Origin: Candidatus Nitrosopumilus sp.
GTDB taxonomy: Archaea; Thermoproteota; Nitrososphaeria; Nitrososphaerales; Nitrosopumilaceae
Assembly: GCA_028279625.1 (NCBI GenBank)
Contig: JANQNM010000035.1
Coordinates: 1-44,607, forward strand
Direction: 5' to 3'
DNA: 44,607 nt
The position numbers and the translations under genes were made by a program. Positions 1 through 44,607 of the stretch are shown in pieces; position 1 is the stretch's first letter; each line of letters begins with the position of its first letter. A model generated the notes under the pieces. It was not told where the DNA came from. It saw nothing but the letters and a program-made list of their open reading frames with translations, and made no database searches.

Positions 1-45
1 AAAGCAGACATCAAAAAGATGGCAAAGGCATCAGAGAATTTTTAA
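1..45 (+). CDS. C-terminal fragment of a CDS truncated by the window edge (...KADIKKMAKASENF*)
   Basis: Open frame from base 1 to TAA at 43-45; overlaps the convergent ORF 42-425. Confidence 0.5.
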   Translation, partial: KADIKKMAKASENF

Positions 46-425
46 TCATCATGAAAAGTAGATTTTTTCCAAGCCATCAATTTGTTGAAAATTTCTAGAT
101 AATCTTTTGATGTAATTGTGATATGAGTATGTGCAAAAAAGTCACCAAACTGGGCTTCAAAGATCATGCGGCATTCTTCTTTGAAGAAAGGAACAGAGAT
201 TCCAATTTTTTTTAATGAAGAAAATTTGAAATCTTCAATTTGTATTATTTTTTCATGAACTGTGATTTTTTTATTTTCAGGATTTTTGTTAATTGATGAA
301 TCCATGTGTTTTTTGATTTCTTCACCCCATAATGGTGGGTCATGTGGCCATCTATGGACAAACACCTTTTCAGCTAAAAATCGAAATTCAAATTCAGGCA
401 ATGGTATGGTTTTTGTCTGATTCAA
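42..425 (-). CDS. hypothetical protein (127 aa)
   Basis: ORF track; no recognised domain. Confidence 0.7.
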   Translation of the reverse strand: MNQTKTIPLPEFEFRFLAEKVFVHRWPHDPPLWGEEIKKHMDSSINKNPENKKITVHEKIIQIEDFKFSSLKKIGISVPFFKEECRMIFEAQFGDFFAHTHITITSKDYLEIFNKLMAWKKSTFHDD

Positions 426-446
426 ATTAAGCGTATCTTAGAACAC

Positions 447-611
447 TTAGGCAAGTACGGCAATACACTGAATGTCATCTTTGTTATTGAAACATTTCTT
501 TGTTTCAAAACAATACTGACAAACATACCATTGGTGAACTGCTCCACCTCTAGTAGTTGGCTTGTATGTGATTAGATACTTGTGGTCGTGTCTATCATAG
601 CAGTGGTCCAT
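447..611 (-). CDS. small Cys/His-rich putative zinc-binding protein (54 aa)
   Basis: Read from the minus strand: MDHCYDRHDHKYLITYKPTTRGGAVHQWYVCQYCFETKKCFNNKDDIQCIAVLA; CxxC plus Cys/His clusters. Confidence 0.6.
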   Translation of the reverse strand: MDHCYDRHDHKYLITYKPTTRGGAVHQWYVCQYCFETKKCFNNKDDIQCIAVLA

Positions 612-688
612 TTTCAATAGTATTACGCACAGTTTCCATATGAAAACCGCGGAAAAAACTCTGAAAACCAGGATCCTTTGTGGAATTT

Positions 689-1300
689 CTAATTAGTTCT
701 CATTCCAATAGATTCTTCTAATTCAATGACAATTTCTCTGCCTTCGGATTCGGGTTCTGGTTCAGGTTCTTCAATTACACATTCCCCAGAATGTTTCATT
801 GCCATATGTTCAGATTTTAGCATACACATGTTTCCATAAGTAATTCCATCCATTCCACAAACAGGAGCATATTCCATTGTACATGCTAGAGCGGGTTTTT
901 CAGTTTGCCATCCTCGTTGTTTTAGTTTTTCAACAGAATCTGAATTGACACATGCAGGTGCTGCATTGTGGTGTTTAAACATCAATTGTTTTCCTTCTAC
1001 ACAAATAATATTATCAACTGAAATTCCTGCATGTTTTTGATGTAGAGGTCTTAGATACTCTTTCATCACTCCATCCATCACACACATCTTTCCAGGATAT
1101 GCACCAGGTCCACATCTATCATCTAAAACACACATTCCATCAAGTGATGCAAATCCAGGGGCACACATTCCATTATGTGACATGTGATGATGTCCTGTTG
1201 TTTCACCTTGGGGATCATGATCAGATGCAAAAACAGAATCTGAATTTGCAACAAAAATTATTGAAAACATAAGAATTCCAAATAAAATGAAATATTTCAA
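689..1300 (-). CDS. secreted Cys/His-rich protein with C-terminal Kazal-type domain
   Basis: N-terminal signal-like hydrophobic stretch; ACTMEYAPVCGMDGITYGNMCMLKSEHMAMKHSGEC matches the Kazal pattern (PVCGxDGxTYxNxC). Confidence 0.8.
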   Translation of the reverse strand: MKYFILFGILMFSIIFVANSDSVFASDHDPQGETTGHHHMSHNGMCAPGFASLDGMCVLDDRCGPGAYPGKMCVMDGVMKEYLRPLHQKHAGISVDNIICVEGKQLMFKHHNAAPACVNSDSVEKLKQRGWQTEKPALACTMEYAPVCGMDGITYGNMCMLKSEHMAMKHSGECVIEEPEPEPESEGREIVIELEESIGMRTN

Positions 1301-1383
1301 TAACTAATCTACATGATTTTGTTATTAAAAGAGGTTGAATCAAACAATTTTCCCCATATAGAAAATCTTATCATATAGAAAAG

Positions 1384-1743
1384 ATGGTAAAAATCATGGA
1401 AATTCAAACCGCAGTTGAAAAAATTCTAAAAGTTAGCCCTTCAGTAAGAGTGGTGAGTGTCTGCGACCTAAATGGTAAATTGGTATATTCAGCACGCTCA
1501 AAGAAGGTAAACATCTTGGTGTCAAAAAAACAGAGTTTGGCATCGCTCAAAGCAGCTGCAAAGGATTGGAAGCAAAGAAAGAAGCTAGCAAGGTCTCTTG
1601 GTTCATGCAAATATGTTGTTGCAGAATATGACAAAGTTAAGAGAATAGTAATTCCTGCTGGAAGAAATCATATCTTGTACATAACTACAACTGCTTCCTT
1701 AGATCATAACAAGGTAGTTCGCAAAGTTCGTTCTTTCAAGTAA
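1384..1743 (+). CDS. DUF6659-like small thaumarchaeal protein (119 aa)
   Basis: ORF track; pattern (xIL..SPSVR.V.V.D..G.L....R) shared with ORFs at 32712 and 42787. Confidence 0.7.
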   Translation: MVKIMEIQTAVEKILKVSPSVRVVSVCDLNGKLVYSARSKKVNILVSKKQSLASLKAAAKDWKQRKKLARSLGSCKYVVAEYDKVKRIVIPAGRNHILYITTTASLDHNKVVRKVRSFK

Positions 1744-1835
1744 CTACAAAATATCATTTTTTTCATATTTTTAATTCAAAATGACATCGACAAAATATTT
1801 TAGGGATAATCCTTCCAGCATATTTTTTGAATGTT

Positions 1836-2090
1836 CTACTTTTCGAGTTTTCTTTTTCCAGTTCCTCTACCAGAACTAACCCATAGTCCTTTTGTGGAGC
1901 GTTCAGGAGTACTTTGGATGTCACCGAACTTTATCTTACCAGTTCCGCGACCTACAGAAATGTATTTGTCTGAAGCTGCCTTTTTTCTTGCTTCTTGCAT
2001 TTTTTTGAAATCATTTCCTGCCCATGATGAATCATCATCAACTTCTATGATTTTTGTTCCTCTGCCAGTACGAACTTTTCTTTTTGCCAA
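1836..2090 (-). CDS. small basic protein with three GRGT(G)K motifs (84 aa)
   Basis: TGRGTK / VGRGTGK / SGRGTGK repeats; preferred over the antisense ORF 1831-2112. Confidence 0.7.
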   Translation of the reverse strand: MAKRKVRTGRGTKIIEVDDDSSWAGNDFKKMQEARKKAASDKYISVGRGTGKIKFGDIQSTPERSTKGLWVSSGRGTGKRKLEK

Positions 2091-2161
2091 AATTTACCAC
2101 ATAGAGATATAATTTATCATTTATAAGATTTTGAAAAAGATGTGTTTTGGTGCTAATTCTC

Positions 2162-2314
2162 CTAATTTCCAAAATTAAACAAAAATCTTTGATACAATAT
2201 CTGTTCTAATTCCGCATATAATGACTCTAACTCATCAAGGTTTATTTCTGAATCAAGTTTTTCTGAAATCTTGTATTCTAATTGCAATAATTGGCTTTTA
2301 TCAATTTGAGCCAT
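2162..2314 (-). CDS. small hypothetical protein (50 aa)
   Basis: MAQIDKSQLLQLEYKISEKLDSEINLDELESLYAELEQILYQRFLFNFGN read from the minus strand; below the ORF-track length cutoff. Confidence 0.5.
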   Translation of the reverse strand: MAQIDKSQLLQLEYKISEKLDSEINLDELESLYAELEQILYQRFLFNFGN

Positions 2315-2386
2315 ACAAGTTTGAATTCAAATTTTGCACATAACTATCAATATGTAATTCAAAGTTACAGAAAATCTCAATTGAGA

Positions 2387-2578
2387 CTAGTCATCAATCT
2401 CAATATCCTCTAAAAACATGTGATCAAATCTCTTGTATTCTTCAAAAACATTTGAGAGTACTTGTTCTACAGGCCTGTTGTCTCGTTCTGAAATTCGTAA
2501 TGCATCTGTTAGTAGTTGCTGGGTGGCAGGCATTGATTGAAGAAATTTAATGAAACCTTCATCATGCATAATAGTCAT
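2387..2578 (-). CDS. small hypothetical acidic protein (63 aa)
   Basis: ORF track. Confidence 0.55.
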   Translation of the reverse strand: MTIMHDEGFIKFLQSMPATQQLLTDALRISERDNRPVEQVLSNVFEEYKRFDHMFLEDIEIDD

Positions 2579-2688
2579 TTAATCTCGTCATAATAATTAG
2601 GCACGGTCACAAAAGTTTGACATGAGATTGAGAATTCATACTTTAAGAACAGAATCAAATTTTTATAAAATTACCATTTTCAAAAAAT

Positions 2689-2808
2689 ATGGAAAAAAAG
2701 AAAGAAGAAAAAGAAGCATACGCTACAGATGATCCAACTGATACCTCAGCAAAAGATCAAGAAGAAATGGCAAAAGAGGCCATAAAGAAATTCAAATCTC
2801 TAGGATAA
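2689..2808 (+). CDS. small highly charged hypothetical protein (39 aa)
   Basis: MEKKKEEKEAYATDDPTDTSAKDQEEMAKEAIKKFKSLG*; TATA-like ttttataaaa about 25 nt upstream. Confidence 0.5.
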   Translation: MEKKKEEKEAYATDDPTDTSAKDQEEMAKEAIKKFKSLG

Positions 2809-2846
2809 GCCAAACTTTCATTAGCAATACTATTTTCTAGAAAAAT

Positions 2847-3668
2847 ATGGGATTGTTTGGCTCTAAAGAAAAACCTGAAGATTTGATGTACAAGGCCATG
2901 GCAGTAATGGAGAAAGGCCAACCAAAGGCAGCCATCTCTTTGTTTAACAAAATCCTAAAACAAGAGCCTGAAAATATTGAAGCCCTCCTAAACAAAGGAC
3001 TGGCACTAAACCAAACTAGAAAATACACAGATGCCGTAACTTGTTTTGATAAATTATTAGAAATTAACCCAAAAGATGCACAAGCACTAAACAACAGAGG
3101 AATTTCTCTAGCTGAAATGGGAAATATCCAAGATGCTGCAGAATATTATGACAAGGCAATTGAGGCAGACCCAAAATATGCTGCAGCTTATTTTAACAAA
3201 GGAGTATTACTTGACAAATTACAAGACCATGAAGAAGCGCTAGCCACTTTGGAAAAAGCCATTTCAATAGACCCAAAAAAGCCCAATGCTCAAGTTTACA
3301 AGGGAATTGTTTTAGGAAAAATGAAAAAACATGAAGAAGCTTTGAATTGCTTTTCAAATATTTGCAGAAAATTTCCTAGCAATCAAGATGCGTTTTTTCA
3401 AAAAGGGGTTCAGCTAGCAGAACTAGAACAACATGAAAAAGCACTTGACATATTTGATGAAATATTGAAAAAATTCAAAGACAATGTAAATGTCATTTAT
3501 GCAAAATCAAGAAGTAAAGCAGCCTTGGGATTGTATCCTGAAGCTCTAGAATTGTTAAAACAAGCAATCTCAAAAAACCCCAAAGTAATTAGAGAGTGGG
3601 CAAAAGAAGAAAAAGCATTTACTCATTTGCACAACAACGACAAGTTCAGAGCACTTGTAAAACTATAG
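2847..3668 (+). CDS. TPR-repeat protein
   Basis: Multiple 34-aa TPR motifs (e.g. AEYYDKAIEADPKYAAAYFNKGVLL). Confidence 0.9.
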   Translation: MGLFGSKEKPEDLMYKAMAVMEKGQPKAAISLFNKILKQEPENIEALLNKGLALNQTRKYTDAVTCFDKLLEINPKDAQALNNRGISLAEMGNIQDAAEYYDKAIEADPKYAAAYFNKGVLLDKLQDHEEALATLEKAISIDPKKPNAQVYKGIVLGKMKKHEEALNCFSNICRKFPSNQDAFFQKGVQLAELEQHEKALDIFDEILKKFKDNVNVIYAKSRSKAALGLYPEALELLKQAISKNPKVIREWAKEEKAFTHLHNNDKFRALVKL

Positions 3669-3918
3669 TCATTTGATCATTCTTCATCATCAGAACGTCT
3701 TCTACTAGGTCTTACAGGAACAAAAAACTTCATCTTTCTTCCAATCATGATTTGATTACAGCAAATGTAGTGATAAATAACGAGGAAAATCACTTGAAAA
3801 TTAAATTCCAAATTGGAAAAATATGACTTTTCAAATGTATTTTTCAAACAAGTATTTTAAGAAAATAATAAAATCTTAAGTAATTTGTTGCTGTCAATAT
3901 AGAGAACTGGCTCGCATT

Positions 3919-4269
3919 ATGATAGCAGATGATGCAGAGGTAATTAGAAAAACCCTACGAGATATGTTAACATCATTTGATCATCAAATAGTTGCTGAAG
4001 CCGTAGATGGGATTGAGACTGTAGAAAAATTTTTTTCAGAAAAACATGACTTGCTTTTATTAGATATTGCTATGCCAAAAAGAAATGGATTTGAAGCATT
4101 GTTTATGATTATGGAAAAAGACCCCAAAGCCAAAGTCATTATGGTTTCAGCTCATCACAACAGGCAGTTTATCGATAATTGTTTGAAAATTGGAGCCAAA
4201 GCATACATTCCAAAGCCATTTGACATCAATGAATTTCTAGATAAAGTTTCTAGCGTGTTAAAGGAATAG
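3919..4269 (+). CDS. CheY-like receiver domain protein
   Basis: IADDAE acidic pocket, LLLDIAMPKRNG, KPF; true start may be a few codons upstream. Confidence 0.9.
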   Translation: MIADDAEVIRKTLRDMLTSFDHQIVAEAVDGIETVEKFFSEKHDLLLLDIAMPKRNGFEALFMIMEKDPKAKVIMVSAHHNRQFIDNCLKIGAKAYIPKPFDINEFLDKVSSVLKE

Positions 4270-4275
4270 AAATTT

Positions 4276-4983
4276 CTAAAGAATTTTTTTCCTTACTGCA
4301 TCAATTCGGATAATTCCGACTTTCTTTTTTGGGCCGATTAATCTTGCCTCAAAAATTGGAACATACAACTCGGTGATGTCGCGTAATACAAATTCTTCAG
4401 AAAGGTTTCGAACATCTGTCTCTAAGGGCTTTTTTAGTTGAGATTGAAGTTTGCTTATTGCTGCATCATATGTTAATTCAGGTTTTTTGACATTAGGCTG
4501 ATTTTTCTCAAGAAGTCGCTTTGGGTAGTTTTCAACTGTTTTGGAGTTGATTTTGAATGGGAATTTTATCTCACTACCATGATGGTCAAAAATTAGCTCA
4601 TCTTCTTCTTCTACAAAGACATGCTCTTCTAATTTGATGTCAATCTTATTTTTTCCTCGTTTTCCAACAAATGCCTTCTCAAATCCAGATTTTGAGCGAA
4701 TTGGAAAAACACCATCACCTAAAACCACCTCACGGATATTGGAATCAACTGAGATGGCATGAGTTGCTTTCCTATAGTAATCTGCAATATATTTTCCTGA
4801 AACCATCAAAATGCACTCATAATACAATTTTAGAGAATGAATATGCACTTGTTCTTTTTTTGGTCTTGACAATAATGATTTGAAAGGGGAGGTTTTCTTT
4901 TGTTCAACAATTGCCATTGCCTCATCAGCATCAATATTTTTTCTAAGAACAGATATCTTTACATCATGACTTGACTTTGCCAA
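4276..4983 (-). CDS. hypothetical protein (235 aa)
   Basis: ORF track; no recognised domain. Confidence 0.75.
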   Translation of the reverse strand: MAKSSHDVKISVLRKNIDADEAMAIVEQKKTSPFKSLLSRPKKEQVHIHSLKLYYECILMVSGKYIADYYRKATHAISVDSNIREVVLGDGVFPIRSKSGFEKAFVGKRGKNKIDIKLEEHVFVEEEDELIFDHHGSEIKFPFKINSKTVENYPKRLLEKNQPNVKKPELTYDAAISKLQSQLKKPLETDVRNLSEEFVLRDITELYVPIFEARLIGPKKKVGIIRIDAVRKKIL

Positions 4984-5049
4984 AACTACACAAAGTATAC
5001 AATTCCAGCTATTAAACCAATTCTGCTAAGAAAGAAATAATAGATTTGA

Positions 5050-5427
5050 ATGAATTCAAAAGTTATGGCAACTAAGAAAGGTGGCTATATTGAAAAATTT
5101 CTAAAAAAAGCAGATAAAGCAATTCAAGATGGCGTCAAAAGGGCAGATGAAGTATTAGAAGATGCAGTAGAATTTGGAACAATGACTGCAAAGCAAGCAT
5201 CACAAGCAAGCAAAGAACTTCGTAGTCAGGCAAAAAAAGAAAGAGAAGCATTACAGAAAAGAGGAGCTAAAAAAATCAGCGAAGGAATCTCAGCTGCTAA
5301 AGGTGTTGCATCAAGTGCAGAAGAAGACTTGGCAACATTAGAAAAACTTGGCAAGCTTAGAAAAGCAGGAGTCATTACTGAAAAAGAATTTCAAGCAAAG
5401 AAAAAGAAGATTTTAGGAAGAATTTAG
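5050..5427 (+). CDS. coiled-coil protein with C-terminal SHOCT-like motif
   Basis: C-terminus LEKLGKLRKAGVITEKEFQAKKKKILGRI resembles SHOCT. Confidence 0.7.
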   Translation: MNSKVMATKKGGYIEKFLKKADKAIQDGVKRADEVLEDAVEFGTMTAKQASQASKELRSQAKKEREALQKRGAKKISEGISAAKGVASSAEEDLATLEKLGKLRKAGVITEKEFQAKKKKILGRI

Positions 5428-5428
5428 G

Positions 5429-5884
5429 ATGAAAAAATCAAACATTAATGGAAAAAATGATCAAAGAAAAGTAAATCCAAATTGGTTTACAGGAAAAACA
5501 TGGATGAAGGTTCTTTCAGAAAAGATCAAATCTGAAGATCAAGACATCTATCATGTTCATTTTGAGAAAGGTTCTAGAACAAAACTTCATGCACATAATG
5601 GAAATCAAGTATTGATTGCAACTAAAGGCAAAGGTAGCCTTGAGATTTTTAGAAAGTATGGAACATCAAAAACAAATTTCAAAATTAAAAGAACAGAGAG
5701 AATCACTCTCAATGAGGGGGATATTGTGCATATTCCTGCCAAGGTTCTTCACACCCATGGTTCAATTGACAAAAAAAAGACATTTTCACATATTGCTATT
5801 AACATTCTGCCCAGAAAAAATTCCATTTACAAAACAACTTGGCATGAATCAGATTACAAATCAAAGGTATCAGAAATAATTTAG
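5429..5884 (+). CDS. cupin-domain protein
   Basis: HFEKGSRTKLHAHNGNQVLIATKGKGSLE...GDIVHIPAKVLHTHG cupin motifs. Confidence 0.85.
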   Translation: MKKSNINGKNDQRKVNPNWFTGKTWMKVLSEKIKSEDQDIYHVHFEKGSRTKLHAHNGNQVLIATKGKGSLEIFRKYGTSKTNFKIKRTERITLNEGDIVHIPAKVLHTHGSIDKKKTFSHIAINILPRKNSIYKTTWHESDYKSKVSEII

Positions 5885-5885
5885 A

Positions 5886-6248
5886 ATGTCATTAAAGAAA
5901 AATTCTGAAATACAACCCATTCAAGGAAGTGAAGGTACTACAGTAAAGCAATACTTTCATCCACACAATACACTAAATGGAATCAATTACAGTATTGCTC
6001 ATTTTTCCTTAGAAGCAGGAAAAAGGACAAACCTGCACAAGTTAAAATCATCTGAAGTCTACTATATTTTAGAAGGTAAAGGAGAACTGAAAGTTGATCA
6101 AGATATAATTTATCTTGAAAAAGATGATTCAGCATATGTTCCTCCAAATTCAGAACAATTAATCAAAAACACTGGTTCAGAAAACTTGAGATTTTTGTGT
6201 ATAGTAGATCCAGCATGGAAAGCTGATGATGAAACTATCTTGGAATAA
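5886..6248 (+). CDS. cupin-domain protein
   Basis: LEAGKRTNLHKLKSSEVYYILEGKGELKV...DSAYVPPNSEQLIKN cupin motifs. Confidence 0.85.
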   Translation: MSLKKNSEIQPIQGSEGTTVKQYFHPHNTLNGINYSIAHFSLEAGKRTNLHKLKSSEVYYILEGKGELKVDQDIIYLEKDDSAYVPPNSEQLIKNTGSENLRFLCIVDPAWKADDETILE

Positions 6249-6266
6249 AATTCTACGATATAACAT

Positions 6267-6977
6267 ATGCAATTATTTTTAACATATGACAAATCTCTAC
6301 TTCTAGTGAACACCTATCAGGCTCTCAAAGTACTCAATGTAGATCCGGATTCATCACAAGAACAAATCAAAACAGCATACAGAAAGCTGGCACTAGAACA
6401 CCATCCTGATAAAAAGAAACAAAATGAAGATACTGAATTTAAGAAAATTACTGAAGCTTACAATTTCCTAAAAAAGAACCATAATCAATACAATAGTGGA
6501 ACACATCAAAGAACAAAAACCAACAGTAAACCAAAATCAAACTTCAAAAGAAAACCATGGGGTGCACCAGATGATGAAAAAATTCCAGAACAAGACTGGA
6601 GTAAATACACCAGAGAATTTGAAGAAGGAGATCCTGACTTTTTTAAAGAATATGAAAGAAAGTTTTGGGAAGAATACAATGCACGTGTAAGACCAGATGG
6701 AAAAAATGGAGAATATGAAAAGGCAAAAGAGCCTAAAAAACAACCAAATCTATACGTGGATGTGGATAAGAGTTTGTGTATTGGGTGTTGTAGTTGTGAG
6801 ATAATTGCACCAGATGTTTTTCAAATTAACAAAGAAAGCATGTCAAATCCAAAATCATCTGTAATTAATCAAAAAGGAGCAGGAGTAAACAAAATAATGA
6901 ATGCAGCTGAGACTTGTCCAACTAAAGCAATCATTGTAGAAAATACAGACACTAAAGAAAGAATGTACCCATACTAG
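6267..6977 (+). CDS. J-domain / ferredoxin fusion protein (DnaJ-Fer)
   Basis: N-terminal J domain with HPD (LALEHHPDKKK); C-terminal ferredoxin YVDVDKSLCIGCCSCEIIAPDVF...AAETCPTKAIIV. Confidence 0.9.
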   Translation: MQLFLTYDKSLLLVNTYQALKVLNVDPDSSQEQIKTAYRKLALEHHPDKKKQNEDTEFKKITEAYNFLKKNHNQYNSGTHQRTKTNSKPKSNFKRKPWGAPDDEKIPEQDWSKYTREFEEGDPDFFKEYERKFWEEYNARVRPDGKNGEYEKAKEPKKQPNLYVDVDKSLCIGCCSCEIIAPDVFQINKESMSNPKSSVINQKGAGVNKIMNAAETCPTKAIIVENTDTKERMYPY

Positions 6978-7381
6978 ATTTTCAATTTTTCATACAATTC
7001 ATCTATTTCATCTTCAGAGAGCTTTTGCATGGGATTGAACATACTATGGATTGCATCTGCGCCATCATTTGCTTTTCTTGGAACTAGATGAACATGTACA
7101 TGGGGAACTTCTTGGCCAGCATCTTTTCCATTATGAACCGCAACAAGTGTAGAACCAGAAAGTGAATCAACTTTTGAAATCATAGAGTGGACTAGTGCAA
7201 AAAGATCAGTATTTTCTTCACTAGACATATCCTGAATTTTTTGATGATGTTTTTTTGGAATTACTAATACATGGCCTTTTGCAAGAGGAAATGCATCAAG
7301 AAAAGCTATAGAATGTTCAGTCTCTTTGAGAATTTTAGCAGGAATATCTCCTGAAACAATTTTGCAAAAGACACAATCCAT
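6974..7381 (-). CDS. HIT family protein
   Basis: CVFCKIVSGDIPA... and HVHVHLVPR histidine triad. Confidence 0.93.
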   Translation of the reverse strand: MDCVFCKIVSGDIPAKILKETEHSIAFLDAFPLAKGHVLVIPKKHHQKIQDMSSEENTDLFALVHSMISKVDSLSGSTLVAVHNGKDAGQEVPHVHVHLVPRKANDGADAIHSMFNPMQKLSEDEIDELYEKLKI

Positions 7382-7426
7382 ACTAATTAGAAAAATTCTT
7401 GAGATATCAAATTATCGATTAGAGGG

Positions 7427-7594
7427 TTACCAAGTACCGCCATCACCTGTATTAGGATCTAGTTTCTTTGCAGGTACATTACCATGTGCTTTTTTCAAAT
7501 GTTTTTTCAAACGTTCAGGGTCATAGAGTTCAGTTCCACAGATATCACATTTTGTTTTTGTCTCTTTGTCTTTGTTACGATTGAATAAGCCCAT
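7427..7594 (-). CDS. single C2H2 zinc-finger mini-protein (55 aa)
   Basis: MGLFNRNKDKETKTKCDICGTELYDPERLKKHLKKAHGNVPAKKLDPNTGDGGTW. Confidence 0.7.
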   Translation of the reverse strand: MGLFNRNKDKETKTKCDICGTELYDPERLKKHLKKAHGNVPAKKLDPNTGDGGTW

Positions 7595-7667
7595 AATTTA
7601 GTGAAATTCAGAAATACATTAAAAATGATACGGAGAATTTTGGAAATTATTTAAAAATAAAATATAT

Positions 7668-7990
7668 TCATACTTCAAAGTTTGACATGTCAATTTTTGT
7701 AGAATTTTTGGGTTTCTTTTTGTATTCTTCTTTTTTTAATTCAAGTTCTAAATCAACAATTTGATTTTCTTCATCAAGGTTCTTTTTTGGGGGGTTTTGT
7801 CATCAGATGAAGATTCGGTCTTTTTTACTTCGAGTTCTAAATCCAGAATTTGTTTTTCTTCATCAAGTGTTTTTGTTGGTTGAACTTTTCTAGTAGATTT
7901 TGACTCTTCTTTTTTTATTTCAAGTTCTAAATCTAGAATTTGTTTTTCTTCGTCTAACATTTTTTTGGGGTCATTTTTGTCAGATTCCAA
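7668..7990 (-). CDS. LDEEKQILDLELE-repeat protein; third repeat is in the -1 frame after a C6A6 tract (ORF track shows only 7748-7990)
   Basis: Three similar ~40-nt units starting at 7921, 7831 and 7742 (spacing 90 and 89 nt); frame break at 7783-7794. Confidence 0.6.
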
Positions 7991-8070
7991 AGATCTATTA
8001 TAGAACTTCTTTGTTTTTTAATTTTAGGTTTTCAAATACATTATAAAGGATGCATAGTTTTTGAACACTC

Positions 8071-9210
8071 ATGGCAGTAAAAAATATCACAGTTTTAGGT
8101 TCTGGAGTAATGGGACATGGAATTGCTCAAGTTTCAGCAACTGCAGGTTATAATGTAGTATTGCGAGATATTCAACAAGAATTTTTGGATAAAGCAATGG
8201 AGAAAATCAAATGGAGTCTTGACAAACTAGTCACCAAAGAAAAAATTTCAAAAGAAGAAGGAGACACAATTTTTGGAAGAATTAAGCCAGTTGTAGATTT
8301 GAACGAGGCAGTAAAAGATGCTGAATTAGTAATTGAAGTTGTTCCTGAAATTATGGATTTGAAGAAAAAAGTATATGCAGAATTAGATCAAGCTGCAGCA
8401 CCAGATGTCATATTTGCATCAAATACCAGCACATTGCCCATTACAGAAATTGCAAATACAACATCCCGACCAGACAAATTCATTGGAATCCACTTTTTCA
8501 ATCCTCCTCAATTAATGAAACTAGTAGAAGTTATTCCAGGTGAAAAAACATCACAAGAAATTACAGAATTAACTAAAGAATATGTCAAATCAGTTAACAA
8601 ACAAGCAGTTCTATGCAGAAAGGATGTTCCAGGATTCATCATTAACAGATTGTTCATTCCAATGGTTCATGAGGCATGCTTTGTAAAAGATAGAACAGGG
8701 GCCACACTTGAAGAGATTGATTCATCTGTTAAATTCAAGTTGGGATTTCCAATGGGAATTTTTGAGCTGGCAGATTTTACAGGAATGGATGTTATTCATA
8801 AAGCAACTACAGAGATGCATTTGCGTGACAAAAAAGTCATCAACCCACACCCACTAGTTGAGAAGATGTTTGATGAGAAGAAATTAGGACAAAAGTCAGG
8901 CGAAGGGTACTACAAATATTCTGATGACAAATATGAAAGAGTTGCATTGTCTGAAGAACTTGCAGAGAAATGCAACCCAATTCAACTTGTTGCAAATATC
9001 ATAAACAACGCAGCATGGCTTGTTACTAACGGTGCAAGCGATATAGAAGAGATTGAAAAAGCAGCTCAATTAGGATTGGGTCTTAGAAAGCCACTATTTG
9101 AGACGGCAAAAGAAATTGGTATCAAAAACATTGTAGATGAATTAAACAAGCTTGCTGAAGAGCATGGTGAGTTTTACAAACCAGATCCACTTCTCATATC
9201 AATGCAATAG
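8071..9210 (+). CDS. 3-hydroxyacyl-CoA (3-hydroxybutyryl-CoA) dehydrogenase
   Basis: GSGVMGHGIAQVSATAGYNVVLRD Rossmann motif; ASNTSTLPITEIA; GIHFFNPPQLMKLVEVI. Confidence 0.95.
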   Translation: MAVKNITVLGSGVMGHGIAQVSATAGYNVVLRDIQQEFLDKAMEKIKWSLDKLVTKEKISKEEGDTIFGRIKPVVDLNEAVKDAELVIEVVPEIMDLKKKVYAELDQAAAPDVIFASNTSTLPITEIANTTSRPDKFIGIHFFNPPQLMKLVEVIPGEKTSQEITELTKEYVKSVNKQAVLCRKDVPGFIINRLFIPMVHEACFVKDRTGATLEEIDSSVKFKLGFPMGIFELADFTGMDVIHKATTEMHLRDKKVINPHPLVEKMFDEKKLGQKSGEGYYKYSDDKYERVALSEELAEKCNPIQLVANIINNAAWLVTNGASDIEEIEKAAQLGLGLRKPLFETAKEIGIKNIVDELNKLAEEHGEFYKPDPLLISMQ

Positions 9211-9215
9211 GAGTT

Positions 9216-9440
9216 ATGGGTTTGTATTTTGAAAAAGACTTTGAATCGTTAAAAATAGCACTAGTAGAAACAGAGTACAGAATAAGGAAATTAGAAGATC
9301 ATAAAGAAATAATCAATAAACAACTCAGAGATAGTAAAACGGATCAAGATTGGATTAATGAAACAAAGAGTAGACTAAAACGAAATATTGGAAATTTACA
9401 TAAAAAACGTGATTTAATTTTTAGAGAGTTAGAATCTTAA
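9216..9440 (+). CDS. small coiled-coil hypothetical protein
   Basis: ORF track; directly downstream of the dehydrogenase. Confidence 0.65.
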   Translation: MGLYFEKDFESLKIALVETEYRIRKLEDHKEIINKQLRDSKTDQDWINETKSRLKRNIGNLHKKRDLIFRELES

Positions 9441-9943
9441 GAAATTAATTCTAAAATTTTTTCTACAGCTTCTTTAGGATTTTCAACTCCTATAATTTTG
9501 ACATTTTCTCTGTGATCAATATACCCATCAATGAATTGTTCAATTGGTCCATTTTGATATTTTATTGCAACCATTGGTTTTTTGTGCATGTATGCAGCAC
9601 ATGTTTCTGAAAGTGTTCCAGAACCGCCACCGATGATTATTACACCATCAGCACTAAGTGCATTTAGAAAATCACGAGTCAATCCCATTCCAGTAGGAAT
9701 TACAATATCACAATACTCATTTGCTTCAGATGCATCAGATTGTGGAATTATTCCAACTGTTAAACCTCCAGCATCCTTTGCTCCATGTGCAGCAGCTGTC
9801 ATAACGCCACCTAATCCACCACATATCAATACAGAATCAGAATTTGCAATCTCAGCACCAGTTTCATATGCAAGTTTTTCATGTTCTGGAGTACAACCCC
9901 TTGTATTGTGACCTATAATGAGGATCTGTCTTTTCTTTGTCAT
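9437..9943 (-). CDS. LOG-like / TIGR00725-type Rossmann protein
   Basis: ICGGLGGVMTAAAHGAKDAGGLTVGIIP and IIIGGGSGTLSE motifs. Confidence 0.85.
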   Translation of the reverse strand: MTKKRQILIIGHNTRGCTPEHEKLAYETGAEIANSDSVLICGGLGGVMTAAAHGAKDAGGLTVGIIPQSDASEANEYCDIVIPTGMGLTRDFLNALSADGVIIIGGGSGTLSETCAAYMHKKPMVAIKYQNGPIEQFIDGYIDHRENVKIIGVENPKEAVEKILELIS

Positions 9944-9992
9944 TCATTGTTGATGAAATCAATGGTATCAAAAATCTTTTCATAGGATTTGC

Positions 9993-10069
9993 AAAAAAAA
10001 GACCAAGTTCAAGCCAGACCCCGTGTCGGGTTGCGAACATTGCGTTCAGGGGCAAGGGTGAACTTGTCT
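9993..10069 (-). ncRNA. candidate structured RNA ending in a U8 tract
   Basis: GC-rich island in AT-rich intergenic DNA; GACAAGTTCA...TGAACTTGGTC closing stem (10 bp, one bulge), internal hairpins, followed on the minus strand by T8. Confidence 0.55.
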
Positions 10070-10185
10070 ATACATAATACGTCAAAATATGACTTAAGAA
10101 GACTGGAAATTATCAAGTAGATCTCATTCCTTTTTGGAATTTGACTAAGCGCAAAGGATATTAGGAAATATTACGAATTAGTATC

Positions 10186-10308
10186 ATGGAAAGACGTTCA
10201 ATGCCAGTATGTTTTACTGAAAAACAATACAAAATGATCGAAGCATATGCCAAGAGAAACGGTATGCTAAACGCAAGCCAAGCTCTTGAAAAAATCCTAA
10301 GCGAATAA
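10186..10308 (+). CDS. mini RHH-like protein (40 aa)
   Basis: MERRSMPVCFTEKQYKMIEAYAKRNGMLNASQALEKILSE; beta strand followed by two helices as in RHH domains. Confidence 0.6.
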   Translation: MERRSMPVCFTEKQYKMIEAYAKRNGMLNASQALEKILSE

Positions 10309-10318
10309 ACGCTTTTTT
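10299..10318 (+). terminator. short hairpin plus T tract at the end of the mini RHH-like gene
   Basis: AAGCG-AATAAA-CGCTT-TTTT; stop codon TAA lies in the loop. Confidence 0.4.
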
Positions 10319-10333
10319 GTATTTTTATTTTGT

Positions 10334-10429
10334 TTATACAGAGTCATTTGATTCTCCACAATTTGGGCACTCTTTGTAGTCTATAGGATAGTTTACTGAG
10401 CATTTGCGACACGAAATGGAACCAACCAT
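10334..10429 (-). CDS. zinc-ribbon mini-protein (31 aa)
   Basis: MVGSISCRKCSVNYPIDYKECPNCGESNDSV; two CxxC pairs. Confidence 0.6.
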   Translation of the reverse strand: MVGSISCRKCSVNYPIDYKECPNCGESNDSV

Positions 10430-10548
10430 AAAAAAAATCTGAAAAAAATTGTTTTTAAAAGAGGAGTCAATTTTTGGCTAGTGCCAACTTTTGAATGAGA
10501 GGTGAAAGGTAAGAAGCTATATAGAATAAGTTAGTCACATGTAATCAA

Positions 10549-10959
10549 ATGAGGTTATTTGGTAAAAAACCAGAATATTGCACTATATGCAATAAGGAAC
10601 TAACCCATAAACATAAACCAAAAAGAGAATGGGGAATCAAAGGTCCACTTTGCGGTGATTGTCATTTTGAAAAACAAAAAGAATTCTACGAAGGTAAAGT
10701 TAGACAACCATGTGTAATGTGTGGTGAAACTAGAAAAATTACGGATCTGTGGGAACCAAGATGGCAATGGGATATGGATGGACTATTATGCAAAGAATGC
10801 TTTGATAAAAAAGAAGAAAGTTTTGGAAAAAAGAAAAATTTTTGTGCATTGTGTGGTGGCAAAATGGGATTAATCAGATACAATCCTAAAAGTCATTGGA
10901 AGATTGAAGGACAGTTATGTAGAAAATGTTGGGATGAAAAAAAAGCAGAGTTAGGATAA
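10549..10959 (+). CDS. protein with three tandem zinc-ribbon-like units
   Basis: CTIC...WGIKGPLCGDC / CVMC...WDMDGLLCKEC / CALC...WKIEGQLCRKC. Confidence 0.8.
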   Translation: MRLFGKKPEYCTICNKELTHKHKPKREWGIKGPLCGDCHFEKQKEFYEGKVRQPCVMCGETRKITDLWEPRWQWDMDGLLCKECFDKKEESFGKKKNFCALCGGKMGLIRYNPKSHWKIEGQLCRKCWDEKKAELG

Positions 10960-10960
10960 A

Positions 10961-11158
10961 TTGGGATTTTTTAAAAAAATCAAATGCGATATTTGTGAAA
11001 AGAAATTTTCAAAACAAGAAGAGTTGATGAATCACAAGCAAATTATTCATGGAAAAGATTTGCAGTACGATTGTAAAGAATGTGGTAAATATTTTTCAAA
11101 TATGGAAGATATGAGAACTCATTTGCAAAGAGAACATAGTTACAAAAAAGACAGATAA
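10961..11158 (+). CDS. two-finger C2H2 zinc-finger protein (TTG start)
   Basis: CDICEKKFSKQEELMNHKQIIH and CKECGKYFSNMEDMRTHLQREH. Confidence 0.8.
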   Translation: MGFFKKIKCDICEKKFSKQEELMNHKQIIHGKDLQYDCKECGKYFSNMEDMRTHLQREHSYKKDR

Positions 11159-11365
11159 TTAGATAGCCTTTACAGTTTTTACAAGTGGAGGTCTAACTTT
11201 GACAAAGACTCTGAATCCACAAATACATTTGATTTCAGGTAATCTAGATAATTCAGTGTTTGAAACTACAACTCCACATCTAAGGCATGCATAGTATACT
11301 TCAAAATTTTCAGCGGCGTTTTCACTCATGGAATCAAAGTTTTCTTCAGCCATGTTAATCATCAA
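11159..11365 (-). CDS. rpoP: DNA-directed RNA polymerase subunit P
   Basis: YYACLRCGVVV...IKCICGFRVFVKVRPPLVKTVKAI matches RpoP/Rpb12. Confidence 0.85.
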   Translation of the reverse strand: MMINMAEENFDSMSENAAENFEVYYACLRCGVVVSNTELSRLPEIKCICGFRVFVKVRPPLVKTVKAI

Positions 11366-11390
11366 AATTTCTATAATTTAAGGTATCAGA

Positions 11391-11699
11391 TTATGTTAAA
11401 GAGAGTTCAATGTAGACATCATCAGGAATTTTTAGTCTCATCAATTGTCTTATGGCTTTATCGTCTGCATTTATGTTAATAATTCTTCTATGCATCTTCA
11501 TTTCCCATTTTTCATAGGTTTCAGTTCCATTGCCACAAGGTGATTTTCTAGTTGCAACATGTAATCTTTTTACAGGAAGTGGAGTTGGGCCTTTTACTTT
11601 AACACCCGTTTTTTTACCGATTCCCATGATTTCGCCACACACTCCATCTAGTTTAGGTAAACTGATAGAGGTGAGTTTAACACGGGCGGTTTGCGTCAT
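11391..11699 (-). CDS. rps10: 30S ribosomal protein S10
   Basis: KGPTPLPVKRLHVATRKSPCGNGTETYEKWEMKMHRRII. Confidence 0.95.
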   Translation of the reverse strand: MTQTARVKLTSISLPKLDGVCGEIMGIGKKTGVKVKGPTPLPVKRLHVATRKSPCGNGTETYEKWEMKMHRRIININADDKAIRQLMRLKIPDDVYIELSLT

Positions 11700-11709
11700 T
11701 AAAATCCGC

Positions 11710-13008
11710 CTATGGTTTATACTCTTCAGTAATTTCCTTGACGATTCCTGCTGCGATGGTTGCGCCCATATCTCTTAGAGCGAATCTGCCCATTTCAGGG
11801 AAATCTTGGAAGGTTTCGATACAAGTTGGTCTTACCGGTCTAATTTTGACAATTGCAGAGTCACCAACTTTAAGGAATTTTGGATTTTCTTCCTCAACGG
11901 CACCAGTTGCTGGGTTAATCTTTTGGAGGAACTCAGTAACAGTTGCTGCAACTTGTGCAGTGTGTGCGTGCATTACTGGTGTGTAACCAGGTGCAATTGC
12001 TGTTGGGTGGTGAATTACAATAATTTGAGCTTTGAATTCTTTTGCAACTGCTGGAGGTGCATCAGGAGATCCGAGTACATCGCCTCTCTTGATATCTTTC
12101 TTTTCAACACCTCTTAGGTTGAAACCAATGTTGTCACCTGCTTCTGCAGATGGCATTTCTGTGTGGTGTGTCTCAATAGATTTGATTTCACCAGGTGCGC
12201 CAGAAGGCATTACAACAATTTTGTCGCCTGCTTTCATGGTTCCTGTCTCAACTCTTCCTACTGGAACAGTTCCGACACCAGTGATAGTGTAAACATCTTG
12301 GATTGGAACACGTAGTGGTTTTCCTACTGGTTTTTCTGATACTGTGAAGTCATCAAATGCTTCAAGTAATGTTTTACCAGTGTACCATGGCATGTTCTCA
12401 GATTTCTTAACTAGGTTGTCACCTTTCCATCCAGAAACTGGAACGAATGGTACGTTTTCTAGTTTATAACCTACAGATTTTACTAATTTTTCGCCTTTTT
12501 CTTTGGCTGTTTTGAATGCTTCTTCAGAATAGTTGCTATCATCCATCTTGTTGATTGCAACGATTAGTTGGTTTACACCGAGTGTTTTGAGCAAGAATGC
12601 GTGTTCTCTTGCTTGTCCACCTGCAGCAATTGCTGTATCGGTTTCACCTTCTTTTGCTGAAAGTACTAAGACTGCTGCATCTGCTTCAGAAGCACCAGTA
12701 ATCATGTTTTTAATAAAGTCCCTGTGACCAGGAGCGTCAATCAAAGTAAAGAAGTACTTTGGTGACTCAAACTTTTGGAATGCAAGATCGATTGTAATAC
12801 CTCTCTCTCTTTCATCCTTAATGTTATCCATAACCCATGCATACTTGAAAGTATCACCTTTTCCGGTCTTCTCGGATTCGGATGCATGTGCTGCAATTGT
12901 TCTTTCATCTACAACACCAAGATCCATCAAGAAATGACCCATAGTTGTTGATTTTCCATTATCAATATGACCTGTAACAATCAGGTTCAAGTGTGGTTTA
13001 TCTGCCAT
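11710..13008 (-). CDS. tuf: translation elongation factor EF-1 alpha
   Basis: GHIDNGKST, DAPGHRDFIKNMITGASEAD, NKMD GTPase motifs. Confidence 0.97.
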   Translation of the reverse strand: MADKPHLNLIVTGHIDNGKSTTMGHFLMDLGVVDERTIAAHASESEKTGKGDTFKYAWVMDNIKDERERGITIDLAFQKFESPKYFFTLIDAPGHRDFIKNMITGASEADAAVLVLSAKEGETDTAIAAGGQAREHAFLLKTLGVNQLIVAINKMDDSNYSEEAFKTAKEKGEKLVKSVGYKLENVPFVPVSGWKGDNLVKKSENMPWYTGKTLLEAFDDFTVSEKPVGKPLRVPIQDVYTITGVGTVPVGRVETGTMKAGDKIVVMPSGAPGEIKSIETHHTEMPSAEAGDNIGFNLRGVEKKDIKRGDVLGSPDAPPAVAKEFKAQIIVIHHPTAIAPGYTPVMHAHTAQVAATVTEFLQKINPATGAVEEENPKFLKVGDSAIVKIRPVRPTCIETFQDFPEMGRFALRDMGATIAAGIVKEITEEYKP

Positions 13009-13138
13009 ATCAACAGCGTGTGTGAGGGCATTTATTACTGTTATGAATTTTTGAAAAAAATACTCGTTTTTTTCAATTAATTTTAGATCAGAAGACTTTG
13101 GAAATTACACATAAATCAAAGGGCCAAAAAAGGAAATT

Positions 13139-14275
13139 ATGAAAATTACAGTTTCAGTTATCAAAGCCGACGTTGGTGGAGTCGGAGGACATACTAAACC
13201 AAGTGACGGTCTGATTGAAGCAATCAGAAATACCGTAAAAAATTCAGCAGATTTGCTTATTGATTATTACATCGGATATTGTGGGGATGATACTCACATC
13301 GTAATGTCTCACACTCATGGTGTAGACAATGAAAAAATTCACAAACTTGCATGGGATGCATTCATGGCAGGAACACAAGTAGCAAAAGACGAGGGACTCT
13401 ATGGTGCAGGACAAGACTTGCTAAAGGATTCATTTTCAGGAAATGTCAAAGGAATGGGTCCTGGCGTTGCAGAAATGGAGTTTGAGGAAAGACCAAATGA
13501 AGCATTCACTGTTTTTGCAGCTGACAAAACAGAACCAGGTGCGTTCAACTATCCAATTTACAGAATGTTTGTAGATGCATTAAGCAATACAGGATTAATT
13601 GTAAACAAGAATCTTGCAGAAGGAGTAAAGATGAATATTATGGATGTTGAAAAAGGACAGATTGCAGAGCTTTCTCTATGGGAAGACAAACCAACTGTAG
13701 AAGCTGCATTAATGTATCCAGGTAGATATGTTGTAGACTCTGTTACAACAAAAGACGGAGAACCAATTCTTGCAGCATCAACTGATAGACTTCACAACAT
13801 TGCAGGAACATATGTTGGAAAAGATGATCCAATCTGTCTAGTTAGAACACAGAAGAGATTCCCAGCAACAGAAGAAGTTGGTAGTGTATTTAACAATCCT
13901 CACTTTGTTGCAGGAAATACAAGAGGAAGTCACAACATGCCATTGATGCCTGTAAAACTAAACTCTGCAGCAACAATTAATTTCTGTATTCCGATTGTTG
14001 AGGCCCTAGTATTTAGCATGCACAATGGAAAGTTCACAGGTCCATTTGATGGATTCTCAACTCCAGATTGGGATCTCATCAGAGAGAGAGCAACTGAAAA
14101 AGCAATGGCAATTAGAAGCCAAGGATTTATTCATCCAGCAACTCTTGTTCCATCAGAACTAGAATATGCTGAAGGATACAGAGCTAGAATGGATGTTCTT
14201 GAAAGCAAAATGAAACCAATGGAAGGAGCAACGTCCACTGGAGACAAGAAAGAAAATTACGAAGATCCAGATTAA
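13139..14275 (+). CDS. fbp: archaeal fructose-1,6-bisphosphate aldolase/phosphatase
   Basis: MKITVSVIKADVGGVGGHTKPSDGL...; FAADKTEPGAFNYP. Confidence 0.95.
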   Translation: MKITVSVIKADVGGVGGHTKPSDGLIEAIRNTVKNSADLLIDYYIGYCGDDTHIVMSHTHGVDNEKIHKLAWDAFMAGTQVAKDEGLYGAGQDLLKDSFSGNVKGMGPGVAEMEFEERPNEAFTVFAADKTEPGAFNYPIYRMFVDALSNTGLIVNKNLAEGVKMNIMDVEKGQIAELSLWEDKPTVEAALMYPGRYVVDSVTTKDGEPILAASTDRLHNIAGTYVGKDDPICLVRTQKRFPATEEVGSVFNNPHFVAGNTRGSHNMPLMPVKLNSAATINFCIPIVEALVFSMHNGKFTGPFDGFSTPDWDLIRERATEKAMAIRSQGFIHPATLVPSELEYAEGYRARMDVLESKMKPMEGATSTGDKKENYEDPD

Positions 14276-14342
14276 GAATTGTGTGTTCTATCAATCATAG
14301 GAAATAGTTAATAGAAAAAAGAACATACAAAAATTAGATAGC

Positions 14343-14750
14343 ATGAGTTTCCAGAAACTATTTGATTGGAAGACGTATATTTTCACAGCCATAGCAGTAA
14401 TCTCATTTTCGAATTTCATGGCAGTATTATTTGGTCAAACCATTCCTGGTATAGTCTTAGATTTCTTCAAAGTGGCAGGAGAGTATGTTGTATTAGGAGC
14501 AGTTTTTGTGTTTGCTCTTGCTTGGTTACTCAAAGCAAAACCCCACAATCGTCCAAAAAAATACTCTGTAGTTGTATTTGACATATATGGAAAACAAGGT
14601 CAAATTGATGGAATTAGAACAGAGTTCAAAACACACGATGTTGCTTGGAGTTTTATGAAACAGTACAAAAAGGCATATCCACTTTACAACTTTGCACTAG
14701 TTTCTGATCTTCCAAAATCAGACAAACCAACAATTTTCAGATACATCTAG
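14343..14750 (+). CDS. small membrane protein (135 aa)
   Basis: Two hydrophobic segments followed by a soluble tail. Confidence 0.7.
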   Translation: MSFQKLFDWKTYIFTAIAVISFSNFMAVLFGQTIPGIVLDFFKVAGEYVVLGAVFVFALAWLLKAKPHNRPKKYSVVVFDIYGKQGQIDGIRTEFKTHDVAWSFMKQYKKAYPLYNFALVSDLPKSDKPTIFRYI

Positions 14751-14756
14751 AATTTA

Positions 14757-15026
14757 ATGCCTCACGAAGACTTTTTCGAAGCTAGACTAATCGAATTTAC
14801 ATGTTGGAGAAACGGAAAAGAAATCACTCTAAAAAAATACAAAAAATTTGAAGAATTGCCAGATCAATTAATGGCAGAAATAATAGATGGGAAATCAATT
14901 ATTTTGTTTAAAGGTAAAAGATGGGAAATTGTTGAAATTAACAAAGATCTTCGAGCTCATGGAAAAGGATTACACATCAAAGTTAGATTAGAAAAACATA
15001 ACCAATCGAAGATCAAGACAAATTAA
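14757..15026 (+). CDS. hypothetical protein (89 aa)
   Basis: ORF track; tightly spaced between neighbours on the same strand. Confidence 0.65.
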   Translation: MPHEDFFEARLIEFTCWRNGKEITLKKYKKFEELPDQLMAEIIDGKSIILFKGKRWEIVEINKDLRAHGKGLHIKVRLEKHNQSKIKTN

Positions 15027-15064
15027 AATTCAAACTTTTATTCAAGATTACGTAGAGGATTAGA

Positions 15065-16831
15065 ATGGAGTTTTCTATCTTAGCTGATTCATTTAACAAA
15101 ATGGAATCAACAAGAAAAAGATTAGAGCTTACACAGTATCTTGTTGAATTATTTGAAAAGACTCCTCACGAAGTAATTTCAAAAATTGTATATCTTTTGC
15201 AAGGAAAATTAAGACCAGATTTTGAAGGAATAGAGTTAGGAGTTGCAGAAAAACTTGCAATTAGAGCTATTTCAAAATCATCAGGCATACCAATCAAGAA
15301 AATTGAAGATGAATATAGAAAAGGCGGTGATTTAGGTCATGCAGCATCAGTTATTTTGGAACAAAAAACGCAAACAACATTTCTTGTAGAAGATATTACT
15401 GTAGAAAGAGTCTATGAAACGCTTTTCAAAATTGCAAATCTTGAAGGGTCACGTTCACAAGACATGAAAATGAAATACATTTCGAGTTTGCTAAATGATG
15501 CAAATCCATTAGAGGCGAGTTTTATCTTGAAAATTTTGTTAGGAACATTACGATTAGGAATTGCAGAAAATACAGTAATGGATGCTTTAGCAATTGCATT
15601 TTCAGGAAGTAAAGAGAATAGAAAAATTCTAGAACATGCATACAATGTTTCAAGCGATTTGGGAAAAGTTGCTGAAACTATTGCAACTAGCAAACTTGAA
15701 GGAGTTGAGAAATTCGAAGTAATTTTGTTTAATCCAATAAGACCAATGCTTGCAGACAGAGTAAAGAGCGAAGATGAGGCAGTAGAGAAAATGGGGAATG
15801 AATTTGCTGCAGAATACAAACTTGATGGAGAAAGAGTCCAGTTACATGTAGAAGGAGAGAAAGTAGTTTTATTTTCAAGAAGTTTGGAAAACATCTCTAG
15901 TTATTATCCAGATATAATTGAAAAAATTCCTAAAGCAATTCAAGCAGAAAATGCAATTTTAGAAGCCGAAGCAGTTGCCATCAATGAAAATACTGGTGAG
16001 TTCTTACCATTTCAAGAATTGATGCACAGAAGAAGAAAATACAAAATAGAAAAAGCAGTAACACAATATCCAATCACAGTTAACTTTTTTGATATCTTGT
16101 ATTGTAATGGTAAAAGCTGTTTGCAAATGGATTACAAATCAAGAAGAGACAAACTTGAAAAAATTGTAAAAGAAGATGATTATGCAAAACACATTCCAAT
16201 GGCAATAGTCAAAAATTCTAACGATATTGAGGACTTTTTGGAAAACAGTATCAATTCAGGAAGTGAGGGTTTGATGCTCAAGATGCTAGATAAACCATAC
16301 CAGGCAGGCTCTAGAGGAAATTATTGGCTAAAACTAAAACGAGAATATAGAAATGAATTGGGAGATAGTTTAGACTTGGTTGTGATTGGGGGATTTTTTG
16401 GAAAAGGAAGAAGAACGGGAAATTATGGAACTTTGTTACTTGCAACATATGATGAAGATCAAGATACATTCACAAGCATATGCAAAGTTGGAACAGGTTT
16501 TTCAGATGAAGATTTAGATCAATTGTATCAAATTCTAAATCCAAAAGTCACAATCAAAAAAAATCCACGTATTGATAGTGAAATGGAAGCAGATGTTTGG
16601 TTTGAGCCAGAATTAGTTATCGAGGCGGTAGCATCAGAAATTACACTTAGTCCAATTCACAAGGCAGCTAGAGATACTATACGAAAAGATGCGGGATTAG
16701 CTTTGAGATTTCCGAAATTTACAGGAAAGATTAGAGTAGAAAAAGCAGCTGAAGACGCATCAACAAATGAAGAAGTCATCACATTATTCAAAGGACAAAA
16801 GAAAGTAGCACATGATAAGAATTTGATATAA
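15065..16831 (+). CDS. lig: ATP-dependent DNA ligase
   Basis: Adenylation motif AAEYKLDGERVQLH, SEGLMLKMLDKPYQAG, WLKLKREY. Confidence 0.96.
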   Translation: MEFSILADSFNKMESTRKRLELTQYLVELFEKTPHEVISKIVYLLQGKLRPDFEGIELGVAEKLAIRAISKSSGIPIKKIEDEYRKGGDLGHAASVILEQKTQTTFLVEDITVERVYETLFKIANLEGSRSQDMKMKYISSLLNDANPLEASFILKILLGTLRLGIAENTVMDALAIAFSGSKENRKILEHAYNVSSDLGKVAETIATSKLEGVEKFEVILFNPIRPMLADRVKSEDEAVEKMGNEFAAEYKLDGERVQLHVEGEKVVLFSRSLENISSYYPDIIEKIPKAIQAENAILEAEAVAINENTGEFLPFQELMHRRRKYKIEKAVTQYPITVNFFDILYCNGKSCLQMDYKSRRDKLEKIVKEDDYAKHIPMAIVKNSNDIEDFLENSINSGSEGLMLKMLDKPYQAGSRGNYWLKLKREYRNELGDSLDLVVIGGFFGKGRRTGNYGTLLLATYDEDQDTFTSICKVGTGFSDEDLDQLYQILNPKVTIKKNPRIDSEMEADVWFEPELVIEAVASEITLSPIHKAARDTIRKDAGLALRFPKFTGKIRVEKAAEDASTNEEVITLFKGQKKVAHDKNLI

Positions 16832-16897
16832 TCGTGCTCAAAAAATACTAAAAATCATAGAGGATTTAAATTACCTCGGAAGTTTTGACTTTCTGTT

Positions 16898-17551
16898 ATG
16901 TATAGCGGAGAGCTTGAAGTTCAAGCAAAAAGAAAGGCTATAGCAGTTTTACAAGACGAGATTAACAGGATTCTAAATGCCTCAAGAGAGCTTGCAACAC
17001 TACCTGATCTTATGATGAAAAAAGATAAGACAGGAATCAAAAACGCATTAGAACAAATTTCTTCAATAGAAGAGGAAGTTGAAAATCTAAGAAGAAAGAT
17101 CACAAGAGAAGTAGCAGATGTTGGAGGATTGATCATGAATAGAGAAAATCTCCTTAACACAGCATATACTATGGATGAAATTGCAGGTTACATTACAGGA
17201 ATTTCATTCAAATTGTCCAATGTAAAACCAACAACTCTCAAAAGTTCTAAACTAGACAAAGACCTGACAAAATTGATTGAATTAGTTGTCGACCAAGTCT
17301 ACAAACTAAACGAAATCATCAGAAGTTTGAACACAAATACTGCAAGTGCAATTGAGTTAGCTCAAGAAACACAAACAATCGAGAGAGAAATCGACATTAA
17401 ATACAGACAAGCCACTTTGAAACTTCTATCAGAAGTTACAAACACAAAAGAATTGATGTTGCTAAAAGATGCTATTGAAGGAATTGAAGAGATGGCAGAC
17501 AAATGCCAAAGGGTTTCAGATTCTTTCATCTTGTTAGCATTAAGCCTATAA
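16898..17551 (+). CDS. PhoU-like / DUF47 family protein
   Basis: All-helical; ending NTKELMLLKDAIEGIEEMADKCQRVSDSFILLALS. Confidence 0.8.
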   Translation: MYSGELEVQAKRKAIAVLQDEINRILNASRELATLPDLMMKKDKTGIKNALEQISSIEEEVENLRRKITREVADVGGLIMNRENLLNTAYTMDEIAGYITGISFKLSNVKPTTLKSSKLDKDLTKLIELVVDQVYKLNEIIRSLNTNTASAIELAQETQTIEREIDIKYRQATLKLLSEVTNTKELMLLKDAIEGIEEMADKCQRVSDSFILLALSL

Positions 17552-17630
17552 GCAAACTTTTCTACATTTTTACTTATTTTTGTAAATTCGAGTAGAGAAT
17601 TCATATACACAATGTTTCATAAAAAAAAAT

Positions 17631-18167
17631 ATGAAAAGCGAGTTAATAGAAAATAGAATAATTGTTTGGAATATAGAAGATTCACGTAAGCTTTTCAGTC
17701 AAGGATATTATGGAAAACCAATTGGTATTCCTAAACCAAAAATAGAAGAGATAGACGTTCCATTAATTTTAGATCTAATTGAAGGATTGTATTTACTAGA
17801 AAATAAAAAAATAACTATTTCAAAATCAAAGCACAAAGTCACAGTAGAAGAGATGACAGATATTTGTAAAAAAGAATATCATGATTTTGATAAAAAATAT
17901 CTTGTTTACAAAAATTTTAGAGATAAAGGATACATAATTAATCCGGGAATAAAATTTGGGTGTGATTTTGCAGTTTATGAAAAAGGTCCAGGAATTGATC
18001 ATGCACCATATCTAATTCAAGTGTATAACAGAAACGAACCAATTACATCTACAGGAATTGTTCTTGCGGGACGACTTGCAACTACCGTAAGAAAACAATT
18101 CATTTTAGCAATTCCAAAAGGAAAAGACAAAGTAGATTTTCTTGCACTAGATTGGTGGAAGGCTTAA
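17631..18167 (+). CDS. endA: tRNA-splicing endonuclease
   Basis: YKNFRDKGYIINPGIKFGCDFAVYEKGPGIDHAPYLIQV...GIVLAGRLATTVRKQFILAI. Confidence 0.93.
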   Translation: MKSELIENRIIVWNIEDSRKLFSQGYYGKPIGIPKPKIEEIDVPLILDLIEGLYLLENKKITISKSKHKVTVEEMTDICKKEYHDFDKKYLVYKNFRDKGYIINPGIKFGCDFAVYEKGPGIDHAPYLIQVYNRNEPITSTGIVLAGRLATTVRKQFILAIPKGKDKVDFLALDWWKA

Positions 18168-18541
18168 ACCGATTTAATGTGACCAGCTATTTTATCATAA
18201 ATTTCAAAGAGTTCTTTGGTAATTCCAAAGGAAAGATGGTTATCCCATTTACTTCTAATTCTTACTGCACCTTCTGTGGGTTCAACATAGATGGTTGCAT
18301 CTTTTACTGATTGTTTTGCAATCATGTCATTGAGTTCAGAGTCTTCATTTAATTTAGAAGCGAGGCTGCCAGGGCCATTCCATTGTACCTTTTGAACTGT
18401 TTTTGAAGCAAAATGTCCTTTTGTTGTTAGTTTTGTTTTTGCAACATAGTTTCCAACATTTGCACCAACATCTTTTCTAACAATAAAGTGTGCTTGATAT
18501 CTGTCTAGTGCACCCCATGGAAGTGGATTTGGATCTTGCAT
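18164..18541 (-). CDS. hypothetical protein (125 aa)
   Basis: ORF track. Confidence 0.7.
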   Translation of the reverse strand: MQDPNPLPWGALDRYQAHFIVRKDVGANVGNYVAKTKLTTKGHFASKTVQKVQWNGPGSLASKLNEDSELNDMIAKQSVKDATIYVEPTEGAVRIRSKWDNHLSFGITKELFEIYDKIAGHIKSV

Positions 18542-18543
18542 TT

Positions 18544-18813
18544 TTACCCCTTTTGAATAATCTGGATTGCATCTATGTTAGAGTTCTTGACATCAAGACA
18601 TCCTCTATTTGTTATCATTCTAGCTGTATGAGCAAAAATTCTACTATAGTAATCACCTTTTTCTAAATCATCAGTACCAATCTCTTTTGCTTCAGATTCT
18701 ATACCGATCTCTTTTAACATATCAGAAAACTTCTCCGGCCATGTTTGAAGGACAAATGTATCTGGCTCTGTATCTTGCATTAAAAATCCTGAATCGTACC
18801 CACAAATAAACAT
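18544..18813 (-). CDS. hypothetical protein (89 aa)
   Basis: ORF track; 2 nt from 18164-18541. Confidence 0.65.
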   Translation of the reverse strand: MFICGYDSGFLMQDTEPDTFVLQTWPEKFSDMLKEIGIESEAKEIGTDDLEKGDYYSRIFAHTARMITNRGCLDVKNSNIDAIQIIQKG

Positions 18814-18825
18814 TCAAGAATCATT

Positions 18826-20643
18826 TTGACAGAGATCAATCCAAATAAATATCACAAAAGTTTTGAGACTTTATCCATGCTTAAATTCCAAAACAAAATC
18901 GCTTTAGTTACAGGAAGTGGCACAGGTATTGGTAAAGCCATTGCAACTAAGTTTATTGAAAATGGAGCTAGTGTGATTATTCTTGGAAGACGTGAAGGGC
19001 CATTAAAAGAAGCAGCAACAGAACTTGAAGGAAAAATCCCTCAAGGAACAAATGCGACAGTTCGAATTTTTGCAGGAGTTGATGTTGCTGATGAGACAGC
19101 AATGAATAACATGTTTGATGCACTAAAAAATGACAATATTACAGTTGATTACATAATTAACAATGCAGGAGTTTCAGGTCCTGTTACATGTTTTGCAAAC
19201 TCTCCATTAGATGAATTCAAAAGTACAATTGGAATTCACCTAACAGGAACGTTTTGGGGCTCAGTACAAGCTCTAAAAGTAATGAAAGAAGGTGGAAAAA
19301 TTATTACAATTTCAACATTCTTTACTGAAGAAAGACCTCTTGAGCAAAGACCTTACAGATTCAGAAGTCCATACACTGCATCACAAGGTGCAAAGAATAG
19401 ACTAGCTGAATGTATGTCATGGGAATTAACTGAGAAAAAAATAATTTCCATTGCAACAAATCCTGGTCCAGTACATTCTGATAGAATTTACAAGACAGTT
19501 TATCCAAAAGCAGCATCTGAATTTATGAGAGTTAGTGGATTTGAAGACTTGACTCCAGTCCAAGTTGAAGAAGCAAAAGACGATTTGTTAGAGTGTATTT
19601 TAGCAGACGGAATAGATAAAGAAGGAATTGCAAAGACTGCTGAAAAACTAGCAAATGGAAGAGACGTTGCAAAACTTACTGAAGTATATACTAGATTATT
19701 AGAACAAATTCAAAAACTTGCAGGAAAGATTCAAAACAATACATCTCATATGATTGCAGATCAAGAATTTCTAAAACAAGCTCAAGTTGCAGAATCTGTT
19801 CTTAATTTGTGTGATGATAAGATTGCTGAAATTCTAAATGGTAAAGTTATTCCTGGTGACAGAGTATTTTATCCAGTTAAACCACATATTGGAACTGCAA
19901 CACCTGGAGTTCATCAACAAGATTTTACAGGAAAAACAGTAGCCTTTACAGTGGATGCAACTGACAAAGCAGATGCAGAACGTGTAGAGGTATTGGCTTC
20001 CCATGTTGAGAAAAACGGAGGAAAAGTAGTATGTTTCATTTCACAATCAACTCCTACTGAACTTCAAGAATACATCAGTGGTAAATTCCACACACATTTT
20101 CTAGATCTTAAAAATCCTGAAGATGTACAAAGATGGCTTAATACTGCAAAAACCAAACTCGGCGATATTTTAGCAGTAGTTCACATTACAGGTAAACTTC
20201 CTGAAGTTGGAAACTTGACGGAATTGACAAGGGCAGGATGGGAAGAACTAATTGCCAAATTCATCACCACTCCTGCAACAGTAGCACAAAGAGCATTAGA
20301 ACATTTTGTACCAGGAGGAGACAAAGACCCTAGACTGTACAAAGATGCAACAGGCAGAATTATGATTATTGGTCCAGATTTGCCAATTGGTAGAAAAACA
20401 ACTGGAATACAAAGAGCTCAAGTTGAAGTATTCCGTGGAGCACTTAGACCATTTACAACTACAGTCAATCAAGAATTAAGCGATGTATTAAAATCAAAAG
20501 TGAGAATGTTTACTATTTTCCCAGGAACTGTAACAGGTGCAGAACCAAACAATGAAAAAATTGTTGATGCACTTAATTTCCTTGTATCAGATAGTGCAGT
20601 ATCATCAGCTGAAGTCACTTTCTGTGTTGACGAATCAAGATAA
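18826..20643 (+). CDS. tandem SDR-domain oxidoreductase (N-terminal SDR, helical linker, degenerate C-terminal SDR)
   Basis: IALVTGSGTGIGKAIA, DYIINNAGVSG, ISTFFTEERP...SPYTASQGAK, NPGPVHSDRI; second Rossmann-like half TVAFTVDATD... Confidence 0.85.
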   Translation: MTEINPNKYHKSFETLSMLKFQNKIALVTGSGTGIGKAIATKFIENGASVIILGRREGPLKEAATELEGKIPQGTNATVRIFAGVDVADETAMNNMFDALKNDNITVDYIINNAGVSGPVTCFANSPLDEFKSTIGIHLTGTFWGSVQALKVMKEGGKIITISTFFTEERPLEQRPYRFRSPYTASQGAKNRLAECMSWELTEKKIISIATNPGPVHSDRIYKTVYPKAASEFMRVSGFEDLTPVQVEEAKDDLLECILADGIDKEGIAKTAEKLANGRDVAKLTEVYTRLLEQIQKLAGKIQNNTSHMIADQEFLKQAQVAESVLNLCDDKIAEILNGKVIPGDRVFYPVKPHIGTATPGVHQQDFTGKTVAFTVDATDKADAERVEVLASHVEKNGGKVVCFISQSTPTELQEYISGKFHTHFLDLKNPEDVQRWLNTAKTKLGDILAVVHITGKLPEVGNLTELTRAGWEELIAKFITTPATVAQRALEHFVPGGDKDPRLYKDATGRIMIIGPDLPIGRKTTGIQRAQVEVFRGALRPFTTTVNQELSDVLKSKVRMFTIFPGTVTGAEPNNEKIVDALNFLVSDSAVSSAEVTFCVDESR

Positions 20644-20645
20644 GA

Positions 20646-21095
20646 ATGAGAAAATTTAAAGAATTTCGCGTAGGAGACGCATTTTATTCTACATGCAGTA
20701 TCTCTGACAAAGAACTTGAAGAGTATCTTAATTTCTCAAGAGTTAGAAATGCATTCTTGGAAGAAAGAAAGAAAGGAGAATCAATTGTTTCAGGTCGAGC
20801 CATATTATCTAGAATGGAAGGAGAATTTACAAGATTAAATCAAATTTATGGAAATCATATTGTGTTTATTGGAACAGATGGTGATCCTGAGTGGGAAAAC
20901 AGAAACACACGATTTCTAAAACCAGTATCAGCAGATCAAGTCTTGAAATTAAAATTTACAATCTCAGGAAAAGAAGATGTAGATGATGAATTTGGAAAAA
21001 TTGCAGTAGACTTTGAAGGAACTGATCAAGATGGCGAAATAATTGTTATTTCAAAGAAAAATCTTTACAGAATTAAAAAAGAGCCACCACGTTAG
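20646..21095 (+). CDS. MaoC/hotdog-like acyl dehydratase family protein
   Basis: Overall MaoC-like pattern (FRVGDAFYSTCSISDKELEEYLNFS...GRAILSRMEGEF); 2-nt gap after the SDR gene. Confidence 0.55.
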   Translation: MRKFKEFRVGDAFYSTCSISDKELEEYLNFSRVRNAFLEERKKGESIVSGRAILSRMEGEFTRLNQIYGNHIVFIGTDGDPEWENRNTRFLKPVSADQVLKLKFTISGKEDVDDEFGKIAVDFEGTDQDGEIIVISKKNLYRIKKEPPR

Positions 21096-21133
21096 AATTT
21101 TCTAAAAACGGTTAAAGAGATTCTTGATGAAAA

Positions 21134-21484
21134 TTAATTTTTTTCAGCTTCAAGTTCAGTAATAATTTCTTTTAAAATTACTATTTGTTGTTTCAATTGT
21201 TTATTTAATTCTCTTAATTCATTAGATTTCCGATTTGCCACATCAGTGGACAATTGAGAATTTATTTTAAATTCCAAGGTTTCAAGTAGTTTTTCTTCTT
21301 GAATTGCCTTAAGTTGATTTTTAGCAAGTCTTAGTTTATTTTTTTCTCTTTGATGTTGTCTATCACGAGAGCGGATTTTTTGTAAATACCATAATAGTTC
21401 TTCATCATCGTCTCTAAGAAAATCTGCTAGTTCTTTTGGAGGAAGATCTTTGATTTCATTCCACATAGGACACTGTTGTGCCAT
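21134..21484 (-). CDS. coiled-coil hypothetical protein (116 aa)
   Basis: ORF track; heptad-rich C-terminus. Confidence 0.7.
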   Translation of the reverse strand: MAQQCPMWNEIKDLPPKELADFLRDDDEELLWYLQKIRSRDRQHQREKNKLRLAKNQLKAIQEEKLLETLEFKINSQLSTDVANRKSNELRELNKQLKQQIVILKEIITELEAEKN

Positions 21485-21564
21485 AGAAATAAAGTTAAAA
21501 AAAAATATTTAAGAGTTTATGAAATTCTGTCGATCATAAAAATAGAAAATTAAACAAAAACAGA

Positions 21565-21625
21565 TAATGAAAACAGGAGAGCCGACTAGTCTCCCCCGCC
21601 CTTAGGTCAGAGGACCTAACGAACA
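21565..21625 (-). ncRNA. candidate two-hairpin small RNA
   Basis: Minus strand: TTAGGTC-CTCT-GACCTAA, GGGCGGG linker, GGAGA-CTAGTCGGC-TCTCC, then TGTTTTC; TATA-like TTTTATAGTA upstream (around 21643-21655). Confidence 0.5.
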
Positions 21626-21672
21626 CTATGCATCACAAAGTTACTATAAAAGCACAAAATGGAAATTTGAGG

Positions 21673-22449
21673 CTAAATTCCAGTACTGCCAACGATTGAA
21701 TCAAAGAATAATTTTCCTGCAGCAATCAAAATTACAACCGATACTAGAATTTGGAGATATCGTTCTTTGATTTCTATTGACAACCTTGCACCAACTAATC
21801 CACCAATAAAAGAACCAATAGCTAAGAATCCAGCTTGAAGAAAATCAGGATGTCCAAGAAGACTATGAACTATCACACCAGATGATGAAGCAAACAAGAG
21901 AATTAGCTGAGATGTAGGAGCTGCTCTTTTCATTGCCATTCCCATTCCAACTACCATCAAAGGAACAAAGATTATTCCTCCACCAATTCCAAAAAAGGAT
22001 GAAATTATTCCAGCAAAAAAACTTGCGCCAACTGCAAATAGCATCATTTGTTTTGAAATTGTCTTTTCTCTAGTCTCAATTCTTTTTCTTAAGAAAATGT
22101 ATGCTGCTGATGCAATTAACACAAATCCAAACAAAACTTTGAAGATGTCAGGTGCAACATCAGTTGAAACAACTGCTCCTAAAACAGTTCCTGGAATAGA
22201 TAGCAATCCAAGCTTAAGACCTAAAGAATATTCAATTCGTTTTTGTCTAGAATAGGAAATTGTAGATGCTACTGCATTGCTCAATGCTGCAAAAAGACTG
22301 TTACTTGCCGCAGTTGTTGGAGGAAATCCCAAAAATGTTAACACAGGAACAACAATTATTCCACCACCAAGTCCAATCATTGAACCTAAAATTCCTGCTG
22401 CAAAACCTAAAGGAATTAACCATAATTGATCAATCATTGTAATCGCCAA
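21673..22449 (-). CDS. TauE/SafE family permease
   Basis: GFAAGILGSMIGLGGGIIVVPVL and FFAGIISSFFGIGGGIIFVPLMV repeats. Confidence 0.9.
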   Translation of the reverse strand: MAITMIDQLWLIPLGFAAGILGSMIGLGGGIIVVPVLTFLGFPPTTAASNSLFAALSNAVASTISYSRQKRIEYSLGLKLGLLSIPGTVLGAVVSTDVAPDIFKVLFGFVLIASAAYIFLRKRIETREKTISKQMMLFAVGASFFAGIISSFFGIGGGIIFVPLMVVGMGMAMKRAAPTSQLILLFASSSGVIVHSLLGHPDFLQAGFLAIGSFIGGLVGARLSIEIKERYLQILVSVVILIAAGKLFFDSIVGSTGI

Positions 22450-22477
22450 TCAAAGAATTTTGTAGTATATAATTAGA

Positions 22478-23116
22478 CTACTTTAGAATAACTAAGGTTT
22501 GCAATACAGAGTTTTCTTTAGGAGTAATTTCCAATTGAATTACAGAGGTTCCTAAGTCATCAACCTGTGATGTAACACCTCGTTCATTAGATTCATAGTA
22601 AAAATTGTGCGCATGATCAACCCATATAGGAATGGATTCAATATCATCATCAGATTTTTCTTCCTCCCAGCAATCACAAACTAGAGTCTCAATCATAGCC
22701 TCAATTACGGCTAAAACATCTTCTTTATTGGATTCCAAAGTTTTAGTTTCAAGATTTGCTATAGCAAGAATTGGAGAGTTTGTATTCCCACCCATATTGA
22801 TATTCCCCAAATTCCTTCCCTGAGAATCAAGTATTGCAGTTGTAGTGCAGTACTGGACAGTTTGGGGCAATCCATTTTCAAAGTATGTACAGTATTGAGG
22901 AATTGTATGATCAGTGATAGCTGTAGGAGTAGTTACTGTGATGTTTTTTTCTTTCAGAGTTTCTTGGACAGTTTCAATATCATAATATGTAAAACCAGAA
23001 TCATAAACTGGTTTTGTTTCAGGTTCTGAAGATCCACCATCCATGGACATAGCAGCAGTAGATAGAGCAATAATTACGCCAATAATTATTGGAATCACAA
23101 TTACTTTATTCAACAA
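22478..23116 (-). CDS. exported hypothetical protein (212 aa)
   Basis: N-terminal hydrophobic signal or anchor. Confidence 0.75.
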   Translation of the reverse strand: MLNKVIVIPIIIGVIIALSTAAMSMDGGSSEPETKPVYDSGFTYYDIETVQETLKEKNITVTTPTAITDHTIPQYCTYFENGLPQTVQYCTTTAILDSQGRNLGNINMGGNTNSPILAIANLETKTLESNKEDVLAVIEAMIETLVCDCWEEEKSDDDIESIPIWVDHAHNFYYESNERGVTSQVDDLGTSVIQLEITPKENSVLQTLVILK

Positions 23117-23154
23117 TTAGAAATTTTTCCATTCAAAGATAAGGTTTTGCAATT

Positions 23155-23646
23155 TTAAATGGAAATTATATTCAAAACAGAGTCCTCAGTGATATTATTT
23201 TGAACAATAAATCCAGAGGTTACTTCTAGAACATATAGCGCTTCACCTTCTGGAACTACGCTTTGACAAGTTGCAATCTCTAATGCAGATTTGCACGGAG
23301 GAACATCTTTTTCTATATGCACCACATTTCCGTCCTTATCAAACCAAATCATGTCTAAAGAAAATTGCATGTTTAACATCCAAAGAGAATACAATCCAGG
23401 TTCATCAAATACAAAGATCATCCCTTGATCAAATGGGAGTTGATCTTGGAACATCAACCCACGAACTCTACGTGGTTCAGTATCAGCAATTTGAACTTCA
23501 AGAGGAACTTCATCAACCATTATAGTGCCTCGAGGAAATTCAACTGACTCTAATTTACTTTCACTAGGGATTGACATCAGACCAACAACACCAATAATTA
23601 CTGCAGCAATGGAAATTGGAATTAATGCCTGTGTTCGAGTTGCCAT
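23155..23646 (-). CDS. DUF192 family exported protein
   Basis: VQIADTEPRRVRGLMFQDQLPFDQGMIFVF...SLDMIWFDKDGNVV. Confidence 0.88.
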   Translation of the reverse strand: MATRTQALIPISIAAVIIGVVGLMSIPSESKLESVEFPRGTIMVDEVPLEVQIADTEPRRVRGLMFQDQLPFDQGMIFVFDEPGLYSLWMLNMQFSLDMIWFDKDGNVVHIEKDVPPCKSALEIATCQSVVPEGEALYVLEVTSGFIVQNNITEDSVLNIISI

Positions 23647-23684
23647 GAAAGAATTTGTCTTCTTCCTTTTAAAAACTAAAGGTG

Positions 23685-24035
23685 TTACATGACAGAATTT
23701 TTAAAATCATGTAGGGAAGACATAGTGTTTTTTGTCTGATGTCCAATATCATGGATTGTAGCACTGTTGTATTTTTTCTCAAGATATCTACCTGCTACAA
23801 TCATTGGACCTCCTACTGCACAGGTTACTCCAGTTGGTTCAGGAACCCAAAGCATCAAAAATCCAATTTTTTGTAATTTTTTACCTGGAGCAGATGCTTT
23901 TTGCAATGCTCCAAGAGACCTTGCTGTATGTTTATCATCCATTTTTGCGATATCAGTATACAAATCAGCCCTGCGATGAGCAGAATCTTTGATTTTTCTT
24001 AATTTTTCTAGTCGTTCCTTTAAGGGGTCAACCAT
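23685..24035 (-). CDS. hypothetical protein (116 aa)
   Basis: ORF track; possible amphipathic or membrane segment. Confidence 0.7.
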   Translation of the reverse strand: MVDPLKERLEKLRKIKDSAHRRADLYTDIAKMDDKHTARSLGALQKASAPGKKLQKIGFLMLWVPEPTGVTCAVGGPMIVAGRYLEKKYNSATIHDIGHQTKNTMSSLHDFKNSVM

Positions 24036-24170
24036 TCCAGCCTATAATTTAGAAAAAATTAGTTAAGATTCAATGATCAACAACGATTACTTTGAGGTCA
24101 ACAAAGAATAACTAAATTTTGGGAAAAAGACACTCAATTATACTAGATTTGATTTAGATACAAAGATTAC

Positions 24171-24635
24171 ATGAAATCAAAAAATTCTAAGAGACTAGAT
24201 TCCATTAAAGCTGCACACCAATCAGAGAGAACTCGTTCTAGCACCAGAATGGAGGATTATTTAGAAATTATTTCAGAACTAGTTGAATTAAAAGGATATG
24301 CAACGACATTGGATATTTCAAGATACATGAACGTAAGTGCTCCAAGTGTTACAAAGATGCTGCAGAGATTAGATGAAAATGGATTTTTAGAATATGAAAA
24401 ATATCATGGAATTAATTTAACAGACAAGGGCGCTCAAGTTGCTGATGGAATTAGACAAAAACATGGAATACTGTTAGAATTTTTTGAAATTTTAGGAATT
24501 GGATATGACACTGCAAATCAAGATACCGAAGGAATAGAACACCATCTCAATCCAAAAACTATCAAACAATTAAGAAAATTTATCACTTTTCTAAAATCAA
24601 ATCCAAAGATTATTGAGAATTTTAAAAATCTTTAA
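24171..24635 (+). CDS. DtxR/MntR family metal-dependent regulator
   Basis: MEDYLEIISELVELKGYATTLDISRYMNVSAPSVTKMLQRLDENGFLEYEKYHGINLTDKG. Confidence 0.9.
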   Translation: MKSKNSKRLDSIKAAHQSERTRSSTRMEDYLEIISELVELKGYATTLDISRYMNVSAPSVTKMLQRLDENGFLEYEKYHGINLTDKGAQVADGIRQKHGILLEFFEILGIGYDTANQDTEGIEHHLNPKTIKQLRKFITFLKSNPKIIENFKNL

Positions 24636-26454
24636 GATATATTTGAATATCATTTTGTGAAGATGCAAGTTTCATCAAATTTCTTGCAACATCAGAACGT
24701 TTAGGAATTTTAATTTGGCCTTTCTTACCAATTCGAACAGAAGTTACATACTCGTCATGTACATAAACATCAGCATGCATTGAAGTATATTCTCTGCTTA
24801 CAGTTAGTAAAAGAGAAGTTTTTGATTCTGAAAAAGTAAATGGTAAATCATTAGTAATTCTAGAAGGATGTTCAGAATCTTTTTGAACTACATCAACATG
24901 AATTTTTAGAGCCTTTTCAATGTCGTTGATGTTTGAGCCTCCTTTTCCTATAATTGATGGAATATACTGCTCATTTACGAACACTTTGACTCTATTATCA
25001 GATAAAATTTCAACCTCTGCTTGAGGATCATATCTTTTGAAAGTATCTTTCACTTTATCTTCAGCTAGTTTTTCAATTCCTACTTTTTGAACTCGTTTTG
25101 CGACAGGAACAATGACATTTTCTTCTCCAAATGTATAGATTTCATGTTCAAGAACATTATCTGCAAAATTACGAATTTCAATTACAGGTCTTGCTAAATC
25201 AGATTCAGTCATGCCTGAGGGAACCTTAACTTTTAATTCCAAATCATAAACTTTGTCGATTCTTCCATCCTTTACAAATACAACAGTGTCTAACACATTA
25301 GGAATAATTCCTAGTTCGATTTTTCCAATAAAACGTTGAATTGCATCTAATGGAGAATTTGCATGAACAATTCCAACCATACCAACTCCAGTTAAGCGCA
25401 AATCAGCAAATGTTCTAAAGTCTTCCCTTCTTCTAACTTCATCAAAGATGGTGTAATCAGGACGTACAAGAAGTAAAATATCAGCAGTATTATCAAAACT
25501 TCCATCCAATTTACTATATTGAGTAATTCCAGGATCAACCTGCAAATCCCTTGGAGATTCAAATGTTTTTACAATTTTTCCTTTGTTATGATAAAAATTT
25601 GCAAGACCTGATGCAAGAGTACTTTTTCCAGAACCAGGGGCACCAGAAATAACTATTCCTTCTGCTCTATCAGAAAATCGTTTCATCAATTCTTCAGAAA
25701 TTTCATAATCATCAAGAGATAATTTTACAATTGGATGAACTATTGTTATCTCAAAAGATTCTGAAAATGGAGGATGAGTGATAGCTATTCGATAATCACC
25801 GTGTTGGATTACAGACGCACCTGTTTTTGAGATTTCAATAGTATTAGAGTCAGAAACATTTGCCACATCCAATATTTGAGATGTAATTAATTCCAAATAA
25901 TCTCTAGAAAGTATATCATCACTTAAGGTAGTTAATGAAAAAGTTCCAGGTTTTCCTTTTTTGCCCAAAGGCTTTTGGTTTTCTTTAAGATGTACACTCA
26001 TTGTTTCTGAATCAAAAAATTTCAAAAATTCTAATTTCTCATCTTTTGGGATGGATTTTAAAAATACTGTGTCTACTCCTTCAGCTTGTGCAACCAAGTG
26101 TTGGACATTATCAGAAGTGTAAAGAATAGCATTGTCTTGTTTTGCCATATCTGCAATAAGAGCATCAATTCTGCCGCTAGAAGCAAGTCTGATATCTTCG
26201 CTTGAAGGATGAGTACCCTTCAAAACGATCTCTATCCCATAACTTCCAGATAATTCCTTAAGTTTTCTAATTTTTTCGAGCCCTACAAAACCTTGTTCTT
26301 TTTTGGATGATGCTTGAGATTGTAATTCATCAAAAACAGCTTGAGGAATAATTATTTCAGAATTTCTAATAGAACCTGATTCAATTTGTTCTATTAATTG
26401 ACCATTAATTATCACACTAGTATCAGCCACAATTTTTGACAAAGTTTTATTCAA
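24622..26454 (-). CDS. PIN domain / secretion-type ATPase / KH domain protein
   Basis: VADTSVIINGQLIE...VFDELQ (PIN); GAPGSGKST Walker A; IIGKGGSNINDIEKAL (KH). Confidence 0.9.
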   Translation of the reverse strand: MNKTLSKIVADTSVIINGQLIEQIESGSIRNSEIIIPQAVFDELQSQASSKKEQGFVGLEKIRKLKELSGSYGIEIVLKGTHPSSEDIRLASSGRIDALIADMAKQDNAILYTSDNVQHLVAQAEGVDTVFLKSIPKDEKLEFLKFFDSETMSVHLKENQKPLGKKGKPGTFSLTTLSDDILSRDYLELITSQILDVANVSDSNTIEISKTGASVIQHGDYRIAITHPPFSESFEITIVHPIVKLSLDDYEISEELMKRFSDRAEGIVISGAPGSGKSTLASGLANFYHNKGKIVKTFESPRDLQVDPGITQYSKLDGSFDNTADILLLVRPDYTIFDEVRRREDFRTFADLRLTGVGMVGIVHANSPLDAIQRFIGKIELGIIPNVLDTVVFVKDGRIDKVYDLELKVKVPSGMTESDLARPVIEIRNFADNVLEHEIYTFGEENVIVPVAKRVQKVGIEKLAEDKVKDTFKRYDPQAEVEILSDNRVKVFVNEQYIPSIIGKGGSNINDIEKALKIHVDVVQKDSEHPSRITNDLPFTFSESKTSLLLTVSREYTSMHADVYVHDEYVTSVRIGKKGQIKIPKRSDVARNLMKLASSQNDIQIYLKDF

Positions 26455-26479
26455 CGAAATATGGATTTTATGCCCTAAA

Positions 26480-26842
26480 TTACTTTCCTAAAATTTCAGA
26501 AATTGCTTTTAAGACACCATTAAAGTCAAAAGGTTTTGAAATGTACGATGTTGCACCTTCTGAAAGACATTGTTGAATTACTTTTTGATCATCACTTGCA
26601 GTGATTAGAATTATTTTTGCATTAGAATCACTTGCAATAACTTCTTTTACGACAGTCAAACCATCTTTTTTTGGCATTGCCAAATCAAGTAGTAAGATTT
26701 CTGGATGTTTTTCTTGGTAAAAATCTACAGCTTCAGCTCCATCAACTGCTTCAGCAATCACATCATGTTCTCCAATAGATAAGATGTCTTTTAGAACAAG
26801 TCTGATTGCATCTGAATCATCTGCTATCATAATTTTTGCCAT
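26480..26842 (-). CDS. CheY-like receiver domain protein
   Basis: KIMIADDSD, LLLDLAMPKKDG, ISKPF. Confidence 0.94.
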   Translation of the reverse strand: MAKIMIADDSDAIRLVLKDILSIGEHDVIAEAVDGAEAVDFYQEKHPEILLLDLAMPKKDGLTVVKEVIASDSNAKIILITASDDQKVIQQCLSEGATSYISKPFDFNGVLKAISEILGK

Positions 26843-26875
26843 TGATAAACTCAGAATTTCGTTATATTAAAAATA

Positions 26876-27235
26876 TTAGTTGAGATCATTTGAGATTTGA
26901 GAAATTCGGGATTTTAAGTCGCTCAAGCTTGTTTCAGAATCAACCATAGATTTTTCCATTAGAGTAAATGACTCATCAAGAAGAGCATACAAATCATTAG
27001 TTTTGCTACCATTGATGATTTTTTTTAGCATCGAATCAAGTTCTGCAGATAGTCCTCCAAGTTCTTCTTTTCCCATCATTGGAGCCAATCCTTTGATTTT
27101 GTGAGTATGTTTTTGAAATTTATCAGCCAATGAAAAAATATCTTCATCATTTTGACATTTTGAAATTATTTGTTGCAATTGAGATATGTCCTCATTGATT
27201 TCCTGTGTAGCAATTTTGATAAATTCATCAGACAT
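26876..27235 (-). CDS. stand-alone HPt domain protein (CheA P1-like)
   Basis: KFQKHTHKIKGLAPMMGKEELGGLSAELDSMLKK. Confidence 0.85.
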   Translation of the reverse strand: MSDEFIKIATQEINEDISQLQQIISKCQNDEDIFSLADKFQKHTHKIKGLAPMMGKEELGGLSAELDSMLKKIINGSKTNDLYALLDESFTLMEKSMVDSETSLSDLKSRISQISNDLN

Positions 27236-27296
27236 GATAGATGATTAAACAAAATTCACCTATTATTTTTATACCCTATGCCAAGTCAAATTTGTT

Positions 27297-29183
27297 GTGA
27301 AACTAATTAGCAAGACATACTTGCTTGTAGCAATTCTGATTGGGGCTGCAGCAGTTAATCTATTCTTATTTTATCAAGATACTACTTCTTCTACCACACA
27401 ATCATACTCTATTATCAGAGTCGGAGACATTAAAGTATCTGTAGAATCAATTTCAGGTCTTGCAGTGGAAGTAGCTAATCAAGAAGAAGAGTTCCAAGAA
27501 GAACTTGATGCAGAGTATGTTCGTGTTGAAGAAATGATTAGAGTAATTGAAAATGGTGGAACCATAAAAGGTCAATCACTTGAAAAAATACCACCTACAT
27601 TAGTTCCAGATTTCAATAACGTGGTATCATCATGGGAATCATTCAAAGAAAAAGCTAAAAAAGTAGAAGTTACATCAGCATTCGATCCTGAATCAACAGC
27701 AGCTATGGATTACATTTTACAAAAAAATAATGATCTAGTTTTACTTACAAATCAAATGACAGGAGAGTTTGAAGGGCTAGACAGAGATTATAACAGACAT
27801 AAACAAATTGCTGAAGAACTTGCAGAATGTGCAGTAGAAATTGGTCAGCAGACATTACTTATCAAAATAGGAGAGAGTGAATCAGCTCAAGGACAATTAA
27901 AAGAAAAAGAATTGGAATTTGAGATTGGTTTAAGAAAATTACTTCAAGTCTCAACATCGGATTTGGATGTTGAGAGTGTAGGAATGGAGCATGAGGAGTT
28001 AATCCCAATAGCTAGAGAAAATTCTGTATCTTTGCGTCAATTAGATCCGCTATGGGAGTCACTGAAAACTAGAATCACAGTTATCGAAGATAGAGGTCTG
28101 GTATCGCCAGAATTTGCTACAGCAAAAGATGATATGAATTCTCAAAAAGAGATTTTGTACTCAGATATTGATGAATTACTTCAAAACTGGAACTTATTTT
28201 TGACAAGCCAAGGTTCAGAAGAGCAGACAATTATTCAAATAATTTTGGTAATTGATATTGCAGTATTTTTCATAGTTCTATTTGTTATCAGACAATCTCT
28301 AAACCCTCTTGAATCAATTACAAATGCACTCTCAAAGGTGAAAGAAGGGGTATATGGTGAAAAAATCGATTACAAGGGAGAAGACGAAGTAGGGCAACTA
28401 GTTGATAGTTTCAACATAATGTCAAATACAATCAAAGAAAAAGAAGAAGAAGCAAAAAAGACAGACATAGCAAAAGATGAATTCCTTGCTATGATTACTC
28501 ATGAACTAAAGACACCTTTGGTTCCAATTCAAGGATATTCAGATATTTTACTTAGTGAACATTTAGGAAAATTAACAGACAAACAAAAAGAAAGAATTAG
28601 CATTATAAAATCAAGTTCAGAAACATTACTATCAATTATTTCAGATTTGCTTGACGCTCAAAAATTAGAATTAGGACAATTAAGAATGAAGAAAGAAGTT
28701 TCCAACATTAAAGATACAATCAGCAAAGCAATTGAGACTATAAAACCAGAGACAGAGCAAAACAATATTGTTTTGACTAGTAATGCAACAGATCAACAAA
28801 TTGAACATGATTCTGAAAGAATAAGTCAAGTTATAACAAATCTTGTAAAAAATAGTGTGACAGCAGTAGAACCTAACACAGGGAGAATTGAGGTGATAAT
28901 GGAGAATCTTCCAACAGAAGTTAAAATAAGTGTAAAAGATAATGGAATCGGAATTCCTCTTGAAAAACAAAAAGATTTGTTCAAAAAATTCTATCAAGTA
29001 GATGCAACATTAACCAGAGAAAGAGGAGGTAGTGGTCTAGGTCTTGCCATCTGTAAAGGTATCATCGATAATCATATGGGAGAAATTTCTGTTCAGAGTG
29101 CTCCAAATCAAGGATCAACATTTACTTTTACTATTCCAAAAAATACAACAGAACAAGCAAAATCACCTATCTCTGCAACTTAA
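27297..29183 (+). CDS. membrane sensor histidine kinase (HAMP-HisKA-HATPase; GTG start)
   Basis: Two TM segments, MITHELKTPLVPIQGYSDILL, NLVKNSVTAVEPN, DNGIGIP, GGSGLGLAICKGI. Confidence 0.95.
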   Translation: MKLISKTYLLVAILIGAAAVNLFLFYQDTTSSTTQSYSIIRVGDIKVSVESISGLAVEVANQEEEFQEELDAEYVRVEEMIRVIENGGTIKGQSLEKIPPTLVPDFNNVVSSWESFKEKAKKVEVTSAFDPESTAAMDYILQKNNDLVLLTNQMTGEFEGLDRDYNRHKQIAEELAECAVEIGQQTLLIKIGESESAQGQLKEKELEFEIGLRKLLQVSTSDLDVESVGMEHEELIPIARENSVSLRQLDPLWESLKTRITVIEDRGLVSPEFATAKDDMNSQKEILYSDIDELLQNWNLFLTSQGSEEQTIIQIILVIDIAVFFIVLFVIRQSLNPLESITNALSKVKEGVYGEKIDYKGEDEVGQLVDSFNIMSNTIKEKEEEAKKTDIAKDEFLAMITHELKTPLVPIQGYSDILLSEHLGKLTDKQKERISIIKSSSETLLSIISDLLDAQKLELGQLRMKKEVSNIKDTISKAIETIKPETEQNNIVLTSNATDQQIEHDSERISQVITNLVKNSVTAVEPNTGRIEVIMENLPTEVKISVKDNGIGIPLEKQKDLFKKFYQVDATLTRERGGSGLGLAICKGIIDNHMGEISVQSAPNQGSTFTFTIPKNTTEQAKSPISAT

Positions 29184-29228
29184 AGAAAACAAACTCTGAG
29201 AACTAAAAACACTCACTTACTTGAAAAA

Positions 29229-29387
29229 ATGCATTTTTTGAGACACATAGGTATGGAACAACAAAAGAACCACGAATTTTACAAAAATTGTTCAGAGTAT
29301 TTTGAATTTTTACGCAAAAAAGGCACAACGGACTATGATTTTGAAGACGAATACTACTTTACCATGCCTGCAATATCAAACCACTGA
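29229..29387 (+). CDS. small hypothetical protein (up to 52 aa; may start at the internal Met)
   Basis: MHFLRHIGMEQQKNHEFYKNCSEYFEFLRKKGTTDYDFEDEYYFTMPAISNH. Confidence 0.5.
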   Translation: MHFLRHIGMEQQKNHEFYKNCSEYFEFLRKKGTTDYDFEDEYYFTMPAISNH

Positions 29388-29425
29388 ATAACAGAAGATT
29401 TACGAATACCTAAGATTCAGAAATA

Positions 29426-30847
29426 TTGGATTTGAGCCTAGAAGAACTAGCTGATAAAGCAATTAGATATGCCTCAGATTCTGGTGCACAGTATTGTGAT
29501 GCCAGAGCAGAACAACAAGAGAGAAAATCAGCATTAATTGAGAATGGTGAAATTGAGCACGTTAGAACCAATAGCGATAGTGGAATTGGAATCAGATTAA
29601 TAAAAAATGGAGCATGGGGTTTTTGTTCAATTACAAATCCCAAATCATTTGAACAAATCAAAATAGGAATTGATGATGCTCTAAAAAGTGCATTATACTA
29701 TTCTGACAATAAAAAAAATGAAATTGAATTATATCCAAATTCATCAAACAAAATTAAAAAAGAATTCCCTGTTTTAAAAAAACCTAGTCTTGATGAATTA
29801 ATCAAAATAGGGTTTGAATGCAATAAAATTATTTTAGACACACCAAGAATTATCAAATCTGTTGTAAATTCTTGGTATACAAATAATTCAAAATATTTTA
29901 CAAGTATTGAAGGCTCACAAATAACACAAAATTTCACAGATGTCGTAGTTGAAATGGTTGCTACTGCACATGAATCTGGTTTAACTCAGTCAGTAAACAT
30001 TACTGAAGGGGGAAGAGGAGGAATAGAGCAAATCACAGATTATGAAAAGATTCAGCATAGTGCAAAAGAAATTTCTCAAAAAGCTTCACAATTAATTGAT
30101 GCAAAACCGGCAAAAGAAGAAAAAGCCACAGTGATAATGAATCCAGACTTTGTTTCATTGCTTACACATGAAATTTTAGGCCATCCTTCAGAAGCAGACA
30201 GAGTAATGGGAAAAGAAATGGCATGGGCAGGAGGTGCATGGTGGAAAGGAAAAATTGGAGAAAAAATCGGTTCAGAAAAATTGAATGTTTTTGATGATCC
30301 TACCATCAAAGAAAGTTTAGGTTGGTATTATTTTGATGATGAAGGAGTAGAAACTAAAAGAACCACACTAGTGGAAAATGGAATTTTGAAAAATCACATG
30401 CAAAACAGGGAAACTGCAACAGTTTTTGATGTGCCTCCTACAGGCAATATGAGGGCTACAAACTATAGGTTCATGCCTCTTATTCGAATGGCATGCACGT
30501 GTATTGAAAATGGAGATAGGAATGTCGATGAGATGATAAAAGAAGTAAAAAACGGATATCTAATTTCAAACATGAAGATTCCGTCAATAGACATGAAGAG
30601 GCATAATTGGAGTATTTCATGTCAGTATGCACAGAAAATAGAGAATGGAGAAATAACTGACTTGCTCAGAGATGTAATTGTTATGGGTATAGCACCAGAA
30701 TTCTTTGAATCAATTGACGCATGTGGAAATGATTTTACTGTAAGGCCAATTACAAATTGTGGAAAAGGAGATCCTATGCAATCAATGATCATGGGAAACG
30801 GGGGTCCGAGTGTTAGAGGAGTTGCAACTGTAAAGAGTGTGAATTAG
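29426..30847 (+). CDS. tldD: TldD/PmbA family metallopeptidase-like protein (TTG start)
   Basis: LLTHEILGHPSEADR; CDARAEQQERKSALIENGEIE; CGKGDPMQSMIMGNGGPSVR. Confidence 0.92.
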   Translation: MDLSLEELADKAIRYASDSGAQYCDARAEQQERKSALIENGEIEHVRTNSDSGIGIRLIKNGAWGFCSITNPKSFEQIKIGIDDALKSALYYSDNKKNEIELYPNSSNKIKKEFPVLKKPSLDELIKIGFECNKIILDTPRIIKSVVNSWYTNNSKYFTSIEGSQITQNFTDVVVEMVATAHESGLTQSVNITEGGRGGIEQITDYEKIQHSAKEISQKASQLIDAKPAKEEKATVIMNPDFVSLLTHEILGHPSEADRVMGKEMAWAGGAWWKGKIGEKIGSEKLNVFDDPTIKESLGWYYFDDEGVETKRTTLVENGILKNHMQNRETATVFDVPPTGNMRATNYRFMPLIRMACTCIENGDRNVDEMIKEVKNGYLISNMKIPSIDMKRHNWSISCQYAQKIENGEITDLLRDVIVMGIAPEFFESIDACGNDFTVRPITNCGKGDPMQSMIMGNGGPSVRGVATVKSVN

Positions 30848-31438
30848 ATGAACAGTTTAGAAACCATAAGAAAAAAAGTAATCGAGTGCACAAAATGTGA
30901 ACTATGTAAAACAAGAACAAATTCAGTTCCAGGAAAAGGAAATTTTCAATCAGACGTAATTTTTGTAGGTGAGGCGCCAGGAAGAAATGAGGACAAATAT
31001 GGTGAACCATTTGTAGGAGCTGCAGGAAAGAGACTTTCAGCTGCACTTGAGGATGCAGGAATGTCTAGAGATCAAGTGTACATTACAAATGTAGTAAAAT
31101 GCAGACCACCAAACAACAGAGTACCAAATTCTGATGAGAGAAACACATGTCAAGAGTACCTTAAAGAAGAAATTTCTATTATCAAACCAAAAATAATTTG
31201 TATTTTAGGAAATACAGCATTTAATTCAATTTTAGGTGGCTCTGAAATTACAAAATTCAGAGGAAAGGTAGTTAGAAAAGATAACCAAATGTATTTTTTG
31301 ACAGTTCACCCAGCTGCAACTATTTACAATCAAGAATTAATTAATGTACTAAAAGGAGATATCAAGAAACTTTTTGATTTGATCACAGAATTAAAAAATG
31401 ACAAAGAGATTTCAGCAGATATTGAATACTCTTCCTAG
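30848..31438 (+). CDS. udg: family 4 uracil-DNA glycosylase
   Basis: CTKCELCKTRTNSVPGKG...VIFVGEAPGRNEDKYGEPFVGAAGKRL; TVHPAATIYN. Confidence 0.94.
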   Translation: MNSLETIRKKVIECTKCELCKTRTNSVPGKGNFQSDVIFVGEAPGRNEDKYGEPFVGAAGKRLSAALEDAGMSRDQVYITNVVKCRPPNNRVPNSDERNTCQEYLKEEISIIKPKIICILGNTAFNSILGGSEITKFRGKVVRKDNQMYFLTVHPAATIYNQELINVLKGDIKKLFDLITELKNDKEISADIEYSS

Positions 31439-31979
31439 AGAATTTTACATTCAAGACACAGTCACGGTAGCAAAAAAGCTGCTTGGAAAAAGAATCATCA
31501 GAAAAATAGGCAGGCAGGAAATTTCTGGAATAATATCTGAAACAGAGGCATACAGGCACAAAGATGATCCTGCAAGTCATGCATTTAGAAAAATTACGGA
31601 TAGAAACAAGGCAATGTTTGGGGAGGTTGGAAGAGCATATGTCTATTTCACATATGGAATGTATTACTGCTTTAATGTAGTTGCACGACATCCAAAAATT
31701 GATGCAGGTGCAGTTCTAATTCGAGGTATCAGACCTGAAAAAGGAATTGAAAAGATGCAAGAAAATAGAAAAATTTCTGACTTGAAAAATCTAACAAATG
31801 GACCTGCAAAACTTACACAGGCATTAGAAATTACCAAAGAGCATTACGGAATAGATTTAACAAAAAATTCCAAATTATTTATCACAGAAGGAATCAAGCC
31901 AAAAAAAATTACTGCATCTCCAAGAATAGGAATCAAAGAAGCAACAGAAAAGATGTGGAATTTTAAAATTAAAATTTAA
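31398..31979 (+). CDS. 3-methyladenine DNA glycosylase (AAG/MPG family); start may be later than the ORF call
   Basis: VAKKLLGKRIIRK...ISETEAYRHKDDPASHAF; GRAYVYFTYGMYYCFNVV. Confidence 0.93.
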   Translation: MTKRFQQILNTLPREFYIQDTVTVAKKLLGKRIIRKIGRQEISGIISETEAYRHKDDPASHAFRKITDRNKAMFGEVGRAYVYFTYGMYYCFNVVARHPKIDAGAVLIRGIRPEKGIEKMQENRKISDLKNLTNGPAKLTQALEITKEHYGIDLTKNSKLFITEGIKPKKITASPRIGIKEATEKMWNFKIKI

Positions 31980-32608
31980 TCTTTGTTGTTTTCATCCAGA
32001 GTCCAGGGTGCAAAACGACCAAGTATTCTTTGCCAATCTAATCTTAAAAGTAAAATTACAACTGCTGTCATCATTGCACCAAACACAATTATTCCAATGT
32101 AAACTGGTGTTGCATCATCAATATTTTCTAGCAGTGGTTCAACTAAAGACAATCCAAGATAGTGTGAAACAAACACAATCGTATAACTAAGAACAATTTT
32201 TCCAGTAAGTGTAGCTATAAAGAATCTTTTAGGATTGTATTTTGCAAGACCAAGTGGCACATAAACTAAATCATCAGGAATTGGCGTTGCAGCTGCAAAA
32301 AATGCAGCACCTGCACCATATCTTTTTACTAATCTTTCAAAAGGACGCATTCTTTTTCGAGTTTTTTCATTAATTATTTTTCTTCCACCATAACTCACAT
32401 AGAAAATAATTTGTTTTGCAATAGTTGCAGTTATTGCAGATAAGAGAGCCAATATATGAAGATCAAATTGATCACCTACTGCCATTGTTGCAAGCAACAA
32501 GAATCCGGGTAAAGGAACAAAGGGCACTAGAGAGCCTATGAAATTTACCAATCCTAGACTTAGATAACCCACTTCAGGTGCAAATGGAAACAGGTCAACA
32601 AAATCCAC
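31976..32608 (-). CDS. DedA/VTT-domain membrane protein
   Basis: Multiple TM helices; GYLSLGLVNFIGSLVPFVPLPGFLLL...FFAAATPIPDDLVYVPLGLAKY. Confidence 0.82.
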   Translation of the reverse strand: MDFVDLFPFAPEVGYLSLGLVNFIGSLVPFVPLPGFLLLATMAVGDQFDLHILALLSAITATIAKQIIFYVSYGGRKIINEKTRKRMRPFERLVKRYGAGAAFFAAATPIPDDLVYVPLGLAKYNPKRFFIATLTGKIVLSYTIVFVSHYLGLSLVEPLLENIDDATPVYIGIIVFGAMMTAVVILLLRLDWQRILGRFAPWTLDENNKD

Positions 32609-32711
32609 AATCCATACTATTTGTAGGCACTATTTAATGAAAACTTCAGGATTAAAACCAAAATACCAAGAAATTACACATAATCGATTAATAGACTACA
32701 AAATTGTGCGT

Positions 32712-33077
32712 TCAGGCAGACAATTCTTGAATTAGTTTTTGTTGCAGAGGAATAATTTGAGATATGACATCTGTAATATTGCAATCAGAGTCAATACTCA
32801 CTAAAAGAAGATCATCATTAGTCAATGGAAAAGTTACTCTAAACAAGTCATCATACAATGCTAGAGCATAACGAGGATAGCCTAGTTTGTGCTTCAATAA
32901 TTTTCTTGAACCCCATCGAATAACAGAGCCTCGAATGCTAGTAACAGATTCTAACTCAGTTAGTAAAGGAGCAGTTCCTTCTCTCATACAACTAGTCAAT
33001 TCAGAGTGATGATAAATTCCAGCAAAACGAATTTTTGAATCTGATTTTAAAATTTCCTGACACGCGTCTTTAAGCAT
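32712..33077 (-). CDS. DUF6659-like protein
   Basis: ILKSDSKIRFAGIYHHSELTSCMREG pattern shared with 1384 and 42787 ORFs. Confidence 0.75.
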   Translation of the reverse strand: MLKDACQEILKSDSKIRFAGIYHHSELTSCMREGTAPLLTELESVTSIRGSVIRWGSRKLLKHKLGYPRYALALYDDLFRVTFPLTNDDLLLVSIDSDCNITDVISQIIPLQQKLIQELSA

Positions 33078-33160
33078 TAGATAATTAAGACATTATAGTA
33101 TTAAAGAGATATCACACATTATGAAGCGATGCATGACCAAATTGGAACAAATTCTATAAT

Positions 33161-33661
33161 TTAAGAGTCATTTGGATCTAAACCAGAAAGAATGTTTTCT
33201 CTTACATTTTTCAAATGATTTTTTTGTTTTTCATTTAATTCAGCTTTTTGAAGCAACATATCTACATGAACTATAAGTGACATCAGGGGAGTTTCTAATT
33301 CAGTTTCAGATAATTTTAGAGCATTTGAAAGTTGAGATGAACGTTCTTTTTCTATTTCTTCTAGTAGAATTTTTTCTTGTAATCTTTCATTGTTTTTAAA
33401 AGAATCATCTTCAATATATTGATGAACATTTTTTGCAAGTAATTCATTCATTTCTTCAGCTAACATTGCCAATTGTGATTTTTCTCTTTTCTGAAAGTCT
33501 TGATGTTTTTTACGAAGTTCTTTGAAGTTTACTATCGTGTTTTCATTAATCATTTGCTTGAATTGGTTTGAACGAAGTTTGTTTAGCTTTTTTTGATTTT
33601 CAATCATATGTGCCTGAAATCTCTTGCTTAATTCTTCCAGAGATTCGTAATCGCTATTCAT
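33161..33661 (-). CDS. coiled-coil protein with degenerate HisKA-like C-terminus lacking the H-box His
   Basis: LQEKILLEEIEKERSS...LSETELETPLMSLIVHVDMLLQKAELNEKQKNHLKNVRENI; starts within the stop of 33658-33963. Confidence 0.75.
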   Translation of the reverse strand: MNSDYESLEELSKRFQAHMIENQKKLNKLRSNQFKQMINENTIVNFKELRKKHQDFQKREKSQLAMLAEEMNELLAKNVHQYIEDDSFKNNERLQEKILLEEIEKERSSQLSNALKLSETELETPLMSLIVHVDMLLQKAELNEKQKNHLKNVRENILSGLDPNDS

Positions 33662-33963
33662 TTTTTGTCCTCCAAAACTTCTAATGTTTTAAAAATTGCA
33701 GTAATCAAAACATCAATATTTTTTTTAACAGATTCAAGTTTTTGACGTTGCATGGAGTTTATCTTGCCAAATTTTTCATCTAATGTCATGTCTACATATG
33801 ACTTGATTATTACCAAAGGAGTTCTAAATTCGTGACTCATTGAATTGAGAATCTCTTTATTTTCATAATCTTTTTCTTCTAATGATTGATTGATTTCTTC
33901 TAAAATGATTTTTTCTTGTTCTAGTTCTTTTATAGTATGAGATTTGGATTTTGTAATACTCAT
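33658..33963 (-). CDS. HisKA-only phosphoacceptor-like protein without ATPase domain
   Basis: LNSMSHEFRTPLVIIKSYVDMTLDEKFGKINSMQRQKLESVKKNIDVL; 101 aa total. Confidence 0.85.
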   Translation of the reverse strand: MSITKSKSHTIKELEQEKIILEEINQSLEEKDYENKEILNSMSHEFRTPLVIIKSYVDMTLDEKFGKINSMQRQKLESVKKNIDVLITAIFKTLEVLEDKK

Positions 33964-36230
33964 TCTTGTACAATCTCCGCTTTAGATGTAATTTGTAATG
34001 GGAGTTCAAAATAAAATGTAGTTCCTTCACTATTACTTTCAAACCAAATTTTACCACCCAGTCCTTCAACAATTCCTTTGCAGATAACTAATCCCAATCC
34101 AGTTCCGCCATGTTTTCGTGTTTGTGCAGTATCAACTTGATAGAATTTTTTGAAAATGTTAGGTTGTTTTTCTTTTGGAATTCCAATTCCATTGTCTTTA
34201 ACAAAAAATCTAAAGTTGTTTTCTTGCGGAATAATTCCGATCTCAATTATTCCGTTATTTTCAGGAATGAAATCTACTGCATTTCTAATCAAATTGTAAA
34301 AAATCTGTTGCAGTCTCTGTTCATCTGTGTTTACTGAAACATCATCTACAGAATTTGCAAAAAATTGGACATTTTTTTCTTTCAATAAAGGTTGAACGTT
34401 TTTCTTCAAATTTTCCAAAAATCGGGATAAGTTGAAATCTTTTTTGCTGAAAGACAGTTGCCCCATGTCTAATTTCTGAGAATCAAGAATATCGCCTATC
34501 AGACGTTCCAAATTAGAGGCGTTTGAATCAATTGTGTCAATACATTCAAGTTGTTCAGAATTTAGTTCACCTAAACCACTATCTTTTAGCATTTCACAGT
34601 AGCCTCGAATTGGTGTAAGAGGAGTTTTTAGTTCGTGTGTGACCATGGATGCAAACTCATTTTTCAATTGATCAATTCTTCGTACTTCTTTTAATGCATC
34701 CATTAATTTTGATTCATACAGTTTTTGTCTGGTAATATCAGTTCTAACTGCAATATACTGAAACGGTTTTCCGTCTTTTCCTAAAAATGGAACAATTGTT
34801 GTTTTTACCCAAAACTCGTCACCGTTTTTTGCTCTGTTTTTGATATCACCATTCCAAATCTTTCCGGATGAAACTGTTTTCCACATTGTAGCATAGAATT
34901 GTGGCGGATGAAATCCAGATTTTAAAATTCTGTGATTTTGACCAATTAGTTCTTTATCAGAGTATTTTGTAATTTGTCTAAATTTGTCATTAACATAAAG
35001 AATTGTTCCATCAGCATCTGTGATTGAGACGTTTGCTGATTCGTCAAGGGATTTTTTAAAGTTGGCACTTTCTTCAAGTTTTACTTCTAGTTCTTTTTGG
35101 TAAAAGTTTTTGATTTTATCATTAGTTTGGAAGAATTCTTGAAAAGTTTGAAAAGATTTTGTCAGGTCTGCAACCTCGTCATTTCCTTTGATTTTGATTT
35201 CTGTATCATATTTTCCAGAATTAAATTCTTTGAAGGCATCTTGTAGTTTCAAGAGAGGTTTCTGGATCCCTTTAGAGACTAGCCTCGAAATTAAAACAAT
35301 TGATCCAGTAGTAAATAGAAAAATCAATACAAATGTTAGAATTGTTGTATTAGTAGTGCTAAAAACTTCACTTTGATCAATTTTTGCAACCATTCCCCAA
35401 CCCATATGTGTTGGACCCCAACATGCAAGAATTGGCTCGCTTCTATAATCAACAGTTGAACCACAATTACTGATTCCTTGTACAGATTCTCTTATTGGAA
35501 GAGCTCGTGATTCATCGAATTGTATAATTCTAGATAATGCTGCTTCAGGATCATATTTGAGAGGGTGAATAAATTCAGCTCCATTTTCTAGTTTTTGACC
35601 AACTAGAACTTCTCCAGTATCTCCAATAGAAGAATGATCTACAATTAGTGAATAAACATATGACAGATTTACTTCAAAAATCATCAAAAACGTAACACCG
35701 TCAACAGTTTTGGGTAAAACTAAGAACAACGCATAATTTCCTTTTTCATCTTGGTACACATCAGTATAATGGAATTTTGAAAGATCAGATGAAAAATAGG
35801 AGTTTACAGCAAAATCTACATCATCAAAATTATCACGATGGACTTCAGATTCTTCTATTTCAACGAGAACATTCCCAGAAGAATCTGTGATAAGAATTTC
35901 ATTGATTGCAGGCTCAGATTGTAGGAAAAAAACAAGATTTTGCTCAACATTATTTCCTAAAGAACCCATGGAAATTTTATCACTAGTTGACAAAAACCAT
36001 TCATCTGAAAAAATTGAATCTATATCAGACTCTAAATTAGAAAAAAGAAATGTTAATCTGTCATTTTTTAAATCAAAGGCAGTTTGTAATTTCAAAAATT
36101 CAGTGTCACGTAAATCGTTTTGATATTGTTCAATAAACAAAAACATGAAAATAGTCAATGGGATTAAAGATAATCCTAACATTGGAATAATAATTTTTGA
36201 TTGAATCCTTAAAGAAAAAATATTTTTCAT
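33960..36230 (-). CDS. membrane sensor histidine kinase (extracytoplasmic Cache-like domain, HAMP, PAS, HisKA, HATPase)
   Basis: MVTHELKTPLTPIRGYCEML, NLIRNAVDFIPEN, DNGIGIPKEKQ, GGTGLGLVICKGI; PAS NVSITDADGTILYVNDKF. Confidence 0.95.
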   Translation of the reverse strand: MKNIFSLRIQSKIIIPMLGLSLIPLTIFMFLFIEQYQNDLRDTEFLKLQTAFDLKNDRLTFLFSNLESDIDSIFSDEWFLSTSDKISMGSLGNNVEQNLVFFLQSEPAINEILITDSSGNVLVEIEESEVHRDNFDDVDFAVNSYFSSDLSKFHYTDVYQDEKGNYALFLVLPKTVDGVTFLMIFEVNLSYVYSLIVDHSSIGDTGEVLVGQKLENGAEFIHPLKYDPEAALSRIIQFDESRALPIRESVQGISNCGSTVDYRSEPILACWGPTHMGWGMVAKIDQSEVFSTTNTTILTFVLIFLFTTGSIVLISRLVSKGIQKPLLKLQDAFKEFNSGKYDTEIKIKGNDEVADLTKSFQTFQEFFQTNDKIKNFYQKELEVKLEESANFKKSLDESANVSITDADGTILYVNDKFRQITKYSDKELIGQNHRILKSGFHPPQFYATMWKTVSSGKIWNGDIKNRAKNGDEFWVKTTIVPFLGKDGKPFQYIAVRTDITRQKLYESKLMDALKEVRRIDQLKNEFASMVTHELKTPLTPIRGYCEMLKDSGLGELNSEQLECIDTIDSNASNLERLIGDILDSQKLDMGQLSFSKKDFNLSRFLENLKKNVQPLLKEKNVQFFANSVDDVSVNTDEQRLQQIFYNLIRNAVDFIPENNGIIEIGIIPQENNFRFFVKDNGIGIPKEKQPNIFKKFYQVDTAQTRKHGGTGLGLVICKGIVEGLGGKIWFESNSEGTTFYFELPLQITSKAEIVQE

Positions 36231-37495
36231 ATTTCACACACTACTTGACTTGATTCTCCTCCATCATACAGTAGTTGTATAGCATCAACATTACATTCTG
36301 AAATGTAAGGAAAGTTTGTTTCAATATTTGGGTACATAAGATCTTCTGGTGCAGTAGAGTGTGCTAAACCTAAAGCATGACCAAATTCATGTCTAACAAT
36401 TGTCTCAAATTCACTATTTGAAATAGAATCAACATCAAAGATGGTAATTCTTGACTTTAGAATTTGATTTTGAGATTCATCAGCAATACTGTTTGTCCAT
36501 CCACTAAATCCATCAGCATTTCTTTCATTTTTTAATTCTATAGTAATGTCTCCTTCTCCACCATTAGTGAGAACAAAATTGAACTGATTAGGAATGTACA
36601 AAGAAGTATCTTCTGAGGATGCAGCATTCAAAGCACCACTCCATCCAACATACATTGGAGAGACAGTACCTTTGGGTCCTTTGTGAAGTAATGAATTATC
36701 AATTTCAATTATTTCATTTGATAAGATGACTTTTTTGATAATTTCGACTTTTTCAGAGTCTATTGATTCTTGATTTAAAATATTAACATGGAGCAGGTCA
36801 CCCTCAACTAGCCTCCAAGAAAGGTAGGTATCAATTGTATCCCCACGTAGATTTTGAATAAGATAGCCTGATTTCATAGAGTCTGGATTTGAAACCATAT
36901 AATTTTCGCCCGTTACTGAGGTCATATAGAACGAGTATGGAGCAAGTACTCCAACAAGAAGAATTCCTGCAATTGCAGCAGAGACATATTTCTTTTTGAG
37001 ATTTTTGTTTTCTTTTGATTGATTATCAGAAAGTTCAGAAAGTAAAATTTTTTCTTGATTTGATTCTTTTGAAGATGAAATTTGATCATCTAATTGATTT
37101 TGCAAATTCTTGTTTGTCTTTTCTAGATTATGGATTTTATTTTCCATTTCATTTGTAGACTCAGTTAATAGAATTTTTTCTTGTTCTAATTCATTTATCA
37201 AATGTTTTTTTGTTTGAATGTTTTCTTGAAGTTGTTGTTTTACACTAGAAAGTTTTGAAATCTTATTTTCTAATTCAAAATTAATTTCGTCTAGAGTTAT
37301 TTTTTCTTGTTCGATTTCTTTTGATTCTTTTGATTGGTTTTGAATTTTTTTAACAAGTTGGGTATTTGATTTTTCTAATTCTTTTATTTCAGAATAAAGT
37401 TGTTCTTCAGTTTTTTTTAGATTGATTTCTTTTTCCTCAAAATAACGTAATTGTTCATCTATCTCTGCTTGTTTTTCTTCAGAATAGGATTTCAT
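36227..37495 (-). CDS. N-terminal coiled coil, single TM, extracytoplasmic matrixin-like zinc metallopeptidase
   Basis: ~165-aa coiled coil, TM YVSAAIAGILLVGVLAPYSFYM, HEFGHALGLAHS (HExxHxxGxxH) and Met-turn DLMYPN. Confidence 0.88.
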   Translation of the reverse strand: MKSYSEEKQAEIDEQLRYFEEKEINLKKTEEQLYSEIKELEKSNTQLVKKIQNQSKESKEIEQEKITLDEINFELENKISKLSSVKQQLQENIQTKKHLINELEQEKILLTESTNEMENKIHNLEKTNKNLQNQLDDQISSSKESNQEKILLSELSDNQSKENKNLKKKYVSAAIAGILLVGVLAPYSFYMTSVTGENYMVSNPDSMKSGYLIQNLRGDTIDTYLSWRLVEGDLLHVNILNQESIDSEKVEIIKKVILSNEIIEIDNSLLHKGPKGTVSPMYVGWSGALNAASSEDTSLYIPNQFNFVLTNGGEGDITIELKNERNADGFSGWTNSIADESQNQILKSRITIFDVDSISNSEFETIVRHEFGHALGLAHSTAPEDLMYPNIETNFPYISECNVDAIQLLYDGGESSQVVCEI

Positions 37496-37521
37496 TAGAT
37501 ATCATCTAAAATTCCAATACC

Positions 37522-37887
37522 TCAGTTTGATAGAATTCCTAGTAATTCACTTAACTGAACTGGTTTTTTTAGGAATGAAACAACTCCTTCTTTTCTTGTA
37601 AGCGATTCTATTTCCTCATTTGGGATTGATGATGCAGTTAAAACAACAATTTTGTTTTGTTTTAGCAAGTCTTCTTTTTCTAGAGATTCAATAACATTCA
37701 TGCCACCAAAATCTGGCATTGACATGTCCAAAATTACATAATCAAAAGACTGATTTTTGATAAGATTTAGACCATTAACTCCATTATTAGATACAGTGCA
37801 ATCATAGCCTTTTAGTTTAAGATATCTTTCAAACATTCCAGTAATATCGACATTATCATCGATTACCAACACCCTCATACCATTCAT
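37522..37887 (-). CDS. receiver domain response regulator (start may be the internal MRVLVIDDN)
   Basis: VLVIDDNVD, YVILDMSMPDFGG, LKKPV. Confidence 0.93.
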   Translation of the reverse strand: MNGMRVLVIDDNVDITGMFERYLKLKGYDCTVSNNGVNGLNLIKNQSFDYVILDMSMPDFGGMNVIESLEKEDLLKQNKIVVLTASSIPNEEIESLTRKEGVVSFLKKPVQLSELLGILSN

Positions 37888-37943
37888 TACAACGTCATAC
37901 TTTGTAATAAATAACCAGTGTGTAACAAAGATTACTTACACAC
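37886..37943. promoter_or_regulatory. two inverted repeats in the divergent promoter region
   Basis: ATTACAA (37886-37892)/TTGTAAT (37902-37908) and GTGTGTAA (37918-37925)/TTACACAC (37936-37943). Confidence 0.55.
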
Positions 37944-37973
37944 TATAATATTTTATGAGCATACACGAATATT

Positions 37974-38114
37974 ATGGATTTGGGCATAGAGAAGTGTATG
38001 TATTGCAATCATGCAAAAAGTTTGCATATTAATGGTTCATGTACCTTTATTCTAAAAGTAGAAAATGATTATTCAAAGCAATTATGCACATGCAATCAGT
38101 GTAAAGTCATCTAA
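37974..38114 (+). CDS. zinc-ribbon mini-protein (46 aa)
   Basis: MDLGIEKCMYCNHAKSLHINGSCTFILKVENDYSKQLCTCNQCKVI; TATA-like ataatatttta upstream. Confidence 0.65.
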   Translation: MDLGIEKCMYCNHAKSLHINGSCTFILKVENDYSKQLCTCNQCKVI

Positions 38115-38627
38115 ATTTCAGGTAAAACGGGGATTGAGAATTTTACATAATCAGAATTAGATTTTATTGTTCTAATTGGTATTTTTGAAGTGTTCATTAA
38201 ATCTGAAATTGCAGCACTAAAGAAATTTCCCCATTTAGAATTAATTTGGTGTAAAAGTGTACAGTGCAAAAAATCATCTTCATTATTGACTATGAAATTT
38301 TGTCCTTGTGACAAAGACATTCTTTCTAATTCTACAATAATACTATCTAAAGAAATTTCATTATGTGAAAAAAGAATTTGATTTTGAATATCATTTGACA
38401 AAATTTTTGCCAAACTTTTTATCGTATCTTCATTTGATTTTGACAAAAGTGTTCGAACAAATTTTGGACTACACCATAAATAATTTGATGATTGATAAAA
38501 ATCATAATTAGAATTATGCATCGAAAGAATATTTCCAACAAAATTATTCAAATTGGTACCATTGTGTTTTGCTTTTTTATTTAAGTCATCTAAAAGTTTT
38601 TTTTCAATTCTAAATCCTTTAACTATT
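38111..38627 (-). CDS. RHH-type N-terminus plus sensor-like C-terminal domain; ORF-track TTG start (38551) cuts into the RHH domain
   Basis: In-frame upstream extension reads (A)KIVKGFRIEKKLLDDLNKKAKHNGTNLNNFVGNIL; no ATG/GTG/TTG upstream of 38551 before a TGA. Confidence 0.6.
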
Positions 38628-38665
38628 TTAGCCAGATATATCAGTCCCTGATAAATTCATTCTGA

Positions 38666-38718
38666 GTTGTAATACGTTGTAATAATATTTAACATTCAAA
38701 AGTATTACAATGTAATAC
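38666..38718. promoter_or_regulatory. operator-like repeat cluster (GTTGTAATAC, GTTGTAATAA, palindrome GTATTAC-AAT-GTAATAC)
   Basis: Direct repeats 38666-38675 and 38676-38685; perfect 7-bp inverted repeat 38702-38718 flanking a TATA-like minus-strand element. Confidence 0.6.
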
Positions 38719-38732
38719 ATAATTTGGAAAAA

Positions 38733-39092
38733 TCAAACTAATGCTTGTACCAGTTGAGGAAAACCAACTTTCTTGGATAACAGTGCAGATGCGCCCTTGC
38801 TCATGATCAAATTTTCATCTTCTTTTGAGAAGGGTACAGCAGAATAAACAACGATCTTTTCAGGTTTTTCTGGAACAGCATCTTTTATTTCATTTAGGAC
38901 ATCAATGCCAGAAGCTTTAGGCATGGACATGTCCAAGATTACACGATCATAATGATTGCTCTTTATTTCATCTATTCCACGTTTTCCATCATAAACACTT
39001 GTTGGATAATATCCTTGAAGTTTTAGATATTGTTCTAACACATTACATGTTTCATGATCATCGTCTATTATGAGGATCTTCATATCATACAT
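38733..39092 (-). CDS. receiver domain response regulator (start may be the internal MKILIIDDD)
   Basis: ILIIDDDHE, RVILDMSMPKASG; overlaps the preceding kinase stop by 8 nt. Confidence 0.93.
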   Translation of the reverse strand: MYDMKILIIDDDHETCNVLEQYLKLQGYYPTSVYDGKRGIDEIKSNHYDRVILDMSMPKASGIDVLNEIKDAVPEKPEKIVVYSAVPFSKEDENLIMSKGASALLSKKVGFPQLVQALV

Positions 39093-41382
39093 TACTCCTC
39101 AGTGAAAAATAAAAAGTTGTCCCTTTACCTTCCTCACTCATGACTCTAATATTACCATCCATCCCTTTTACAAGTTTCTGACATATTGCAAGCCCAAGAC
39201 CCAATCCACCATGAGTTCTGGTATGAGTAGAGTCTAATTGGTAGAATTTATCAAAAATTCTTTCTTGTTTTTCTTTAGAAATTCCAATTCCATTGTCTTT
39301 TACAAAAAATTCAACCATGCCATCTTTGGTATTGGCACCAACTTCTATCATACCATTTTCAGGAGGAACAAATTCTGTTGCATTATTTATTAAGTTAGTA
39401 AGAACTTCATGCAATGCATTCTCATCACAGAAAACTTTTGGGATGTCTTTAATTGAATTTACAAACTGGATATTTTTTTGTTTCATCAGGGAATTATATG
39501 ATTGGAAAATATCATTGATTAAATTAGTTGCATTAACATCACTCATCGAGAATTGATATTTGTTCAAGTCAAGTTTTTGTGCTAAGAGAATCTTGTCAAT
39601 CAGAACATCTAGTCTTTTTGAATTGGAAACTATAGATTCAACAAATTTTCTTTGATCATCAGTTAATTGATCTGCAAAATTTTTATCAAGAAGTATTTCA
39701 CAATTCCCTTTAATTGGAATTAATGGTGTTCTTAATTCATGTGAGACAATTGAGAGGAATTCATCTTTTTGTTTGTTAAGATGTTTCACCTGTTGCATTT
39801 CTTGCTCAACATTTTTCCTTTCTTCTTGTGCTTCAAGTGTTTTATAAAAATCAGAAATGTCTTGAATCAAAGTATTGCTTCCGATAAGTTTTCCATTTGT
39901 ATCATATAGATTGTTTACACTAATTAGGCCTGGAAATTTTTCACCATCTTTTGTTTTAAACCAAATTTCAGTATCAAAGACATTTCCACTATTTTTCCAA
40001 TCTTCAAATACAGACTTCATATATTCAGTATGTTCTGGGCTCACATGTTCAAAAATGGATGTGCCAACAATCTCATTTTTGGGAATACCAAATCTTTTTG
40101 CATATGACTCATTGCAGTCAAGAATAATTCCTTCAGTGTTAACAGTTCTGTGTAAGGCAGGGGATTTTTCATATAAATTTCGATATTTTGATTCGGCTTG
40201 TGCCTGTAATGATCGTGATTCCTTTAGAGATGAAACCATAGAACTAAAGGAATCGGACAAATCATGGATTTCGCCTTTTCCTTTTGTGTCTATTACTACA
40301 TCCAAGTTGCCCTCAGTGACTTTGTGTGTTACGTCTTTGAGTTTCTTTATTGGAGTTACCAGATTAGATGTAAAGTATAATGAAATAGAAACAATCAATG
40401 AAAATAAGACTCCAATTGAAGAGTACAGAAATATTTGAAGTTGAATAATGTCTATGAAGGCTTCATTTTTATTTATTTCAACAACATAAAGCATATCTGT
40501 TCCTTCAATTGGGAAAATAGAACCGATTACTTCATCACCATTGTAATTTGAATAACCAATCAAATTTACATTAGTTCCTTTATCATTGTAATTCTGAATA
40601 ATATCAATTATTTCTCCAGATAATGGATTGCTTGCAAGCAACTTTAATTCAGGTTTTTGCAATTCAGTTTCTAAAAATTTTGGCGTAGCAACAAAATAAT
40701 TTTCATCATTTACAACATACGAATCAACTGATCTATAATCTAATTCTGCGAAAGAAAAAGAAGATGGAGAAGAAAGATCTACTCGGGCTGTAAGGACACC
40801 AATAATTCCCACATCACCAATAATAGGTGAGGAAATCAACATGGTGGGCAAATTATTTTCATAGACTCCAAATTTATTTTTGAGACTTTTGTTTGCAAGA
40901 AATACATCACTAATTCCAATTTTTCCACTTAATGCATTTTGAAAGTGTGATTCATTTTTTTGTGAAACATTTGGAAGAGAGATATCAGATGTAAAAAATA
41001 CATTTCCATCAGTATCACAAATTAAAATTTCTAGAAAATTAGGATTTTTTTCTAATTCACTTCCAATCTTTGTTTCTAAATTGAAATTAGCAAAAAAATG
41101 TTCTGGTGAATTTTCATCTGAGTTTATCATATGATTAGTCTCAGAAATTAGCTGTTTATCAGATGAAATACCTTCAAGCTGACGTACATGTTCAAAAATC
41201 CATTCTGAATAACCATTTGCTGCATTGGTAGTCGATAAAACCAGTTCATTTTCTAATTTTGAAGTATTTGAGTTAAGATTGTCAAAAATCAATATTCCTC
41301 CAAGAACAGATGTAGGAACGATTCCAAGGCATAATGCTAATGCTAAGATCTTAAAATGGTAACTAGAAAAATTCAGAATCAT
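39085..41382 (-). CDS. membrane sensor histidine kinase (extracytoplasmic Cache-like domain, HAMP, PAS, HisKA, HATPase)
   Basis: IVSHELRTPLIPIKGNCEILL, NLINNATEFVPPE, DNGIGISKEKQ, GGLGLGLAICQKL. Confidence 0.95.
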   Translation of the reverse strand: MILNFSSYHFKILALALCLGIVPTSVLGGILIFDNLNSNTSKLENELVLSTTNAANGYSEWIFEHVRQLEGISSDKQLISETNHMINSDENSPEHFFANFNLETKIGSELEKNPNFLEILICDTDGNVFFTSDISLPNVSQKNESHFQNALSGKIGISDVFLANKSLKNKFGVYENNLPTMLISSPIIGDVGIIGVLTARVDLSSPSSFSFAELDYRSVDSYVVNDENYFVATPKFLETELQKPELKLLASNPLSGEIIDIIQNYNDKGTNVNLIGYSNYNGDEVIGSIFPIEGTDMLYVVEINKNEAFIDIIQLQIFLYSSIGVLFSLIVSISLYFTSNLVTPIKKLKDVTHKVTEGNLDVVIDTKGKGEIHDLSDSFSSMVSSLKESRSLQAQAESKYRNLYEKSPALHRTVNTEGIILDCNESYAKRFGIPKNEIVGTSIFEHVSPEHTEYMKSVFEDWKNSGNVFDTEIWFKTKDGEKFPGLISVNNLYDTNGKLIGSNTLIQDISDFYKTLEAQEERKNVEQEMQQVKHLNKQKDEFLSIVSHELRTPLIPIKGNCEILLDKNFADQLTDDQRKFVESIVSNSKRLDVLIDKILLAQKLDLNKYQFSMSDVNATNLINDIFQSYNSLMKQKNIQFVNSIKDIPKVFCDENALHEVLTNLINNATEFVPPENGMIEVGANTKDGMVEFFVKDNGIGISKEKQERIFDKFYQLDSTHTRTHGGLGLGLAICQKLVKGMDGNIRVMSEEGKGTTFYFSLRSNV

Positions 41383-41388
41383 AAAACA

Positions 41389-42705
41389 TCAAACTCCAGG
41401 ATTAGACCAGGATTCTCCCCAATCATTGTAGAGAATGTCGATGAATGAATCCCAATCTTCTGGGGATTTGTATTTAGGATATGTAATAGGAATTATTGGT
41501 TCTTCAGTGCTTGATACAATCAAAAATTGTCCATTTGGAAGAATTTCTCCAACTCTTACAGTCTTCAAAAGATGTTGATTTTGAGGATCTACGCCAATTG
41601 AACCGCCAGGACCTGAAAATGTAGAGCCTTTTAGATTTTGACGAACTTTATCAAGTTCAGTTGTTCCTGATTTATCAACAGCTTTTGCATAAAGAAACAC
41701 ACCATTGTAGGCTGCTTCCATTGGATCAGAGGTAGTTCTGTGTTGTCCGAATTTTTGTTTAAAAGAATCTACAAAATCTAAGTTATTTTTTGATTGAATG
41801 CTTTGAAAATAATTCCACACAGCATAATCTCCAATCATATTTTCATTCCCAAAAGACAAAATTTCGTTTTCACTTACGCTCAGGGAGATAGTTGGGACAT
41901 CATCAGGAAAGATTCCACTTTCTCTTAGATTCTTAAAGAATGCAAGATTACTATCTCCGTTAATGGAATTGATAATCACATCAGGTTGTTTATCTTTAAT
42001 GTCTTGGATAATTTCATCAAAATTTGTATCTCCAAGCAATCTATAATTTTCCCCAACAACAGTTCCACCTAATTCATGTATTCGATACTTTATGATTTCA
42101 TTTACACTTCTAGGAAATACATAGTCTGAACCAACAAGATAGAAATTTGTTCCAATATTTTCAAAAGCCCAATTTATAGCAGGAATCGCTTGTTGGTTGG
42201 GTGCAGCACCAGTATAAACAATATTTTTTGATTGCTCTAAGCCCTCATACTGAACTGGATAAAATAATAGATGATCATATGTTTCAAAAATAGGTTTCAT
42301 AGTTTTACGACTAGCAGAAGTCCATCCACCAAAAACGACATCAACTTCTTCTTCCTCAATTAGTCTTTGTGCTTCTGATGCAAATGTTGGCCAATCAGAT
42401 TTTCCATCAGCAATCACATATTCAACTTGTCTGTTCAAGATTCCACCTCTTTGATTAAGTTGGTCAATTGCCAGAATTGTAGAATCAACAACGGGAGATT
42501 CACTTGATGCCATTGTTCCAGTTAAGGAGTGAAGAATACCAATTTTTACAGGATTTTTATCATCAATCTCTAGTGGAATAGTAACATACTCATCACTAGG
42601 TTGTCCATATCGAGTAACAGAAACTTCCAGTTCATACGAATACATCAAAGCAAATAGAACAATTATTCCAGCAGATAGAAGAGGTAGAAAAATTCTTTTT
42701 TCCAC
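41389..42705 (-). CDS. UrtA/FmdD-like urea/short-amide ABC-type substrate-binding protein
   Basis: KIGILHSLTGTMASSESPVVDSTILAIDQLNQRGGI; FGGWTSASRKTMKPIFETYDHLLFYPVQYEGLEQSKNIVYTGAAPNQQAIPA; GSDYVFPRS. Confidence 0.9.
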   Translation of the reverse strand: MEKRIFLPLLSAGIIVLFALMYSYELEVSVTRYGQPSDEYVTIPLEIDDKNPVKIGILHSLTGTMASSESPVVDSTILAIDQLNQRGGILNRQVEYVIADGKSDWPTFASEAQRLIEEEEVDVVFGGWTSASRKTMKPIFETYDHLLFYPVQYEGLEQSKNIVYTGAAPNQQAIPAINWAFENIGTNFYLVGSDYVFPRSVNEIIKYRIHELGGTVVGENYRLLGDTNFDEIIQDIKDKQPDVIINSINGDSNLAFFKNLRESGIFPDDVPTISLSVSENEILSFGNENMIGDYAVWNYFQSIQSKNNLDFVDSFKQKFGQHRTTSDPMEAAYNGVFLYAKAVDKSGTTELDKVRQNLKGSTFSGPGGSIGVDPQNQHLLKTVRVGEILPNGQFLIVSSTEEPIIPITYPKYKSPEDWDSFIDILYNDWGESWSNPGV

Positions 42706-42786
42706 AATGCCGTAATGGTTCTAAAATAATTAAGGATAAACTGCAACAATAATGATTAAAATATCATCTTTTTACAACCCAATCAG

Positions 42787-43164
42787 ATGACAAAAAAAGA
42801 CTTTCAGAAAATTTGTGATGCAATAGCATCAATTAGTCCATACATTAGATTTGTAGGCGTAATAGGCGAGAGTGGAGAGCTCTTAGCACATAGAAGAAGG
42901 CAGGATCTTATTCCTCTTTTAAATGCAAAAAATACCCAGTATCAGTTTTCACATATTGCAATAAAGACAGATCTTGAAGGATTTTTTGATAAAAATCTAG
43001 GAGAAATAGAATTTGTATGGGAAGAAAGAAAGAAGGTTCAGACAATTTCATTTGCAATCAAAAAATCAAGAGTATGGATATCAATTGATAAAAAAGTTAT
43101 CAGATCTGAGATGTTAAGAATAATTGATGCATGTTTGCCAATTGTAAAAAAATTCTCGAAATAG
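42787..43164 (+). CDS. DUF6659-like protein
   Basis: IASISPYIRFVGVIGESGELLAHRRRQDLIPLL; similar pattern to 1384 and 32712 ORFs. Confidence 0.75.
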   Translation: MTKKDFQKICDAIASISPYIRFVGVIGESGELLAHRRRQDLIPLLNAKNTQYQFSHIAIKTDLEGFFDKNLGEIEFVWEERKKVQTISFAIKKSRVWISIDKKVIRSEMLRIIDACLPIVKKFSK

Positions 43165-43165
43165 T

Positions 43166-43261
43166 TTGAAGTGTCCTTACTGTGAAATTGATTTGGATTC
43201 ATTGAGCATGACTGATGGTCTAAAACACATCTTAGAACACAAAAAAGAGAATCAGGATTAA
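43166..43261 (+). CDS. C2H2 zinc-finger mini-protein (31 aa, TTG start)
   Basis: LKCPYCEIDLDSLSMTDGLKHILEHKKENQD (CxxC...HxxxxH). Confidence 0.5.
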   Translation: MKCPYCEIDLDSLSMTDGLKHILEHKKENQD

Positions 43262-43280
43262 CTTTTTTCTAGTAGAATAT

Positions 43281-43586
43281 ATGAAAAACAATATGCAAGA
43301 AGAAGATGAAATTCAAAAGCTAATTGATGAAATAAGTTTTAGAAAATCAAACTCAAAAGACTATAACAAAATGAATGTTGAACAAATTAGCAAAGAGCTT
43401 CAAGACATTATGAAATTTGAACAAGAGTCATTTAAGAAAATTGAAGAATTTGAAAAGCAACAACAAAACGCAGATTTAGTAGCTTATGCAAAAATGATTT
43501 GCAGAAATACAACACAAAGAGAGATTAAACAGATTCAAGGAATTTATTTAGAAAAAATCGACAAACAATATCTTAATTCAAAATAA
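43281..43586 (+). CDS. hypothetical charged coiled-coil protein (101 aa)
   Basis: ORF track. Confidence 0.65.
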   Translation: MKNNMQEEDEIQKLIDEISFRKSNSKDYNKMNVEQISKELQDIMKFEQESFKKIEEFEKQQQNADLVAYAKMICRNTTQREIKQIQGIYLEKIDKQYLNSK

Positions 43587-44522
43587 TCATTCATCTTCAT
43601 ATAACCAACACTGCACATAACCTGATTCAGTTTTAATTTTAGGAGGGAGTTGTTTACATTTTTCAATTGCTAATGGACATCTATCAATAAATCGACATTG
43701 AGTAGGTGCATCAAGTAAGCTTGGTGGAATTCCTTTGATGTATTTTGGAGTTTGTCCATTCAATGTGGGAATTGATTCTAAAAGTCCTTTAGTGTAAGGA
43801 TGTTTTGGGTTTTTGTAGATTTCTTGGGATGAACCAAATTCAACGATTTGTCCACCATACATAATTCCAATTTTATCTGCAATCTCTGATAATACTGCCA
43901 AATCGTGCGTAATTAGCATAAATGACATACCATCTTTTTTGAGTTTTTTTAGCAAATTGATAATTTGAGCTTGAATCAATACATCAAGAGCTGTTGTAGG
44001 TTCATCAGCAATAACAAATTTGGGTTTTAGCAGTAATGCCATTGCAATGATTACACGTTGTTTCATTCCGCCACTAAGTTCATGAGGATATTTTTTCAAA
44101 ACATTAGAGTCAAGACTAACAGAATTGATTGCATCTAAAATTACTTGATTAGAATCGCCTGAAAATTTGTGTTGCTTTAATATTTCTAGAAATTGCTCTT
44201 CAATAGTAAAAACAGGATCCAATGAATTCATTGCACCTTGAAAAATCATTGAAATTTTTTTCCAACGATATTTTTCATCAAATTCAGATTCAGGCATATC
44301 TAAAAGAGATTTTTCTTCAAACAAAATTTCTCCAGTTGTCTTTCCACCGGATAGCATTCGAATGATAGATAATCCAAGTGTACTTTTTCCACAAGCGCTC
44401 TCACCTGCTATACCAATTGATTCACCATCATTTAGAACAAAGTCTGCATCTTCTACTGCATATACTGGACCTTTTGATGTAGAATATCTTGCAGATAAAC
44501 CGTTTACAGTTAGAAATGCCAT
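43587..44522 (-). CDS. oligopeptide/dipeptide ABC transporter ATP-binding protein (OppD/DppD-like)
   Basis: GESACGKSTLGLSIIRML Walker A, LSGGMKQRVIIAMAL signature, FVIADEPTTALDV Walker B, RCPLAIEKC C-terminal motif. Confidence 0.94.
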   Translation of the reverse strand: MAFLTVNGLSARYSTSKGPVYAVEDADFVLNDGESIGIAGESACGKSTLGLSIIRMLSGGKTTGEILFEEKSLLDMPESEFDEKYRWKKISMIFQGAMNSLDPVFTIEEQFLEILKQHKFSGDSNQVILDAINSVSLDSNVLKKYPHELSGGMKQRVIIAMALLLKPKFVIADEPTTALDVLIQAQIINLLKKLKKDGMSFMLITHDLAVLSEIADKIGIMYGGQIVEFGSSQEIYKNPKHPYTKGLLESIPTLNGQTPKYIKGIPPSLLDAPTQCRFIDRCPLAIEKCKQLPPKIKTESGYVQCWLYEDE

Positions 44523-44607
44523 GTATTCTTAGATCCCAACTAGAATTTTTGTTTTGCACTAAGGGATATAAACAACTTTATCAGAATGATAAAAGTCGAT
44601 TCAAATG

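Follow-up and report, generated by a model that had tools for sequence, protein, structure and literature searches.

A membrane-anchored matrixin as a possible output of a two-component system in ammonia-oxidising archaea

Introduction

Why would a gene for a membrane protease stand between the genes for a receiver and a sensor histidine kinase, and in which direction would a signal pass? The question is raised by a locus in the window, the whole 44,607-nt stretch analysed here, which forms contig C22 in a draft genome of 1.47 Mb. An earlier note described the locus as a five-gene operon and suggested that either proteolysis serves as input to the kinase or the kinase controls the protease.

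According to Galperin et al. (2018, PMC5847659), about 75% of the response regulators (RRs) of Thaumarchaeota are stand-alone receivers, and most of these have no conserved gene neighbourhood, leaving functions that "could not be inferred". The same survey describes archaeal proteins resembling histidine kinases (HKs) that have HisKA but no HATPase; they retain the conserved His and are proposed to be phosphate acceptors or RR phosphatases. Those proteins carry PAS/GAF sensors and occur mainly in Archaeoglobi and Methanomicrobia, and proteases are unmentioned in the text (PMC5847659). Matrixin genes were noted in a sponge-symbiont study only as protein-degrading enzymes (PMC6697440). In the open-access literature, we found no description of a matrixin combined with HisKA or a two-component system; the earlier note knew of no named system with this composition.

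Organization of the locus

Five ORFs are packed on the minus strand. The most upstream gene (37522–37887) encodes a stand-alone receiver (REC) of 121 residues, with phospho-Asp54 and no output domain (Pfam Response_reg, 72 bits). It is separated by 26 nt from the gene for a membrane matrixin of 422 residues (36227–37495). A sensor HK of 756 residues (33960–36230), a HisKA-only protein of 101 residues (H1; 33658–33963), and a His-less HisKA-derived protein of 166 residues (H2; 33161–33661) follow. The last four genes overlap by ATGA at 36227–36230, 33960–33963, and 33658–33661, so that coordinates, strand, and overlaps all agree with the earlier note. Overlaps of 4 nt are commonplace in operons and, taken alone, do not establish the defined stoichiometry that the earlier note had suggested.

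The kinase comprises a TM helix, a dCache-like ectodomain, a second TM helix, HAMP, PAS, HisKA, and HATPase. Pfam recovers HAMP-PAS-HisKA-HATPase, whereas dCache stays below threshold (29.8 bits versus 45). H1 consists of a short coil and a DHp (dimerisation and histidine phosphotransfer) domain with phosphoacceptor His44 in the motif SHEFRTP; it lacks HATPase and matches Pfam HisKA with 35.8 bits, as the HisKA-only label implied. NCBIfam adds no specific name. A kinase with HisKA and HATPase and a receiver with its phosphorylation residues are encoded together, which qualifies the locus as a two-component system. Neither a DNA-binding response regulator nor a terminal Spo0A-type receiver is found in the operon by ORF and Pfam analysis.

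The operon lies between two core genes, VTT (31976–32608) and an ABC ATPase (43587–44522), which are direct neighbours in 18 of 20 further congeners examined, indicating that 32609–43586 (~11 kb, no strand assigned) is an accessory insert. The insert additionally holds a Peripla_BP_5 substrate-binding protein, a kinase, and a receiver (38733–42705). The exact five-gene order occurs nowhere else among the further loci inspected. The comparative loci thus reject the five genes as one conserved system; a gene order confined to this genome, as seen among these loci, is one of the outcomes that the earlier note had named as refuting its reading. The operon is part of a mosaic accessory insert.

Three congeners carry the order RR > HK > H2 without the protease and without H1, two of them between the same flanking genes and the third (L223) on a short contig. 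Compared with the window, their receivers are 69–74%, their kinase cores 63–69%, and their H2 proteins 52–54% identical, and their receivers are the closest kin of the window receiver. Their kinases have no dCache and PAS, which were lost or never present. As the next-nearest receivers and kinase cores are in protease operons (L045 and L089), loss of the protease from the three relatives is favoured, but on a biased sampling of outgroups.

Fold and topology of the protease

Peptidase_M10 matches residues 304–410 of the protease with 45.1 bits (cut-off 24), and the top PDB sequence match is MMP-20 (E 1e-9). An AlphaFold2 (AF2) model of the ectodomain, made from 39 input sequences, has a pLDDT of 90.6 and a pTM of 0.91. 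Nearly all of the PDB matches listed by Foldseek for this model are catalytic domains of matrix metalloproteinases (MMPs), and the top-ranking ones are all MMPs (probability 1.00, E ~1e-6). The TM score is ~0.6 when normalised by target but ~0.45 when normalised by query, indicating a matrixin ectodomain with additions of its own. Judged from sequence and model, the protease is a genuine matrixin with a predicted metzincin fold; the other refuting outcome named in the earlier note, absence of such a fold, does not hold.

The zinc-binding motif HEFGHALGLAH (residues 369–379; 36359–36391, minus strand) is followed by the Met-turn residue Met387. The pattern HExxHxxGxxH and the downstream Met are intact in 101 of 102 homologues, and the zinc-motif columns are invariant or almost so in alignment A2. 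The degree of conservation therefore suggests that catalysis is under selection.

Hydropathy peaks at residue 171, and a single TM helix is predicted at residues ~171–189 (36929–36985, minus strand). Five K/R residues are present in the 15 residues N-terminal to the helix and none in the 15 residues C-terminal to it. This positive-inside pattern positions the coiled coil (residues ~1–168) in the cytosol and the metzincin domain outside, in accordance with the topology proposed earlier.

The protease shares the metzincin fold, HExxHxxGxxH, and the Met-turn with the M10A matrixins of MEROPS, including animal membrane-type MMPs. Unlike most animal MMPs, it has no cysteine-switch pro-domain; its only Cys residues, Cys401 and Cys420, are both C-terminal to the active site. 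Bacterial matrixins such as karilysin also lack the cysteine switch, and the feature does not define M10 overall. No animal MMP is known to us to have a single TM helix with its N-terminal side, a coil or HisKA, in the cytosol.

Association of matrixins with receivers and kinases

Of 250 genomes from the taxonomic family of the window, 123 encode members of the ectodomain family, and single genomes have as many as ten. The named matches include Nitrosarchaeum, Nitrosopumilus, Ca. Nitrosotenuis, and Ca. Nitrosotalea, indicating that the family searched is Nitrosopumilaceae in the broad sense. Other families of the same order yield only distant matrixins (E 1e-10 to 1e-22). A distribution general to archaea is rejected, as high-scoring members are confined to the family of the window.

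To describe the neighbourhoods, ORFs in 100 regions around homologues were classed with HMMs made from these loci; these regions, picked for their matrixin scores, are not independent of one another phylogenetically. A receiver is encoded within three same-strand genes of 62 of 102 matrixins, directly upstream in 46 of those 62. A histidine kinase lies within the same distance of 41 matrixins, and both are present for 34. The window genome has 13 receiver genes in all, from which a chance rate of ~1% per neighbour follows. A search that used the receiver only gave 135 best matches, of which 46 are no more than 6 kb from a listed matrixin, versus 1.3 expected; about two thirds of these nearest receivers have no listed protease close by. 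The core association of receiver and kinase with the matrixin is real and family-wide.

Residues D10, D11, D54, T84, and K108 are conserved among protease-adjacent receivers. In a receiver tree biased by the choice of loci, one starred clade (n = 58) contains most of the single-domain receivers adjacent to a protease, with 50 of the 77 near-protease receivers.

The kinases of such operons can adjoin genes for substrate-binding proteins (NMT1-like, Peripla_BP_6). Extracellular nutrients may therefore be sensed.

HisKA–matrixin fusions

In 17 intact homologues of ~420–473 residues, HisKA, coiled coil, TM helix, and matrixin form a single chain, with an H-box in the N-terminal HisKA and without HATPase. 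An 18th fusion (L047, G040) is interrupted by an internal TGA. Pfam matches HisKA (35–46 bits) and M10 (36–45 bits) in the same chain, both above cut-off. An AF2 model of the full fusion, made from five sequences, has a pLDDT of 46.6, is unreliable, and was not used.

Fusion operons are mostly ordered HK > RR > fusion. At L037 and L040/L138, the order is HK > RR > HisKA-only > coil-TM-matrixin. When the L138 pair is aligned with the fused L137 protein, the HisKA-only protein covers residues 3–122 and the protease residues 129–460. The split form is therefore collinear with the fused one, and the operon order is also the same.

Of the 18 fused HisKAs, 17 retain the phosphoacceptor His, and among the HisKA-only proteins H2 alone lacks it. 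The single fused domain without it (L063, LNDELRNP) is accompanied by a His-positive HisKA-only gene in the same operon. Three HisKA-only proteins have N or K in place of the acidic residue at H+1, which is needed for autokinase activity of HisKA. At H+4, the residue required for the phosphatase activity of HisKA proteins (PMC3510030), all of these fused and HisKA-only domains carry T, S, or N.

In a HisKA tree, H1 of the window falls in one group with the matrixin-fused HisKA domains, with a support of 87/62 that is unstarred and based on few columns. The separate HisKAs are nested among the fused ones, and most operon kinases are kept apart. H1 of the window and those of L045 and L035 form a group with support of 100/97. 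The similarity of the H1 coil to the protease coil is matched in 1 of 1000 heptad-preserving shuffles, which suggests, weakly for low-complexity coils, that H1 pairs with the protease. H1-type proteins are not restricted to proteases; HisKA-only proteins are also found in HK-RR operons without one (L225 and L226).

H2 is a different case. It has no Pfam match, and its HisKA likeness is a weak stretch recovered by an iterated model (34.6 bits). The position of the His is Thr by hand alignment and a gap by MAFFT, and an H-box is likewise absent from its orthologues (48–54% identity in four genomes, plus one at 31%). The earlier description of H2 as His-less thus holds, and its likeness to HisKA is faint. 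The H2 coil does not exceed heptad-preserving shuffles in likeness to the protease coil (95 of 1000). As a member of the protease module, H2 is mostly rejected; it belongs to the RR-HK-H2 operons of the three relatives. An exception is G140 (L095), in which an H2 homologue is encoded ~0.5 kb upstream of a matrixin-HK pair. H2 may be a DHp-derived accessory or scaffold of the receiver–kinase pair.

Proposed mechanism and alternatives

The unit is the receiver, the membrane matrixin with or without its own HisKA, and the kinase, a variant of the two-component system with a predicted protease output; of the earlier reading, the link between membrane matrixin and two-component system stands and the five-gene unit does not. 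We give roughly even odds (about 0.5) to the following reading of the sequences as a whole. A two-component system with an extracytoplasmic, single-helix-anchored matrixin as its output recurs across Nitrosopumilaceae, and the window holds one variant of it. The sensor kinase would phosphorylate the stand-alone receiver, which would then pass the phosphate to the ATPase-less HisKA (DHp) or dock on it and be dephosphorylated; Spo0B-like phosphotransfer, dephosphorylation of the phosphorylated receiver, and simple docking are all compatible. The DHp would act from within the cytosolic stalk of the protease in the many relatives in which it is fused there, and in the window as the separate H1, which would pair with the stalk through the related coiled coil. 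A change in the DHp/coil bundle would pass through the single TM helix and turn surface proteolysis on or off, from inside to outside.

This inside-out model is supported by the fusions, the collinearity, the retained His and H+4 residues, the receiver residues, the gene association, and the intact zinc motif. It is weakened by the HisKA-only and RR-HK-H2 operons without a protease and by the fact that most nearest receivers are not near a protease. In addition, many protease operons have a receiver but no recognisable HisKA-only gene or fusion, indicating that the DHp cannot be the sole coupling. The more specific proposal, a phosphorelay that ends at a HisKA-bearing membrane metalloprotease instead of at DNA or the motility motor, is widespread in ammonia-oxidising archaea, and provides a target for one clade of stand-alone receivers, is made tentatively, as somewhat less likely than not.

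The signal could also run from outside to inside. Binding or cleavage of an external substrate would alter the TM helix and coil and thereby change the action of the attached HisKA on the receiver, whether by phosphatase activity or by phosphotransfer; alternatively, the protease would trim the kinase dCache. The output would then lie elsewhere in the cell. The usual role of a HisKA domain is to report the state of an ectodomain on the other side of the membrane, substrate-binding-protein genes beside such kinases suggest that extracellular nutrients may be sensed, and in the three relatives without the protease the kinase also has no dCache and PAS. However, this joint absence amounts to a single event, a dedicated sensor kinase is already part of the system, and the HisKA is N-terminal to the TM helix, the opposite of the arrangement in kinases. 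The zinc site, intact in 101 of 102 homologues, exceeds what a mere sensor would need. We consider this direction rather unlikely; of the two options in the earlier note, control of the protease looks likelier than the protease as input, because relatives fuse HisKA to the cytosolic side of the protease.

That the genes share an operon for joint production only, with other targets for the receiver and with the separate HisKA-only protein as receiver phosphatase, is unlikely. It would account for the receiver clade and HisKA-only proteins found without a protease and for the mosaic nature of the window operon, and archaea have both stand-alone RECs and HisKA-without-HATPase proteins with a proposed phosphatase role (PMC5847659), but co-expression alone hardly explains why many genomes have a His-positive HisKA physically fused to the protease. 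Gathering of unrelated signalling and protease genes at a hot insertion site, which would leave the five-gene order meaningless, is very improbable. In 18 of 20 congeners nothing is inserted at the site, and in others different genes are found there; nevertheless, receiver and matrixin are paired at many unlinked sites, far above chance, and fusions exist. Chance assembly is thereby largely refuted for the RR-matrixin-HisKA core and still applies to the inclusion of H2.

Relation to known systems

The front part of the proposed inside-out pathway is most like the Spo0 relay (KinA-Spo0F-Spo0B) and its output is like LapD-LapG, but it belongs to neither. The parts list of a Spo0-type relay (HK, stand-alone receiver, DHp protein with phosphoacceptor His) is present in the window with its receiver and H1, and in the fused forms; the order kinase, stand-alone receiver, and DHp-type protein is in both cases the same, here as read from genes alone. 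In the archaeal loci, the DHp is fused or linked to an extracytoplasmic matrixin, and no Spo0A-like downstream regulator is seen. Spo0B has a degenerate CA domain, whereas the archaeal HisKA-only and fused proteins have none. A membrane-bound DHp-type phosphotransfer protein exists in Paenibacillus (Spo0B-TM, PMC12826061).

In LapD-LapG (PMC3032545, PMC3032553), as proposed here, a cytosolic signal crosses the inner membrane to a protease outside. LapG, however, is a cysteine protease and a protein of its own, bound by a c-di-GMP receptor, whereas the archaeal protease is a zinc matrixin anchored in the membrane and would be signalled to through a phosphorelay.

The findings suggest that ammonia-oxidising archaea switch surface proteolysis by a two-component system. 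One clade of stand-alone receivers gains a recurrent, testable partner, a membrane matrixin that bears HisKA or is encoded with it. If the model is true, a phosphorelay directly controls extracellular protein cleavage in one of the most abundant archaeal groups, adding a new output class for two-component systems and a handle on surface remodelling or nutrient response.

Other members of this matrixin family combine a common scaffold with different regulators. dCache is fused to it at L151 and L099; a gene for a CBS-like protein is present at L148, and an RR with a NitrOD5-like domain at L157. Such swapping of regulators agrees with control of the protease by diverse cytosolic or sensory inputs.

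Insertion hotspot between two core genes

The insert of the window is bounded by two core genes, one for a VTT-domain protein and one for an ABC ATPase of the oligopeptide type, which are directly adjacent in 18 of the 20 congeners examined. In other congeners, the same site carries different cargo: G140 has a histidine kinase gene, G088 has three unrelated ORFs, and G089 and G135 have genes for a stand-alone receiver, a histidine kinase, and a His-less HisKA-derived protein. The interval 32609–43586 is an insertion hotspot.

Within this insert lies a second signalling cassette (38733–42705), in the order substrate-binding protein, dCache-PAS kinase, and stand-alone receiver. The substrate-binding protein is an amide/urea-type Peripla_BP_5 protein (492 bits, Pfam), and the composition of the cassette suggests small-amide or urea sensing. 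Between the two receiver genes is a 146-aa ORF with a TTG start (38111–38551), which has zero matches in Pfam and NCBIfam searches and only a weak match beyond the window.

Other architectures of the matrixin

A three-gene cassette is kept in many Nitrosopumilaceae (L148:3422–7785 and about 17 similar loci). It encodes an Ig-like surface protein (~780 aa, Big_1-like, two TM), a ~300-aa protein with a weak CBS-domain assignment, and a coil-TM-matrixin protein, in this order; the cassette could comprise a protease–substrate pair and a nucleotide-sensing regulator.

In L151:6888–8669 and L099:5305–7083, a dCache sensor, a second TM, and the matrixin are joined directly in one fusion, which has the build of a receptor-like protease and lacks a kinase part. 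In L104:12502–14442 and L208:6738–8642, matrixin ectodomains of the same family are joined to 8–9 TM helices predicted by simple hydropathy, a membrane part without an annotated membrane domain. The HisKA-TM-matrixin gene of G040 (L047:5866–7250) is broken by a TGA and is probably a pseudogene or an assembly error; unbroken copies are present in close relatives.

Related signalling genes

A soluble 304-aa kinase (L034:4556–5470) has two tandem HisKA domains N-terminal to a single HATPase. Its gene adjoins a receiver gene and is divergent from the closest homologue of the protease. Protease-free operons, in the order kinase, receiver, and HisKA-only protein, occur at L225:6230–8769 and L226:1875–3837 and may represent Spo0B-like three-part relays in archaea. 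The former adjoins a gene for an NMT1-like substrate-binding protein.
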